The position numbers were made by a program, and so were the translations under genes. Below, one piece after another: positions 1 through 62,668 of a DNA stretch of 62,668 bases (its first letter is position 1; each line of letters starts with the position of its first letter). Below the pieces are notes generated by a model. It was not told the origin of the DNA and searched no databases. It saw nothing but the letters and a program-made list of their open reading frames with translations. Origin of the DNA: Flavobacteriales bacterium (GTDB lineage: Bacteria; Bacteroidota; Bacteroidia; Flavobacteriales_C; GCA-002722245); NCBI GenBank assembly GCA_023251075.1, contig JAHEZM010000019.1:1-62668 (forward strand), written 5' to 3'.

Positions 1-2
1 TC

Positions 3-2879
3 ATTTTTGAAGACGATGTTGATATTTACTGGGCGCGAACAAGGATAGCCGAACGTTTGAATTACGCCCAACGATTATTACCAAAAGAAGTAGTTCCTTC
101 TATCGGCCCCGATGGAACGGGAGTGGGACATGTTTTTTGGTACACGTTGGAGGCAAAAAAAATGGACTTGGGTGAACAGCGAGCCTTGCAGGATTGGTAT
201 GTGAAATTTGCTTTGCAGAATGTGCAGGGCGTAAGTGAAGTAGCTTCTTTTGGTGGTTTTGAAAAACAATATCAGATTACCATCGACCCCAACAAATTGA
301 ATTATTATAATGTTTCATTGATGGATGTTCTCAAATCGGTTCGTACCAACAATAATGATGTTGGTGGAAGAAAATTTGAGATGAGTCAAATGGGGTATAT
401 TATAAGAGGGTTGGGCTATGTTAAAAATAGCTCGGATATTGAAAACATTTCAGTTGTTACAAGAAATTCAATCCCTGTAAAAATAAAAGACGTTGCCACT
501 GTTCAGATGGGTGGAGATTTACGTCTTGGAATATTTGACAACAATGGCGAAGGAGAAGTTGTAGGTGGAATTGTAGTAATGCGCTACGGTGAGAATGCCG
601 ATAAAGTAATTAATGCAGTAAAAGAAAAAATTAAAGATGTTGAAAAAGGTTTGCCTGAAGGCGTAAAAATTAAAACATCATACGACAGAAGTACTCTTAT
701 TGAAGAAGCCATTGAATCTGTAAAGGGAACGCTTATAGAAGAAATGATAACAGTTTCAATTGTAGTATTGTTATTTCTTTTTCACTGGCGAAGTGCATTA
801 ATAATATTAATTCAATTGCCAATTTCTGTAGCAACAGGTTTTATTTTATTACAGGCCTTTGGTATTTCCTCTAATATTATGTCTTTAACGGGGATTGCCC
901 TTGCCATAGGAGTTGTGGTAGATGATGGAATTGTGATGGTAGAGAATGCTTATCGGCACTTATCGGAAAAATGGACTGGCCACAAAGTAGATAAAGCAGA
1001 ACGATTGAAAATTATTGAAGAATCATCTCAACAGGTTGGTCCTGGAGTTTTCTTTTCCACTATTGTAGTAATTGCTTCTTTCTTGCCTGTTTTTTTACTT
1101 ACAGGAATGGAGGGTAAATTGTTTTCTCCTTTGGCTTGGACAAAAACATTTATTCTACTTGTAGATGCTGTACTTGCGATTACACTGGCTCCTGTTTTAA
1201 TTTCATTTTTTCTGAAAGGAAAACTGAAACCGGAAAGCGAAAATCCAATCACAAGAGTTCTCGAAAAAATTTACACCCCTATTCTTTCATGGTGTTTAAA
1301 ATGGAGAAAAACAACTATAGGGATTAATTTAATAGCACTGGCGATAAGTATTCCTGTAATGCTTGATTTAGGAAAAGAATTTATGCCACCATTGGATGAA
1401 GGTTCTTTATTGTTTATGCCAGTGACACTTCCCGATGTTTCTAATGCTGAGGCAAAACGGATTTTACAATTACAGGATAAAATCATAAAATCAGTTCCTG
1501 AAGTAGAAAGTGTTTTGGGTAAGGCAGGTAGAGCAAATACCGCTACCGACAATTCTCCTATCAGTATGATAGAGACTATTGTTTTATTAAAACCAAAATC
1601 GGAATGGCGAGAGGGATTGACAAAAAATGATATTATTAATGAGCTTAACTCGAAACTACAGATACCGGGTGTAGTGAATGGATTTACTCAACCCATTATT
1701 AACCGTATCAATATGCTTTCTACGGGAATAAGAACCGATGTAGGAATAAAGGTGTATGGTCAGCAAATAGACAGCATTTACAAGTTAGCCGAAAAAATAA
1801 AAAAGGAACTTATAAGTGTTGACGGAGTGAAAGATTTATATGTTGAACCTATTACGGGAGGAAAATACATTGACATTAATATTAACCGCGATGAAATTGG
1901 GCGTTACGGTTTAAGTATTGACGACGTAAATATGGTGGTAGAAAGCGCATTGGGTGGTATGAATATTACTACCACAGTGGAAGGCCGCCAACGCTTTAAA
2001 GTGAATGCCCGCTATGCTCAGGATTTTAGAAATGATATTAATAAACTGAAACGTTTACAGATTCAAACGGATGATTACGGAACCATACCACTATCCTCAG
2101 TAGCAGATGTGGCTATTTCAGAAGGGCCACCAATGATTAATTCTGAAAATGCCATGCTACGAGGCACGGTGCTGTTCAATGTGAGAGAACGTGACTTAGG
2201 AAGCACAGTTGATGATGCGAAGAAAAAACTGGAAGGTATGCTGAAAAAATTACCGAAAGGTTACTACATAGAATGGAGTGGTCAATACGAAAATCAAATT
2301 AGAGCCAATGAAACTTTACTGATGATTGTACCTGTTGTTATCCTTATTATTTTACTGGTTTTGTATTTTACTTACAAATCGGTGAAAGAAGCGTTAATCA
2401 CTATGATTACTGTTCCTTTTGCACTTATTGGTGGAGTATTCATGGTGTACTTTTACGATGTGAATTTATCGGTAGCTGTTGCGGTAGGTTTTATAGCGTT
2501 ATTTGGAATTGCTATTGAAACCGCAATGTTAATGACGATTTATTTGAATGAAGCCATGCAACAACTCGTTGCTGCAAAAGGCAATTCAAAAGAAAGTATT
2601 ACCAATGCCGACATTAGAGAATTTGTTATTGCCGGCGCAGCAAAACGGTTACGACCAAAATTAATGACAGTTTCCGTTTCATTGTTTGGGCTTATTCCGA
2701 TACTATGGGCAAACGGAGTGGGCAGCGATGTGATGCTTCCTATCACCATTCCTTTGATTGGCGGAATGATTACCTCTACTATTTATGTGCTTTTTGTAAC
2801 ACCTGTAGTTTTTGAAATAAGCAAAGAAGCAGAACTTAAGCGCAATGGAAAAATTGATTTAATTGATGCAAAAGAATAA
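3..2879 (+). CDS. cusA: CusA-type Cu(I)/Ag(I) efflux RND transporter (5' partial)
   Basis: Inner-membrane proton-driven RND pump of a tripartite copper/silver exporter. The reading frame is open to the left edge, so the true start and about 90-100 N-terminal residues lie outside the window; 958 residues are visible against about 1045 in the family. The frame opens with IFEDDVDIYWAR, a typical porter-domain motif of heavy-metal RND pumps. The three methionines that line the metal path in E. coli CusA are all present: in NMLSTG (codon 1713), in LGGMN (codon 1959) and in GPPMIN (codon 2133). The proton-relay segment VVVDDGIVMVENA is in transmembrane helix 4, and the second membrane block with a MIGGMITS segment is intact near the C-terminus. 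The next gene overlaps the end by 14 bases, so the operon order is A-C-B-B'. Methionine conservation argues for Cu/Ag rather than Zn/Co/Ni (CzcA) substrates. Confidence 0.93.
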   Translation: MFEDDVDIYWARTRIAERLNYAQRLLPKEVVPSIGPDGTGVGHVFWYTLEAKKMDLGEQRALQDWYVKFALQNVQGVSEVASFGGFEKQYQITIDPNKLNYYNVSLMDVLKSVRTNNNDVGGRKFEMSQMGYIIRGLGYVKNSSDIENISVVTRNSIPVKIKDVATVQMGGDLRLGIFDNNGEGEVVGGIVVMRYGENADKVINAVKEKIKDVEKGLPEGVKIKTSYDRSTLIEEAIESVKGTLIEEMITVSIVVLLFLFHWRSALIILIQLPISVATGFILLQAFGISSNIMSLTGIALAIGVVVDDGIVMVENAYRHLSEKWTGHKVDKAERLKIIEESSQQVGPGVFFSTIVVIASFLPVFLLTGMEGKLFSPLAWTKTFILLVDAVLAITLAPVLISFFLKGKLKPESENPITRVLEKIYTPILSWCLKWRKTTIGINLIALAISIPVMLDLGKEFMPPLDEGSLLFMPVTLPDVSNAEAKRILQLQDKIIKSVPEVESVLGKAGRANTATDNSPISMIETIVLLKPKSEWREGLTKNDIINELNSKLQIPGVVNGFTQPIINRINMLSTGIRTDVGIKVYGQQIDSIYKLAEKIKKELISVDGVKDLYVEPITGGKYIDININRDEIGRYGLSIDDVNMVVESALGGMNITTTVEGRQRFKVNARYAQDFRNDINKLKRLQIQTDDYGTIPLSSVADVAISEGPPMINSENAMLRGTVLFNVRERDLGSTVDDAKKKLEGMLKKLPKGYYIEWSGQYENQIRANETLLMIVPVVILIILLVLYFTYKSVKEALITMITVPFALIGGVFMVYFYDVNLSVAVAVGFIALFGIAIETAMLMTIYLNEAMQQLVAAKGNSKESITNADIREFVIAGAAKRLRPKLMTVSVSLFGLIPILWANGVGSDVMLPITIPLIGGMITSTIYVLFVTPVVFEISKEAELKRNGKIDLIDAKE

Positions 2880-4143
2880 GAAAATGGTAAAAAATAAATT
2901 ATTATCAGCGATACTAATGCTATTATTTTTTAATGTTAGTTGCGCACAAATTTTGACGCTCGACAGTGTTTTAAATATTATCGAGAGGGATAATCCCGAA
3001 TTAAAAATGTACGATGCTCAAATAAATGCCGCAGACACTTATGCAGAAGGTGCAACGGCATGGGATGCGCCACAAATAGGTACGGGTTTCTTTATGACAC
3101 CATACAATCCTATGATGTGGAAAGCTAATCCATCAGCATATAATTCGGGTATGGGATCATATATGTTATCTATAAAACAAATGATCCCCAATCCGCAAAA
3201 ACTGGAGGCCAACAAAACGTATATGGAAAGCATGAGCAGTGTTGAAAAACAAAATAAAAACTTTGTTAGAAATATGCTTTTTGCCGAAGCCAAAGGAAAT
3301 TATAATGAACTGGTGGTTTTAAAGAAAAAACAAGAGATTGTAAAAGAATCTGAGAATTTATTAAAACTGGTAATACAAACAACAGAAATCAGATATCAAT
3401 ACAATCAGGAAAAAATAGGAAGTATTTATAAAGCAAAAGCACAGCTCGCAGAACTTCAATCCATGCTGTTGATGTATGAAAATGAAATAAAGGAAAAGAT
3501 GATTATGCTAAATACGCTTATGAATAGAGAGAAATCGAAATCTTTTCAAATAGACAGCACCTATTTTATAAAACAATATGACACTGAAATTATTGATACT
3601 TCCTCACTTTCTTTTTTAAGGAGTGATTTGAAAGCCATTGACCAATCTATTAATTTACTGAAGGCAAAACAACAAATGGCAAAAAGTGAAAGATTACCTG
3701 ATTTTGGAGTAAGCTATGACCACATGTTTACTTTTGGAACACAACCACAATTGTTCACTTTAATGGGAATGATGACTATACCGATAGCTCCGTGGTCGAG
3801 TAAAAGTTATACCTCTACTGTTTCAGCAATAGACTTTGAGATAGATGCTTTAGAAATTCAAAAACAAGGTGTTGTTAATGAAGCGGTGGGGAAATTGGAG
3901 GGATTAAAAAGTAAAATTGGTTTTCAAAAGCAGCAAATAAAATTGTATGAAGAAAGTATTTTACCATCGCTGCGAAAAAACTATCAGGCTTTACTGCTTT
4001 CATACGAACAAAACACAGAAGAATTATTTATGGTGCTGGATGCCATTCAAATGCTTAAAATGAATCAACTGGCTTACCTCGATCAATTACAGACGCTTTT
4101 AACATTACAAACTGAATATGAAAAAGAAATTGAACAACGATAG
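2866..4143 (+). CDS. TolC/CusC-family outer-membrane efflux channel
   Basis: Outer-membrane factor that should complete the tripartite metal exporter with CusA and the adaptors. It has 425 residues from the ATG at 2866, and the ATG at 2884 is an equally good start. The longest frame begins at a TTG (2863) that I do not favour. A signal peptide ends near FFNVSCAQ; the Cys there lacks a leucine at -3, so normal signal peptidase cleavage is more likely than lipidation. The rest is mostly helical with long coiled-coil stretches (about residues 100-230 and 330-420), as expected for the TolC periplasmic barrel. The start overlaps cusA by 14 bases and the end overlaps the first adaptor by 26 bases, so the genes are translationally coupled. 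Met-rich patches such as LMGMMTIP are compatible with copper handling. Confidence 0.88.
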   Translation: MQKNKKMVKNKLLSAILMLLFFNVSCAQILTLDSVLNIIERDNPELKMYDAQINAADTYAEGATAWDAPQIGTGFFMTPYNPMMWKANPSAYNSGMGSYMLSIKQMIPNPQKLEANKTYMESMSSVEKQNKNFVRNMLFAEAKGNYNELVVLKKKQEIVKESENLLKLVIQTTEIRYQYNQEKIGSIYKAKAQLAELQSMLLMYENEIKEKMIMLNTLMNREKSKSFQIDSTYFIKQYDTEIIDTSSLSFLRSDLKAIDQSINLLKAKQQMAKSERLPDFGVSYDHMFTFGTQPQLFTLMGMMTIPIAPWSSKSYTSTVSAIDFEIDALEIQKQGVVNEAVGKLEGLKSKIGFQKQQIKLYEESILPSLRKNYQALLLSYEQNTEELFMVLDAIQMLKMNQLAYLDQLQTLLTLQTEYEKEIEQR

Positions 4144-5383
4144 AAGCTATTTTTTTTATTTGATTTTGCTCGTAATCACTTTGGTGTCGTGTTCAGAATC
4201 AAAAAGTGAAAACCATGTTGAGGTAATGCATAAAAAAATGTACACCTGCTCAATGCATCCTCAGATTATAAGAGATACACCCGGAAAATGTCCGATTTGT
4301 GGAATGGACTTGATAGAAAAAAAATCAGATAATAAAGTACAGTTAGATGTTGGAATAGATGATTTGATTAAACCTGTTGATGCTTATGTACTGTCTTCTG
4401 TAAAAACAAGTTCCCCTATTGAAAAGGAAGTTTCAGTTATTTTTAAAGTAAATGGTTTTATTTCTTACGATACCCGACAATTTTCTACTATCTCTTCGCG
4501 CTATGAAGGTCGAATAGAAAAACTTTATGTAAAATATAATTTTCAAAAAGTAGAAAAAGGTCAGGCGCTTTTTGAGATGTATAGTCCTGAATTAATTACT
4601 GCTCAACAAAATTTAATTTTCCTATTGAAAAATGATGAAACCAATACAGCATTAATTGAAAGTGCGAAACGCAGATTGAGTTTATTGGGCATGACAAAAA
4701 CTCAAACAGAGCAACTTGCTTCCACAAAGCAAACGATGATTACTACTACAGTTTATAGTCCTGTTGATGGATATGTGATAGAAGAAAAAATATCTTCACA
4801 AATGGAAAGCAATAAAAATTCGATGGGTGCTGAAAATTCTAAAACAGATTATTCCACCCAAGAATTATCAGTTAAAGAAGGACAAACCTTATCGAAGGAA
4901 CAACGCATATTCAAAATTGTAAATACACAGATGGTTTGGGCACTTCTAAAATTATCGGGTGCTCAAGCTGAGTATGTAAAGAAAAATGATGTTGTTAAAA
5001 TATTTAGTCAAAGTATTTCCGAACCAATTATCTCCCCTGTTGATTTTGTAGAACCGATGTTTGAAGGTGCTGAGAAGTATTTGACAGTACACGTTCATTT
5101 ACATAACACTGATGGAAGATGGAAAGTAGGCGACCTAATAACTGCTGAAATTAATGGGGGGCAAAAAAAATCACTTTGGATTAATAAAGAAAGTGTTCTG
5201 AATCTTGGAAATGAATCAGTGGTATTTGTGAAAGAAGGAAATAACTTTTTTAAAGTGAGAAAAATTGCTCTTGGAATTAAAGTAAATAACTGGATTGAAG
5301 TTTTAGATGGAATTTCTAGTAAAGATAGTATCGCTGAAAACGCACAGTATTTAATCGATAGCGAGAATTTTGTTAAACAGTAA
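4118..5383 (+). CDS. cusB: CusB-type periplasmic adaptor, lipoprotein, with heavy-metal binding head (first copy)
   Basis: Membrane-fusion adaptor linking CusA to the outer-membrane channel. It has 421 residues. The N-terminus is a lipoprotein signal (LVITLVSC). A small heavy-metal binding domain follows at about residues 40-70, reading YTCSMHPQ, then a spacer, then CPICGMDL, with all the usual Cys, His and Met ligands. The central part has the barrel-sandwich and helical hairpin of RND adaptors (for example SRYEGRIEKLYV and YSPELITAQQNL), and the C-terminal part has the beta-barrel and membrane-proximal domains. The ATG at 4118 lies 26 bases inside the upstream channel gene. The stop is three bases from the start of a second, related adaptor. 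No separate CusF chaperone gene is visible, so this head may do that job (inference). Confidence 0.9.
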   Translation: MKKKLNNDRSYFFYLILLVITLVSCSESKSENHVEVMHKKMYTCSMHPQIIRDTPGKCPICGMDLIEKKSDNKVQLDVGIDDLIKPVDAYVLSSVKTSSPIEKEVSVIFKVNGFISYDTRQFSTISSRYEGRIEKLYVKYNFQKVEKGQALFEMYSPELITAQQNLIFLLKNDETNTALIESAKRRLSLLGMTKTQTEQLASTKQTMITTTVYSPVDGYVIEEKISSQMESNKNSMGAENSKTDYSTQELSVKEGQTLSKEQRIFKIVNTQMVWALLKLSGAQAEYVKKNDVVKIFSQSISEPIISPVDFVEPMFEGAEKYLTVHVHLHNTDGRWKVGDLITAEINGGQKKSLWINKESVLNLGNESVVFVKEGNNFFKVRKIALGIKVNNWIEVLDGISSKDSIAENAQYLIDSENFVKQ

Positions 5384-5386
5384 ATT

Positions 5387-6589
5387 ATGAAAAGAAAGAT
5401 AAATAATATTTTGATACTATCCTTAGCGGTTATACTGCTGCTGAGTTGTAATTCAAAAGTAGAAACCCCTACCACTGATAATTCTTACTATACCTGTTCA
5501 ATGGATCCACAAGTTAGGGAAAGCAAACCCGTAAAATGCCCAATTTGTAGAATGGAACTCACAAAAGTTGAAGTAAGTAAAGAAAACTCAAACTCATTGA
5601 AATTTAGCGACAATCAAATGAAGCTCGCCAATATAAAAATAGATACTCTCAAGCTATCAGATTTTTCTCAAGAACAAACATTTACAGCTAAAGTGGTTGT
5701 GGATGAAGAAGAATCTTCTGTAATTTCTACCCGTGTTATGGGACGTGTTGACAGACTTAATTTTAAAAGTATGGGAGAATACGTCCACAAAGGTGATGTT
5801 GTATATGAATTATATAGCGAAGAATTATCCTCCGCGCAAAGAGAATATTTGATTGCTTTAGAGAGAGCCAAGAAAATCAACGATACAGAAATGGATTATA
5901 AGCAATTATTGTCTTCGGCAAAAAGCAAGTTACTTCTTTGGGGGATGAGCGAAGAGCAAATTAAACAGCTTGGATTGTCAGGAGAAGTTTCGGCAACAAC
6001 ATCATTTACAAGTAAAGTAGAAGGATATATCACAGAAGTAATGATAAAAGAAGGAGATTATTTAATGGAAGGGCAAACAATACTAAAAACCAATACCTTT
6101 TTGAACGTTTGGATAGAAGCACAGGTATTTGCTACCGAAATACCCCCAATAAAAATAGGGCAAGAAGTTTTTATAACATTTGAAGGACAAGGATTGGAAG
6201 CACAAAAAAGTAAAATCAATTTTATCAGTCCTGAACTAATCAAACAAAGCAAAGTGAATATTATAAGAACACCATTGCGTAATGATAACCATAAATATTT
6301 CCCAGGAATGTTAGCATCAATAACAATTAATGTTTCTCAAAAAAAGGCTATGGTTTTACCCTTGGATGCTGTATTGCAGGAAGCAAAAGGAAATACAGTG
6401 TGGATTCAAAATGCGGATGGCTCATTTGAAAATAGGATGGTAAACATCGGTTCTCAAAATAGCAAGCAAATAGAAATTCTTTCAGGGATAAAAGTTGGTG
6501 AAAAAGTTGTTACTTCGGGAGCCTTTTTGATTAATAGTGAATATAGATTGAAGAAAGGAAGTGATCCAATGGAGGGAATGAAGATGTAA
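5387..6589 (+). CDS. CusB-type periplasmic adaptor, lipoprotein (second copy, altered metal-binding head)
   Basis: Second RND adaptor in tandem, 400 residues. It has a lipoprotein signal (VILLLSC) and the same domain order as its neighbour: metal-binding head, lipoyl/barrel-sandwich, hairpin, beta-barrel, membrane-proximal domain. The head keeps the YTCSM and CPIC cysteines and methionines, but His in CSMHP has become Asp (CSMDP) and Gly-Met in CPICGM has become Arg-Met (CPICRM), so its metal site is probably changed. The protein ends in a short methionine-rich tail (MEGMKM). The two adaptors are clearly diverged, which suggests an old duplication and possibly a heteromeric adaptor ring (inference). 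The start is three bases after the first adaptor's stop, and a terminator follows at 6769. Confidence 0.88.
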   Translation: MKRKINNILILSLAVILLLSCNSKVETPTTDNSYYTCSMDPQVRESKPVKCPICRMELTKVEVSKENSNSLKFSDNQMKLANIKIDTLKLSDFSQEQTFTAKVVVDEEESSVISTRVMGRVDRLNFKSMGEYVHKGDVVYELYSEELSSAQREYLIALERAKKINDTEMDYKQLLSSAKSKLLLWGMSEEQIKQLGLSGEVSATTSFTSKVEGYITEVMIKEGDYLMEGQTILKTNTFLNVWIEAQVFATEIPPIKIGQEVFITFEGQGLEAQKSKINFISPELIKQSKVNIIRTPLRNDNHKYFPGMLASITINVSQKKAMVLPLDAVLQEAKGNTVWIQNADGSFENRMVNIGSQNSKQIEILSGIKVGEKVVTSGAFLINSEYRLKKGSDPMEGMKM

Positions 6590-6890
6590 TGATAGGCTGT
6601 TAATGGTTAAGTAAATGTAATGAATTTACACAGGCTAAAAACCTTGTTGGAAAAAGCATGACAGAGGAAAATCAGTCAAAATCAAATAGATTAAAATGAA
6701 ATCGTTGAAATCTTTTCAAAAACAGTTTGTAATTGGTTCGACCAATTTCGGCTTAGTTCCACCAACGCGGCATACTTGATATTTTAACTCAGGTATGCCT
6801 TTTTTCTTTCCTTCTAAAAGCTTTAATTGTCAAGCGATATAAGAGAACACTGGTTCAATATCATCGGTTCGACACTCATCAGAACTCTTG
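6590..6890. other. Non-coding gap between efflux operon and PLD gene
   Basis: About 300 bases between two convergent genes. I see no supported ORF. It holds a short perfect hairpin at 6731-6747 (AATTGGT, loop TCG, ACCAATT) and the stronger terminator hairpin at 6769. A minus-strand reading gives stop-interrupted peptide fragments but nothing I can assign to a family. Confidence 0.5.
6769..6805 (+). terminator. Rho-independent terminator of the cus operon
   Basis: GGCATACTTGA pairs with TCAGGTATGCC around a nine-base loop (11 bp with one G-T pair) and is followed by six T residues on the plus strand. It lies 180 bases after the second adaptor and points away from it. Confidence 0.75.
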
Positions 6891-8420
6891 TTATAATATA
6901 CTCTTCGGAACTACTCTTCTTGTTTTAACTTTCAACCTTTTGTAAATGCCCGATACAGAATCGGGATTCATTGTGTTGGTGGTTTGCCAGGCATTTTCCG
7001 ATTTAAAATCTTCTAACATATTTGCTTTTAATTTTCTCCCAATTTCTTTAGAGTAAATAATAGCAAAGCATTCGGTGTTGAGATTTAAACTTCGTGGATC
7101 AAAATTAAAGGTGCCAATAACAGAGACAGAATCATCAATCAACATGGTTTTAGCATGCAATCCAAAAATAGGATAGTTCGTTGAATCTTTTTGCAACTCA
7201 CCGGTAAGTAATTTTTTGCGTACTGCTGCATCGGGTTTGAATTCATAAATTTTTACTCCGGTGGCCAATAGTTCTTCACGATCACGTTGGTATCCACTAA
7301 AAGCTTCCAGGTTATCGGTAGAGGCCATACTATTGGTTAGTATTTTTATTTCTACACCTCTCTTCACCAAATCGTGTAAGATTTTTCTGCTTTCGTCTGT
7401 GGTGATTAAATAAGGTGATTCAATAATAATTGATTTTTTAGCCTTCAAAATTAAACTCAATAAAGTATCGCTACATAGTCCACCACCATCCAATTCTCCA
7501 TCGCTTTTATTTTTCCCTGGTTCGTCGGATACAAATTGAATATTGTCTAACCAAATGAGTTCTTTTGATTCTTGAATTTTTTGAAAGCTCAAGGGAATAT
7601 CTTTAATTCTATCGCGTACCTGAGGCCAGAAATTTTCAGGATTACAGGCATATTGGTGTAAAAATTCATATTTTTCTTTGGCATTCAACTCGTCAAATAC
7701 ATGAACAATTTCATCAATATCCACACTCAATTTACTACTCCAAAATATTTCGAAAGATTTATTTACCTGTTCACTCACTTTCCCTAATAGAAGGACATCT
7801 CTGTCTCTGAAATTGTATTCGTGATCGTAATTAAAATATTCATCGGCGATATTTCTTCCTCCTGTAATCACTACTTTTCCATCTACAATAAAGGTTTTGT
7901 TGTGCATGCGTTGATTGAATCCTTTAAAATCTTTTGTCATGTTGTACAACTTGCTCACGAGATTTTTGCCAATATTGGCAGTGGGATTGTAAATTTTTAT
8001 TTCCAGATTTGGATGTGCATCTAAAGCCAATAATTCCTCCGCTTCTGCTTCTACCATAATATCATCTACAATGATCCTAACTTTCACTCCGCGATCTGCA
8101 GCACGCAAAAGAAAATCGGTAGCAATTAATCCTACATTATCGGCAGAAAAAATAAAATATTGAATATCAATTGTTTTTTCAGCGTATTCGCTAAGCCATG
8201 CTCTGCTTATCATTGCAGCGTCTCCTTCTTCTAAAAGATAAACACCGGTTTTGCTTTTCATTAACTCGCTAACGGGAGTTAATTGTTGAGATAAAGTAAC
8301 ATTGCTATCGCGATATTCTTTATCGCAGAAATAATTTGAATTAGCTTCATCATCAGAAAAACAAGAAAGAGAAAATTGCGCAATAGTTAAAATAACACAA
8401 GCAAATAAAATCTTTTTCAT
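6891..8420 (-). CDS. Phospholipase D-family lipoprotein (cardiolipin synthase-like)
   Basis: Member of the phospholipase D superfamily with two catalytic HxKxxxxD motifs: HNKTFIVD (residues 173-180) and HAKTMLID (422-429), each followed by the usual small-residue/Asn stretch (GGRN; GTFNFDPRS). The length of 509 residues and the layout resemble the cardiolipin synthase ClsC/YmdC group, which transfers phosphatidyl groups between phospholipids. A signal peptide with lipobox FSLSC gives a lipid-anchored protein outside the cytoplasm, unlike ClsA, which has membrane helices. The first frame codon is GTG; the ATG directly after it (8420) is the better start. It is the last gene of a minus-strand operon, six bases after the P450. 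Substrate is not determined by sequence: it could be a phospholipid transferase or a nuclease, but the partner genes favour lipid. Confidence 0.85.
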   Translation of the reverse strand: MKKILFACVILTIAQFSLSCFSDDEANSNYFCDKEYRDSNVTLSQQLTPVSELMKSKTGVYLLEEGDAAMISRAWLSEYAEKTIDIQYFIFSADNVGLIATDFLLRAADRGVKVRIIVDDIMVEAEAEELLALDAHPNLEIKIYNPTANIGKNLVSKLYNMTKDFKGFNQRMHNKTFIVDGKVVITGGRNIADEYFNYDHEYNFRDRDVLLLGKVSEQVNKSFEIFWSSKLSVDIDEIVHVFDELNAKEKYEFLHQYACNPENFWPQVRDRIKDIPLSFQKIQESKELIWLDNIQFVSDEPGKNKSDGELDGGGLCSDTLLSLILKAKKSIIIESPYLITTDESRKILHDLVKRGVEIKILTNSMASTDNLEAFSGYQRDREELLATGVKIYEFKPDAAVRKKLLTGELQKDSTNYPIFGLHAKTMLIDDSVSVIGTFNFDPRSLNLNTECFAIIYSKEIGRKLKANMLEDFKSENAWQTTNTMNPDSVSGIYKRLKVKTRRVVPKSIL

Positions 8421-8426
8421 CACTAA

Positions 8427-9806
8427 TTATTTTATTGAAGTTAATTTCATCATCAAAGGCTTTTGAGGTTTAATGATTACATCAGCATTGATAACAGGTT
8501 CTTTTTTGGCTATCAATTCAAATTTGAAATATTGAAGTAGTAGAGGAAAAATAATTTGTAATTCGGCCATAGCCAAAGGTTTTCCAACACAGGCTCTCTT
8601 TCCTTGTCCGAAAGGAATATACACAAAAGCTTTTCCTTTCATGTTTTCAGGTAAGAAGCGTTCGGGATTAAATAGTTCTGGTTGATCCCAAAATTCAGGA
8701 TGACGATGCAAAGCATAAATACAAATCATCACCAATGAATCTTTGGGAAAATGATAACCATTAATTTCATCGTTTTGATGACTCAAACGCAGTAAAGACC
8801 AAACGGGAGGATACAAACGCATGGCTTCCTGAATAAACATTTTGGTGTGAGGCATTTCCGAAATGTTTTCCATTTCGGGAACTTTGTTTTGTAGCACTTG
8901 ATCGATTTCATGTTTGATTTGATTCGACCAAAAACCATTTTTTGCATAGCAGTACAGCGACCAGGTTAAAGCCGATGCCGTGGTGTCAAATCCAGCAAAA
9001 ATAAAATTCATGATTTCATCACGCACTTGCTTATCAGAAATTAATCCATCTTCTTTTGCTTTTTCTAAAGTTTGTAAGGCCAAGCCTACCGATTCAGGGT
9101 TTTCAATAGCCGTTGCTCTAATATTTGCCACAATATTTTCCAAAGATTGAAGTGCTTCTTTTATAGGAGCATCAGAAATTTTCTTCATTAAAAATAGCTT
9201 TCTGATTTTGTCTTTAGCCATTTTAATATTTTGATCTTTGTAGCTGGAGTTTTTCAAAATGAGTCGCAGGCAACGAATGATTTCGCGGTAATCTACTTTT
9301 ATAGCAGATGATAATTGTGTTTTTAATAAGATGCGAAGCATTAAAATATTTACATCAAATTCAACATCGCAGGCTATATTTTTTTTTGAATTGGATTTCC
9401 ATTCTTCAATTAAAACTTTAGTTTCTTCACTGATGACATGAAAATAATCTTTTACAAATTTATCGTGAAAGGTTGGTTTTAGTAAAAGGTGTTGTTGCTC
9501 CCAGAGTTTGCCCTCACTGGCAAATAAACCATCACCTAAAAAATCGTGTAAAGGGAGCATCACCCGTTTTCTGGAATAATTCTCTTGATTGGTTTTAAGA
9601 ATATGCTGAATATAATCGGGATGATTTACGATAATCAACCCTTTGTCATTCGATAATTTGAAGTTTACTACATCGCCATTTTTAGCCAATAATTTAACGA
9701 TAGTTTTTAGAGGATTTTTGTACAGAGAAGGAAGCCATTTCAAGAAATCCAATTGATTGAGAACAGGGATTTTTCTAGCTATTGATTTTTCTTCTCTTTT
9801 TTCCAT
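8427..9806 (-). CDS. Cytochrome P450
   Basis: Heme-thiolate monooxygenase, 459 residues from the ATG at 9806. The longer frame starts at a TTG inside the upstream gene. All core marks are present: I-helix AGFDTT (271-276), K-helix EAMR (327-330), the PERF motif, and the heme loop FGQGKRACVG with the Cys ligand at 406. The C-helix motif that is normally WxxxR reads WEQQH, so the usual heme-propionate Arg is His. There is no N-terminal membrane anchor and no fused reductase, so separate ferredoxin/flavodoxin partners are needed; none lies in this window. The overall pattern resembles fatty-acid hydroxylase-type P450s (CYP102/CYP4-like), but the substrate is unknown. It sits one base after the acyltransferase and six bases before the PLD gene. 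Confidence 0.92.
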   Translation of the reverse strand: MEKREEKSIARKIPVLNQLDFLKWLPSLYKNPLKTIVKLLAKNGDVVNFKLSNDKGLIIVNHPDYIQHILKTNQENYSRKRVMLPLHDFLGDGLFASEGKLWEQQHLLLKPTFHDKFVKDYFHVISEETKVLIEEWKSNSKKNIACDVEFDVNILMLRILLKTQLSSAIKVDYREIIRCLRLILKNSSYKDQNIKMAKDKIRKLFLMKKISDAPIKEALQSLENIVANIRATAIENPESVGLALQTLEKAKEDGLISDKQVRDEIMNFIFAGFDTTASALTWSLYCYAKNGFWSNQIKHEIDQVLQNKVPEMENISEMPHTKMFIQEAMRLYPPVWSLLRLSHQNDEINGYHFPKDSLVMICIYALHRHPEFWDQPELFNPERFLPENMKGKAFVYIPFGQGKRACVGKPLAMAELQIIFPLLLQYFKFELIAKKEPVINADVIIKPQKPLMMKLTSIK

Positions 9807-9807
9807 T

Positions 9808-10575
9808 TTAAATCTGATCAATCAATGTGGCAATGTTTTGTTTGAGTCGGGAAATAAATCTTGCTTGTTGTGCACCATCTACAATAGAATGATCAACACT
9901 TAAAGTCAAGCAAATAAATTCTTTTTCTGTGGTGGTGTTGTTTTCAAAAACAGGTTTTTTTTCAATGGTTCCCACAAACAAACCAATGGTTTGCATCGGA
10001 ATAGGAATTCCCCATAATTGTCCTTTTGAAAACATGCCTCCTGCACTGAAATAAGCGGTACCAAAGAATAGTTTTCTTTTTAAAGGGCGTTTCATCCAAT
10101 ACTTATAAAATAGTATTCTTAAAAAAGAAGGGAAGGTCATGAAAGTTTTTTGTTTGGAATCGATCTTTATTTTTTCTTCCTTTTTAGCGCTTATAATATT
10201 TTGTTCCAATTCTAAAGCCTTCAATTGGTTTGCCGATCGTACGATGTGTGGTTTAACTGTTTTATTTTCCAGTTCGATAGGGAAGAACACATCTACTTCA
10301 TTGAAAGTATAAACTTTATTGTTCCAGCTTTTGCAAGCTTGTACCTGTTTTGTTTCGTTGATAGTGCTTACGAAACAATGCAAAAGATAAGCACTCAACG
10401 AAAGATTTATTTTTTTGCTGTTTCTCAGCTCTTTTATTTTACTGCGTACCTCTGTGATATCTGCATCAAAAATACCATGAATGAAAGGAATAGTTTGCCC
10501 TATGCGATTGGCATCTTCTACCAGCTTTCGCTCCAGCGTAAAAGGTTGTACACTATATTCATTGTTGCTTTTCAT
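9808..10575 (-). CDS. Freestanding 2-oxoacid dehydrogenase E2-type acyltransferase domain protein
   Basis: A protein of 255 residues that is essentially a lone catalytic domain of the dihydrolipoamide acyltransferase/chloramphenicol acetyltransferase fold. The active-site signature SVDHSIVDG is near residues 225-233, with the catalytic His and Asp-Gly of the E2 type (DHxxxDG). There is no lipoyl domain and no E1/E3-binding domain, so it is not a normal E2 subunit. Such stand-alone domains presumably move an acyl group from CoA or another carrier to an unidentified acceptor. It is the first gene of an operon with a P450 and a PLD-type protein, so a role in modifying a lipid or small acyl product is reasonable (inference). 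Chloramphenicol resistance is unlikely because the motif is DHxxxDG rather than HHxxxDG. Confidence 0.8.
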   Translation of the reverse strand: MKSNNEYSVQPFTLERKLVEDANRIGQTIPFIHGIFDADITEVRSKIKELRNSKKINLSLSAYLLHCFVSTINETKQVQACKSWNNKVYTFNEVDVFFPIELENKTVKPHIVRSANQLKALELEQNIISAKKEEKIKIDSKQKTFMTFPSFLRILFYKYWMKRPLKRKLFFGTAYFSAGGMFSKGQLWGIPIPMQTIGLFVGTIEKKPVFENNTTTEKEFICLTLSVDHSIVDGAQQARFISRLKQNIATLIDQI

Positions 10576-10686
10576 CCTGTGGATTTAAAGTAAGTAGTAA
10601 ATATAATAAGAAATTGCGGAGGGGTAGATTCTGTAGTTTTGGACAAATGGTTTTATTTCTTGATTTTTAGCCTACATTCACCTTTT

Positions 10687-11250
10687 ATGGAATATTTAGA
10701 ACGAAATTTCGCAAAAGAAGATTATTCAGGTAAGGATTTATCGGGCAATGTTTACGACAATTGTGAATTTACCAATTGTAATTTTTTTGAAGCCAATTTA
10801 CGTGAAGTTGATTTTATTGAATGCACCTTTATAGATTGCAATTTCAGTGGAGTAAAGCTGAATGAAACCGGTTTGAAAGATGTGTCGTTTGTAGCTTGTA
10901 AATTATTGGGTTTCGATTTTACCCGTTGTAAAGATTTTTTACTCTCTTTCGTTTTCGAAAAATGTATTTTGGATTATTCAGTAATGCAGAAAAAGAAAAT
11001 AAAGAAAACTATTTTTAAGGATTGTTCGATCAAGGAAGTTGATTTTTCTGAATCTGATTTGAGTGGCGCTGAATTTGTGAATTGCGATTTATCACGTTCT
11101 ATATTCCAACGTTGTATTTTGGAGAAAACAGATTTTAGAACTGCGCGTAATTTTTCTATCGATTTAGAAAAGAATAAAGTGCGTGGCGCAAAATTTTCCA
11201 GCGCTGGAATTGCAGGGTTATTGGATAAGTATCAATTAAATATTGAATAA
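10687..11250 (+). CDS. Pentapeptide-repeat protein
   Basis: A 187-residue protein made almost wholly of pentapeptide repeats (A/C/S/T)(D/N)(L/F)xx, for example CEFTNCNFFEANLREVDF and CSIKEVDFSESDLSGAEF, which form a right-handed quadrilateral beta helix. Length, lack of a signal peptide and the C-terminal ending KFSSAGIAGLLDKYQL recall the Qnr/MfpA group, which mimics DNA and protects gyrase, but the same fold occurs in many unrelated proteins. I favour the ATG at 10687; the longer frame starts at TTG 10639 and adds an unrelated hydrophobic stretch. It stands alone, divergent from the P450 operon and convergent with rlmB, with only six bases between their ends. Confidence 0.85.
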   Translation: MEYLERNFAKEDYSGKDLSGNVYDNCEFTNCNFFEANLREVDFIECTFIDCNFSGVKLNETGLKDVSFVACKLLGFDFTRCKDFLLSFVFEKCILDYSVMQKKKIKKTIFKDCSIKEVDFSESDLSGAEFVNCDLSRSIFQRCILEKTDFRTARNFSIDLEKNKVRGAKFSSAGIAGLLDKYQLNIE

Positions 11251-11256
11251 GCTTTT

Positions 11257-12009
11257 TTATAAAGCTCTTTGTCGCAAAACCTCATACACAATAATTCCAC
11301 AAGCTACAGAAACATTGAGTGATTCAATGGTTCCGTGCATGGGTAGTTTTACTGCAATATCAGAGTTGTTGATTATTTCACGAGAGATACCGGTTTCTTC
11401 CGATCCCATTACAATCGCCATTGGTCCGCTTAAATCTTTTTGATTGAAAATATGTTCTGTTTTTTCAGTACAGGAAACAATTTTTAATCCGCGATCTTTT
11501 AAAAACTGAACGGTTTCGGTGAGTATTTTTACTTTACAAATGGGAATAGTGAGTAAGGCTCCGGCACTTGTTTTTATAGCATCTTCTCCAATTTGAGCGG
11601 CTCCTTTTTTAGGAATAACAATAGCGTCAACTCCAGCACATTCAGCAGTTCTGCATATTGCACCAAAATTTCTAACATCGGTAATTTTATCGAGAACTAA
11701 AATGAAGGGGTCTTTTCCTTCACTAAATTTTTGTTCCAGGATATCATCCACATCATGAAATTCTACAGGAGATAAAAATGCAATAACACCCTGGTGATTT
11801 TTAGAAGTAATTCTATTGAGTTTGTCTTTGGGAACTTCGTTAAAGGAAATCACATTTTCGCGACAGAAATTTTTAATTTCTTTGAAATGATCCGCCACGA
11901 AATTTTCTAGTACCAAGACTTTGTCGAAAGTTTGTCCCGATTTTATGGCCTCCAACACCGGATGAATGCCAAATATCATTAAGTTTTTGTGTTTAAAAGA
12001 GTCTTCCAT
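11257..12009 (-). CDS. rlmB: 23S rRNA (guanosine-2'-O-) methyltransferase RlmB (SpoU/TrmH family)
   Basis: SPOUT-class RNA 2'-O-methyltransferase of 250 residues. The N-terminal substrate-binding part begins with IFGIHPVLEAIKSG. The three SpoU motifs follow: NFGAICRTAECAG (motif 1), IVMGSEETGIS (motif 2) and LPMHGTIESLNVSVACGI (motif 3), which form the knotted SAM site. RlmB methylates G2251 in the peptidyl-transferase centre. I start it at ATG 12009, which lies 17 bases inside the preceding GWxTD gene; the longer frame begins with TTG. It is the last gene of the minus-strand operon beginning at ung. A related member of the family (tRNA methyltransferase TrmH) is less likely given the N-terminal domain. 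Confidence 0.88.
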   Translation of the reverse strand: MEDSFKHKNLMIFGIHPVLEAIKSGQTFDKVLVLENFVADHFKEIKNFCRENVISFNEVPKDKLNRITSKNHQGVIAFLSPVEFHDVDDILEQKFSEGKDPFILVLDKITDVRNFGAICRTAECAGVDAIVIPKKGAAQIGEDAIKTSAGALLTIPICKVKILTETVQFLKDRGLKIVSCTEKTEHIFNQKDLSGPMAIVMGSEETGISREIINNSDIAVKLPMHGTIESLNVSVACGIIVYEVLRQRAL

Positions 12010-13243
12010 CGCGCCAGGCTTCAATCATTTTGAACCATGAATTTTTAAATAAAGTACTTCGTTCCAAACTATAAGCATTAGAGGAGAAAGGGGTATCGAT
12101 TCTATAAAACATAAAGTCTTCACTCATCACGCTATTATCATCACCATAAACCCATCTTTCGCTATTGTCGCCTCTTAAAATATATTTTGGAGCACCGAAG
12201 ATAATGAAAATCATTCCTCTATCGGTACGCCATCCTTCGCGATAGGAGGAAAAGAATTTGTTGGCGAGCTCGGTACGTAAATAATATTGCTTGAGGTGTT
12301 CACTTGCATTTTCTTTACTACCGCAGCTTTCAATCCAAAATTTTTCTACCTCTTTTTTAATGTTTGTGGCTTCAGAAATATTTTTGAATTCCACAGAGGT
12401 ACATAAATACTGTAATGGAGCTACGAGTTGATTTTTCTTTACGATATAAGGATAAGTTTCATTAAAAGAAAAAACGGTATAACCTTCCTTACTGCTGGTA
12501 TCTGTTTGCATAAAATAAAATCCTCTGTTCCAAGGTGTGAAAGAGAAAGAACCTAAGCTGTCGCTGTACAAAAGAATTAATGAATCGGGATTTGAATTGA
12601 ATTTTTCGTTGGCTGATAAATCGTAGGGGGCAAGCGGTAATTTAAAATTACGGAAGTAAGCTTTTAAATAAATAGTATCATTTTTTAAATATTCATTTTG
12701 AATAAAAACAGGAACTCCGGTATCTACCACGAAAGTATTTTTCAGGGTGATATTATTTTGTGCGGCACTGAAATAATTTCTAGAGGAATTCATTGTTTTA
12801 AGAACTTCAGTGACGATTGAGAATTGGGAATTTCGTTGTAAATCTCTGGCAATGATTTCTAAAAAATATTTTTTCCCTTTAGGGGCAATGAATTTTATTT
12901 TGTGAATAAAAGCTGCGTTTGCATTTTCTTTATTGGATGCAAATTCAAAAGTAGTGCTATCTACAATTATTTCATCACTGTAACTACTGTAAACTCTGTA
13001 TGCTATTTCGTAGTGTGCTGAAAATATAGGATTGTCGGGAGTTTTAATGTATAGTAATTTGTTTTGATTGATTTGAAGAGTGAGTTCGGAAATAGAATCA
13101 TTGGTATTAAAAACGGCATAATCATTAATAAAATAATTGTCGTTCTCAGAAAAAGTAGAAGCTAAATTATCGAATGATTTTTGTGATGAACTACAAGAAA
13201 ATAAAGCGATACAAAGTATTGATATGTATAGTATAACTTTCAA
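11993..13243 (-). CDS. GWxTD domain lipoprotein
   Basis: Bacteroidota-specific family named for its Gly-Trp-x-Thr-Asp motif, seen here as REGWRTDRGMIFIIFGAP in the C-terminal third; function is not established. It has 416 residues and a lipoprotein signal (IALFSC at about residue 17). The middle region is beta-rich. The start codon is unusual: the gene before it (rmuC) ends with TAA and the very next codon, in the same frame, is the TTG that must begin this protein, since no ATG or GTG occurs before the lipobox. The two genes are therefore separated by nothing but a stop codon. The 3' end overlaps rlmB by 17 bases. Confidence 0.85.
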   Translation of the reverse strand: MKVILYISILCIALFSCSSSQKSFDNLASTFSENDNYFINDYAVFNTNDSISELTLQINQNKLLYIKTPDNPIFSAHYEIAYRVYSSYSDEIIVDSTTFEFASNKENANAAFIHKIKFIAPKGKKYFLEIIARDLQRNSQFSIVTEVLKTMNSSRNYFSAAQNNITLKNTFVVDTGVPVFIQNEYLKNDTIYLKAYFRNFKLPLAPYDLSANEKFNSNPDSLILLYSDSLGSFSFTPWNRGFYFMQTDTSSKEGYTVFSFNETYPYIVKKNQLVAPLQYLCTSVEFKNISEATNIKKEVEKFWIESCGSKENASEHLKQYYLRTELANKFFSSYREGWRTDRGMIFIIFGAPKYILRGDNSERWVYGDDNSVMSEDFMFYRIDTPFSSNAYSLERSTLFKNSWFKMIEAWRDGRLF

Positions 13244-14476
13244 TTATTCTAAAATATTTTTGTCGATTTGTTTGTTCGTTTTCGCACCCAATTCTTTCAG
13301 TTTTTCAATTTTACCGGCAATATTTCCATTGCCTGTAGATAACTTGGAAAGAGCATCGTTGTAGGCTTGCTGCGAACGCTCCATGTTTTTTCCTAAAGCT
13401 TTGAAATCTTCTACGAAGCCTGCAAATTTATCGTACAATTTTCCGGCTTCTTCAGCAATTTGAATTACATTTTTACTTTGTTTTTCTTGTTTCCAAAGTG
13501 ATGCGATGGTGCGTAATGTAGCGAGCAGGGTAGAAGGGCTCACCATTACAATATTTCTATCCCAACCGTAATTGAACAACTCCACATCTTCTTTGATTGC
13601 TACACTGAATGACGATTCAATAGGAATAAACATCAGTACAAAATCGGGTGCAGCTATTCCTAAAGCCGAAGGGTAATCTTTATCTCCTAATCGTTTAATG
13701 TGTGCTTTAACAGAGTTGATATGTTCTTTTAAAAAAGCTGCTCTTTTGCTGTCGTCTGTTTCAGAAACGTGAGCTTCATACGCTACCAATGAAACTTTAG
13801 AATCAATGATGATATGTTTTTCATCGGGTAAATTCACTACGAAATCGGGTTGTAGTTTATCTCCTTCGGCATTGTTCAAACTCACTTGCGCTCTGTATTC
13901 AATATCTTTAACCAATCCCGATTTCTCCAATACTTTTTCTAGAATCAATTCACCCCAATTTCCTTGTGTTTTAACGTCTCCTTTTAATGCTACGCTTAGG
14001 TTGTGAGCTTCTTCACTAATTTTTTTATTGAGATCTTTTAAGGAGTGCAATTCGTGTTTTAAAAATTCAGAAGTTTTAGTGTCTTCCTGAATTTTTTTGC
14101 GAACGGTTTCTTCGAAATCTTTTAATTTTTCTTTTAAAGGCTCCAGCATGAGATTGTTGGTGGTAGAGAATTCTTTAGAGTTTTCTTTTAAAATATCATT
14201 GGCAATTACTTTGAATTGATTTTTAAATTGCTCTTGTAAATTATTGATTTGTTCGGTGGTAGAACTTTCATTTTTTTTAGCATTTTCCAACTCAACCAGT
14301 GAACGGGTAAGTTCTTTTTCTTTGTTGTTGAGTTGTACTTGTTGCTGATCTAGTTTATTTTGAATGGCCTCCTTCTCCACTTGTAATTGAGCAAGAGCAG
14401 CACTTTTGTTTTTCACTAAAACAAAGGCGACAATGCTACCAATAAGAAGTCCGGTAATAAGGTAAAGAAATTCCAT
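13244..14476 (-). CDS. rmuC: DNA recombination protein RmuC
   Basis: RmuC-family protein of 410 residues. One N-terminal membrane helix (residues 2-20) is followed by a long coiled coil (about 25-100), then the RmuC domain with the conserved stretches GNWGELILEKVLEKSGL, QPDFVVNLPD and IIIDSKVSL, which has a restriction-endonuclease-like fold. In E. coli rmuC affects recombination of inverted repeats; its biochemical activity is not well defined. It lies 26 bases after the L,D-transpeptidase and abuts the GWxTD gene. Confidence 0.9.
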   Translation of the reverse strand: MEFLYLITGLLIGSIVAFVLVKNKSAALAQLQVEKEAIQNKLDQQQVQLNNKEKELTRSLVELENAKKNESSTTEQINNLQEQFKNQFKVIANDILKENSKEFSTTNNLMLEPLKEKLKDFEETVRKKIQEDTKTSEFLKHELHSLKDLNKKISEEAHNLSVALKGDVKTQGNWGELILEKVLEKSGLVKDIEYRAQVSLNNAEGDKLQPDFVVNLPDEKHIIIDSKVSLVAYEAHVSETDDSKRAAFLKEHINSVKAHIKRLGDKDYPSALGIAAPDFVLMFIPIESSFSVAIKEDVELFNYGWDRNIVMVSPSTLLATLRTIASLWKQEKQSKNVIQIAEEAGKLYDKFAGFVEDFKALGKNMERSQQAYNDALSKLSTGNGNIAGKIEKLKELGAKTNKQIDKNILE

Positions 14477-14502
14477 TGTTCTAAAATACGAAAGAGTTGC
14501 GA

Positions 14503-15120
14503 TTATTTAATTAAAACATACATTCCCAGTGTAGTTTTTCCATATAAATCAACTACGTCGTCGTTTTTCATTCTCACACAACCATGACTGGCAGGTTTGC
14601 CAATTAAGCCTTCTTCAGGAGTTCCATGTATGTATATTTTTCTTTGGTAAGAATCATTTCCTTGTCCGCGATTTTTACCATGTTCAACACCCATTAACCA
14701 TAAAATACGAGTGGTAACATCATCTTTTCCGGTGTCTTTAGGCGATTTTTCAATGCTGGCTAATTCGCCCGTATATTTTCCATTCACCAAAATTCCACCT
14801 ACGGGAACACCTCCTCCATTTTTATCTCTTACATAGTGCATTCCCAAAGGGGTTTTTAAACTGTTTTCACCATTTCCAATACCATATTTGGAAGTGGAAA
14901 TGGAATAACTCTTCACCAAAGAACTGTTTTTGTACAAGTATAATTTCTGATCACTTACCGAAATATAGATGAAATCATTTAGTTTTTTTGTTCCGTAATT
15001 GCTCGCACAGAGTTTTTTGAGTTCGTTCAAATTTGGATTTTGAAAAGAAGTGCAAAGAATTAAAAATGCAGCTACCAGCAACTGCACTAAACTTAGTTTT
15101 TTACGAAATAATCTCTTCAT
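14503..15120 (-). CDS. L,D-transpeptidase (YkuD domain), exported
   Basis: Cell-wall cross-linking enzyme of the YkuD family, 205 residues. The active site reads HGTPEEGLIGKPASHGCVRM: His165, His179 and the nucleophile Cys181, followed by a conserved Arg and Asn (RMKN). A hydrophobic segment at residues 10-26 serves as a signal peptide or anchor. The YkuD fold starts near residue 50 (YISVSDQKLYLYK). It acts in the periplasm on peptidoglycan stem peptides (3-3 links, or attachment of proteins). The ATG overlaps the last base of the upstream BamA/TamA-like gene's stop codon (TAATG), so translation is coupled. Confidence 0.9.
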   Translation of the reverse strand: MKRLFRKKLSLVQLLVAAFLILCTSFQNPNLNELKKLCASNYGTKKLNDFIYISVSDQKLYLYKNSSLVKSYSISTSKYGIGNGENSLKTPLGMHYVRDKNGGGVPVGGILVNGKYTGELASIEKSPKDTGKDDVTTRILWLMGVEHGKNRGQGNDSYQRKIYIHGTPEEGLIGKPASHGCVRMKNDDVVDLYGKTTLGMYVLIK

Positions 15121-16919
15121 TAAAATTGATTTAAAAATCCGAAATGTATTTTGGCAGCGCTAAAATCAACAGGATTTCCTAACTGACTACCTACTGCATA
15201 ATTCAAACTAAATATACCAGCTTTTGTTTCAAAACTCAAACCCGCACCAAATCCGTAAGGATGATCAATCACTCTTTCTATAAGGGTTATTTTTTCTGTA
15301 TAGGCATAATCTATAAATAAAGAAACAAAGCTATTTCGCTCTAATAACAATCGGTATTCCGCAGTACTAATAATATATTGAGAGGCAAAAATCGATGCAT
15401 CGGTAAATCCTCTCATTGATTTAATTCCTCCAATTCTGTACAAATCATTATTAAATAAATAAGGATTGGAGAGCATGCCCCCCTGAAGTCCCAACTTTAA
15501 TGTAGTGATTTTGAAAAAAGGGATATACATATTTGCTTTTCCATGAATGTTGTACAAAATAGAAGTTGCCGGAATTTGTAAGGTAACGGCAATATTATCG
15601 CTCCCTTTAATGGGAATATTAATCAATCCATTAGATCCTGTACCTCTAATTGTTTTATTTCCTGCCTGCGCACTCATGGTAAAATCGAATCCCTGGGTAG
15701 GGTTCAATCGATAATCTAACTTTTCATAATTAAATTCTAATCCGTAAGAGCTGGCATTGTTTTGAACATTGGTGGTGTTGGTAGTGTTTTGATTGTTTAC
15801 AGAAGTTCCTTTATTATTCCAAAATGCTTTTAAATAATTGTTCCCTTTTAATAAATAGCTCACTCCTAAACTGGTGTTGTAGTTGATGAAGGAGGTATCT
15901 TGTTTGAAAATATTAATAGCTCCACTCACGCCCACAGGCAGTGAAAAAAGGAAAGGGTAATTCATTTTTAAATCTAATTCCTGAGTTTGATTGGGTAATC
16001 CTCTCCACTTTAAATCGGCTACTTCGCCTTGTTTTAAAATGTTGGCTAAGTGCATGGTAATGTCGCCCGTAAAGGCCAAACTAGTTTGTTTGGTGGCTCC
16101 TGCGGTATTGGTGTTATTGGGTAAAACTCCCACCACACCATTGAAGGTACTGGCTTTTTTATTTTCTATAAATAAGTGAACAATCGCTCCTTGATCGGTG
16201 AGCGATAAGGCTGTTGGATTTTTAAGTGTAAGAAATGCTAGTTCCCGTAAACGATTGTCGATGTTGGCTATTATTTTTTCATTGTATATGTCCTTCACAT
16301 TAATTCCTAAATAATTGTGTAAATATTTTGCATTTATTTTTGAGTCACCATGAATCACAATGTCTTTGATTTTAATGACCGGACCTTCATTCATTTTTAA
16401 TTTAATATCTGTAAACCCATCTTTAAAATTGATTTCAGAGATGAATACTTTAGCGAAAGGATAGCCATTGTTTTCAGCATATTTAATGAGTGCCAACCCC
16501 GCTTCACTAATGAGCTTGTTGTTGAAAGGCATGTTTTTAAAATCCTTATCTCTAATGCCAACAGATCGGAGAAAGAGAGAATTGATTTCCGATAAATCAA
16601 CATTTTTTACCACATATTGAAATCCTAAATTGAAAGTAATTAACGCACTGTCGTTGCGGTAAACAACGCTATCGAAGGAGGCCGCTACATATCCTAAATC
16701 ATATAAATCAAGTAAAGATTTTTGCAAACTTTTATTGAGCTGATCTTTTGTTAAGTTTTTAGCGGGACTTATTTTTTTGAGAATATCTTTATTTAGGGAA
16801 TCGTTGCGAAATATTGCTTTATAGCTATTGTTTTGACTGAGGAGATTAAAGGAGAACGCAAAAAAGAAAAGACCAATGAAAGTCAATATTCTTTTTTGAT
16901 ATGATCTTTTTTTCATCAT
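15120..16919 (-). CDS. BamA/TamA-like outer-membrane protein (POTRA + surface antigen barrel)
   Basis: Omp85-superfamily protein of about 599 residues. It has an N-terminal signal peptide (ending near FNLLSQ), POTRA-like repeats at about residues 50-250, and a C-terminal beta-barrel of the bacterial surface antigen type. The barrel contains the lid-type motif [11 protein letters not shown], close to the VRGF/Y signature of Omp85 proteins, and ends in a terminal Phe. It is shorter than BamA (about 800), so a TamA-like or accessory assembly role is more likely. The longest frame begins with a TTG inside ung; the ATG at 16919 overlaps the ung stop codon as ATGA and starts the signal peptide properly. 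Its downstream partner is the L,D-transpeptidase. Confidence 0.85.
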
Positions 16920-17599
16920 CCGTTTAAATTCCAATCAATTCCTTTTAATCCTTTTGATTCTAAAAATGCGTTGGTTTTAGAGAAAGGTTTACTTCCCAGG
17001 AAACCGTTGTAAGCTGATAAAGGAGAGGGGTGAGCCGATTTTATAATATGGTGTTTTTGTGTGTTGATGAGTTTTTCTTTGGCCTGAGCATAACTACCCC
17101 ATAAAATGAAAACGAGATTTTCTTTTTTTTCTGATAAGGTTTGAATCACCTTATCGGTAAAAGTTTCCCATCCTCTTTTCTGATGTGATCCTGCTTCATT
17201 GGCGCGAACAGTTAGGGTGGCATTTAAAAGAAATGTACCTTGCTTAGCCCATTTTTCTAAATTACCCGATGGAGAAGGTGCAATACCCAAATCGCTGTTA
17301 AGTTCTTTATAAATATTTTGTAATGACGGTGGAATCCTTACTCCATCTTGAACAGAGAAGCATAAACCATGTGCCTGGTTGGGGCCATGATAAGGGTCCT
17401 GACCAATAATTACCACTTTAACTTTTTCGATAGGCAGTAAATTAAAAGCTGCAAATATTTTGTTTCCGGGAGGATAAATAAGGTGTTTGGCTTTTTCTTC
17501 CAGCAGAAAGGATTTAAGATTTTTGAAGTACTCTGATTTAAACTCACCTTCTAAAGCTTGTTTCCAACTTTCTTCTATTTCAGGGCTAATCTTTGTCAT
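16916..17599 (-). CDS. ung: Uracil-DNA glycosylase, family 1
   Basis: Base-excision repair enzyme that removes uracil from DNA. It has 227 residues, the usual family length. Motifs are intact: GQDPYHG with the catalytic Asp at 68, [16 protein letters not shown] and the [11 protein letters not shown] loop with His190. It is the first gene of the long minus-strand operon running to rlmB. A Bacteroidota-type -7 element lies 37 bases upstream (17637-17644). Confidence 0.96.
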
Positions 17600-17636
17600 T
17601 TTTCAAAAAAAATCTTATCTTACTAACTTTCCTTTT

Positions 17637-17644
17637 CAAAAATA
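17637..17644 (-). promoter_or_regulatory. Candidate -7 element for the ung operon
   Basis: On the minus strand this reads TATTTTTG, matching TAnnTTTG. A TTG lies 16 bases further upstream, somewhat closer than the usual 19-21. Confidence 0.4.
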
Positions 17645-17715
17645 GGTAAAAATTAACGGGCAATTCTTATCTGAAATCATTTAAAAGGAGAAAATAAAAA
17701 TTAAACATTTAATGA

Positions 17716-17853
17716 ATGAAAAAGGCGGGAGCATTAATTTTATTGACTATTGCGTTGGGCGTTTTAACGCAATCCTGTGGTTCAACTCATGAGGTTTGTC
17801 CTGCTTATGGCGGTTCTAAACCAATAGAGAAATCACAGAACGAAGCACTTTAA
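17716..17853 (+). CDS. Small lipoprotein, 45 residues
   Basis: Short gene between ung and the OsmC gene. The product starts MKKAGALILLTIALGVL, continues to a lipobox-like LTQSC and ends after a short polar tail that contains VCPAYGGSKP. A basic N-terminus, hydrophobic stretch, lipid-attachment Cys (residue 21) and termination 24 residues later fit a tiny lipid-anchored peptide. Small lipoproteins with a CPAYG element recur in Bacteroidota as far as I recall; no function is known. It is followed 18 bases later by a good hairpin with a T run, which supports a real short transcript. An overlapping ATG at 17712 in another frame gives no plausible product. Confidence 0.68.
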   Translation: MKKAGALILLTIALGVLTQSCGSTHEVCPAYGGSKPIEKSQNEAL

Positions 17854-17870
17854 GACAATTAAAGAATTTA

Positions 17871-17899
17871 AACACAGGAGGGAAACTTCTGTGTTTTTT
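17871..17899 (+). terminator. Terminator after the small lipoprotein
   Basis: AACACAG pairs with CTGTGTT around an 11-base loop, followed by TTTT. Located between the converging small lipoprotein and OsmC genes. Confidence 0.7.
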
Positions 17900-17902
17900 A
17901 AT

Positions 17903-18310
17903 TTAATGGAACTCAAAAGTTACTTCTTGTTTAATGTCGGGATGTAAGCTTTTAGCCACCGGACAAGCTAATGCGGCACCTTTTAAAATCCTGATTTCTT
18001 TTTCCCCGTAATTTTCGTTTTTCACTTTCACTTTGCAAATAATTTCAGAAACTCTTCTTGGGTTTTCCCCCATTATTTTCGTTACCTCTATGGATGCCTT
18101 GTTAAAAGCAATTCCATGATTGTTTGCAGATATGCCCATAATGGTTAACATACAGCTTCCCAAGGAAGAACTCAGTAAGTCGGTAGGTGAAAAAGCTTCA
18201 CCTTTTCCATGGTTATCTACCGGAGCATCGGTAATAATGCTCACTCCCGATTTTAAGTGTGTAGAATGCGTTCGTAAGTTCCCTGAATATTCAACAAGAG
18301 CTGTAGCCAT
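17903..18310 (-). CDS. OsmC/Ohr-family protein
   Basis: Peroxiredoxin-like protein of 135 residues. The two redox cysteines of the family are present in LGSCMLTIMG (about residue 53) and ALACPVAKSLHP (about residue 114), with the PTDLLSSSLGSC signature. Members reduce organic hydroperoxides using thiols; this one resembles the YhfA/OsmC subgroup rather than classical Ohr. It is cytoplasmic. It is transcribed divergently from the exported-protein gene at 18341, with 30 bases between starts. Confidence 0.88.
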   Translation of the reverse strand: MATALVEYSGNLRTHSTHLKSGVSIITDAPVDNHGKGEAFSPTDLLSSSLGSCMLTIMGISANNHGIAFNKASIEVTKIMGENPRRVSEIICKVKVKNENYGEKEIRILKGAALACPVAKSLHPDIKQEVTFEFH

Positions 18311-18327
18311 AACATTTCAATTTTGGT

Positions 18328-18335
18328 TATATTTG
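18328..18335 (+). promoter_or_regulatory. Candidate -7 element, five bases before the 18341 start codon
   Basis: TATATTTG matches TAnnTTTG. The expected transcription start is close to the ATG itself, giving a leaderless or nearly leaderless mRNA. No clear -33 TTG at the right distance. Confidence 0.35.
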
Positions 18336-18340
18336 TTTAA

Positions 18341-19066
18341 ATGAATTTCAAGGTAAATATATTATTTCTGCTGAGTATTTTTATTCCGCTTTTCTCTTTT
18401 TCTCAAGAAGAAGATACTCTTGAAAATCAAATCACTTATCATAAGGAAATTACAGGCATGGCCTTTGTTCACACGCATGGCTTAGGACTGAATTTGCGTA
18501 AAGGATATCATATTACGGCCTATAAGAAAAGAATTTTTGAAAGCGATTTATGCACCATGACTCACGCTAAGGATTTTGTAATTCCTGCGAGTCAAATCAG
18601 TGAAACCCATCATTATGTTTATGGAGAATTAAATTCTGTAGCTGTTTGGCGTTTGGGGTACGGCATTCATAAATTATTAGCAGGAAAAATGTTGAGAAAT
18701 AATGTGGAAATACGTTTGCTTACTTTGGGCGGATTGTCGCTATCTTTTTTAAAGCCCAGTTATTTTGAAATAGAGAAACAGGGAAAAATCACCTATGAAA
18801 GATTTAATGATGGCAACAAAAATTTTATTCGTGGTGGCGCACCTGGTATGGGATACAATGAGTTATCAATAATGCCCGGTGCTTATGGTAAAGCGGCCGT
18901 AGCATTTGAATATTCAGGAACTTATCATCACATAAGATCATTGGAAACAGGAATTACTTTTGATATTTATTACAAAGATGTTCCTATCTTGGCTGACACA
19001 AAAAATTACCCTTTTTATGCTTGCTTCTATGTAGGAGTATCATATGGGAAAAAATGGTATCGATAA
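18341..19066 (+). CDS. Exported protein of unknown function, upstream of lipA
   Basis: I do not recognise the family with certainty. It has 241 residues. An N-terminal signal peptide (to about FSFSQ, residue 21) is followed by a beta-rich sequence with alternating aromatic and polar residues (for example [22 protein letters not shown]) that could form a small outer-membrane barrel. There are several histidines near the N-terminus ([14 protein letters not shown]). It is co-directional with lipA, whose ATG is only two bases after this stop, so they are probably co-transcribed. Confidence 0.7.
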
Positions 19067-19068
19067 TC

Positions 19069-19935
19069 ATGAGCGAACAAGACAATATAAAACCCAGAGT
19101 AGCTAAACCGAAGTGGTTGAGGGTTAAATTACCTACCGGTGAGAATTTCAAAAAGGTGAGAGGTTTGGTGGATGAGCACAAATTACACACCATTTGTCAG
19201 AGCGGTAATTGTCCCAATATGGGCGAGTGCTGGGGCGCTGGTACAGCAACTTTCATGATATTGGGTAATGTGTGTACACGTTCATGCGGATTTTGTGCTG
19301 TGGCTACGGGCCGACCAGAAAATGTTGATGTTTTTGAACCTGTTAAAGTGGCAAAATCCATCAAAACTATGGAGATTAAACATGCTGTTATCACTTCTGT
19401 AGATCGTGATGATTTGGCAGATGGTGGTGCTGGTATTTGGGCTGAAACTATCAAAGCAGTGAGAAGAATTAGTCCGGGCACCACTATGGAAACTCTTATT
19501 CCTGATTTTGCGGGAAAATGGGAAAATTTGCAAGTATTGATTGATGCTGCTCCGGAGATTATTTCTCATAATTTAGAAACAGTTCGAAGATTAACGAAAG
19601 AGGTTAGAATTCAAGCGAAATATGATAGAAGTTTAGAGTTGCTGATGCGTTTGAAAAAAGGGGGAATGAAAACCAAGTCGGGAGTAATGCTGGGCTTGGG
19701 GGAAACTGAAGAAGAGCGCTATGAAACCATGCAGGATTTAGCGGCAGTGAAGGTGGATATTTTAACTTTAGGTCAGTATTTGCAACCCACCGCAAAACAT
19801 CTTCCGGTAGCCGAGTTTGTTACGCCTGAGCAGTTTGCACAATACAAGGAAGATGCGTTGAAAATGGGATTTAAGTATGTGGAAAGCGGACCCCTGGTTC
19901 GTTCTTCTTATCATGCTGAAAAACATTTGTTTTAA
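19069..19935 (+). CDS. lipA: Lipoyl synthase LipA
   Basis: Radical-SAM enzyme that inserts two sulfurs into protein-bound octanoyl groups to make the lipoyl cofactor. It has 288 residues from the ATG at 19069; the longer frame overlaps the upstream gene and is not needed. The auxiliary [4Fe-4S] cluster ligands are in [12 protein letters not shown] (Cys43, 48, 54), the radical-SAM ligands in CTRSCGFC (Cys69, 73, 76), and the C-terminal RSSY serine motif is at residues 278-281. All are intact. No lipB is adjacent. Confidence 0.97.
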
Positions 19936-19969
19936 GTAGTATCTAATAAACAACTATAAAAACAACATC

Positions 19970-20662
19970 ATGAAAAAAACAACATTAGTTTTTACTTCGC
20001 TTATGCTTTTTGTAGCATTAAGCTTATCCGCACAAAAAAATGTGATAAAAATTCGTCCTGCATCTATAGCTGCCGGAGAATGGAATTTTACTTATGAACG
20101 TGCAATAGCAGGAGGGAAGTCTGTTGCATTGAATTTGAGCTATTTATCGCACGATATAGCCGGTTGGGTTAAACCTTACAATACCAGCACTACAAAACTG
20201 AATACGGCAGATTTAAAAGGATATTTGTTTATGCCTCAATTCCGATTTTATTCGGGAGATGCTCCTCGTGGATTTTATTTTGCACCTAATCTTACTTATG
20301 GAAGTTATTCGATGACCAACACAATTACCGACGCTAATAGCCTGGTTACTGATGGTACCATTAAAATTGCAACTAAAGGCATTGGAGCTTTAATTGGATA
20401 CCAGTGGTTAATAGGTGGAAGAGTTTCTATCGACTGGAATTTTTTTGGTTTAGGAGTTAACGCCACTACTTTGGATTTTACTTACAATGCAGTGAGTGTA
20501 CAAGCTATTGATGATGCTACTAATTTTACAAACACCCTTAACAATAACCCATTATTTGGAGGGTATGTAATGAAGGTAAATTCCGGAACAATTACGGTGA
20601 ACGGACCAACACAAATATTACCCGCTCTTCAAACCAATTTCTCTTTAGGGATAGCGTTTTAA
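19970..20662 (+). CDS. Outer-membrane beta-barrel protein, DUF3575-like
   Basis: Exported protein of 230 residues with a signal peptide ending LSLSAQ. It resembles the DUF3575 family of small Bacteroidota outer-membrane barrels: an opening strand IKIRPASIAAGEWNFTYER, a central FMPQFRFYSGDAPRGFYFAP segment typical of the family, and a terminal strand ending in Phe (NFSLGIAF). Function unknown. It is monocistronic: 34 bases after lipA and ended by a strong terminator at 20671. Confidence 0.78.
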   Translation: MKKTTLVFTSLMLFVALSLSAQKNVIKIRPASIAAGEWNFTYERAIAGGKSVALNLSYLSHDIAGWVKPYNTSTTKLNTADLKGYLFMPQFRFYSGDAPRGFYFAPNLTYGSYSMTNTITDANSLVTDGTIKIATKGIGALIGYQWLIGGRVSIDWNFFGLGVNATTLDFTYNAVSVQAIDDATNFTNTLNNNPLFGGYVMKVNSGTITVNGPTQILPALQTNFSLGIAF

Positions 20663-20670
20663 TTGAACAT

Positions 20671-20703
20671 AAAAAAACCGTTAGCAACGCTAACGGTTTT
20701 TTT
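20671..20703. terminator. Bidirectional terminator between the DUF3575 gene and dnaN
   Basis: A perfect 15-bp stem: AAAAAAACCGTTAGC pairs with GCTAACGGTTTTTTT around the loop AAC. It has T runs in both directions and so serves both converging genes. Confidence 0.93.
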
Positions 20704-20723
20704 AATATTAATTTGTTCAATGA

Positions 20724-21845
20724 TCAGTTCAACATTACAGGCATTACCAACATCAAAATATCTTCATCAGCATTTCTTTCTTCTACAGAAGGAATAATAA
20801 TTCCAGCTCTGTTGGGTGCCGACATTTCCAGGTTGATACTGCTGCTGTCCATATTGTTTAGCATTTCAATTAAGAACTTAGAGTTGAACCCAATTTCCAT
20901 ATCATCACCTTCATAAGCGCAGGTTAATCTTTCGCTCGCTTCGTTAGAAAAATCAAGATCTTCAGCAGAAATATTTAATTCACTTCCTTGAATTTTTAAT
21001 CTTACTTGGTGTGTGGTTTTATTAGCGAAAATAGAAACGCGTTTGATAGAGTTTAACAATAAAGCTCTGTCAATAGTTAATACATTCGGATTTTTCTTTG
21101 GAATCACCGCTTCGTAGTTGGGATATTTACCTTCAATTAAGCGGCAAATTAAGTTCACGTTATCGAAAGAAAAGAATGCGTTTGAAGTATTGTACTCTAC
21201 CTTAACCGCCACATCTTTAGTTCCTAAATTCGATCTTAATATGGTTAATGGTTTAGAGGGTAAAATAAATGAAGAGGTTTTACCTGCTTTAGAGTCGTTT
21301 CTTTTATAGCGAACCAACTTATGCGCATCGGTAGCAACGAAAGTGATGTTGTCGGTAGAAAGCTCACAAAACACTCCCGACATTACCGGACGAAGTTCAT
21401 CGTTGCCCGCAGCGAAAAGGGTTTTGTTAATAGCGTTCAATAATACTTTAGAATTGATTTCAACCGTTGAAGACTGATCGATAGATGGCGTTTTAGGAAA
21501 CTCCTCACCATTAAATCCGCTCAATTTATATTTCCCATAATCACTTAAGATTTCAATTCCAAAATTCTCTTTGCTTACAGAAAAAGTAAGAGGATGATCA
21601 GGAAAGGTTTTAAGGATATCGATTAATAATTTTGCCGGAATGGCTACTTTACCGTTTTCTTTAGATTCGATTTGCATTTTAGCAGTCATCGTAATTTCTA
21701 AGTCGGAAGCCGATATATTTAAATCGCTTCCGTTAATATCGAACAAGAAATTATCTAAAATAGGTAGTGCGTTATTCGAATTTAATACACCACTGGTGAG
21801 TTGTAATTGCTTTAATAAAGAGGCGCTGGATACAATAAATTTCAT
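20724..21845 (-). CDS. dnaN: DNA polymerase III sliding clamp (beta subunit)
   Basis: Ring-shaped processivity factor of the replicase. It has 373 residues, the usual length, with three clamp domains. It starts MKFIVSSASLLKQLQ and contains the family stretches ALPILDNFLF, NGEEFP and the conserved C-terminal MLVMPVMLN. It is monocistronic, with a -7 element at 21871-21878 and the bidirectional terminator at 20671. No dnaA or recF neighbours, so this is not a classical origin region. Confidence 0.96.
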   Translation of the reverse strand: MKFIVSSASLLKQLQLTSGVLNSNNALPILDNFLFDINGSDLNISASDLEITMTAKMQIESKENGKVAIPAKLLIDILKTFPDHPLTFSVSKENFGIEILSDYGKYKLSGFNGEEFPKTPSIDQSSTVEINSKVLLNAINKTLFAAGNDELRPVMSGVFCELSTDNITFVATDAHKLVRYKRNDSKAGKTSSFILPSKPLTILRSNLGTKDVAVKVEYNTSNAFFSFDNVNLICRLIEGKYPNYEAVIPKKNPNVLTIDRALLLNSIKRVSIFANKTTHQVRLKIQGSELNISAEDLDFSNEASERLTCAYEGDDMEIGFNSKFLIEMLNNMDSSSINLEMSAPNRAGIIIPSVEERNADEDILMLVMPVMLN

Positions 21846-21870
21846 AAATCATTTTTTAATGGATACCCCA

Positions 21871-21878
21871 CAAATATA
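21871..21878 (-). promoter_or_regulatory. Candidate -7 element for dnaN
   Basis: The minus strand reads TATATTTG (TAnnTTTG), 25 bases before the dnaN ATG. Confidence 0.45.
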
Positions 21879-21942
21879 AATGATTCATTTTCCCTAACTG
21901 GTAAAGGAAACTACAAATTATTAACAAGTTATAAATAAGGGT

Positions 21943-22953
21943 TTATAAGCTCTTAAAATCGCTGAGTTTCTTGGTGAGCCTATCAAAGATGTAATACTGC
22001 ATCATGCACAATTGTTGATCGCCCATGGTTATGCCGTACAAACGATCTACGTCGAACTCAGTATGTTGTCCTAAATAATTCACTTCATCAGGCAAGGTTT
22101 TACGCTTGAATCCTTTTACAGAAGAGGAGTGTCCTTCCTGATCTTCCATGGTTATGATAAAATCGGGAACTAATTTTTTTAGTGAATCCAGTTTCGATTT
22201 ATTTTCTTTGGTAATATAGCTTTCAGCAACCACTTCCTTGTAGTTTAAGATGTAGGTTTTTACTGCGGCTAGGTTTACTTTTTCAACAGCATTTCCACTT
22301 CCATCAATCAATTCAATATCATTTCCTTTGATTGTAATGGAGAAAGATTCTGCTTTGTTAAGAGGGTATTCCACTTTGATTAAACGTGGACTGTTTTCTG
22401 GATTATAGAAAATATGAGTGTCGCGCCATAGATCAACTTTAGTAACATAACGTTCACTTAAAAAACCCTCAAAACCTTCAATGTGTGTGACAAAAGGAAT
22501 AGGATTTTTTTCGTTCTCTTTATTTTGCAACAACATGTAAGTTCCTCTCGAATCCATTGTTTTTCCACCTACCCAATAAGTTTTAATTAATTCATCATTA
22601 GCGTAGATATAAATTGTTTTGTGGTGAGCCTTCATCAAGGTGTTAATTTGTTGCAGTCCTTCTTTTGCAATTCGGTTTCTTACTTTTACTTTGTTGATGG
22701 TACTTAAAAGATTTTTAATCAAATCGGGACGAGCTAAAAAATATCCATTCACTTTCCAGCTCTCTCCTTGTTTTATCAACGTTACAGAGTCTTCCTGATC
22801 AACAATGGTTATTTCATCCACTGCTTCGATGTTGTGCACAGCGAAATCGCGACTATCTTCCTTGAATCCACTTTCGTTATTGGGATTCATCCAAAAATAT
22901 ATTGCTGCACCCACCAGAATTAAGAGGGCGACGATGATGATTTTCCTTTTCAT
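21943..22953 (-). CDS. DUF4340-like membrane-anchored protein following gldG
   Basis: A 336-residue protein with one N-terminal membrane helix (residues 3-21) and a large extracytoplasmic domain. The sequence layout (DSRDFAVHNIEAVDEITI, GESWKVNGYFLARPDLIKNLLSTI) matches DUF4340-type proteins that accompany GldG-like ABC components. Its function is unknown; the position makes it a likely accessory of the GldFG transporter. The start overlaps the gldG stop by four bases (ATGA). Confidence 0.75.
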   Translation of the reverse strand: MKRKIIIVALLILVGAAIYFWMNPNNESGFKEDSRDFAVHNIEAVDEITIVDQEDSVTLIKQGESWKVNGYFLARPDLIKNLLSTINKVKVRNRIAKEGLQQINTLMKAHHKTIYIYANDELIKTYWVGGKTMDSRGTYMLLQNKENEKNPIPFVTHIEGFEGFLSERYVTKVDLWRDTHIFYNPENSPRLIKVEYPLNKAESFSITIKGNDIELIDGSGNAVEKVNLAAVKTYILNYKEVVAESYITKENKSKLDSLKKLVPDFIITMEDQEGHSSSVKGFKRKTLPDEVNYLGQHTEFDVDRLYGITMGDQQLCMMQYYIFDRLTKKLSDFKSL

Positions 22954-24638
22954 GCTTTGGTGTACTTTCTTCTTCTTATGAAAGTATAAACGATTCCAAA
23001 TAGAATAATCACCACTACTGGAGAACCAACATTTACTATTTGAATCATTTTCTTATTCTCTTTTATTTTTCCTTTATCGAGCAAGCGCATTTGAATTCGT
23101 TTGCATCGTGCTGGAATCATATCTTCATCTCCCGATAAATAGTTTAATGCATTCAATAAAAATTTCTTATTGTCGAATTGATATCTTAAAAACTTATCCA
23201 TTCCCAAAGGCTCCACTCTTCCGTCGTAAGGATTGATTTTATTTCTGGCCAAATCGCCATCGGAAATTACTAACATTTTATTTTCCACACTTCGCTTGAT
23301 CACTTGAATATTAGGATCAACTATTCTGTTTTTGAAGTAAGAACTGAAATTCCCCTCCAGTAATACGGCAAGAGGTTTTCCGTGTTCATTGAATAATTTT
23401 TTATCTACTCCGTTTTGTAAAGCATTCACCGAAAAATCAATACCCACACGTACAGGAGCCTTTACTATTTTGGTATTCATACTGGTGGTTAATAAAACTG
23501 TTTTGGTAACACCAGGTGATGGAATAGTATCAATGGTATTGGCGAAATTCATTTTAACCGGATCGAGATTGTAATTGATAATATGATTGTTCAATGAAGA
23601 AACAATAGGAGAGTAGAACCAGGGAATCACCTGATTTTTCTTTTCGCCGTTGGCTTCAACTCCCACTTGTGCATTAATCAAACTACACTGCATATCTTGC
23701 ACTACGTTGGCGTTTACCCGTACTCCATAATTGTACAATAGATCCTCTATATTAAAGTGATTGATATTGGCGATGAAAAAGTTTTTGTCGCGTAAGCTAT
23801 CTTCATCGGCAGCCACCTGATCAAGCATCCAAATGATTTTCCCACCTCTCATTACATATTGATCAATAGCAAATACTTCATCTTGTGAAAAAGGAGCAAC
23901 GGGTTTGGCAATAATTAAAATATCCGATTGAAATAAATTACTTACATCAAGTTTACCAGTGGAGTCGCGTAAGCGTATTAAAGCGGGGTTGTAGAATTTT
24001 ATGATTTCACTGGAAAGATCTCCAATTTCTTCCGGAAAAAGTTCTCCGTGCCCCTGAAGCAAACCTACATTTTTCCTGTTTTTGCTGCCATTGCTCAATA
24101 TCTTAATGGTGGAGACTAATTCGTATTCAATGGATTCAATCGATTTAGTGATATCAGATTTCAATAAATTCACCGGCAATGATTTTCCTTTATAATAAAT
24201 CATCATTCCCGGAATCACTTGAATTTGGTTTACACCATTTTCTGTTTTTTCAACATCGTTGGTGAAACGCAGTCCTTGTTTTCGCAGCGATTTTACAAAT
24301 TCGGCAGGATCTTCAGCAGCGTAAGGGTCAATAAATTCAAACTCGATATTGTTTGGATTCAAGTTTCTTATTTCTGTTAGTCGGTTTTGTATTTCTTCTT
24401 TAAATTCAACATACTTTACAGGAAGGTTGTTGCCATGTAAATACACTTTGAACTCCACCACATCATTGAGTTTGGTAATCACCGATTTGGTGGCATCAGT
24501 CAAAGTAAATCTTTTATCCTGAGTAAGATCTAAACGAAAGTATTTCTTGTTGGCAACAAAATTCAACAGGAAAATGGCCCCTAAGGAAAGCAAGAACAAT
24601 CCTATTTCTTTTCGTTTTATGGATTTCTTCTTTACCAT
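22950..24638 (-). CDS. gldG: GldG, gliding-associated ABC transporter component
   Basis: Subunit of the GldAFG ABC transporter needed for gliding in flavobacteria. It has 562 residues. An N-terminal membrane helix (12-29) is followed by a typical GldG opening (NKKYFRLDLTQDKRFTLTDATK), a large extracytoplasmic ABC_transp_aux-type domain, and one C-terminal helix (about 533-552) with a basic tail. The start overlaps gldF by seven bases. The ATPase gldA is not in this cluster, so it must be encoded elsewhere or be absent. Confidence 0.9.
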   Translation of the reverse strand: MVKKKSIKRKEIGLFLLSLGAIFLLNFVANKKYFRLDLTQDKRFTLTDATKSVITKLNDVVEFKVYLHGNNLPVKYVEFKEEIQNRLTEIRNLNPNNIEFEFIDPYAAEDPAEFVKSLRKQGLRFTNDVEKTENGVNQIQVIPGMMIYYKGKSLPVNLLKSDITKSIESIEYELVSTIKILSNGSKNRKNVGLLQGHGELFPEEIGDLSSEIIKFYNPALIRLRDSTGKLDVSNLFQSDILIIAKPVAPFSQDEVFAIDQYVMRGGKIIWMLDQVAADEDSLRDKNFFIANINHFNIEDLLYNYGVRVNANVVQDMQCSLINAQVGVEANGEKKNQVIPWFYSPIVSSLNNHIINYNLDPVKMNFANTIDTIPSPGVTKTVLLTTSMNTKIVKAPVRVGIDFSVNALQNGVDKKLFNEHGKPLAVLLEGNFSSYFKNRIVDPNIQVIKRSVENKMLVISDGDLARNKINPYDGRVEPLGMDKFLRYQFDNKKFLLNALNYLSGDEDMIPARCKRIQMRLLDKGKIKENKKMIQIVNVGSPVVVIILFGIVYTFIRRRKYTKA

Positions 24639-25369
24639 TTCCTAGCACTCAAAATTAATTTTGTTAAAAGAATAAAGAAGGCAATAGCGCTGAGGTAATA
24701 AATAATATCGCGAGAATCAATTTGTCCTTTACTAATAGAATAATAATGATAAGAGATACCCAATTTATCAATTAGCAAATCGAATTCACCCAAAAGATTT
24801 TGCTGTGAAATAAATTCAAATCCTATGTACCAAAAAATACACAAGGTAACAGATAGAATGAGCGCTATGATTTGATTTTTAGTGATGGAAGAAGCAAAAA
24901 TTCCAATGGCGATAAAATGAGCGCCTAACAAAAACAATCCGATGTATGACCCCAAAGTAGCACCTGTGTCTATATTCCATGCGGGTGCACCTAATAATTG
25001 AATAGTGTAGAAATAAACAATGGTAGGTAATAAAGTAAGTGCAAGAATTACAACATTGGCAAAGTATTTTGCTAAAATGATTTGAAGTTCGGTAACAGGT
25101 TTGGTTACTATCAATTCCAGTGTTCCTAAAAGTTTTTCATCGGCAAAAGATCGCATCGTCATGGCTGGAATGAGTAGTAAATACAACCACGGAGCCATAG
25201 AAAAAAGAGGATCTAAGCTCGATAATCCGTTTTCTAAAATGTTTGAATTATCAGAAGAGGGGATTAGAAATAAAAACAAACCAGTGGCAATCAGGAAAGT
25301 GCAAATGATTACAAATCCAATGAGAGAACCAAAAAAGCTTTTTATTTCCTTGCTAAACAATGCGAACAT
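24632..25369 (-). CDS. gldF: GldF, ABC-2 type permease of the gliding transporter
   Basis: Membrane permease of 245 residues with six predicted helices. The start MFALFSKEIKSFFGSLIGF and the cytoplasmic loop FADEKLLGTLELIVTKPVTELQIILAKYF are typical of GldF/ABC-2 permeases of the NosY type. It is the first gene of the gldF-gldG-DUF4340 operon. It begins 126 bases from queE, which is divergent. Confidence 0.9.
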   Translation of the reverse strand: MFALFSKEIKSFFGSLIGFVIICTFLIATGLFLFLIPSSDNSNILENGLSSLDPLFSMAPWLYLLLIPAMTMRSFADEKLLGTLELIVTKPVTELQIILAKYFANVVILALTLLPTIVYFYTIQLLGAPAWNIDTGATLGSYIGLFLLGAHFIAIGIFASSITKNQIIALILSVTLCIFWYIGFEFISQQNLLGEFDLLIDKLGISYHYYSISKGQIDSRDIIYYLSAIAFFILLTKLILSARKW

Positions 25370-25483
25370 GGCGTAAAAATAAACTTATGAAATGAATCAC
25401 GTTAGAGTAGGGTGAATTATTTTTCAAGATACTTATTAACGGTTAGAAAGATTATTTCTCATTAGGGTTCAACAAAAAATAAA

Positions 25484-25491
25484 TACATTTG
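25484..25491 (+). promoter_or_regulatory. Candidate -7 element, four bases before the queE start codon
   Basis: TACATTTG matches TAnnTTTG. The expected start point coincides with the ATG at 25496, which suggests a leaderless queE mRNA. Confidence 0.4.
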
Positions 25492-25495
25492 ATTC

Positions 25496-26143
25496 ATGCA
25501 GCTCACTCATCTCAACGATTCAGAAAAGAAATTACTTGATCAGGGTAAAATGCTTCCGGTGATGGAAGAGTTTTATACTATTCAGGGAGAAGGGGCTAAT
25601 ACTGGTAAACCAGCTTATTTCATTAGAGTGGGTGGTTGTGATGTAGGTTGCCATTGGTGCGATGTTAAAGAATCGTGGAACCCGGCTTTACATCCCTTAA
25701 AAAATTTAGATGAAGTAGTGCAGGGAACTTTGGCTTTTCCCGCTAGTGATGTAGTGATTACGGGAGGAGAACCTACCATTTATAATTTAACTTATCTCAC
25801 AGATGAATTGATTAAACATGGAAAGCGTGTTTTTTTAGAAACTTCAGGGGCCTACCCTTTAACCGGAAAATGGCACTGGATTTGTCTTTCTCCCAAGAAA
25901 ACAGCTCCACCTATGCAGGAAATTTATAGTAAAGCCCATGAATTAAAAATAATTGTGTTCAATCAGCACGATTTCAAATGGGCTGAAGAGCATGCTGCTA
26001 AAGTAAATGTCGATTGCCGACTGTATTTACAGCCCGAATGGAGCAAGAGCAAAGAAGTGTTGAAGGATATTATAGATTACGTTCAAAAAAATCCAAAGTG
26101 GAATATATCACTACAAACCCATAAATTTATGGGGATACCGTAA
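25496..26143 (+). CDS. queE: 7-carboxy-7-deazaguanine synthase QueE
   Basis: Radical-SAM enzyme of queuosine and 7-deazapurine biosynthesis. It converts carboxy-tetrahydropterin to 7-carboxy-7-deazaguanine. It has 215 residues. The cluster ligands are in GGCDVGCHWCD (Cys48, 52, 55; the CxxxCxxC form), with the preceding FYTIQGEGANTGKPAYFIR substrate segment and the VVITGGEPT SAM-binding motif. No queC, queD or queF is adjacent. There is no sign of a DNA-modification (dpd) cluster nearby, so tRNA queuosine is the likely end product. Confidence 0.94.
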   Translation: MQLTHLNDSEKKLLDQGKMLPVMEEFYTIQGEGANTGKPAYFIRVGGCDVGCHWCDVKESWNPALHPLKNLDEVVQGTLAFPASDVVITGGEPTIYNLTYLTDELIKHGKRVFLETSGAYPLTGKWHWICLSPKKTAPPMQEIYSKAHELKIIVFNQHDFKWAEEHAAKVNVDCRLYLQPEWSKSKEVLKDIIDYVQKNPKWNISLQTHKFMGIP

Positions 26144-26192
26144 CTAAGTTCAAGCTTTTCAGTTCAATGTTCAATGTAAAAACTGTACGCTC

Positions 26193-28169
26193 ATGAAGTC
26201 GATTTATATCTTTCTTTTTTTCTTCTGTTCTTCCCTGGTACTTGATGCACAAGTGAAGTATCATACCAAGTCGAAAAAAGCAATTGAATTTTTTGATGCG
26301 GCTACTTATGCTTTGAGAGAGCATAAAAAAACGGAAGCAATAGGGTTGTTGGATAAGGCACTGGCTAAAGACCCTCTGTTTCTCGAAGCTCTGGCAGTTA
26401 GAGGTGATGTATATGGAGAGCTGAAACAGTTTGATAAAGCGATTGCCGATAAAGAAACAGCGCTTAAAATTGATCCTGATAATTTTTCATTTTTATATCT
26501 CGATCTGGGAGGTTTGTATTTCAATATTCAGAATTATGATAAGGCTGAAGGGGTATTAAAAACATACCTAGAAAAAGAAAAATCAAATTCTCGACCCTTT
26601 CCTGAATCCATTAAGAAAGCAGAGAAATTATTGTCGAGTTGTGCTTTTGCCAAAGAAGCAGTAAAAAATCCTGTTCCTTTTAATCCGGTGAATATGGGCT
26701 CAAATGTGAATTCTACTTTGAAAGATTATAATCCTTTTGTGACTTTAGATGGACAAACTTTTTATTTAACCAGAACCATTTGGACAGATTCGGTGAGAGA
26801 TCCTTTGGGAAATATGATTAAGGACGGACAAGAGGATCTTTTCGTAAGTTTTAAGGATAATAATGCATGGACTCCTGCTAATAATGTAGGTGGGCCCATT
26901 AATTCTGAAGTGATGGAAGGTGCAATATCGCTTTCTCCTAATGGTAATGTGATGATTTTAACAGTTTGTGAAAAAACGGGAAATTGGGGTAAGGGGCGAA
27001 CTGGTTTTGGGAGCTGTGACTTGTTTTATACTCAGAAGTTAAATAATGGAAAATGGAGTGTGCTAAAGAATTTAGGCCCGGAAGTAAATAGTGGGAAATT
27101 CGACGCTCAACCTTCCGTTTCCACCGATGGTAAAGATGTTTATTTTGCAAGTTCGCGCGCCGGAGGCTATGGTAGCTCTGATATTTATGTAACACATTTT
27201 ACTGAAAAAGGCTGGTCGAAACCTGAAAATTTAGGAGCCAATATCAATACCTATGGTTTTGAAGATGGAGTATTTATTCATCCCGATAATCAAACTTTAT
27301 ATTTCGCGTCGAGCGGATTGCCAGGAATGGGCGGACGGGATATTTATATGAGTAAAAAACAAGCAGATGGTTCTTGGGGAATTCCACGAAATTTAGGTTA
27401 TCCTATTAATACTGCCGACGACGAACGTTCAATGTTTATTGATGCCAAAGGGGAAGTAGCTTACTTTGCTTCCGACAGAGCAGGTGGAGTGGGGGATCTG
27501 GATATTTATCAATTTAAAATGCCTCCGGCACTTCGTCCGATTCCTGTAACTTATATGAAGGGTTTTGTTTTCGATGCGCAAACCAAAACCCCTATGGTGG
27601 CTAATTTTGAATTGATTGATTTAGCCAGTGGCAAAAAAGTTTATTCTTCTACTTCTGAAGCAAAAGACGGATCATTTTTAGTGGCTCTTCCCACACAGAA
27701 AAATTATGCTTTAAATGTTCAGGCTGCCGATGGGAATTATACTTTCTTTTCGGAGAATTTCGAATTAACTATTCCTGCTAAAGGTGAATTGGTTTATAAA
27801 AAAGATGTGCCGATGAAGAAGGTGGCCCCTGGTGTTACCAATGTTTTGAAGAATGTGTTTTTCGATACCGATTCCTATTTATTAAAGAACGAATCGAAAG
27901 TAGAATTAGATAAACTGGCTGAATTCTTAAATAATAATCCAACTCTAAAAATTGAGTTAGGGGGCCACACCGACAATCAAGGCAGTAAAGAACACAATTT
28001 ATTATTATCTAAAAATCGTGCAAGCGAAGTCAAAAAATATTTAATTAAGCAAGGAATTGATGCTGAACGATTGAGTATTAAAGGTTATGCTGATGAGGTT
28101 CCTGTTGATAGCAATTCTACAGAAGAAGGTAGAGCCAATAATAGAAGAATGGAGTGGAAGGTGTTGTAG
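26193..28169 (+). CDS. TPR / PD40 beta-propeller / CRD / OmpA-C protein (PorE-like paralogue 1)
   Basis: Exported protein of 658 residues with a signal peptide (to VLDAQ). Domains in order: TPR repeats (about 30-145), WD40-like PD40 propeller (about 165-440) with repeats such as SPNGNVMILTV, STDGKDVYFASSRAGGYGSSDIY and HPDNQTLYFASSGLPGMGGRDIY, a carboxypeptidase-regulatory-like beta domain (about 455-540), and a C-terminal OmpA-type peptidoglycan-binding domain (about 555-658). The OmpA domain has the ligand motif GHTDNQGS and LSKNRASEV with both key Asp and Arg. This is the architecture of PorE, which ties the type IX secretion system to peptidoglycan. It lies 49 bases after queE. A second protein of the same design is at 53659. 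Which one is the true PorE cannot be told from sequence alone. Confidence 0.87.
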   Translation: MKSIYIFLFFFCSSLVLDAQVKYHTKSKKAIEFFDAATYALREHKKTEAIGLLDKALAKDPLFLEALAVRGDVYGELKQFDKAIADKETALKIDPDNFSFLYLDLGGLYFNIQNYDKAEGVLKTYLEKEKSNSRPFPESIKKAEKLLSSCAFAKEAVKNPVPFNPVNMGSNVNSTLKDYNPFVTLDGQTFYLTRTIWTDSVRDPLGNMIKDGQEDLFVSFKDNNAWTPANNVGGPINSEVMEGAISLSPNGNVMILTVCEKTGNWGKGRTGFGSCDLFYTQKLNNGKWSVLKNLGPEVNSGKFDAQPSVSTDGKDVYFASSRAGGYGSSDIYVTHFTEKGWSKPENLGANINTYGFEDGVFIHPDNQTLYFASSGLPGMGGRDIYMSKKQADGSWGIPRNLGYPINTADDERSMFIDAKGEVAYFASDRAGGVGDLDIYQFKMPPALRPIPVTYMKGFVFDAQTKTPMVANFELIDLASGKKVYSSTSEAKDGSFLVALPTQKNYALNVQAADGNYTFFSENFELTIPAKGELVYKKDVPMKKVAPGVTNVLKNVFFDTDSYLLKNESKVELDKLAEFLNNNPTLKIELGGHTDNQGSKEHNLLLSKNRASEVKKYLIKQGIDAERLSIKGYADEVPVDSNSTEEGRANNRRMEWKVL

Positions 28170-28236
28170 AAATGGGAGTATTCTAGAATAATAAATTCAA
28201 TTTATAGTGAATTAATCTATTTGAGTTGATGGCAAC

Positions 28237-28270
28237 AAAAAACCCGAAGGAATTTTCCTTCGGGTTTTTT
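28237..28270. terminator. Bidirectional terminator between PorE-like paralogue 1 and the exported protein gene
   Basis: AAAAAACCCGAAGGAA pairs with TTCCTTCGGGTTTTTT; the few central bases form the loop. T runs on both sides. Confidence 0.9.
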
Positions 28271-28283
28271 TATAACTATTATT

Positions 28284-29447
28284 TTATTTTTTTACAGGTG
28301 GTGTTGTTTTTTTCTTTTGTTGTACTGTTGCAGGTGCAGCGGGTTGTTCAATCATAGTTAAGGAAACAATGCTATTGGTGTTCATTTCTACTCCCATCAT
28401 ATTCTGACTGGTGCTTGTTTTTCCAGTTAGAAGATCAAACATTCCTTTGGTAATATTGAAATTAACATCAACATTAGCTGTCATGGTAGGCATCATGTCG
28501 GATGGTGTTGTATTTCCACCTGCACCCGACATTCCAGTTTCCATGGGCGTGTTCATTTGAGTATCAAATTCTTTCATTTCAGTACCCATATCGCCCATAC
28601 CACTCATACCCATTCCCACATTATTACCTGTTCCAGTACCATTGGTGCTTGTGCCTGTTACATTGGTAGCGGCAGCAGAAGAGCTTTTATCTGTAATCAT
28701 TGAAATATTCATTTTCACATTGTTTGCAGTTACCTCATTAGTGGTAACGGTTGTTTTATAGTAACCCGATTGCACGTCGAATTTATCGCCCGTTTTAGTA
28801 TCTCCTTCTGGTAACTCAAGCATAGCTAGCACATCGTAAGGTAGGATATCTAGTTTTTTATCCTCTTGTGTTATTTTGATTGTTTCTTGTTTAGGAGTGC
28901 TCACTGTTTTTTCTGTGTATCCTGCTTTTAATGTACCTGTTTTAGGATCGAATTTAGCATATACTGTTACCTGTTGATTACCTACAGTGGCAGTAGCTGA
29001 AGTACTGGTGCCATCTCCTTCAATTTTTCCGGAAACCAAGATATTGCCAGTTGCAGTAGCCAGAATATATACTTCTTTATAGAAGGTGAAATGCCCCTTT
29101 TTATCTACTGATATTTCTGCCTTTAATGCTTGAGGTGGAATAGAACTGAGTCCAGCTACTTTTACTTTTTTACTATCTGTAATGTCAAATTTATCAATGA
29201 TTAAAAATCCTTTTCCCGTTCCGTTGGCATCTACCGATACAATACTAAGCTTTAACGTGGTATTGGTGAAATAACTTTCTTTCATGTCTTGCGCTATTCC
29301 CATCATATTTATTTTGGTTGAAATATCGTCTTGCGCTTTCATTTGAATATTGTAAATGCCGCCGGCTTTCCATTTGTAATTCAATTCAGCTGCAAAAGAT
29401 AAACTAGCGATAAAACAAAGAAGGGTAGTTTGTAGTATTTTTTTCAT
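28284..29447 (-). CDS. Exported protein of unknown function with Met/Gly/Thr-rich linker
   Basis: A 387-residue secreted protein with signal peptide MKKILQTTLLCFIASLSFA. The body is two beta-rich halves (about 20-255 and 320-370) of the kind found in DUF6263-like proteins of Bacteroidota; I am not certain of the family. Between them, at about residues 255-320, lies a low-complexity linker rich in Gly, Met, Thr and Asn (GNNVGMGMSGMGDMGTEM). The C-terminus is Pro/Lys-rich (KKKTTPPVKK). It is monocistronic and ended by the terminator at 28237. Confidence 0.65.
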   Translation of the reverse strand: MKKILQTTLLCFIASLSFAAELNYKWKAGGIYNIQMKAQDDISTKINMMGIAQDMKESYFTNTTLKLSIVSVDANGTGKGFLIIDKFDITDSKKVKVAGLSSIPPQALKAEISVDKKGHFTFYKEVYILATATGNILVSGKIEGDGTSTSATATVGNQQVTVYAKFDPKTGTLKAGYTEKTVSTPKQETIKITQEDKKLDILPYDVLAMLELPEGDTKTGDKFDVQSGYYKTTVTTNEVTANNVKMNISMITDKSSSAAATNVTGTSTNGTGTGNNVGMGMSGMGDMGTEMKEFDTQMNTPMETGMSGAGGNTTPSDMMPTMTANVDVNFNITKGMFDLLTGKTSTSQNMMGVEMNTNSIVSLTMIEQPAAPATVQQKKKTTPPVKK

Positions 29448-29561
29448 AAAAATGATTTTTGGTTTCTTGTTGATTTACAAATGCTGGTCCAAAAGAGAAA
29501 GGAATACGATTTATTTTTGTTTTGGTTCTGAATTTGGTCTGGACTTCCTACACAAAATTTT

Positions 29562-29569
29562 TATCTTTG
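29562..29569 (+). promoter_or_regulatory. Candidate -7 element, six bases before the DUF493 start codon
   Basis: TATCTTTG matches TAnnTTTG. A TTTG occurs upstream but at 25 bases, longer than the usual spacing. Predicts a leader of only two or three bases. Confidence 0.4.
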
Positions 29570-29575
29570 CAGGAT

Positions 29576-29839
29576 ATGTCTGATGATCGCTACGAATACC
29601 TGCGCAAACAATTGGAACAGCAAATAAGCTTTCCTTCTAAATACATGTTTAAATTTATCGTTCCAAAAGATAAGGTAGAACAAGTTAAGCCTCATTTTGA
29701 AACAGGTGTTGTTACCGAGAAACCATCAAGCAAAGGCAATTATGTTAGCGTAACTATTTTAGTAATTGTTTTTTCTCCCGACGATGTTTTACACGGCTAC
29801 AAAAGAGTTTCTCACATAGAAGGTATTGTTGCGTTATGA
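29576..29839 (+). CDS. DUF493 family protein (YbeD-like)
   Basis: Small cytoplasmic protein of 87 residues with the DUF493/YbeD ferredoxin-like fold pattern: FPSKYMFKFIVPKD, a helix, VVTEKPSSKGNYVSVTILVIVFSPDDVLHGYKRV. Members may be allosteric regulators, but the role is unproven. I start it at ATG 29576, directly after a promoter -7 element; the longer frame (29522) would include the promoter and is not credible. The stop overlaps the start of the next gene (ATGA). Confidence 0.85.
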   Translation: MSDDRYEYLRKQLEQQISFPSKYMFKFIVPKDKVEQVKPHFETGVVTEKPSSKGNYVSVTILVIVFSPDDVLHGYKRVSHIEGIVAL

Positions 29840-30681
29840 TAGTGTGGCAAGGTAAATTAGAAAAAATGGCGGTGGAGCTTAATACTCCTATTCAGTATTT
29901 TTTAGCCGAGGATCATTCGAAGTTTTCTATTAATTCCCTGATAGGTAAAAATATCCGATTACAATTTCAAAATGAAATAAGATGTGTGGCTTGCGATAGA
30001 AAGACCAGCAAATCTTTCGGACAAGGTTTTTGTTATCCTTGTTTCATGAATTCCCCTGAAAATGCAGAATGTATCGTTCGTCCGGAATTGTGTAAAGCTC
30101 ATGAACATGAAGGTAGAGATCCTGAGTGGGAAGAAAAAAATCATAATGTTCCTCACTATGTATATATTGCTCAAACCAGTGATGTGAAAGTGGGAGTGAC
30201 ACGTGCCACCAATTTGTACAATCGTTGGATCGACCAAGGCGCACGTTGCGGAATAAAGCTGGCTTTGGTTCCTTATCGTCAGTTGGCTGGGGAAATTGAA
30301 ATAGCTTTAAAAGCACATATTTCCGACAAAACGAATTGGCAAAAAATGCTGAAAGATGAAAGGGGAGAAGAAGTGGATTTAGTGAAGTTGAAAAATCAAC
30401 TGATCGATCAGCTTCCTGAAGATTTAATGGAATATGCCGATGATGATGATACGATAACTACTCTTCAATATCCGGTAGAAAAATATTTAGATAAAATTAA
30501 AAGTATAGGCTTCGATAAAGAGCCTATAGTGGAAGGTATATTACAAGGTATTCGCGGACAATATCTAATATTCTCCAATGGCAATGTAATTAATTTGCGT
30601 AAGCATTCCGGTTATGTTATTACTGTTGAAGTTTTAGAAACTGAAATAGAAAAAATTTTGGTGCAAGGAAGTTTATTCTGA
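29836..30681 (+). CDS. DUF2797 family protein
   Basis: A 281-residue cytoplasmic protein that matches my knowledge of DUF2797. A cysteine cluster CVACDRKTSKSFGQGFCYPC (about residues 53-72) looks like a zinc-binding knuckle. It is followed by a segment HYVYIAQTSDVKVGVTRA and YNRWIDQGA (about 111-140) that recalls the core of GIY-YIG/T5orf172 nuclease domains (YVYI..., KVG..., R). No experimental function is known to me. It overlaps DUF493 by four bases, a pairing seen in other Bacteroidota, so the two products may act together. Confidence 0.8.
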   Translation: MIVWQGKLEKMAVELNTPIQYFLAEDHSKFSINSLIGKNIRLQFQNEIRCVACDRKTSKSFGQGFCYPCFMNSPENAECIVRPELCKAHEHEGRDPEWEEKNHNVPHYVYIAQTSDVKVGVTRATNLYNRWIDQGARCGIKLALVPYRQLAGEIEIALKAHISDKTNWQKMLKDERGEEVDLVKLKNQLIDQLPEDLMEYADDDDTITTLQYPVEKYLDKIKSIGFDKEPIVEGILQGIRGQYLIFSNGNVINLRKHSGYVITVEVLETEIEKILVQGSLF

Positions 30682-30763
30682 GAAACGTTTTAACGTATTT
30701 TATTTTTCTACATCTCCATCATCCTACATTTTTATTTATATCTTGCCGCCATAAATTCTTTCC

Positions 30764-31906
30764 ATGGATGTTACTTTAATTAATTTACAAGCCCGACTGG
30801 ATGAATTGCGTCAATTGCAATCGGCTGGCTTACAGGAACGTTTGGTGAAACGCTTTTTGGATATTTGCAAAGACTACGATTTTGCTTCTTTTGAAGTGCA
30901 ATCGAAAATCTTTAATCAAGAAAAAGATGCGTTAGATATCATTAATGGTTTTCTGAATTCCCCACCCAATATTTCTCCAAAATTTCAAGCAAGCGATTTT
31001 GATGAGGTTGTTTTTAAAGCTGAAAAAATGACTAAGCGTTATGGCAATTCTCCCGATTCATTTGCTTTGGATAATTGCGATTTCTCTATGAATAAAGGTG
31101 GAATCACTGGAATAGTAGGCGAAAATGGAAATGGAAAAACAACTCTCTTACGAATGGTGGCCGCCGAATTAGCCGTTACCAATGGTGAGCTTTCGTATGG
31201 CAGATACAAGGAGTGGGAAGAAATTAAAAATGCGGTGTCGTACATTCCTCAACGTATTCCACGTTGGTACGGAACTCTTCTCGATAATATGAAACACTAT
31301 GCTTCTTTGCATGGAGTAGCAGGAAAAGAAAATGACGAATGGGTGAATTTTTACATTCATCGTTTAGGCTTATCGAAATACAAACATTACAAATGGTCGG
31401 AAATTTCTACAGGATATAGATTGCGATTTCAATTGGCAAAAATTATGCTGAAACATCCACGTTTATTGGTGTTAGATGAACCGCTGGCCAATTTAGATGT
31501 AAATGCAAAACAATATTTTTTGGAAGATTTACAGGATTTAGCACGATCAGAAGCCAATCCAATTTCTATCATTTTAAGTTCACAACAATTGCATGATGTA
31601 GAAGCGGTTTCCGATCAAATTATATTCTTAAGAAAAGGAAAAGCAGAATACATTGGAAAGGTGAGTGACATCGGAAAAGATCGTGAAATGAATATGTTCG
31701 AGATATCCGGACAATTTGAATTGAGCGATTTAGAAAAATTAAAAGCGCTTCATCCTACAATTATTATCGACAAAAAAGGGATGTTGTATTTGTTGCATTG
31801 TCCGCTCGATTTTACCTCCAAAAAATTACTTCAATACTTCTCACAAAATGATGTGGCATTAGAGTATTTCAGAGACATTAGCAATTCTACCAAAAAATAT
31901 TTTTAG
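30764..31906 (+). CDS. ABC transporter ATP-binding protein with N- and C-terminal extensions
   Basis: ATPase of 380 residues. An extra helical region of about 80 residues comes first. Then the ABC domain: Walker A GENGNGKT (119-126), Q-loop Gln163, Walker B LLVLDEP (234-240) with D-loop LANLD, and H-loop region LSSQQLHD. The signature motif is degenerate, ISTGYRLR in place of LSGGQ, and the H-loop His is displaced or replaced. A C-terminal extension of about 90 residues follows. It is probably an exporter or envelope-remodelling ATPase working with the membrane protein two bases downstream. It is not GldA, which is shorter and has a standard signature. Confidence 0.83.
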   Translation: MDVTLINLQARLDELRQLQSAGLQERLVKRFLDICKDYDFASFEVQSKIFNQEKDALDIINGFLNSPPNISPKFQASDFDEVVFKAEKMTKRYGNSPDSFALDNCDFSMNKGGITGIVGENGNGKTTLLRMVAAELAVTNGELSYGRYKEWEEIKNAVSYIPQRIPRWYGTLLDNMKHYASLHGVAGKENDEWVNFYIHRLGLSKYKHYKWSEISTGYRLRFQLAKIMLKHPRLLVLDEPLANLDVNAKQYFLEDLQDLARSEANPISIILSSQQLHDVEAVSDQIIFLRKGKAEYIGKVSDIGKDREMNMFEISGQFELSDLEKLKALHPTIIIDKKGMLYLLHCPLDFTSKKLLQYFSQNDVALEYFRDISNSTKKYF

Positions 31907-31908
31907 AC

Positions 31909-33315
31909 ATGAGTTTTATTTCAACCCTTAAAAAACCGATGAATAAAATTGATCGGTATTTACTTGAGAATCATCCTTTGTTATGGGAAGTGAAATTGCA
32001 TTGGGTAGCCTACTTTGTTTTGCTTACTCATGTGGTGGTTACATTGTTTGTTTTGGCGTTTAACATTACTCCCGATAAAACGCGGGAAGTGTATACGGTA
32101 TATGGAGTATCGTATATTATTATTGTTTTAGCATTTTGTTATTGGATAGCGATTTTTTTGCGTTTCAATTTAGCCAATGAAAATGGTAAGCAGAGTAAGT
32201 GGAAAGTATTACAAACTTTCTTTTCTATAATGTTGGTTTGTGCCTTGTTTTCTTCTTTATCTTATACCGTTCCAACGACTATGTTATGGTTAAAAAAACA
32301 GCAAACAGATGTAAGTAAAATCAGAAATGATATTGATGCCCTGAATGAGGGCAATCCGTATTTTATTGAAAACACTATAAATTGTGGAGAGCTTAATATT
32401 GATTGTGAAAATGAATGGAGCGATACATGTATTGTAGATAGTTTTTATCTGCACAGATATTATCCGTATGCTTTTGACTCTGTGCAGGAAAACGAATTAG
32501 GAATAAAAACTTTAAGTGATTTAAAGAAATCATATGAAAACAAAAATGCCTCTTCTATAAAGGCAAAAATAGAGAAATACATTGTTGTAAATAAGAAACT
32601 ATCAAATGATTATTTCATGTCCGTGGATTCAATTTACATGATTCACCAAAAGAAATGTGAATTGTTTAAAGTGGTTGAAAATGGAAGTGTTATCTATATA
32701 GGGCCTAGTATTCGTCGTAATAATTATTACGTTTACAATGATTGGGATTTAAAGGATCAGGCTGATTTATACACTTTTGATTTGAATATTTATGAAGGGA
32801 AAACTTTATGGGTTTACTTCATTTTTTTTATTTGCATATCTAATGTTCTTTTGGTTTTTAAATTTTTCCGCTGGCAGTCTTTTATTCTGGTGCCTATTTT
32901 CTTTCTTCCATTTTCAATTATTTCAACGGTTTTAATTGTGTTGATTGTTAATTATAACGAAGATCACATTGGAATGAATTATATTCTATTGTGTTTTATA
33001 CTTGCTCTTTTTTGGGGTATAAAGGGAGCATATAAACAATATTATTCCTGGTTTGCAGCAATTTGTTTAATGGCCGTACAACTCACCATTCCTTTTTTAT
33101 TCGACTATTTGTTAATGTATTGTAAGGAAATGGAGTTGCTTGTTCCTGGAATAGAAATAACAACATATAACAACAGTGGGTATGATTATTATTATACTAT
33201 TGTTGAAGGTGCTCATGAAACTGCAATATTGATGGGGTTTGTACTCTACCTTGTTCTTTTGCCTTTCTTTAGAAATTTAAGTGTGAAATACAACGCTATT
33301 CCGAAGAAGAAGTAA
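31909..33315 (+). CDS. Multi-spanning membrane protein, probable ABC partner
   Basis: A 468-residue integral membrane protein of unrecognised family. Helices are visible at about 28-50, 63-85, 97-120, then a soluble loop of about 190 residues rich in acidic and aromatic residues with several Cys (INCGELNIDC, WSDTC, KKC), then helices at about 303-325, 330-350, 357-375, 385-405 and 437-455. The pattern of three helices, a big extracytoplasmic loop and more helices would suit an ABC permease. The start two bases after the ATPase implies one operon. No permease signature is recognisable. Confidence 0.65.
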   Translation: MSFISTLKKPMNKIDRYLLENHPLLWEVKLHWVAYFVLLTHVVVTLFVLAFNITPDKTREVYTVYGVSYIIIVLAFCYWIAIFLRFNLANENGKQSKWKVLQTFFSIMLVCALFSSLSYTVPTTMLWLKKQQTDVSKIRNDIDALNEGNPYFIENTINCGELNIDCENEWSDTCIVDSFYLHRYYPYAFDSVQENELGIKTLSDLKKSYENKNASSIKAKIEKYIVVNKKLSNDYFMSVDSIYMIHQKKCELFKVVENGSVIYIGPSIRRNNYYVYNDWDLKDQADLYTFDLNIYEGKTLWVYFIFFICISNVLLVFKFFRWQSFILVPIFFLPFSIISTVLIVLIVNYNEDHIGMNYILLCFILALFWGIKGAYKQYYSWFAAICLMAVQLTIPFLFDYLLMYCKEMELLVPGIEITTYNNSGYDYYYTIVEGAHETAILMGFVLYLVLLPFFRNLSVKYNAIPKKK

Positions 33316-33322
33316 ATATAGT

Positions 33323-33558
33323 TCGTCATTGCGAGATCCGTCAGCCGACGGATGAAGCAATCATACTAATGTTTTTAATTTCAATTGCCGTCGGTTTTAA
33401 CCGACGGATTTGATTGTTTTCATAATAAGGCTTTAGCCGAACAATATTTTTTGGCTAAAGCCCTGTATATGTTCTTTTTTCCGTCGGTTAAAACCGATGT
33501 AAGTTTTTGATGAATAAGATTGCTTTATTTCTGAGTACAAAAATATCAGCAATGACGA
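33323..33558. repeat. Palindromic repeat element with terminal inverted repeats (REP/MITE-like)
   Basis: A 236-base non-coding element. The ends are a perfect 10-bp inverted repeat, TCGTCATTGC at the left and GCAATGACGA at the right; just inside, AAGCAATC (33355-33362) is matched by GATTGCTT (33518-33525). Inside are a nested hairpin at 33328-33361 (ATTGC, ATCCGTC, loop AGCC, GACGGAT, GCAAT), the palindrome CCGTCGGTT-TT-AACCGACGG at 33388-33407, the inverted pair GGCTTTAGCC (33429-33438) and GGCTAAAGCC (33453-33462), and another CCGTCGGTT at 33481. It contains no ORF. The cgtcattgcgag...gaagcaatc pattern resembles dispersed intergenic repeats of many environmental genomes. Confidence 0.8.
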
Positions 33559-33568
33559 GCAAAGAGAC

Positions 33569-35029
33569 TTAAAACAATTTCTTTCCTTTTTTATAGAAAT
33601 CAATTTCTTTTTTACCGTTTTCGTCGTACGATTTCCACCAACCTTTTTTCAATCCGTTTTTGAATTTCCCTTTGTTTTTTAAACTTCCATCTTCATAATA
33701 TTCCAGAAATTTACCGTCTTGTTTGCCTTCTTCGTTATAGTTTTCTTGTAGTTGTACTCGTCCGTCGTAATACCATTTGCTATGCTCTCCCAATATCTTT
33801 CCGTTTTTGTAGAAGGCATTTTCTTTTGGAATATAGTTGTCGTGCCAAGTTTGATACATTCCTTCCAACTCCCCACTTTTATAATTGATTTCAGAAATAA
33901 GATGATCATTAGGAGCCCATTCATATTGAACACCATCTAAGTGATCATTTACATAATACAATTCTCTTTTTTTAACACCATTCGGATACCATTCTAAAAT
34001 ACTTCCTTCTTTAATATCTACAATAGAAGAATCTGCTATTGGCTCATTGTACAATACAAAATTGAAATTGCTATCGGTTCTTGCGATGTAGAAACTGTTT
34101 TGATTTAATACAATATTCCGCGCTAAATTATTTTCTAATTTTTGATAGCCATCCGATACATTTTTCACCGTGTTTTGAGCCAACTGACTAGCTACTACAA
34201 TTTTTCGAATGTAATTATGAAAATAACTATTCCATAAGCCTTTGCTGCTTTTTCTCCATGCCGATTCAAAATAGTATTGAAAAAAAGGAACATAATATTC
34301 GTAGTTTTCAGGACATTCAGAAAGTACCTCTTCTTTATTGTCGATTCTTCTATAGGTATAAGCACATGAACCCGATAACCCCGCTTTCGATAAAGTATTT
34401 CCTGAACTCATTAGCTTTTCTACATCGGAGTAAGCATGATCCATGTTTTTTTCTTGTGAATACCAATCTACACTTACATAAGTATTGAAAGTTTTGTCGA
34501 AAGATTCATCCAGATTATACCTTATTTTCACAATGCATTCTCCTGTTTTTAAGTATGTTTTTTCTACCACTTTTACTTTTTCCTGGTTGATGTGCGATTT
34601 AGAAAAAAGCTGGTAATACTGAGTATAAACTGAACTGTTGTAATCACTTTCATCATCACGTTTGGTAAACAATTCATTCATTCCGTTTACCGATGTGTAA
34701 ATTTGTACCGATAAGAGAAAAATAGCTCTGTTATAGGCCTGTTCGTATGCTTTTTCCGAATTGGTAAAAGGATCGGAAATACCCACACTATTTATACCTG
34801 TTTCAGCACTTGGATTCCAGGTGAACATCCAGGTAGGAAGGGTGTCCTGACTAAAATAATTATCGGGAATTTGTTGCAATTTGCCACTTAGCTCATCATT
34901 GAGGTTTTTTTCGAAGCTCCAGATATGGTCGTTGTAATTTTCTTCCCATTCCTTAAACTCAGCAGATTGAGCGCCTGCCCAATAAGGAAATACTAGTGTT
35001 AATGCGATAAGGAGTCGACCAAGATACAT
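33569..35029 (-). CDS. Exported MORN-type repeat protein (YwqK-like)
   Basis: Secreted or envelope protein of 486 residues. I start it at ATG 35029, giving the signal peptide MYLGRLLIALTLVFPYWAGAQ; the longer frame begins at TTG 35074. The N-terminal part (about 25-325) is unrecognised. The C-terminal part (about 340-486) is at least five MORN-variant repeats of the form YYxxGxLxxxxxYxxGxxxG, for example GSILEWYPNGVKKRELYY and GKFLEYYEDGSLKNKGKF. Proteins with these repeats are often annotated as YwqK antitoxins, but there is no toxin partner here and a structural envelope role is more likely. The end lies 11 bases from the palindromic element. Confidence 0.78.
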   Translation of the reverse strand: MYLGRLLIALTLVFPYWAGAQSAEFKEWEENYNDHIWSFEKNLNDELSGKLQQIPDNYFSQDTLPTWMFTWNPSAETGINSVGISDPFTNSEKAYEQAYNRAIFLLSVQIYTSVNGMNELFTKRDDESDYNSSVYTQYYQLFSKSHINQEKVKVVEKTYLKTGECIVKIRYNLDESFDKTFNTYVSVDWYSQEKNMDHAYSDVEKLMSSGNTLSKAGLSGSCAYTYRRIDNKEEVLSECPENYEYYVPFFQYYFESAWRKSSKGLWNSYFHNYIRKIVVASQLAQNTVKNVSDGYQKLENNLARNIVLNQNSFYIARTDSNFNFVLYNEPIADSSIVDIKEGSILEWYPNGVKKRELYYVNDHLDGVQYEWAPNDHLISEINYKSGELEGMYQTWHDNYIPKENAFYKNGKILGEHSKWYYDGRVQLQENYNEEGKQDGKFLEYYEDGSLKNKGKFKNGLKKGWWKSYDENGKKEIDFYKKGKKLF

Positions 35030-35158
35030 ACTTCCGTTTTGCTTTATTTTGCCAAAATACATACCAAAAAACAAATATTTTACATTGTGAGTAACTTTTA
35101 AGTAACTGGATTGTTTTACTTATACTTCCAGTCAATGAAAGGTTAAATGTTAAGTTTT

Positions 35159-35189
35159 AGGCATCTGCTTCCCGGCGGATGCCTTTTTT
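35159..35189 (+). terminator. Terminator-like hairpin in the divergent leader region
   Basis: AGGCATCTGC pairs with GCGGATGCCT (one G-T) around loop TTCCCG, followed by six T. It lies before the 35221 gene and after no plus-strand gene. A second hairpin, ACTGGA (35105) with TCCAGT (35127), lies just upstream. Together they look like a short transcript end or an attenuator. Confidence 0.7.
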
Positions 35190-35220
35190 GTTATTCTTTT
35201 TGTTCCTAAATTGCGGCATA

Positions 35221-38028
35221 GTGCGAATAATCTCCATTTTAATATTAATGATTTTTACTGCCAAAGGGTATTCACAATACTATTTCCGCGGACAAAATTC
35301 GAGCGCTCTTCATTGGAAGCAGATTAGAACAGAACATTTTCAATTAATTTATACCGATACTTTTGAACTAAAGGCTCAATACACTGCTAATTTATTAAGC
35401 AGGGTTTACGAAAAAGCCAATTCCACTTTAAAAGTAAAACCCCGTAAAATCACCATTATTTTACAAAATGATTTAGTGGAAGCCAATGGATTTGTTACCC
35501 TTGCACCGTGGAGATCAGAGTTTTTTACTACTCCTCCACAAGATGATGAAGGATTGGAATGGATGAGCTTGTTGGCGGTGCATGAATACCGGCATGTAGT
35601 GCAAATTTCTAAATATTTTCAAGGAATGACCAGGGTTTTGTATTGGCTACTGGGCGAACAAGGTGTTGGATTGGTAATTGGGGCAACCACACCTTTGTGG
35701 TTTTTTGAAGGGGATGCAGTAGGTTTTGAAACATTTAGTACGGGTTATGGTCGCGGACGATTGCCTTCTTTCAATATGCAATCGCGTGCACAATTGCTTC
35801 AATTGGGTGCATTTAATTACGATAAAGCATCTTTTGGTTCTTACAAACATATGATCCCTAGCAGATATCCTTTTGGTTACCACATGACTTCCTATGTAAA
35901 AGAAAAATACGGTAGCACGGTTTGGGATTCGGTGTTGAATCGCATTGCGAAATTTCCCTTACAGCCTTTTCCTTTTTCCTCTTCCTTAAAACATTATACC
36001 GGAAAAACGACTTCAGAAATGTATCAGGATATGGTGCAATATCAGCAAGAAAAATGGAACAGGATAATGGAAATAAACGAGAAAGAATACACCGATTTCC
36101 TCGTTTTAAATGATACCAACCGCAGAACATTTACCAATTATTCTTTCCCTATTCAAACTTTCAAGGGTACTCTTGCTGTGAAAGAAGGATTTGGAGATGT
36201 ATCTCAAGTGGTTTTAATCAACGGATATAAAGAACGATGCTTGAGCAAAATGGGTGTTCACGATAAAAACTCATTTCACGCCAACGAAAAGTATGCAGCC
36301 TGGGTGGAAGAATTTCCCGATTTACGTTGGGAGTACAGATCTTTTTCAGATATTATTTTATTCGATTTAGAAAAAGAAAAACGAATTCGTTTTACCGAAA
36401 AGGAAAGGGTTTTTTCTCCTAATTTATCGAAGGATAATCATATTGTTGCGGTTTCTTTGTCGAAAGCCAATATTCCTTCTTTGGTCTTTTATAACATTGA
36501 TTCCAATAAATGCTATTTAACTAAAGAGTTTCCTGAAATGGATATGCTTTATTTTCCGGTTTGGGGAAAACACAATGATATTTATTTTGTGGCTAAAAAA
36601 AATGGATATCAACATTTGCTACGTTGGGATATGGAAATGAATATAGTGGATGAAATTTTAAGCGATTTACCTTTTGTTATTTCTCATTTAGCTATGGGGA
36701 ATGATGCGGTTTATTTTCATTCTTCACAAAACGGAATCGATAATATTTATAAAGTGAAATTGAATATGAGACAAGCTATTCAAATTACTGCTTCTCGATT
36801 TGGTGCCTTTTATCCTAGTGTGAATAGTGATGGAGAGCTTTTTTACAGTGAATACACTGCGAAAGGGATGAATGCCGTGGTGCTAAAAAGAAAGTATCCA
36901 GCATTTAAAGTTCCATCAACAAGTTTTGTAAGTCAGGGTTTACTGCTGTATTCTAATGCTCTGCAAGATGAAAAAAAGGTGAATTTTTCTCATGATAATT
37001 TTGTGCATTTCGAATCAACGAAATATCAAAAATGGAAACACCTGTTTAATATTCACAGTTGGGGTCCTGTCTCTATCAACGCCGATAGTAGAGAGGCTGC
37101 TCTTGGTTTTTCATTATTGTCGCAAAATAAATTAAGCACTCTACTTACTTCCTACAACTACACTTATAATATTCAGCAATTCACGCAAACTAATTCTGTA
37201 AAAGTGCAATACATGGCGTTTTTCCCTAAGTTTTCTTTGGAGGGAACTACACAAAGAGTTGATAATATTTCTATTGATGATAGTACTGTGGTAAGTTTAA
37301 ATCGACAGATGATTTCGGGAGATGTAAGTTTGGAGTTGAATTTAACCAGAGGTTATTTCCAAAAATTTGTTTACACTACTTTGCGCTATGGATATACTTA
37401 TTTAAACAGAAGTGATGGAAAGCAGGGGAGGGGAGATGTGGTAGATGCGCAAATTACTTTAACCGGTGTAACCAGAAAAGCCAAAAGAGATTTACTGGCC
37501 CGCTGGGGATATGTTGCTACAGCCTGGAGTCGCTATCCTGTGGTGAAACAACCATTTATTTCAAATTCAATTTACACTTCCTTAAAATTATTCTCTCCGG
37601 GAATAGCTAAACATCATGGAATTCAATATTGGGCTGAGTGGCAAAATTCAAGTTCTTCTGGAATTTATCCTAATAATTTAGTGGAATTACCCCGCGGATA
37701 TATCAATGTTAACGGACAATATTATTACAACAACATTCTTTCTGGAAAAGTAGATTATAAATTTCCTTTGTGCTATCCTGATGTTCGTTTAGGATGGCTC
37801 ACTTACATTCAAAGAATTAAAATGGGATTTCATTATGATTATGCTAATCTTATTGACTTGGATGGTAATACTCAAATTCTACAATCTTATGGAGCAGAGA
37901 TTCGCGCCGATATGAATTTCCTGCGCTATTCTTACTTGTTTGATGTGGGATACAGAGTATCAGTATATCAGGAAAACAACTCGATGTATTTTTATCCGCA
38001 ATTGTTGGTAAGTGTTGGGTTTTATTGA
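35221..38028 (+). CDS. Outer-membrane metallopeptidase with beta-propeller and C-terminal barrel
   Basis: A large exported protein, 935 residues from the GTG at 35221. That start gives a clean signal peptide (MRIISILILMIFTAKGYSQ). The longest frame would start at ATG 35179, which lies inside a terminator hairpin, and I reject it. The N-terminal part has a zinc-protease motif HEYRH (HExxH, residues 121-125) followed by WFFEGDAVGFE, whose Glu may be the third ligand (gluzincin/peptidase MA-like). The middle (about 270-600) has TolB/WD40-like repeats, and the last 300 or so residues alternate like a beta-barrel and end in Phe-Tyr. Such proteins are common in Bacteroidota, and their substrates are unknown. 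Confidence 0.8.
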   Translation: MRIISILILMIFTAKGYSQYYFRGQNSSALHWKQIRTEHFQLIYTDTFELKAQYTANLLSRVYEKANSTLKVKPRKITIILQNDLVEANGFVTLAPWRSEFFTTPPQDDEGLEWMSLLAVHEYRHVVQISKYFQGMTRVLYWLLGEQGVGLVIGATTPLWFFEGDAVGFETFSTGYGRGRLPSFNMQSRAQLLQLGAFNYDKASFGSYKHMIPSRYPFGYHMTSYVKEKYGSTVWDSVLNRIAKFPLQPFPFSSSLKHYTGKTTSEMYQDMVQYQQEKWNRIMEINEKEYTDFLVLNDTNRRTFTNYSFPIQTFKGTLAVKEGFGDVSQVVLINGYKERCLSKMGVHDKNSFHANEKYAAWVEEFPDLRWEYRSFSDIILFDLEKEKRIRFTEKERVFSPNLSKDNHIVAVSLSKANIPSLVFYNIDSNKCYLTKEFPEMDMLYFPVWGKHNDIYFVAKKNGYQHLLRWDMEMNIVDEILSDLPFVISHLAMGNDAVYFHSSQNGIDNIYKVKLNMRQAIQITASRFGAFYPSVNSDGELFYSEYTAKGMNAVVLKRKYPAFKVPSTSFVSQGLLLYSNALQDEKKVNFSHDNFVHFESTKYQKWKHLFNIHSWGPVSINADSREAALGFSLLSQNKLSTLLTSYNYTYNIQQFTQTNSVKVQYMAFFPKFSLEGTTQRVDNISIDDSTVVSLNRQMISGDVSLELNLTRGYFQKFVYTTLRYGYTYLNRSDGKQGRGDVVDAQITLTGVTRKAKRDLLARWGYVATAWSRYPVVKQPFISNSIYTSLKLFSPGIAKHHGIQYWAEWQNSSSSGIYPNNLVELPRGYINVNGQYYYNNILSGKVDYKFPLCYPDVRLGWLTYIQRIKMGFHYDYANLIDLDGNTQILQSYGAEIRADMNFLRYSYLFDVGYRVSVYQENNSMYFYPQLLVSVGFY

Positions 38029-38064
38029 TTTTATTTATTCGGGATATTGAAACGAGGAATAACG

Positions 38065-38481
38065 TTATTTACAATATTTCACTATGTATTCTTTTCCTTT
38101 TTTTCCAGCGAATTGCCAATCCTTACAGGCCAAATCCAATCGTTTGTTTTCCATGTGAACAAGCCCTCTGTTGCAGTATCTGATTTCTTTCTTTTTATCA
38201 TCTGTAGTCAATTCTATTGATTTGTTAATGTCAATGATACCCTCATTGTAGTTTCCCATATTGCATTTAAATAATCCTCTTTCATGAAGAACAAGTGCAT
38301 TGTTAGGGGAAATTGAGTCGGCGATATTAAAGCAAATAATTACTGAGTCTAGATCAAGAGTTTTAGAAAATTGTTTTTCTGTAGCTAGGTCTAAATATTT
38401 TAATGCTTCTTTGTTAGGAACGGATTGTGAATATCCCAATACACTCATCGAGAATAGAAAAAGGAATAAATTTGTTTTCAT
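38065..38481 (-). CDS. Small exported TPR protein
   Basis: A 138-residue secreted protein with signal peptide MKTNLFLFLFSMSVLGYSQ and two or three TPR-like repeats (NALVLHERGLFKCNMGNYNEGIIDINKSIEL, IRYCNRGLVHMENKRLDLACKDW). Probably a protein-protein interaction module. No obvious partner; the next gene on this strand is lpxH, 48 bases upstream. Confidence 0.75.
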   Translation of the reverse strand: MKTNLFLFLFSMSVLGYSQSVPNKEALKYLDLATEKQFSKTLDLDSVIICFNIADSISPNNALVLHERGLFKCNMGNYNEGIIDINKSIELTTDDKKKEIRYCNRGLVHMENKRLDLACKDWQFAGKKGKEYIVKYCK

Positions 38482-38529
38482 GTTTTTTTAATAATTGTTC
38501 ACCGGTACTATTTATATTCTATTATTTTA

Positions 38530-39282
38530 TCATTCCCACTTTATCAATTTCATTTCCTCTCCATTCCACACCGCATAATGAGGATTTACTACCCATTCTC
38601 CCAAATTGATATATCTCGATTTTTGGTTGGAGAGAAGAATGTTTAGTGGTAAATGACGATGACCAAAAATAAAGTAATCGTAGTTTTTTCTTTTTAATGT
38701 TTCGTTGCAATAAATGGTAATGAATTCTTTATCATCACCTAAATAAATAGCATCTTTTATTTGATTGGCCATTCTGCTTTTTCCCGACCAGAAATTGGCC
38801 AGTGAAATACCGAAATTAGGATGTAATCTTGCGAACATCCACTGACAAAATTTACTTGCGAAGAATTTCTTAATGAATTTATATCCCTTATCTCCAGGGC
38901 CTAATCCATCTCCGTGTCCGATCAAAAATGTTTTATTTCCCAGCGTTCTTTCAACAGGTGCGCGGTATAAAGCAGCTCCGATTTCTTTGGGTAAATAATC
39001 GAAAATCCACATGTCGTGATTTCCTGTAAAAAGATGCAATTTAATTCCGCTGTCTGAAAGTTCTGCCAGTTTTCCCAGCAAACGAACAAAACCACGAGGA
39101 GCAACTGTTTTGTATTCAAACCAGAAATCAAATATGTCGCCAACCAAATAAATTTCAGAAGCAGAATTTTTAATAGAATCTAAAAAACGAACAACATTTT
39201 TTTCTCTTTCTAAACTTGATTCATAGTTGGGAACTCCCAAATGAAAATCAGATAAAAAGTATATGTTTTTTTGTTCGCTCAT
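38530..39282 (-). CDS. lpxH: UDP-2,3-diacylglucosamine diphosphatase (LpxH type)
   Basis: Calcineurin-like metallophosphoesterase of 250 residues that removes UMP from UDP-diacylglucosamine to form lipid X in lipid A synthesis. All metal motifs are in order: SDFHLG, GDIFDFW, TGNHDMW, GHGDGLG and FGHRH. It acts at the inner membrane on the cytoplasmic side. The ATG overlaps the stop of the M1 peptidase gene by one base (TAATG). The next lipid A gene found in the window, lpxK, is 4.2 kb away on the other strand. Confidence 0.9.
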   Translation of the reverse strand: MSEQKNIYFLSDFHLGVPNYESSLEREKNVVRFLDSIKNSASEIYLVGDIFDFWFEYKTVAPRGFVRLLGKLAELSDSGIKLHLFTGNHDMWIFDYLPKEIGAALYRAPVERTLGNKTFLIGHGDGLGPGDKGYKFIKKFFASKFCQWMFARLHPNFGISLANFWSGKSRMANQIKDAIYLGDDKEFITIYCNETLKRKNYDYFIFGHRHLPLNILLSNQKSRYINLGEWVVNPHYAVWNGEEMKLIKWE

Positions 39283-42200
39283 TACATGTTTTTAAAGTAA
39301 GTCAATAAGTTCATGTTAGAGATATTCAACAAGAAACGCACTTTTTGCATATAAGTGTATCCGTTGATTTCATAAGTATCACTCAATTCTTTCGACATCG
39401 CCAATGGGAAATATACTTCCACCATGTTTTTCCATAGAGTTAACTGAACTCCTGCATCGTAATACACTTTGCTTTTGTTGGCTGCTAAAACTCCATCTGA
39501 AGATCCTAAATCGGCAAACAGGGAAATGAATTTTAAAGGCAATTGATAATTTAAATTAATGGTCGACATCCACTGATTTCCTCTTCCGTTGAATAAACCA
39601 AATTTAAATCCACCATCGGCCATATACATCTGCTGAGAAAACACATTCCCTTTGTCGTTTACATTTCTTCCAATCATTGTCTCATCGTATAAATAATCCT
39701 CGTTACGATGTCCTCTTAAAGTAAATTGTTGAGTAACCACACTGGTTCCATCACCTAAGAATGCGCCATTGAAAATACGCACTTTAAATAATCTGCCTTT
39801 TTTATCCAATCGGAATTTGAAATCTGCCGTCATCCATAATTTCGAATAATCCGGTCCGCCCTGAAAAACAGCATCAATCTTAAATGAATTCAAGGGATGT
39901 GTTTTGGTTAAGGTGTATTTGGTTTCAATATAATTATTCCATGTTGTTGCAATAACGTCACTTGCTTGTAAAACTATTTGTGTGTTGATATTACGCACTA
40001 AAAGTTGATAAGAGTAAGGTGATTTGTAAGATTTCTTTTTGAAAGAAATCAATATGTAGGGTTCTATTTTTCTAAATTGAAAAGGATCGGGATTGGAAGT
40101 AGAAATACTGTATTGACGTCCTTTAATTCCAATTTCTATATTGTTTGTAAATGAGCAAGGATTATTTATTCTGTAAGAAATATTGGCATCACCATTTAAG
40201 GTGTGATTGCTGAAAGAATACATTGGATTCAAATAGTAACTCAACTTTTTCATGGGGAATTGGTAGTTGTGAAAAAGCATACCGGCCATCAATTTATCGT
40301 TGTAGTTAAATCCCAGAGTAGGCAAAAAATAAATGTCGTTGTATTTTGGATTTTCTAAGTTGGCAATCAAGTGTAAGCGAAGAGGTTCTACTCGTGGTAA
40401 AATTCCATTGGTTCTGATAATATTGTTTGATCTGTTGACTTCTGGCATGCAATGACGAGCATCTATTTCAATTTTATCGAAACTACCCGCGGGGATCATC
40501 AATTTATTTACTTCCGAAAAACCATTAAACCAGTATTCATTCAAAATATTGTTTTCTAACTCACAGGAAATTAAAACTGGTCCATTTATTTTTCCTGTAT
40601 TCTTCACCACTACTTCAATAGAGTCGCCTATTTGTTTTTGGGATAAAATTTGATAATCTAATTTGTTGTCGGTTTTAATCAAACCATCAAAAAACCATTT
40701 CAAATCTTTTTTTGTATTTTCTGTAAATACTTTTTCAAAATCTTCGGGTTGAGGGTGTTTAAATTTCCATTGATTGAAATACATTTTCATGCAATAATCA
40801 AATTCTTCTTGTCCTAAATAATTAAACAAATAATTCAAAATAGCAGCAGTTTTTGAATACACCATTCCACCATAATTATAAGAGCTGAACTCATCAGAAT
40901 TCAAATCTAATTTTTGATCTAATCCTTTATGAGCAGTATATAGGTACATGAGGTAATATACTTCCGACATTTTTGGATCGCTAGTGCCAAAAAGAATAGC
41001 TGCTTTTTTCAAAATAAAATCAGAAACTTTTTTATCGGGAAATTTCATTTTCATGTATCGCATTTCATTGAATGAATTTATTCCTTCATCCATCCATGCG
41101 TAGCGACGTTCATTGCTGCCCAAAATACCATAAAACCAATTGTGACCCACTTCATGCATGATCACTTCTTCTAAAGTCATTTTACTACTTGTTTCGCCAA
41201 TTACAGTAATGTTAGGATACTCCATTCCACTTCCAGCCGAAAGAGCGCCATCTACTGCAGTTACCTGATTGTAGGGATATTCACCATTCCATAAAGAATA
41301 ATAATAGGTTGCATCGTGAACATACTCCAATGCATTTTCCCATAAGTATGATTCAGGATCGGTAAACATGATCCATGTTTGTACTTTTCTTTGTGATTGT
41401 GGTAATAAAACTTCTCCCTTCAATACATTCCATTCTTTGTTGGCGAACCATGCAAAGTCGTGTACGTTTTCCTGGTGGTAATGTAGTGTTTTTAAATGCT
41501 GACTAGATGGAGTAGTGGTGCTATCATTTACTTTATTGAAAACACTAAACCAATCTCCTTCTTTCGCTTTTTTTAATCTATTTTTAGTATCACTTATTTT
41601 ATAATCCAACCACTCTAATTCTTTCTTGCCTTCTTCTCCTTGTAAATCTCCTGTTGCGCCTACTACATAATTATCGGGCAAAGTTATTTTTACATCATAA
41701 CTTCCATACTCAGAATAAAATTCACCCTGATCTAAATAAGGAATTGGATGCCACCCTTTTAAATCATAAACCGCTGGTTTAGGATACCACTGGGTTATTT
41801 GATAGGTTTGATCAATATGTCCTAAGCGCGAAAATTTTCCCCACGGGATTTTTACTTTGAAAGGGGTTGAAATCAAAACTTTTTTACCAGGAAGTAAAGG
41901 AGAACTCAATTCTACTTTCGCAATATCATTGCTGTTTTCGTGAAAACTCCAATTTGCTTTTATTCCTTGTTCCTGAAAATTCAAACTGTCTATATATCCT
42001 TTATCGCTCCATTTTGAATAATGGAAATCCAATTCTTTTTGCGCAATTAATTGTTGGGCAAGAGGTGTTTTTTCATTTTCGTAGGCATTGGGCCAAAGGT
42101 GAATGAAAATAAAATTTAATGTATCAGGACTATTGTTGATGTATTCAATTTCAATATCTCCGGTTAGAAGATGTTGCTCATCATTTAAACTAATATTGAT

Positions 42201-42287
42201 TTTGTAATTCACTTCTTGCTGCCAGTGAGCAAAAAGAGAGGAGGTGATGGAACATAATACTCCTAAAAACAATAGCGATTTCTTCAT
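39282..42287 (-). CDS. M1-family metallopeptidase, exported
   Basis: A 1001-residue secreted aminopeptidase-like protein. Signal peptide MKKSLLFLGVLCSITSSLFA. N-terminal beta saddle domain, then the gluzincin catalytic domain with HEVGHNWFYG (His378, Glu379, His382) and the third zinc ligand in MDEGIN (Glu401). The exopeptidase motif that is GxMEN in classical aminopeptidases reads GSGMEYPN here. The last 400 residues are beta-rich and end with membrane-protein character (LLNISNMNLLTYFKNM), so the protein may be anchored in the outer membrane. It lies six bases after the TlpA-like gene and is coupled to lpxH. Confidence 0.9.
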   Translation of the reverse strand: MKKSLLFLGVLCSITSSLFAHWQQEVNYKINISLNDEQHLLTGDIEIEYINNSPDTLNFIFIHLWPNAYENEKTPLAQQLIAQKELDFHYSKWSDKGYIDSLNFQEQGIKANWSFHENSNDIAKVELSSPLLPGKKVLISTPFKVKIPWGKFSRLGHIDQTYQITQWYPKPAVYDLKGWHPIPYLDQGEFYSEYGSYDVKITLPDNYVVGATGDLQGEEGKKELEWLDYKISDTKNRLKKAKEGDWFSVFNKVNDSTTTPSSQHLKTLHYHQENVHDFAWFANKEWNVLKGEVLLPQSQRKVQTWIMFTDPESYLWENALEYVHDATYYYSLWNGEYPYNQVTAVDGALSAGSGMEYPNITVIGETSSKMTLEEVIMHEVGHNWFYGILGSNERRYAWMDEGINSFNEMRYMKMKFPDKKVSDFILKKAAILFGTSDPKMSEVYYLMYLYTAHKGLDQKLDLNSDEFSSYNYGGMVYSKTAAILNYLFNYLGQEEFDYCMKMYFNQWKFKHPQPEDFEKVFTENTKKDLKWFFDGLIKTDNKLDYQILSQKQIGDSIEVVVKNTGKINGPVLISCELENNILNEYWFNGFSEVNKLMIPAGSFDKIEIDARHCMPEVNRSNNIIRTNGILPRVEPLRLHLIANLENPKYNDIYFLPTLGFNYNDKLMAGMLFHNYQFPMKKLSYYLNPMYSFSNHTLNGDANISYRINNPCSFTNNIEIGIKGRQYSISTSNPDPFQFRKIEPYILISFKKKSYKSPYSYQLLVRNINTQIVLQASDVIATTWNNYIETKYTLTKTHPLNSFKIDAVFQGGPDYSKLWMTADFKFRLDKKGRLFKVRIFNGAFLGDGTSVVTQQFTLRGHRNEDYLYDETMIGRNVNDKGNVFSQQMYMADGGFKFGLFNGRGNQWMSTINLNYQLPLKFISLFADLGSSDGVLAANKSKVYYDAGVQLTLWKNMVEVYFPLAMSKELSDTYEINGYTYMQKVRFLLNISNMNLLTYFKNM

Positions 42288-42293
42288 TCTATG

Positions 42294-43454
42294 TTACTTT
42301 ATAATTTCTGCCAATTTGCTTAGCAGACTTTCCCCTCTCAGATTCATGGCAACGATTTTCCCTTGTTTATCAAGCAAATAAGTTCTTGGAATAGAACTCA
42401 CCTGATATGTTCTTGAAGCTTCCGCGTTTTGTGTTTCAATCACATGAGTCCAGTTCATTCCGTTGGCTTCAATAAACATTTTCCAGGCATTCACATCTTT
42501 ATCGCTGGAAACACTATAGATTTCAAATCCTTTTGATTTGTATTGTGCATAAGCTTTTTTAAGGTAAGGAATTTCTCCTCTGCATGGTCCGCACCATGTT
42601 GCCCAAAAATCGATTAACACTACTTTTCCTCTTAAACTTTCTAAGTCAACTATTTTTCCTTCCGGATTTACAAGAGATATATTAGGAGCAGTGCCACCTA
42701 TGCTGGTTGCGTAAAGCGCATTGATTCTTGTGGCATAGTCTGTCAGATAGGGATGTTTTGGATACGCTTTTCCAATTTCTGCAATCATTTTTTCTACTGC
42801 GGTTTTGTTGTTGATATCCTGATCGATATTATTGGCAACAATTAAGCTTGCTAAGTTATTCGCTTGCTCATTGATGAATTTTAGTGAATAGTTTTCTAAA
42901 TCTTTTGAAATGGCTTTGTAACGAGCATCTAATTTGTCGAAAACCAAGTGTCCTTTATTCTCATTATTTGCGGCCTGGTATACGTAGCGGATAGAGTCAG
43001 CAGTATTTTTGTATTGAATTTCTTTCAATAAATACCGTTGAAAAGCTTCTGCCTTAGGGTTTCCACTAATAGAAAAAGTAGTGAGTTTATCATTTGCATC
43101 ACCGCTTATGCTTAATTTGTCGCCAGGGTGAATTAAAACTTGCACCCAATGTCCCTTGTTCAAAAGGATAAATCTATAGAACCAAGCAGTATCACTTTTT
43201 GTGGTGAAAGTAAATTTCCCTTCTCCGCTTAAAGCTAAAGTATCTTTGGTATTGTTTCCTGTAGCGCTTAGCTTTTCAATGATAATCGACTCTTCTCCGG
43301 CATTTTTGATAGTGCCTTGTACTGTAATGTTGGTTTTCCCTTTTTGAGGATTCTCTTTACTAGCAGCCATTCCACAGCTTATTACTGCGAAAAGAATGGT
43401 GAAAATCACGAACTTTTGTACTTGTTTAAGTACGGATGCATTTTTTTTATTCAT
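42294..43454 (-). CDS. TlpA-like thiol-disulfide oxidoreductase, lipoprotein with DUF4369-type N-domain
   Basis: Envelope redox protein of 386 residues. I start it at ATG 43454 because the longer frame runs through the upstream promoter element. It has a lipoprotein signal (LFAVISC), an N-terminal beta domain of the DUF4369 type (about 40-130) with the usual IEKLSATGNNTKDTLALSGEGKF pattern, a helical part, and a C-terminal thioredoxin-like domain (from about 255) with the active site WCGPC and the cis-Pro segment SSIPRTYL. It likely reduces or maintains disulfides of exported proteins. It is the first gene of the tlpA-M1-lpxH operon. Confidence 0.9.
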   Translation of the reverse strand: MNKKNASVLKQVQKFVIFTILFAVISCGMAASKENPQKGKTNITVQGTIKNAGEESIIIEKLSATGNNTKDTLALSGEGKFTFTTKSDTAWFYRFILLNKGHWVQVLIHPGDKLSISGDANDKLTTFSISGNPKAEAFQRYLLKEIQYKNTADSIRYVYQAANNENKGHLVFDKLDARYKAISKDLENYSLKFINEQANNLASLIVANNIDQDINNKTAVEKMIAEIGKAYPKHPYLTDYATRINALYATSIGGTAPNISLVNPEGKIVDLESLRGKVVLIDFWATWCGPCRGEIPYLKKAYAQYKSKGFEIYSVSSDKDVNAWKMFIEANGMNWTHVIETQNAEASRTYQVSSIPRTYLLDKQGKIVAMNLRGESLLSKLAEIIK

Positions 43455-43475
43455 ATAGAATTTATTGAGCCAGTA

Positions 43476-43483
43476 CAAAAATA
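43476..43483 (-). promoter_or_regulatory. Candidate -7 element for the tlpA-M1-lpxH operon
   Basis: The minus strand reads TATTTTTG (TAnnTTTG), 21 bases before the ATG at 43454. Confidence 0.4.
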
Positions 43484-43541
43484 TCAACATATCTGGGTAT
43501 GGAAAGGAAATGGACGGAATTATTTTTAGTACTTTTAGCTT

Positions 43542-44615
43542 ATGTTACTACTGAAGCTTTTTTTATTACCCATTTCTTACCTGTATGGCCTTGTTGTAGC
43601 CCTGCGCAATAAGCTATTTGATTGGGGTATACTTAAATCGCGAAAGTTTGATGTTCCGGTTATTTCGGTAGGAAATATTACGGTGGGAGGAACAGGGAAA
43701 TCTCCACATGTACTTTATTTACTCTCGTTATTGGAAAACAACTATAAAATGGCCACGGTAAGCAGAGGGTATAAAAGAAAAACAAAAGGTTTTTTGTTGG
43801 TAGAATCAACTACTACTGCCGATCAATGTGGTGATGAGCCAAAGCAATTTAAGTTCAATCATCCTAATGCGATTGTTGCAGTGGGAGAAAAAAGGGCTAA
43901 TGCCATAGAATCATTGTTAAATGCGGAGAATAAACCAGAGATTGTTTTGTTGGATGATGCCTTTCAACACCGATGGGTAAAGCCTGGTTTATCGATACTT
44001 TTATTGGATTACAATCATTTTCAAGAGCATGATTTTATGTTGCCTGCAGGTACGCTTAGGGAGTTTCCTAGCGGACAAACCAGAGCTGATATTATTATTA
44101 TGACAAAGTCACCAAAGATTTTGTCGCCTATGGAAAAAAGAAGATTCACAGAAATCATCAATCCTTTGGAGCATCAATCTTTATTTTTTTCTTTTATTGA
44201 ATACAAGGGAATTAAACCATTAACCGAAGGTGCTAAAGCTTTTGTTGAAACAATGGGGGATTATGCCGATTACAAAATGCTATTGTTTACAGGTATCGCT
44301 AATTCCCAACCCCTGAAAGATTTCTTGTATCACCAGGCCAGAGAAGTTTTAGAGATAAAATTTCCCGATCATTATGATTTTAAAACTTCAGATTTAGAGC
44401 GGATAGCTTCTACTTTTAAAGAGTTGATATCCAGTAAAAAAATTCTTCTTACTACCGAGAAGGATGCCATGCGGTTAAAAGATAATTCATTGCTTTCTAT
44501 CCTGGAAAAATTACCTTTATTTTATATTCCAATTGAAATAAAATTTCACAAAGAAAATAGCTCTTTCGATGACAAAATCTTCCAATTCCTTTCAGCGCAT
44601 AAAGCTAACAGCTGA
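43542..44615 (+). CDS. lpxK: Tetraacyldisaccharide 4'-kinase LpxK
   Basis: Inner-membrane kinase that adds the 4'-phosphate to the lipid A precursor. It has 357 residues. There is an N-terminal membrane-associated helix (LFLLPISYLYGLVVALRN), the P-loop SVGNITVGGTGKSP, the Walker-B-like LLDDAFQHRWV with the family's DDxxQH motif, and the C-terminal TTEKDAMRL segment. Its 3' end overlaps the next gene (PNP) by 47 bases, a large overlap. It is the head of the lpxK-PNP-nif3-zinc ribbon operon. Confidence 0.95.
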   Translation: MLLLKLFLLPISYLYGLVVALRNKLFDWGILKSRKFDVPVISVGNITVGGTGKSPHVLYLLSLLENNYKMATVSRGYKRKTKGFLLVESTTTADQCGDEPKQFKFNHPNAIVAVGEKRANAIESLLNAENKPEIVLLDDAFQHRWVKPGLSILLLDYNHFQEHDFMLPAGTLREFPSGQTRADIIIMTKSPKILSPMEKRRFTEIINPLEHQSLFFSFIEYKGIKPLTEGAKAFVETMGDYADYKMLLFTGIANSQPLKDFLYHQAREVLEIKFPDHYDFKTSDLERIASTFKELISSKKILLTTEKDAMRLKDNSLLSILEKLPLFYIPIEIKFHKENSSFDDKIFQFLSAHKANS

Positions 44616-45396
44616 ATTCATTCAGAAACAAATTAAAAACCAACCTCAGTTCGGAATTATTTTAGGTACCGGATTGGGTGGTTTGGTAAAAGAAATTGAA
44701 ATAGAAGTTTCTATTGATTACCATTCCATACCTGATTTTCCGGTATCCACAGTAGAAAGTCATAGCGGTAAATTAATCTTTGGAACATTGGCTGGTAAAA
44801 ATGTGGTGGCTATGCAAGGTCGCTTCCATTTTTATGAAGGTTATAGTATGGAGGATATTGTGCTGTCTGTTAGGGTAATGAAGTTGTTGGGTATCGAAAA
44901 GCTTTTGGTTTCAAATGCTTGCGGAGGAATTAATCCTAATTTCCAAAAAGGTGATTTATGTATTATCAACGACCATATTAATCTTTTTCCTACTAATCCT
45001 CTCATAGGTGCAAATATCAATGAGCTGGGACCACGATTTCCCGATATGAGCGCTCCCTACGATAAAACCTTGATAGCCAAGGGAAATGCTGTTGCTTTAC
45101 AATTGGGAATTACTGCAAGAAATGGCGTATATGCAGGAGTATCCGGCCCTATGCTTGAATCTCCTGCAGAATATAAGTATTTAAGAGCTATTGGAGCCGA
45201 TACAGTGGGAATGTCAACTATTCCCGAAATTATTGCTGCTCGCCATATGAGTCTGCCATGTTTCGCTTGTTCGATTGTTACTGATGTTTGTTATGGTGAA
45301 ATCGTTCCGGTTTCTTTGGAAGAAATTATCGCCATCGCGAGTAAAGCAGAACCAAAATTAACTTCGTTATTTAAAAATTTAATCGCTTCCTTATGA
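44569..45396 (+). CDS. Purine-nucleoside phosphorylase (trimeric, class I)
   Basis: Phosphorolysis of purine nucleosides to free base and ribose-1-phosphate. It has 275 residues, the usual length. Motifs: GIILGTGLGGL phosphate loop, QGRFHFYEGY, SNACGGINPNF and VGMSTIPEIIAARH. The NACGG motif and length fit PNP rather than MTA phosphorylase. No start downstream of 44569 would keep the phosphate loop and N-terminal helix, so the 47-base overlap with lpxK is real. It overlaps the Nif3 gene by four bases (ATGA). Confidence 0.92.
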   Translation: MTKSSNSFQRIKLTAEFIQKQIKNQPQFGIILGTGLGGLVKEIEIEVSIDYHSIPDFPVSTVESHSGKLIFGTLAGKNVVAMQGRFHFYEGYSMEDIVLSVRVMKLLGIEKLLVSNACGGINPNFQKGDLCIINDHINLFPTNPLIGANINELGPRFPDMSAPYDKTLIAKGNAVALQLGITARNGVYAGVSGPMLESPAEYKYLRAIGADTVGMSTIPEIIAARHMSLPCFACSIVTDVCYGEIVPVSLEEIIAIASKAEPKLTSLFKNLIASL

Positions 45397-46181
45397 CTTA
45401 TACTATTGGTCAGATTACTGAATACTTAGAAGGTTTGGCGCCTCTTAACTTACAGGAGAGTTACGATAATTGTGGTTTGTTGATGGGTGATAAAAACACC
45501 TTAGTGAAATCAGCATTGATTACTTTGGACTGTACTGAGGAAATAATTCGGGAGGCTATTGCTGAAGGAGCAAATCTTATTATTGCCCATCATCCATTAA
45601 TTTTTTCGGGTTTAAAAAAAATAACCAATGAAACTTATATAGAGCGAACAGTGGCTTTAGCCATTAAAAATGATATTGCAGTTTATGCATTACATACCAA
45701 TCTCGATAATGTAATACATGGTGTAAATGCTAAAATTTGTGATGTACTTCATCTGGAAAACAGAAAAATACTTTTGTGCAAAAAGGGAAGTACAGATAGC
45801 GGTTCCGGTATGATAGGAGAACTGAAAAGTGCTGAAAAAACAGAAGATTTTTTATTTAGGATTAAAAGTTCTTTTGGAGCAGGTTCTTTAAGACATACTG
45901 TTGTGCTGAAAGATAAGGTTCAAAAGATTGCGCTTTGTGGCGGTTCTGGTAGTTTTTTGCTGAAAGAAGCCATGAAACAGGGAGCTGATGTATTCATCAG
46001 CTCTGATTTTAAATACCATCAGTTCTTTGATTCTGAAAACCAAATAGTTATTGCCGATATCGGACATTATGAAGCGGAAAAATTCACTAAAGAGCTGATT
46101 TATGATTTTCTTAGGGAAAAATTTCCTACTTTTGCTCTCCGTTTATCCAAAATAAACACGAATCCGATAAATTATTTATAA
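45393..46181 (+). CDS. Nif3-like dinuclear metal-centre protein
   Basis: Nif3/YbgI-family protein of 262 residues. Metal ligands appear in IIAHHPLIFSG, YALHTNLDN and IADIGHYEAEKFT. Many Bacteroidota Nif3 proteins are about 365 residues, with a PII-like insert in the middle; here the insert is absent and the protein has the compact bacterial length. It ends in the common C-terminus NTNPINYL. The biochemical role is debated (GTP cyclohydrolase I type 2 in some reports). The zinc-ribbon gene follows three bases later. Confidence 0.9.
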   Translation: MTYTIGQITEYLEGLAPLNLQESYDNCGLLMGDKNTLVKSALITLDCTEEIIREAIAEGANLIIAHHPLIFSGLKKITNETYIERTVALAIKNDIAVYALHTNLDNVIHGVNAKICDVLHLENRKILLCKKGSTDSGSGMIGELKSAEKTEDFLFRIKSSFGAGSLRHTVVLKDKVQKIALCGGSGSFLLKEAMKQGADVFISSDFKYHQFFDSENQIVIADIGHYEAEKFTKELIYDFLREKFPTFALRLSKINTNPINYL

Positions 46182-46184
46182 GAT

Positions 46185-46976
46185 ATGGCAAAAGGAACAG
46201 CAGCAAAGGACGTCGCAGTAGAAGAGAAATTAGTGGCTCTTTACAACTTGCAACAAATTGATTCTAAAATAGATAAAATTAAAATCGTTAGAGGTGAACT
46301 TCCCTTGGAAGTACGTGATTTGGAAGATGAATTGGCTGGTTTGGAAACTCGTGTAGCTAATTTAAGCGAAGAGGCTAAAAACATGGATAAAGAGATTGCC
46401 AACAAAAAAATCACCATGAAAGATGCGGAAGCATTGATCAAAAAATACGAAGGTCAGCAAAGTAAAGTTAGAAACAATAGAGAGTTCGATTCTTTATCGA
46501 AAGAAATTGAATTCCAAAATTTGGAAATTGAGTTGGCTAAAAAAAGAATTAAAGAGTTCTCTGCTACAATAGATGCGAAGAAAGATGTTGTTAATGAAGC
46601 GAAAAAGCTTTTGGCAATGAGAAAAGAGGATTTAGTGAATAAGAAGAAAGAATTGGATGAGATTGTTGAAGAAACTCAAAAAGAAGAAGAAGACTTATTG
46701 AAAAAATCTAAAAAAGCAGAATCTCAAATAGAAGAAAGATTAATTTTGGCCTACAAAAGAATTAGAACTAATGCTAGAAATGGTTTAGCAGTTGTTCCGG
46801 TTCAAAGAGATGCTTGTGGGGGTTGCTTCAATAAAATTCCACCACAAAGACAATTAGATATCAGAATGAGAAAAAAAATTATCGTATGTGAACACTGCGG
46901 TAGAGTTTTAGTGGATGCTGAGTTAGCGGGTATCAAAGAAGAAAAAGTTGCTCCGGCAATCCAAGATCAGGATTAA
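46185..46976 (+). CDS. Coiled-coil protein with C4-type zinc ribbon
   Basis: A 263-residue cytoplasmic protein. A long antiparallel coiled coil (about 15-195) is followed by a C-terminal zinc ribbon with CGGC and CEHCG (about 204-240), the layout of the CT398/FlgO-like C4 zinc-ribbon family. It is regularly next to nif3 in many bacteria. It may bind nucleic acid, but the function is unproven. It is the last gene of the lpxK operon, followed by a terminator at 46999. Confidence 0.88.
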   Translation: MAKGTAAKDVAVEEKLVALYNLQQIDSKIDKIKIVRGELPLEVRDLEDELAGLETRVANLSEEAKNMDKEIANKKITMKDAEALIKKYEGQQSKVRNNREFDSLSKEIEFQNLEIELAKKRIKEFSATIDAKKDVVNEAKKLLAMRKEDLVNKKKELDEIVEETQKEEEDLLKKSKKAESQIEERLILAYKRIRTNARNGLAVVPVQRDACGGCFNKIPPQRQLDIRMRKKIIVCEHCGRVLVDAELAGIKEEKVAPAIQDQD

Positions 46977-46998
46977 GATATAAATGTTGATACAGAAG

Positions 46999-47027
46999 GC
47001 CTTTCGTAAATTACGAAAGGCTTTTTT
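46999..47027 (+). terminator. Terminator of the lpxK-PNP-nif3-zinc ribbon operon
   Basis: GCCTTTCGTAA pairs with TTACGAAAGGC (central bases form the loop), then six T. Confidence 0.9.
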
Positions 47028-47125
47028 GTTTTCAAATCGTTCATTAAATGATAAAGTTTTGTAACGCTAAGCTATCATCGGTATTATGAATTCAAATTTC
47101 ATAATAATTTAAAAATTCTGGTGAT

Positions 47126-47980
47126 ATGAATTCTAATTACAAAATTCCACATGTGTTAATATTGCTTATTATTAGCAGTACTCTTGCTTTCTCTCAACCA
47201 ACTTCTGATTTAAGAGATGGTATTTACACCAAAGAAAATTCTTATTCAAGAAAGAGGGTGGGTTATACTCCCATCCGTGAACTGGACGTAATGTGGTCGA
47301 AAAGAATTTGGAGAACTCTTGATCTTCGGGAGAAAATGAATCACCCTTTGTATTTTCCTACCGAGCCCAACGGAAGCAGAAAATCTTTGTCGCAGGTTGT
47401 TTTGCAAGGAGTAAAAGAAGGAAGTACTGATCTAACAGGATTCACCGCCTACAGTTCGTTGAACGACGAATTCAAAATCCCTTTAAGCAAATCAGAAATT
47501 GATAATATGTTGGTAAAGTATGATACCTCTTATTATGTTAATGATGTAGGAGAGACTGTTGCTGTTCCCACTACTACTCCTTTAGCTCCTGAGTATATTA
47601 AGCGCTATCGCCTGAAAGAAGATTGGTTTTTTGATAAACAACGTTCGGTAATGGATGTTAGAATCATTGGTATTTGTCCGGTGATGGAAAGTTGGGTGGA
47701 TGGAGAATACAGAGGAGAGATGCCTTTGTTTTGGATTTATTTTGATGAAGCGCGACATATATTTTCCAATCAGGAAGTATTCAATAGATACAGCGACTCT
47801 GAGCGTAGAACCTTAGAAGATATTTTTTGGAAACGCTATTTTAGTAGCTATATCTACAAAGAAAGTAATGTTTACGAAAGGCGAATTTCTGAATACAGCA
47901 GCAATTTGGATGCTCTTCTGGAAGCTAAAGAAATTAAAGATGGAATATTTAATATGGAACAGGATTTCTGGGAGTATTAA
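47126..47980 (+). CDS. gldN: GldN/PorN, type IX secretion component
   Basis: Periplasmic protein of the type IX secretion system that forms a ring with GldK under the outer membrane. It has 284 residues with a signal peptide (to LAFSQ). The body is typical of the family: RVGYTPIRELDVMWSKRIWRTLDLREKMN and the signature KEDWFFDKQRSVMDVRIIGICP. In most genomes gldN sits directly after gldK, gldL and gldM; here it stands alone, preceded by a terminator and a zinc-ribbon gene and followed by another terminator. It may be a second copy (GldO-like) or a relocated single copy. Confidence 0.9.
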   Translation: MNSNYKIPHVLILLIISSTLAFSQPTSDLRDGIYTKENSYSRKRVGYTPIRELDVMWSKRIWRTLDLREKMNHPLYFPTEPNGSRKSLSQVVLQGVKEGSTDLTGFTAYSSLNDEFKIPLSKSEIDNMLVKYDTSYYVNDVGETVAVPTTTPLAPEYIKRYRLKEDWFFDKQRSVMDVRIIGICPVMESWVDGEYRGEMPLFWIYFDEARHIFSNQEVFNRYSDSERRTLEDIFWKRYFSSYIYKESNVYERRISEYSSNLDALLEAKEIKDGIFNMEQDFWEY

Positions 47981-47983
47981 AAT

Positions 47984-48017
47984 AAAAATCCCCGGGTAAA
48001 AATCCCCGGGGATTTTT
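47984..48017. terminator. Bidirectional terminator between gldN and the YceI-like gene
   Basis: A perfect 13-bp stem: AAAAATCCCCGGG pairs with CCCGGGGATTTTT around loop TAAAAATC. Confidence 0.93.
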
Positions 48018-48033
48018 ATTTTTCTGTTCTAAA

Positions 48034-48687
48034 TTATTTTTTCTTCGCGTTCAAAGAAATTGATAATTCAATCATATCAGAGATAATATCATTTGGTTTT
48101 ATTCCAGCAACCGATTTACCACCATATTCTATTCCCCATTTGCTTCTGTCAATAGAGAATTTACTATGAGCGATGAAAGTTGAATCGTTACCCGCAGGGA
48201 ATACTTTGTAAGGGAAAGTTACAGAGTTTGCTATTCCCTTAATGGTTAAATTTCCTGTTAACGTTGAGTCAGTAGCACTGGTTAAAATAAATTCAGCCGT
48301 TGGGAATGAATCGGTTTTAAAGAAATCTTTTCCAGATAAATGATCAACTAGTTTTTTGTTGTTTCCTTTATCTTTCAAATCACTATTGGTAATTGATTTC
48401 ATATCAATAGTAAAAGCTCCTTGAGCAATTTTACCAGCGTTGAATCCTAACCATCCTTGAGATAGTTTTAACATTCCTTTGTGACCTTTTACTGGTGAAG
48501 AACCCATCCAGTTTACAGAGCTCAAATCTGTTTGTACCGTAAATGTATCTAGTTTAGGAGCTGTAGTTACACTGTCTTTTTTAATAGGCTCAGCCGGAGC
48601 AGTTACTGCTTCAGGTGCTTGTTCTTCTCCACAAGATGCCAAAGCAAATACAGAAGCTAATGCTAGGGTTTGTAATGTTGTTTTCAT
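48034..48687 (-). CDS. YceI-like domain lipoprotein
   Basis: Envelope protein of 217 residues starting at ATG 48687; the longer frame runs through the promoter. It has a lipoprotein signal (SVFALASC), a short linker rich in Ala, Pro and Thr, then a YceI lipocalin-like domain (SSVNWMGSSPVKGHKGMLKLSQG, LTGNLTIKGIANSVTFPY, DRSKWGI) that binds isoprenoids or other amphiphiles in known members. Follows purB on the same strand but has its own -7 element, so is probably transcribed separately. Confidence 0.9.
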   Translation of the reverse strand: MKTTLQTLALASVFALASCGEEQAPEAVTAPAEPIKKDSVTTAPKLDTFTVQTDLSSVNWMGSSPVKGHKGMLKLSQGWLGFNAGKIAQGAFTIDMKSITNSDLKDKGNNKKLVDHLSGKDFFKTDSFPTAEFILTSATDSTLTGNLTIKGIANSVTFPYKVFPAGNDSTFIAHSKFSIDRSKWGIEYGGKSVAGIKPNDIISDMIELSISLNAKKK

Positions 48688-48717
48688 CGTTTTATTGGGT
48701 TTTATTTTTTTAGTAAA

Positions 48718-48725
48718 CAAATATA
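48718..48725 (-). promoter_or_regulatory. Candidate -7 element for the YceI-like gene
   Basis: The minus strand reads TATATTTG, 30 bases before the ATG. Confidence 0.4.
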
Positions 48726-48753
48726 AATACAAATTCAATTTTTACATCATTAA

Positions 48754-50124
48754 TTAAATTAATGATTGAGTATTATAACCTACATAGTTGTGCGGACTAA
48801 TACCTTTTAATTGCTCTTTTAATTCCATAGATATTTCTAGTGTATCAATGAACTCACTCAAGCTTTGTTGCGTGATTTTCGCATTGGTTCTTGTGAGTCC
48901 TTTCAATGCTTCGTAGGGTTTAGGATATCCTTCTCTTCTTAATATGGTTTGAATGGCTTCCGCAACCACGGCCCAATTTTCTTCCAAATCCGATTTAATT
49001 TTAGCTTCGTTAATAATCAATTTACCTAGTCCTTTTAATGTTGACGCCAAACCAATTAAAGTGTGTGCCATTGGTACACCAATATTTCTTAATACTGTGC
49101 TATCGGTTAAATCTCTCTGTAATCTTGAAATAGGAAGTTTTCCAGCCATGAATTCAAATCCGCTATTTGCTATTCCTAAGTTTCCTTCAGAATTTTCAAA
49201 GTCGATTGGATTTACTTTGTGAGGCATGGCAGAAGATCCTACCTCTCCTTCTTTTAATTGTTGTTTGAAATAATCTACGGAGATGTAAGCCCACATATCT
49301 CTGTCTAAATCGATGAGCACATTATTGATTCTTTTTAAAGCATCGAATAATGAAGCCATATTGTCGTAATGTTCAATTTGTGTAGTGGTTTGAGAACGAT
49401 TTAATCCCAATTGTTTGTTCACAAATTTATTAGAGAAATCTATCCAGTTGCTTTCAGGAAAAGCAACTTTGTGTGCGTTGAAATTTCCTGTGGCTCCGCC
49501 AAATTTCGCGCTAAAGGGTATATTTTTAAGTTGTTTTAATTGCTCTTCAATTCTTTCTATAAAAACATAAATTTCTTTTCCCATTAAAGTAGGAGAGGCT
49601 GGTTGTCCGTGAGTTCTGGCCAATAAAGTAATATTGCTCCATTGTTTTGCTTGTGTTTTTAATTTCGTTAAAACTTCTTCCAATAATGGGTAATACACTT
49701 TGGTCAACGAATCTTTTATAGATAAAGGAATAGAGGTGTTATTGATATCCTGAGAGGTTAATCCAAAATGGATGAATTCTTTGTATTCAGCAAGATTTAA
49801 AGCATCAAAAGCTTCTTTAATAAAGTATTCAACTGCTTTAACATCATGATTGGTTACCTTTTCTATGTCTTTAATTTTTTGTGCATCGGCAATTGAAAAA
49901 TCAGTGTAAACTTTTCTTAAGGCAGGGTAAATATTTTTACTAACTCCTTTTAGTTGAGGAAGGGGAAGTTCACATAGCGCAATGAAATATTCAACTTCTA
50001 CCAGAACTCGGTAGCGAATCAATGCATATTCCGAGAAATAATCAGCCAATTCGGTTGTTACTCTTCTGTATCGGCCATCAATAGGGGAAATTGCGGTAAG
50101 TTGGGATAGTTCCATTTTTAACAT
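48754..50124 (-). CDS. purB: Adenylosuccinate lyase
   Basis: Purine-biosynthesis lyase acting on SAICAR and adenylosuccinate, releasing fumarate. It has 456 residues, the length of the E. coli-type subclass. It begins LTAISPIDGRYR, with the catalytic loop GSSAMPHKVNPIDFEN near residues 290-305, HFGLTSQDINNT and ARTHGQPASPT. The ATG at 50124 is used; a second ATG three codons in is possible. A -7 element ends only 10 bases upstream. Confidence 0.96.
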   Translation of the reverse strand: MLKMELSQLTAISPIDGRYRRVTTELADYFSEYALIRYRVLVEVEYFIALCELPLPQLKGVSKNIYPALRKVYTDFSIADAQKIKDIEKVTNHDVKAVEYFIKEAFDALNLAEYKEFIHFGLTSQDINNTSIPLSIKDSLTKVYYPLLEEVLTKLKTQAKQWSNITLLARTHGQPASPTLMGKEIYVFIERIEEQLKQLKNIPFSAKFGGATGNFNAHKVAFPESNWIDFSNKFVNKQLGLNRSQTTTQIEHYDNMASLFDALKRINNVLIDLDRDMWAYISVDYFKQQLKEGEVGSSAMPHKVNPIDFENSEGNLGIANSGFEFMAGKLPISRLQRDLTDSTVLRNIGVPMAHTLIGLASTLKGLGKLIINEAKIKSDLEENWAVVAEAIQTILRREGYPKPYEALKGLTRTNAKITQQSLSEFIDTLEISMELKEQLKGISPHNYVGYNTQSLI

Positions 50125-50134
50125 GATTAGGTTG

Positions 50135-50142
50135 CAAATGTA
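50135..50142 (-). promoter_or_regulatory. Candidate -7 element for purB
   Basis: The minus strand reads TACATTTG. It lies 10 bases before the purB ATG, so the leader would be about five to seven bases. Confidence 0.4.
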
Positions 50143-50352
50143 GCAATTTGAAAAATAGTTTGATTTTTTTGGTGATCTTTTAATTGGACTTGCCAGATTT
50201 GACTAGATAATAAGTTAAGGGAAATTTGAAACAAATCAATATCTTATATAAAATGAAAAACAGAGAAAAATTACAGTGATTTTTTTGTACAACATCAGTA
50301 AAATATTTTTTCTTGCGTCGAAAATCAATATAATTTCTATTTCGATTGGCTT

Positions 50353-50360
50353 TATATTTG
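50353..50360 (+). promoter_or_regulatory. Candidate -7 element for the glycine-rich protein gene
   Basis: TATATTTG, 28 bases before the ATG at 50389. Confidence 0.4.
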
Positions 50361-50388
50361 ATGCACGATTTATTTTAAACTACATCCC

Positions 50389-51201
50389 ATGCATTTAACA
50401 AAAATAATCGTACTATTTACCTTCTTACATCTTGCTTCTTTTTCTCAAAATAACAGACGTGTAGGAGATTTAGATAGCACTTTATCCACTAAGTGGAAAA
50501 ACCTTAGCATTGATTCTGACATTTTTAAAGTGAATTTTAGTGGTGCCGATGGAGCAATTGGGTCAAATGGTTATAGGGGAAATTCAAGTTATAATAATGG
50601 TGGTGACGGAACTGCAGGATCACATGGAGGCAGTGGGTCAAATGGAACAATGGGTGCAGATGTTACCATTTGGTATAGTGTGAAAATATATGAAAAAGAT
50701 ACTTTGGTTTTCTTTCATTTAGCGGGCAACGCAAAGGAGATATGGCAGGTTCAGCAATATGGAAAAGCAAGAGCTCTCATTTCGTCTGCAGGAGGAAGGG
50801 GGGGCGATGGCGGAGAGGGTGGAAAAGGCGGTAACGGCGGAGACTTCAATGAAAAAAATCAGATAGGTAAAGGCGGTGATGGCGGAGATGGCGGACATGC
50901 AGGGAATGGCGGAAATGGAGGAAGGATTCAGGTGGTGACGGATTCAAGTTCGTACAGATATTTTCAACATTTCTCTTTTAATGTAGACGCTGGTTTAGGT
51001 GGTCATGCTGGTATTGCTGGTTCTTCAGGTAGTGATGGAATGGAGAATGCAGAAACTAAAGGAGGTAAAATAATTAATTTTTTGGTACGCTCACATAGCG
51101 GAAGAGATGGGAGAAATGGAATGAATGGTGTGAGTGGAATGAATGGAACAGTTGATTTCAGACTCTTTCCTCTGGTTAGGATTAATGAAGAGTTACAATA
51201 A
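50389..51201 (+). CDS. Secreted glycine-rich collagen-like protein
   Basis: A 270-residue exported protein; signal peptide to LASFSQ. Three glycine-rich blocks follow: about 55-90 (GADGAIGSNGYRGNSS), about 140-185 (GGRGGDGGEGGKGGNGGD, then GKGGDGGDGGHAGNGGNGG) and about 205-260 (GGHAGIAGSSGSDGM, GRDGRNGMNGVSGMNG). Many are Gly-x-y triplets as in collagen-like or PGRS-type sequences. Between them are short beta-rich segments. There is no T9SS C-terminal domain, no membrane helix, and no known family. The blocks look like a surface or matrix protein, but function is unknown. Confidence 0.75.
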   Translation: MHLTKIIVLFTFLHLASFSQNNRRVGDLDSTLSTKWKNLSIDSDIFKVNFSGADGAIGSNGYRGNSSYNNGGDGTAGSHGGSGSNGTMGADVTIWYSVKIYEKDTLVFFHLAGNAKEIWQVQQYGKARALISSAGGRGGDGGEGGKGGNGGDFNEKNQIGKGGDGGDGGHAGNGGNGGRIQVVTDSSSYRYFQHFSFNVDAGLGGHAGIAGSSGSDGMENAETKGGKIINFLVRSHSGRDGRNGMNGVSGMNGTVDFRLFPLVRINEELQ

Positions 51202-51491
51202 CAGATACTCCGTTTTTCAGGAGAATTGAGCAAGAGATCAAGCCACAATATTAATTTTTAAGTAGATTGAAACTTGGTATAACAGAGACTGACAACACTC
51301 TGCTTTAGGGAATTTAACTATCAGTGAATTGGAACAATTAATGAAATTTAAAAATGTCGCTTAACTTTTTTATCCTATTTCTTTGTTACAAGTTTACCGT
51401 AAAACTCCTCGATTAATTTTTTGAACTTAATTGGCTTATAAACGTATTTTGTACTGCAGTTTAATTTTTTTTATTTAGAATAGCAGTTCAA
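51202..51491. other. AT-rich gap before the T9SS cargo gene
   Basis: About 290 bases with no supported ORF, no strong hairpin, and no clean TAnnTTTG element. It presumably contains the promoter of the cargo gene at 51492. Confidence 0.4.
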
Positions 51492-53576
51492 ATGCGTAGG
51501 CTTTATTACTTAATATTTTCTTTACTTCTCTTTTACAGCAGGCTATTGGGGCAAGGTGCCTTGCCGCTTTCACAAAAAGATTTTACTGCCGGAGGAACAA
51601 AAATTGATCGTGCGGCCTCTGTAATGCAAACGCCCAAAGATTATAGTATTGTTTTAGGGGGAACAACTTCGTCGTCTGCTACAGGCGAAGTTACTCCTAT
51701 AAATAAAGGGAAAAGTGATTTTTGGGTGATTCAATATGATAGTAACTATGTCTACAAATGGAATAAAATTTATGGGGGTACTAAGTCGGATACCATGAGT
51801 TTAATGGTAGATAAAGGTGATGGCTCTTATTTGCTGGCAGGTTCTTCTAATTCAGGTGTTGGTGGTGATAAAACCGGTGCATGTAGAGGTGATTATGATT
51901 ACTGGATTGTACGCATTGATAAAAATGGAACTAAAGTTTGGGATGCAACATTTGGGGGGGATAGTACCGACATTCTTACTGGTGCTGAAGCCGATTCTGA
52001 TGGAGGATTTATTTTAGTAGGCTATTCCTTGTCGAAAAAAAGCGGTGATAAATCGGGTATTTCAAGAGGCAATAAAGATTATTGGATAGTTAAATGCAGT
52101 TCTGCAGGTACTAAAATGTGGGATGTAACCATTGGAGGGGATAGTATTGATGTGGCTACTAATGTTATTCTTTTAAAAGGAGGATTTTTGGTAGGTGGGT
52201 ACTCTATCTCAAATATTTCAGGAGAAAAAACAGAGAATAGTTATGGAGGATATGATTATTGGACTTTGTTTATAGACAAGTCGGGTAATTTAGTTTGGCA
52301 AAAAACCTACGGTGGAAATCAGCATGATTTTATGGATGATGCAGTGTTGTGCACTCGTGGCGTAACAGAAATTCTTTTGGGAGGAACTTCAGAATCTTCT
52401 GCCAGTGGAAATAAAAATTCGCCCAACTATGGAATGAAAGATTATTGGATGATTCGAATTGATTCTGTTGGAAGTGTTGTTTGGGAAAGAGATATGGGGG
52501 GAGCTAGTAATGATATTTTTACTGATTGTATTTCAACACTTGAAGGATCTTATGCTATTGCTGGTTATAGCAATTCAGGAGGTGGTCCTGGAAAGGGGGT
52601 TGGAACAAATGGTGGCAGTGATTTTTATTTTTTGAAATTAACCCGAACGGGTGCTGTTTATTGGGAGAAAAATTATGGGGGAGCATTGAACGATACTTGT
52701 TCCTGGGTTTATCAAAATTGCGATAGAGGTTATATCCTTGGCGGATGGTCGAATTCAAATATTGGTTTCGATAAAACAGAAAATTGCAGAGGTCAGGTTG
52801 ATTATTGGGCAGTAAAACTTTGGGTGCCCACTTTACCTGATTTTGGCAATCAAACAATTTGTTTGGGAGCCCCTATGCAATTTACAGATTTAACAAACGT
52901 TTGGCCCGACAAATGGAAGTGGAATTTTGGAGATGCATTCTGTTCTCCCGAAAATAATACTAGCAATGATCAACATCCTTTACATACTTATTCCTATTCT
53001 GGAACTTACGATGTTAAACTAACCGTTAGTGAAGGTTGTCAAAATGATACTGTTGTTTACAAGAAGGTAAATGTTTTAGTGAATAAGGTTTTGGGTAAAA
53101 TGGATTTAGGAGCAGATACCTCTGTGTGTGTGCAACATGAAATTGAATTGTTTAACAAAAAAGATATTCCTGCAGGATCAACTTATCTTTGGAGCACTGG
53201 AGACACCACCCCTTCAATTATTACAGATACTATTGGTTTTTATACATTAACGGTTACCAATGGCCAGTGCAGTGAACAGGATATAGTGGAGGTAGATTAC
53301 TGTCCGGAGATATTTATTCCCAATGCTTTTACTCCCAATGGTGATGGTAAAAACGATTTGTTTTACATCTATGGTGTTGGTTTGCGTGAGGTAGAATACC
53401 TGATTTATGATCGTTGGGGTAATCATTTGTTTACGGGTGTTAGTCAGGATGTAGGATGGGATGGTTATTACAAAGGCGACTTGGTTCAAATTGATGTTTA
53501 TGTTTATAAAGTTAAATACAAGGGAATTAATACTAAGGAGCGAGTGAAGTATGGTAGAGTTACTGTGATACGCTAA
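51492..53576 (+). CDS. T9SS type B cargo: propeller repeats, PKD domain, gliding-type C-terminal sorting domain
   Basis: Secreted protein of 694 residues with signal peptide MRRLYYLIFSLLLFYSRLLGQ. Residues about 30-455 contain about six repeats of about 60-65 residues, each with a D(Y/F)W-x-(I/V)-(R/K) strand and a W-x-x-x-(F/Y/I/M)GG turn (for example DYWIVRIDKNGTKVWDATFGG), and a closing DYWAVKL, as in a six- or seven-bladed beta propeller. A PKD-like domain follows (about 460-530, WNFGD ... HTYSYSGTYDVKLTV). The C-terminus (about 600-694) is a type B sorting domain: FIPNAFTPNGDGKNDLF, YDRWGNHLF, GWDGYYKG. This domain directs export by the type IX system and anchoring at the surface. Confidence 0.9.
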   Translation: MRRLYYLIFSLLLFYSRLLGQGALPLSQKDFTAGGTKIDRAASVMQTPKDYSIVLGGTTSSSATGEVTPINKGKSDFWVIQYDSNYVYKWNKIYGGTKSDTMSLMVDKGDGSYLLAGSSNSGVGGDKTGACRGDYDYWIVRIDKNGTKVWDATFGGDSTDILTGAEADSDGGFILVGYSLSKKSGDKSGISRGNKDYWIVKCSSAGTKMWDVTIGGDSIDVATNVILLKGGFLVGGYSISNISGEKTENSYGGYDYWTLFIDKSGNLVWQKTYGGNQHDFMDDAVLCTRGVTEILLGGTSESSASGNKNSPNYGMKDYWMIRIDSVGSVVWERDMGGASNDIFTDCISTLEGSYAIAGYSNSGGGPGKGVGTNGGSDFYFLKLTRTGAVYWEKNYGGALNDTCSWVYQNCDRGYILGGWSNSNIGFDKTENCRGQVDYWAVKLWVPTLPDFGNQTICLGAPMQFTDLTNVWPDKWKWNFGDAFCSPENNTSNDQHPLHTYSYSGTYDVKLTVSEGCQNDTVVYKKVNVLVNKVLGKMDLGADTSVCVQHEIELFNKKDIPAGSTYLWSTGDTTPSIITDTIGFYTLTVTNGQCSEQDIVEVDYCPEIFIPNAFTPNGDGKNDLFYIYGVGLREVEYLIYDRWGNHLFTGVSQDVGWDGYYKGDLVQIDVYVYKVKYKGINTKERVKYGRVTVIR

Positions 53577-53625
53577 AGGAAGCAAACTTTCCTGAAGCAA
53601 ACTGCCTTAAAGTCGCAAATTTTTA

Positions 53626-53633
53626 TATTTTTG
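53626..53633 (+). promoter_or_regulatory. Candidate -7 element for the PorE-like/holA operon
   Basis: TATTTTTG (TAnnTTTG), 25 bases before the ATG at 53659. Confidence 0.4.
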
Positions 53634-53658
53634 TTATCCCCACTTAAATTTATTTATC

Positions 53659-55665
53659 ATGCAAAAAGGGTTTTTTAATAAAGTTTTAACCATCTCGTTA
53701 ATTGCACTAATAGCTTCATGTTCTCCATTTTTGAAAGGAAGTTATACTCCTGCTGAAAAGCTAACCTTAGCGGATGCTCAAGCGGCCGAATTTAAGTTGG
53801 ATTACTCTACAGCAATTCAATTGTATCGTACTGTTTACAATGAACACAGAGATGACGCCTATTTGAATTACAAGATGGGGGAAATGTATTTCAATATGAA
53901 TGAAATGACAGAAGCAATCACCTTCCTTGATTTAGCTGATTCAAAAGGTGCCGGAAGTACCGATGCAAATTTTCATTTAACCTACGGATTGGCTCTTCAA
54001 AAATCAGGTAATTATAAAAAGGCTCTCGATAACTTTGAGAAGTTCAGCAAATCAGCAAAAAAAGACGACTTGAAATATTCAAATGTAAACACTTTAATTT
54101 CTCAATGTCAATACGCTGTAAAAGCAAAAGAAAATCCTGTAGGTGCTGTTATTACTAATATTGGCGATTCTATCAATACACAATATACCGATTATCGTCC
54201 TTCGATTTCTGCTGATGGAAAAACAATGATTTTCACCTCCGCTCGTCCTGAAGGTAAAGGTGGATTACAGGTTAAGGATGGTAAATATTTTGAAGATGTT
54301 TATGTTTCTAAATTCAATCAAAATACCGAAAAATGGTCAACCGCCGAAATGTTGGAAGGTGCTGTGAATACTAAAGAACATGATGCTAATGTTAGTATTA
54401 GTCCTGATGGTAAATCAATTTATTTGTATAAAAATATTCAAAGTGGAAAAGAAAAAACTGCTGGTGGAGATATTTATGTTTCTACCATGAGTGGAACCGA
54501 AAGATGGGCTAAACCAAAGGAAGTAAAAGAAATAAATTCCAGTTATTTTGAAGGATCAGCCTGTATTTCGATGGATGGTACCAAAATGTTTTTTACCACG
54601 GAATTATCTGATGTTATTCATAAGAATTATGGACAAAGCGACATTTTCATGATTCAAAAAGATACTTCAGGAAAATGGTCGGCACCTAAGAACCTTGGAA
54701 ACATTATAAATACATTTGGAGATGAAACAGGAATCTTTTTGCATCCTGATGGAAAAACATTGTTTTTTGCATCTAACGGACAAGAGGAATCTATGGGTGG
54801 GTATGATATTTATAAAACGGTTTGTGATGCTCAGGGTGTTTGGTCGAAACCAGTAAACTTGGGTTATCCTATTAATACCAATCGTGATGAGGCTTTCTTT
54901 GTACTAAGTACAGACGGCCAAACTGGCTATTATGCAACGCAAAGAGTAGATGGAAGAACGGATGGGGATATTTATCAAATTGATCTTAAACATTATAATG
55001 TATTAACAGGTGAAAATTCTCGTTTAGCAATTTTAAAAGGTGTTGTGGAAGATGCAGCTACAGGTAAATTGCTAAGTGCTGAAATTAAAATTACCGATGA
55101 GGCAACTAGTTTTGAGTATGCATTAAAATCGAAAGAGAATGGTGAATATTTTTATACTCTGGCTTCTGGAAGAAAATGCAAAATAGAGGTTTCAAAACCC
55201 GGATTCAAAACTTTGGTGAAGGAAGTAACGATGCCCTTGTCTGATAAAAAATCAATTAAAGAGTTGGATCTCCCTCTTTCACTAGAAAGAGAAACGCCTT
55301 TAGAAGTAGTTAGTCGTGATCTTTTCCGCACTCAACATATTAATTTCGATGATTCCGATTCGTTGAAATTTTCTCCATTCTCTGCTTCAATTGCCTTGAT
55401 GTATATTGAGCAACTTAAAAAAGCACCTACTCTTAAGTTGGTTTTAACTGGTCATGCTTCAGGAGCTAGCGAGGATGAAGCGGTGAGTTTGGCTGAATCT
55501 CAAAAAGTGGCTGAATTTGTTACCAAATATTTCATTGCAAATGGTGTGAAAGCTGAAAACATTTTGGTTAAAGCGGTTGGAAGCGATGCCCCTTTATCTG
55601 AAACAGGTACTAAGGCAGGACATTTAATTAACAAACGTGTTGACGTGGAGTTGAAGGAAAATTAA
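53659..55665 (+). CDS. TPR / PD40 propeller / CRD / OmpA-C lipoprotein (PorE-like paralogue 2)
   Basis: A 668-residue lipoprotein (lipobox LIASC) with the same domain order as the protein at 26193: TPR (about 35-160), PD40 propeller (about 170-440; SADGKTMIFTSARPEGKGG, SPDGKSIYLYKN, HPDGKTLFFASNGQEESMGGYDIY), carboxypeptidase-regulatory-like domain (about 460-545), OmpA-C-like domain (about 560-668). This is the PorE design, including the lipid anchor. However, the OmpA-C motif is degraded: GHTD becomes GHASG and the (L)SxxRA helix becomes LAESQKV, so the Asp and Arg that hold diaminopimelate are missing. The fold seems kept (KRVDVEL at the end). It is followed by holA after five bases. Confidence 0.87.
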   Translation: MQKGFFNKVLTISLIALIASCSPFLKGSYTPAEKLTLADAQAAEFKLDYSTAIQLYRTVYNEHRDDAYLNYKMGEMYFNMNEMTEAITFLDLADSKGAGSTDANFHLTYGLALQKSGNYKKALDNFEKFSKSAKKDDLKYSNVNTLISQCQYAVKAKENPVGAVITNIGDSINTQYTDYRPSISADGKTMIFTSARPEGKGGLQVKDGKYFEDVYVSKFNQNTEKWSTAEMLEGAVNTKEHDANVSISPDGKSIYLYKNIQSGKEKTAGGDIYVSTMSGTERWAKPKEVKEINSSYFEGSACISMDGTKMFFTTELSDVIHKNYGQSDIFMIQKDTSGKWSAPKNLGNIINTFGDETGIFLHPDGKTLFFASNGQEESMGGYDIYKTVCDAQGVWSKPVNLGYPINTNRDEAFFVLSTDGQTGYYATQRVDGRTDGDIYQIDLKHYNVLTGENSRLAILKGVVEDAATGKLLSAEIKITDEATSFEYALKSKENGEYFYTLASGRKCKIEVSKPGFKTLVKEVTMPLSDKKSIKELDLPLSLERETPLEVVSRDLFRTQHINFDDSDSLKFSPFSASIALMYIEQLKKAPTLKLVLTGHASGASEDEAVSLAESQKVAEFVTKYFIANGVKAENILVKAVGSDAPLSETGTKAGHLINKRVDVELKEN

Positions 55666-55670
55666 TTGTA

Positions 55671-56669
55671 ATGACCTACGAGCAAATCCTGCAGGATTTA
55701 AAGAAAAAAAACTACAAACCCGTTTACTTTCTCTCTGGGGAAGAGCCTTACTACATCGATGTAATATCTTCTTTTATTGAAGAAAATGTATTGGATGAAG
55801 CCGATAAGGGCTTTAATCTTTCTGTGTTTTATGGTAAAGATGTAGATCTTCAAAACGTGATTAATTTGGCGAAACAATTTCCTATGATGGGAGATCGGCA
55901 GGTAATTATAATTCGTGAAGCACAGGATATTAAAAATTTCGACGTTTTAGAATCTTATATCAAGCAACCCCAAGATTCAACAATACTTGCTTTTTGTTAT
56001 AAAGGGAAATCACTTGATAAGAGAAAGACTTTAGCTAAAACAATCGATAAATCAGGAGTTTTATATGAATCCAAAAAGCTTTATGATAATCAATTACCAG
56101 AATGGATCACCAAATACGTATCAACAAAAGGGTTTACTATTAGTCCGAAAGCCGCTGCGTTGTTAAGTGAATTTTTAGGCAATGATTTATCAAAAATCAC
56201 CAATGAGGTAGATAAGCTGTGTATTTTAATTCCGGCAGGCTCTTTAATTTCCCCTGAGATCATTGAAAAAAATGTAGGTATTAGTAAGGATTACAACATT
56301 TTTGAATTGAATAACGCTTTGGGTGCTAAGGATATTGAAAAAGTGATGAGAATTACTTATCACTTTGCAGCCAATCCTAAATCGAGTCCTTTTGTAGTTA
56401 CCCTTTCCACTTTACATGGTTTCTTTTTGAAAGTAATGATGCTTCATTTTGCTCCGGATAAAAATCCCGACTCCCTAGCTGTACTTTTAAAAGTGAATAA
56501 ATTCTTCATAAAGGACTATCAGTTAGCGGCTAAAAATTATCCACCTAAAAAGATCTCCGCCATTTTTGAATTTTTACACGAATACGATTTAAAATCAAAG
56601 GGAGTAAATAATCCAAGTGTTGAAGAAGGGGAGTTGCTGAAAGAATTGATGTTTAAAATTTTGAGATAG
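55671..56669 (+). CDS. holA: DNA polymerase III subunit delta
   Basis: Clamp-loader delta subunit of 332 residues. It opens the DnaN ring. Motifs: PVYFLSGEEPYYIDVI at the N-terminus, FPMMGDRQVIIIREAQ, the helical KLYDNQLPEWITKYVSTKGFTISPKAA region and the C-terminal collar (FFLKVMML, GVNNPSVEEGELLKELMF). The gene is five bases after the PorE-like gene, so probably co-transcribed. Confidence 0.93.
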   Translation: MTYEQILQDLKKKNYKPVYFLSGEEPYYIDVISSFIEENVLDEADKGFNLSVFYGKDVDLQNVINLAKQFPMMGDRQVIIIREAQDIKNFDVLESYIKQPQDSTILAFCYKGKSLDKRKTLAKTIDKSGVLYESKKLYDNQLPEWITKYVSTKGFTISPKAAALLSEFLGNDLSKITNEVDKLCILIPAGSLISPEIIEKNVGISKDYNIFELNNALGAKDIEKVMRITYHFAANPKSSPFVVTLSTLHGFFLKVMMLHFAPDKNPDSLAVLLKVNKFFIKDYQLAAKNYPPKKISAIFEFLHEYDLKSKGVNNPSVEEGELLKELMFKILR

Positions 56670-56749
56670 ATTTAGTTAAATATTTCTAACCGGTTTAAAA
56701 TGTTAATACATTATTTTCCCTTTCTTCTTTAATAACCACTGAATATTGT

Positions 56750-56757
56750 TAGCTTTG
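56750..56757 (+). promoter_or_regulatory. Candidate -7 element for pyrG
   Basis: TAGCTTTG (TAnnTTTG), 35 bases before the pyrG ATG. Confidence 0.5.
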
Positions 56758-56792
56758 CGTCCGGCTTCTAAAAATCGTAGCTACCATATTCA

Positions 56793-58403
56793 ATGCCGGA
56801 TACTAAGTATATATTTGTGACAGGAGGTGTTACCTCATCGCTGGGAAAAGGAATTATCGCAGCTTCTCTTGCTAAATTGTTGCAGGCAAGAGGTTTTTCA
56901 GCAACCATTCAAAAACTCGATCCATACATTAATGTTGATCCAGGAACCTTAAATCCTTACGAGCACGGTGAGTGTTTTGTAACGGATGATGGTGCTGAAA
57001 CAGATTTGGATTTAGGACACTATGAGAGATTTCTCAATGTACCTACTTCTCAAGCCAATAATATTACCACTGGTCGTGTGTATCAATCGGTAATCAATAA
57101 AGAGCGTCAGGGCGCATATCTTGGAAAAACAGTTCAGGTTATTCCTCATATCACTGATGAAATAAAATTGAGAATTCTTGATCTAGCTAAACTGGATAAG
57201 TGGGATTTTGTGATTACTGAAATAGGTGGTACAGTAGGTGATATTGAATCTTTGCCTTACATTGAAGCTGTTCGTCAGTTGAAATGGGATTTAGGTAAAA
57301 GAGCAATGGTGATCCATCTTACCTTGATTCCCTATTTGGCCGCATCTGGTGAATTGAAAACTAAACCCACTCAGCATTCAGTTAAAAAATTATTAGAGTA
57401 CGGTTTACAACCGGATATATTGGTTTGTCGTGCAGAATATGACGTACCTGCTGAAGTTCGCAGAAAAGTTGCTCAGTTCTGTAATGTTGATCCTAAAGCA
57501 GTAGTGGCTTCCTTGGATGCGGAATCTATTTACGATGTGCCATTGTTGATGATGGAAGAGAAGTTGGATACAGTGGTGTTGGAAAAATTTGGATTGAAAA
57601 CCAAAAGAGCTCCAGAATTAAAGGATTGGAAATTATTTTTGAAACATCTGAAAAATCCGAAGAGGAAAGTGAAAATCGGATTGGTTGGAAAATATGTTGA
57701 GTTGAAGGATTCATATAAATCCATAGCAGAATCATTTATTCATGCTGGTGCTGCCAACGAAGCAAAAGTGGAATTGGAATGGATTCATTCTGAAGATGTG
57801 AATGAAGATACTAAAGATGAATTGTTAGGTCATTTAACAGGAATTTTAGTTGCCCCTGGTTTTGGAGAAAGAGGATTAGAAGGGAAATTATTAGCTGTTC
57901 GTTACGCACGTGAAAATAAAATTCCATTTTTAGGAGTGTGTTTAGGTATGCAATGCGCAGTAGTAGAGTTTGCTCAAAATGTTTTGAAATTGAAAGCGGC
58001 TTCCGCTGAACAGAATCCTAAAACAAAGCACCCTGTAATCGATTTGATGGCCGACCAGAAGAAAATTACCAAGAAAGGTGGAACAATGCGTTTGGGAGCT
58101 TATGCCTGCAAAATTAAAAAAGGAACAAAAGCTTTTGATGTTTATAAGAAAACAGAAATAACGGAAAGACATCGTCACCGCTATGAATTTAATAATACTT
58201 ACCTGGCTCAATTCGAAAAAAATGGAATGATAGCTTCTGGTATCAATCCGCAAAATGGATTGGTTGAAATTGTTGAATTGAAAGATCATCCTTGGTTTGT
58301 AGGAGTTCAGTTCCATCCAGAATATAAAAGTACAGTTGCAAATCCTCACCCACTATTTCAAAGCTTTGTGAAAGCAGCTATTGAAGCACAAAAGGTGAAA
58401 TAA
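56793..58403 (+). CDS. pyrG: CTP synthase
   Basis: Glutamine-dependent amination of UTP to CTP. It has 536 residues, the usual length. The synthetase domain (about 1-270) has the P-loop [13 protein letters not shown] and [18 protein letters not shown]. The class I glutamine amidotransferase domain (about 295-530) has the nucleophile in FLGVCLGMQ and the His-Glu pair in QFHPEYKS. All are intact. It has its own promoter candidate and is followed by yidC after 10 bases. Confidence 0.97.
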
Positions 58404-58413
58404 TATAAATATC

Positions 58414-60327
58414 ATGTTCGATAAAAATACAATAATTGGTTTCTTGTTAATTGGTGTTATTCTAATTGGTTTTTCCATTTACAATGCCGATGATTCACAA
58501 AAAAGTACTCCAGCAAAAATAGAAAACGTTCAGAATAAAGATGCTGTTGCTACAACTGCAGTGAAAAAAGATGAACCGAAAGCGTTAAAACCGGATTCTA
58601 CTTTACCTGACTCCCTTAAAGATGCTGTGGATTTAGCTGTGCGAAAAAAAGAATTCGGACTTTTTTACAATGCTGCAAAAGGAGAAAAGAAAATTACATC
58701 TATTGAAAATGATAAATTGAAAATATCCTTTTCAAATAAAGGAGGTTTCATCACACAGGTTGAATTGAAAGGCTACAGAACCTTTGACGATAAAAAAGCT
58801 AAACTTGAACGTGATTTAAAATTGTTTATTGAAGAGTCTTCTTTCTATCAAATTAACTTTAATTACGCAGGTAAAAAATACAATACACGTGATTTCTATT
58901 TTACCGAATCGAAATTGAGTTCTAATGATAGTGTTGAAGCGATATCCTTTAAGTTAGCAACTTCGGAAGATGCTAATAAGTTTATTGAATTCCAGTACAT
59001 CGTTCCAAAAAACAGCTATAAAATTGATTTCAATGTTAATGTTGCCGGCTTGGAAAGAGAAATTTCTGGTACCGACAAAGGTTTGACTTTCCAATGGGAG
59101 CAGTATACTCCTAAACAAGAAAAAATAGTTTCTGAGGAAAGAAAAGTGGCTACTGTTTTCTATTATGATAACACGGAGGAGGATTATGATTATATCAGTG
59201 AAGGACCAAAAGATGAAACAGAAGATTTACCTGCAAATACCAAATGGGTTTCTTTAAAACAACAGTTCTTTTCTTCAGCTATTATAAGCGATAAAGATGG
59301 TTTTAAAGGAGGAAAAGTGGAGGCTCATTATAAAGAGGAGGACACTAATTATGTAAAGCATTTGAAAATGGAAGTTCCTATTCCGTTGGCTGCTGCTGGT
59401 TTAACTAGCAATAAATATTCAATGTTTTTTGGTCCCAATGATTATGAATTACTAGATTCTTATGAGGGAATACATTTAGAAGATCAGGTAAATTTAGGTT
59501 GGGGAATTTTTGGATGGGTGAATGATTATATGATGAAACCTATATTTTCTCTATTCTACAGTTGGGGTATTTCAGCAGGTATTTGTATCATTTTACTGAC
59601 TCTTGTGATTAAGATGGCGTTGTTTCCAATCACCTACAAAAACTTCATGTCGTCGGCTAAAATGAGGGTAATTAAACCTGAATTAGATAAATTAAACGAG
59701 CAAAATAAAAATGCCGATCCTTTGAAAAAACAAGCGGCAACTATGGAGTTGTATAAGAAAACAGGAGTAAACCCCATGGCGGGCTGCATTCCAGCTCTTC
59801 TTCAAATGCCAATTTTATATGCTTTGTATCGTTTGTTCCCCTCTTTGATGGAATTGCGTCAACAACCTTTCTTGTGGGCTGAAGATTTATCTGCTTATGA
59901 CTCAGTTTATGATTTCCCTAACGGATTTGATATTTGGGTTTATGGAAATCACATTTCCTTATTTACTATTCTAATGGCTATATCCTTGTTCTTTTACACA
60001 AGATATACGCAGCAAATGACTCCTAGTGCATCTTCAACGGGTGGTGGAGAAATGCAACAGGCATTACAAAAACAAATGAAAATCATGATGAATATCATGC
60101 CTTTCTTAATGTTGTTTTTCTTTAATAATGTTGCTGCGGGTTTAACTTTCTATTATTTCTTGGCTAACGTAATTACTATTATGCAGGCCATCGTAATTAA
60201 AAAATATTTCATCAACGAAGAAGCTATTTTATCTAAAATAGAAGAGCATAAACAAAAACCTGTTCAGAAGTCAAGATTCCAAAGAAAACTGGAAGAGCTG
60301 CAAAATCAGCAGCAAAAAAGAAGATAA
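58414..60327 (+). CDS. yidC: Membrane protein insertase YidC
   Basis: Inserts proteins into the inner membrane, alone or with SecYEG. It has 637 residues. An N-terminal helix (5-22) precedes a large periplasmic P1 domain (about 85-355), then the 60KD_IMP core with hydrophobic helices (GISAGICIILLTLVIKMALFPITY, MAGCIPALLQMPILYALYRLFPS, ISLFTILMAISLFFYTR, MNIMPFLMLFFFNN). The C-terminus is basic (KSRFQRKLEEL ... KRR), typical for ribosome contact. Ten bases after pyrG; an unusual hairpin follows at 60335. Confidence 0.96.
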   Translation: MFDKNTIIGFLLIGVILIGFSIYNADDSQKSTPAKIENVQNKDAVATTAVKKDEPKALKPDSTLPDSLKDAVDLAVRKKEFGLFYNAAKGEKKITSIENDKLKISFSNKGGFITQVELKGYRTFDDKKAKLERDLKLFIEESSFYQINFNYAGKKYNTRDFYFTESKLSSNDSVEAISFKLATSEDANKFIEFQYIVPKNSYKIDFNVNVAGLEREISGTDKGLTFQWEQYTPKQEKIVSEERKVATVFYYDNTEEDYDYISEGPKDETEDLPANTKWVSLKQQFFSSAIISDKDGFKGGKVEAHYKEEDTNYVKHLKMEVPIPLAAAGLTSNKYSMFFGPNDYELLDSYEGIHLEDQVNLGWGIFGWVNDYMMKPIFSLFYSWGISAGICIILLTLVIKMALFPITYKNFMSSAKMRVIKPELDKLNEQNKNADPLKKQAATMELYKKTGVNPMAGCIPALLQMPILYALYRLFPSLMELRQQPFLWAEDLSAYDSVYDFPNGFDIWVYGNHISLFTILMAISLFFYTRYTQQMTPSASSTGGGEMQQALQKQMKIMMNIMPFLMLFFFNNVAAGLTFYYFLANVITIMQAIVIKKYFINEEAILSKIEEHKQKPVQKSRFQRKLEELQNQQQKRR

Positions 60328-60334
60328 TTATTAT

Positions 60335-60370
60335 CTTGCAGAGGAATCCAATAATGGGTTCCTCTGCAAG
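60335..60370 (+). promoter_or_regulatory. Strong hairpin between yidC and the crotonase start codon
   Basis: A 15-bp stem: CTTGCAGAGGAATCC pairs with GGGTTCCTCTGCAAG (one G-T) around loop AATAAT. It is followed by only three T and then the ATG at 60374. It is too close to the start and too poor in T to be called a plain terminator. It may end part of the yidC transcripts or control translation of the crotonase. Confidence 0.6.
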
Positions 60371-60373
60371 TTT

Positions 60374-61135
60374 ATGGAACAAGGTAAAATTCACACAGTT
60401 ATTGAAAATCAGGTAGGATGGATAAAATTCTTTCATCCTAAAAGCAATTCTCTTCCTTCTGTATTGTTAGATGAAATAGCGAGAGCAATTCATTTGTATG
60501 ATAAAGATGATTCTGTTAAGGTTATTGTTTTGGCTAGCGAAGGAGAGAAAGCTTTTTGCGCTGGAGCATCATTCGATGAGCTTTTAAACATAACTACAAA
60601 AGAACAGGGAAAATCTTTTTTTAGCGGATTTGCTAAAATTATTCTGGCAATGAAAGAGTCTTCAAAATTTGTAATTACCCGAGTACAAGGAAAAGCTATT
60701 GGTGGCGGTGTTGGTTTAGTGGCTGCATCTGATTATTCTTTTGCAGTGAAATCATCCTCTGTCAAATTAAGTGAGTTAAGTATAGGTATTGGTCCATTTG
60801 TAATCGGACCGGCAGTGGAAAGAAAAATAGGGTTGGCTGCCTTTTCTGAGCTATCAATTGATGCTGAATCATGGAGAAACGCTGAATGGGCTCACAAAAA
60901 TGGATTGTACACGCATCTATTTGATGATGAAACATCCATGGATACAGCCTTAAATTCTTTGTTGTCTAGTCTTGCTAATAGTTCATCTGAAGCTATGAGA
61001 AAAATGAAATTAATGTTTTGGAGAGGAACTTCCGATTGGCCGGTATTGTTGACTGAAAGAGCAGCGACAAGCGGAGATTTAGTATTGTCAGATCAAACAA
61101 AAGTGTTATTGTTGAAATTTAAAGAAAAGAAATAA
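60374..61135 (+). CDS. Enoyl-CoA hydratase/isomerase (crotonase) family protein
   Basis: A 253-residue crotonase-fold enzyme. The oxyanion-hole segments are present: EKAFCAGASFDEL (about 57-69) and GKAIGGGVGLVAASDYSFA (about 108-126), and LSELSIGIGPFVIGP (about 133-147) carries the likely catalytic Glu. The substrate is an unidentified acyl-CoA. The start is the only ATG available and sits three bases after a strong hairpin. The stop overlaps the SDR gene by one base, so the pair is likely a small acyl-CoA or ketone pathway. Confidence 0.88.
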   Translation: MEQGKIHTVIENQVGWIKFFHPKSNSLPSVLLDEIARAIHLYDKDDSVKVIVLASEGEKAFCAGASFDELLNITTKEQGKSFFSGFAKIILAMKESSKFVITRVQGKAIGGGVGLVAASDYSFAVKSSSVKLSELSIGIGPFVIGPAVERKIGLAAFSELSIDAESWRNAEWAHKNGLYTHLFDDETSMDTALNSLLSSLANSSSEAMRKMKLMFWRGTSDWPVLLTERAATSGDLVLSDQTKVLLLKFKEKK

Positions 61136-61833
61136 TGAATGTTGTTGTAACAGGTGCGAGTAATGGTATAGGTGCAGAGATAGTAAAAGAGTTGGTGAAA
61201 AATGGGGTTAAAAAAATTTATGCAATAAGCAGAAACAGAAATAAATTAGATCAATTAAGAGAAGTGTGTAAGTCTATTGGCGATACAGAAGTAATTGTTT
61301 TTCCTCTCGACCTTTGTGAATTAGATACACTTGATGTAAATACTACCATCAATAATGAGAAAATAGATGTGCTTATTAATAATGCAGGCTATTTAGTAAA
61401 AGGAGATTTTAGAAAATTAAGAATAACCGATGTAGAAGCAATGTATAGAACTAATGTTCTGGGGCCTTTTCAATTAATACAACAGTTAATCAATAATTTA
61501 AAACAATCATCTATTGCTCATATAGTGAATATCGGCAGTATGGGTGGAGTGCAAGGATCACTTAAGTTTTCTGGCTTGTCCGCATATAGTTCTAGTAAGG
61601 CCGCAATAGCTGGTTTATCAGAATGTTTGGCAGAAGAATTGAAAGAAGATGGGATAAAAGTTAATTGTTTAGCTATTGGCGCCGTAAATACGGAGATGTT
61701 AAATAAAGCATTTCCCGACTTTAAAGCCAATCTGTCTTCACAACAAATGGCACAATACATAGTGCATTTCGCTTTACATAATCATGTTTATTTTAATGGT
61801 AAAATAGTACAGGTGGCAAATTCCACACCTTGA
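61135..61833 (+). CDS. Short-chain dehydrogenase/reductase (SDR)
   Basis: NAD(P)-dependent oxidoreductase of 232 residues, classical SDR. Nucleotide-binding TGASNGIG (residues 6-13), NNAG, catalytic Ser in NIGSMGG and the YSSSK motif (Tyr and Lys). Coupled to the crotonase by a one-base overlap. Could be a 3-oxoacyl or secondary-alcohol reductase; the substrate cannot be told. It is the last gene before the rRNA operon. Confidence 0.9.
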   Translation: MNVVVTGASNGIGAEIVKELVKNGVKKIYAISRNRNKLDQLREVCKSIGDTEVIVFPLDLCELDTLDVNTTINNEKIDVLINNAGYLVKGDFRKLRITDVEAMYRTNVLGPFQLIQQLINNLKQSSIAHIVNIGSMGGVQGSLKFSGLSAYSSSKAAIAGLSECLAEELKEDGIKVNCLAIGAVNTEMLNKAFPDFKANLSSQQMAQYIVHFALHNHVYFNGKIVQVANSTP

Positions 61834-61898
61834 TGTGAAATTTTTCAAACTCAAAATCAATCAATTACGTTTTTTCTTTGTTTTTTTTAGGCTAATTA

Positions 61899-61929
61899 TT
61901 TGGAGAAACCAGATAAGTACGTACATTTG
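61899..61929 (+). promoter_or_regulatory. rRNA promoter P1
   Basis: TTTG (61899-61902), 19-base spacer, TACATTTG (61922-61929): a full match to the Bacteroidota consensus TTTG-N19-TAnnTTTG. It lies about 325 bases upstream of 16S rRNA. Confidence 0.85.
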
Positions 61930-61952
61930 CCCTCCCGATTGAAAAACGGGTA

Positions 61953-61964
61953 GTTCTTTAAAAG
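61953..61964 (+). promoter_or_regulatory. boxA-like leader element 1
   Basis: GTTCTTTAAAAG, similar to the rRNA antitermination boxA, 24 bases after promoter P1. A small hairpin (CCCG/CGGG) lies between. Confidence 0.4.
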
Positions 61965-62026
61965 GGTGATGAAAACAGGAAGTGAAAAAAGAAATGAAAA
62001 TTATTTTTGATTTTTTTTCTAAATAA

Positions 62027-62057
62027 TTTGGAAGTTTAAAAAAAGCACTTACCTTTG
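62027..62057 (+). promoter_or_regulatory. rRNA promoter P2
   Basis: TTTG (62027-62030), 19-base spacer, TACCTTTG (62050-62057). The spacing is identical to P1, 128 bases further downstream. Confidence 0.88.
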
Positions 62058-62142
62058 TCGCCCCGTTAAAGGGAAAACGTTCTGAAAAATACTTTGAATT
62101 CTAAACGCTGAAACCGAAAGGTGGAGGTTTTATATAGAAAAA

Positions 62143-62154
62143 GTTCTTTGAAAA
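62143..62154 (+). promoter_or_regulatory. boxA-like leader element 2
   Basis: GTTCTTTGAAAA about 105 bases before the 16S gene; the leader position and sequence fit the rRNA antitermination boxA. Confidence 0.5.
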
Positions 62155-62250
62155 ATTGAAGGAAATTTATGTAGTACATAATACCCGAGTCAAATCTTTG
62201 AATTCGACCGTAAGTGATAGATCTGCTAGACAATATTAAGATTTATAATT

Positions 62251-62668
<418 letters not shown>

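Follow-up and report, generated by a model that had tools for sequence, protein, structure and literature searches.

Gene layout of the window

The window analyzed here, 62,668 nucleotides long, is the whole of one contig (C29) of a 3.28 Mb genome (G000). On its minus strand, a gene for a free-standing acyltransferase of the E2/CAT fold is followed by a cytochrome P450 gene and then by a gene for a PLD-superfamily protein with a probable lipoprotein signal (Table 1). A single base (position 9807) separates the acyltransferase stop codon from the P450 gene, and six bases (8421-8426) lie between the P450 and PLD genes. The first-pass annotation had described three minus-strand ORFs with exactly these gaps, and the ORF coordinates together with the Pfam matches bear this out. 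Its reading of the individual products also held: a 255-residue lone acyltransferase domain containing SVDHSIVDG (Pfam 2-oxoacid_dh, PF00198, 61 bits; cut-off, 23), a complete P450 with the heme motifs AGFDTT (I-helix AGxDT), EAMR (ExxR), and FGQGKRACVG (FxxGxRxCxG) (Pfam p450, 290 bits), and a PLD-superfamily protein with two HKD motifs, HNKTFIVDGKVVITGGRN and HAKTMLIDDSVSVIGTFN (Pfam PLDc_2, 148 bits).

Several other features lie near these genes. By eye, an apparent heavy-metal efflux operon is present on the plus strand, with CusA/RND-like and TolC-like genes and two tandem adaptor genes whose products both begin with metal-binding-like N-termini (YTCSMHPQI and YTCSMDPQV). At a locus in another genome, a lone acyltransferase of another branch is found near CusB/CusA-like genes as well, a resemblance that is probably due to chance. 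A pentapeptide-repeat gene is divergent from the acyltransferase gene; the best NCBIfam matches of its product are Qnr/MfpA, at scores far under the cut-offs. The region 3' of the PLD gene contains an inverted repeat, GGCATACcTGA..TCAaGTATGCC, with no T run.

Table 1. Positions of the features discussed in the text.
Feature	Locus	Position	Strand	Length	Remarks
Heavy-metal efflux operon (apparent, by eye)	Window	3-6589	+		CusA/RND-like, TolC-like, two adaptors
Inverted repeat	Window	~6765-6800			3' of PLD gene
PLD-superfamily protein	Window	6891-8420	-	509 aa	Probable lipoprotein signal
Cytochrome P450	Window	8427-9806	-	459 aa	ATG start; second gene of pair
Free-standing E2/CAT-fold acyltransferase	Window	9808-10575	-	255 aa	First gene of pair
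Pentapeptide-repeat protein	Window	10639-11250	+		Divergent from acyltransferase gene
Lone acyltransferase near CusB/CusA-like genes	L062 (G174)	7928-16014			Another branch
OlsE-like/GH3 fusion	L034	9946-12495
OlsE-like/GH3 fusion	L035	9099-11645
OlsE-like/GH3 fusion	L105	9097-11670

The acyltransferase and P450 proteins

No lipoyl or subunit-binding domain was seen in the acyltransferase chain, which consists of the catalytic domain only, and the same genome encodes a separate E2 of 412 aa. On these two grounds, an ordinary E2 subunit was ruled out. In the DHSIVDG sequence, H229 and D233 correspond to the catalytic motif of 2-oxoacid dehydrogenase E2. H229 is invariant in both alignments, G234 is also invariant, and position 233 is either Asp or Asn. 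The presence of Asn here is compatible with activity, since His610 and Asn614 are the residues named for the catalytic mechanism of Azotobacter E2 in the title of entry 1dpb.

An AlphaFold2 model of the acyltransferase, built with eight sequences, had a mean pLDDT of 82.8, with low values at residues 181-191. Its best matches among solved structures were E2 cores (Z 17-19.5, ~190 residues, 2.7 A), followed by chloramphenicol acetyltransferases (CATs; Z 16.6), which align over residues 1-255. Thus, the protein resembles the E2 catalytic domain in its fold, its DHxxxDG motif, and its length, but it differs in its domain content, in sharing ~20% identity, in having a P450 as its partner, and in that no E1 or E3 genes adjoin it. 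With CAT it shares the fold over its entire length, the free-standing state, and the His/Asp motif; however, the identity is ~14%, and the NCBIfam CAT model scores 16.4 bits against a cut-off of 270.

The full-length alignment with CAT (Z 16.5) would fit a detoxification pair, in which CAT-like O-acetylation is combined with P450 oxidation of foreign compounds. Given how far the CAT score falls below its cut-off, and given that the neighbors of some relatives are genes for biosynthesis or lipids and not for resistance, we consider such a role improbable.

The nearest NCBIfam models to the P450 are terpenoid oxygenases, far under cut-off, and its best PDB sequence matches, which include CYP4B1, CYP3A, and BM3, are too distant to indicate what it acts on. 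Like the fatty-acid hydroxylating enzymes CYP102/BM3 and CYP4B1, it belongs to the P450 family and has all the heme motifs, but it lacks a fused reductase and its similarity to them is too low for substrate assignment.

The acyltransferase and P450 genes form a conserved unit

A search of the genome contigs for the P450 subfamily returned seven named loci (L147-L153) at 37-64% identity, and an E2-like gene lies directly upstream of the P450 gene in all seven. An eighth match (L154), whose P450 has 30% identity, has no E2-like gene upstream. When the acyltransferase alone was used as the query, the contig search gave no matches. In the pairs of this type, which we call clade A (those of the window, L147, L148, and L149-L153), the two genes are on the same strand and either overlap by up to 4 bases or lie at most 13 bases apart. 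One of these loci, L148, is the same contig as C27 of G004, a genome from the window's genus.

The P450 subfamily was present in 5 of 395 class genomes (G000, G004, G195, G292, and, more distantly, G134), and every one of the five also holds an E2-like gene. The two genes are adjacent in four of them; in G134, they are on different contigs, and both are divergent in sequence. The genomes behind these gene counts were sampled evenly; many are MAGs, and several loci from one family are not independent.

Because the genes flanking the clade-A pairs fall into about four unrelated sets (the window, G004, L147, and a group with asnS and rpoN), the pair is kept intact while its surroundings change. 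Neither the other window genes (before 22 kb) nor the L032 genes had a match in L147 or L149-L153. In the one family that comprises L149-L153, asnS, encoding asparagine--tRNA ligase, is directly upstream of the acyltransferase gene on the same strand, with an extra gene for a 225-aa protein in between at L151. We read the occurrence of asnS beside the pair in this family (L063, L064, L149-L153) as synteny of a housekeeping gene. We conclude that the acyltransferase and P450 genes are a conserved two-gene unit in several uncultured Bacteroidota, beyond close relatives. The unit is a module built from known families, and we found no relevant paper describing this combination of a P450 with an E2-fold acyltransferase in the literature searched.

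The PLD gene is a neighbor in one genome

The first-pass annotation had proposed that all three genes form an operon whose products act on one envelope lipid, through hydroxylation, acylation, and a PLD-catalyzed phosphatidyl transfer. The six-base gap and shared strand suggest that the PLD gene is probably co-transcribed with the pair in the window, and the PLD protein does score against cardiolipin synthases. With cardiolipin synthase-type proteins (TIGR04265, ClsB) it has in common the two HKD motifs and the PLDc_2 domains; it differs from them in being a probable lipoprotein and in its score, since, despite both motifs, it reaches 137 bits with TIGR04265, whose cut-off is 290.

The PLD protein has orthologues (52-74% identity) in 17 of 295 class genomes, counting that of the window. 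In the other 16, the neighboring genes are unrelated, and neither an E2-like nor a P450 gene occurs within ~1.5 kb or before the contig ends. In G003, which belongs to the same genus as the window, the orthologue, which is without the lipobox cysteine, is encoded downstream of an MBOAT gene, and the genome has no close P450 and no free-standing E2-like gene. All three genes are present in G195, but PLD is on a different contig from the pair. The G004 contig ends inside its P450 gene, and that genome holds no PLD orthologue. Conversely, none of the other pair loci examined has a PLD homologue.

From these orthologue neighborhoods and the lack of PLD at the other pair loci, it follows that the PLD gene is a neighbor in one genome and lies outside the conserved unit; the 16 neighborhoods rule it out as a member. 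Furthermore, the PLD protein is apparently exported, whereas by eye the acyltransferase and P450 have no signal sequence, which would place them in a different compartment from the PLD protein. Thus, of the proposed gene order, the acyltransferase/P450 adjacency recurs well beyond close relatives, but the three-gene unit with its phosphatidyl-transfer step does not stand, and we regard joint action of the three products on one lipid as highly improbable.

A second P450 pairing and its lipid context

P450-linked E2-like proteins fall into two separate groups, although the deep branches of the tree are weakly supported. In the P450 tree, a single clade of all the linked P450s was rejected (p-AU 7e-93). 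In five genomes with the second pairing, clade B (G002, G024, G219, G310, and G607), the P450 gene is followed by the E2-like gene, a gene for a fusion of a fatty-acid hydroxylase with GH3, and a gene for an enolase-superfamily enzyme. The G002 operon has an extra methyltransferase (LCM) in between, and in G118 the two genes stand alone, in the opposite order. Gene order differs within clade B as well as between clades A and B. For neither group of P450-linked E2-like proteins, nor for any close P450, was a tested function found in the literature searched.

More distant relatives of the acyltransferase adjoin membrane oxygenases that match Pfam FA_desaturase and are AlkB-like by motif, as judged by eye. 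Most simply, this would mean that such E2-like acyltransferases have repeatedly been teamed with oxygenases. Solo E2-like proteins also occur in other families (L062, L102-L111).

Both parts of the clade-B fusion resemble ornithine-lipid enzymes, the hydroxylase part OlsE and the GH3 part OlsH. The fusion is rare: besides G002 and three f16 genomes, it was found in 1 of 395 sampled phylum genomes. In planctomycetes, OlsH makes N-acyl ornithine and OlsI carries out the O-acyl step (PMC12493201). The clade-B relatives resemble this pathway in carrying the fusion beside the pair. Unlike the E2-fold enzyme, however, OlsI is an alpha/beta hydrolase, a P450 is not mentioned there (PMC12493201), and the window pair has no GH3 beside it. 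Because the fusion scores are under the curated OlsE and OlsH cut-offs, we treat an amino-lipid function for clade B as a lead suggested by sequence, not as membership in the pathway.

L147, in clade A, has an FA_desaturase gene 41 bases upstream of the pair, and at L154, a cyclopropane synthase gene follows the 30%-identical P450 gene. No GH3, desaturase, or hydroxylase gene lies beside the window pair. The GH3 genes of G000 are on other contigs (C21 and C42), and as potential partners they are uninformative, since same-genus genomes without the pair have GH3 too; FA_hydroxylase genes elsewhere were set aside on the same grounds.

Proposed reaction of the pair

Taken together, the desaturase at L147, the cyclopropane synthase at L154, the clade-B fusion, and the AlkB-like genes beside more distant relatives support a substrate that is fatty-acyl or of similar type. 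The idea of a modified lipid in the first-pass annotation is thus partly supported by the lipid genes at related loci, although its PLD step is not. From the folds of the two enzymes and their gene partners, we infer hydroxylation followed by O-acylation, with CoA as the probable donor and a lipid as the probable substrate. Most likely, the P450 would act in the cytoplasm, hydroxylating a fatty-acyl substrate or another hydrophobic one of similar kind. The acyltransferase would then move an acyl group from acyl-CoA onto the hydroxyl so formed and thereby yield an ester, for example an acyloxyacyl lipid. We assign this reading a probability of about 0.5.

The two steps might instead occur in reverse. 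The acyltransferase would first conjugate or activate a substrate (as an acyl ester or CoA thioester, for example). Oxidation of this acylated product by the P450 would follow, as part of a small secondary-metabolite route that is possibly terpenoid or amino-acid derived. The acyltransferase gene does come first in clade A, but gene order is no guide to reaction order. The terpenoid oxygenase models nearest the P450 and the GH3 and enolase-superfamily enzymes of clade B, which could handle small acids or dipeptides, are in keeping with such a route; however, no terpene synthase or peptide synthetase was recognized near the pair loci with scanned neighbors. We consider the reverse order rather unlikely.

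Returning to hydroxylation followed by acylation, a broader form would make the P450/E2-fold pair a portable module for these two steps that was assembled at least twice in Bacteroidota. Clade B, with its OlsE/GH3 fusion, would then represent one more way of making acyloxyacyl amino lipids, with the P450 supplying the hydroxyl and the E2-fold enzyme, rather than OlsA, OlsF, or OlsI, performing the O-acylation. This extension is speculative and, on balance, unlikely.

In textbooks, E2 catalytic domains appear as components of the pyruvate and 2-oxoglutarate dehydrogenase complexes. To our knowledge, the known amino-lipid pathways (OlsBA, OlsF, and OlsH/OlsI) do not account for all producers; should the product of the clade-B operon be an amino lipid, another route to that lipid class would be added. 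The link between a free-standing E2-fold enzyme and a P450, seen in two separate lineages, suggests recruitment of the fold for small-molecule or lipid tailoring.
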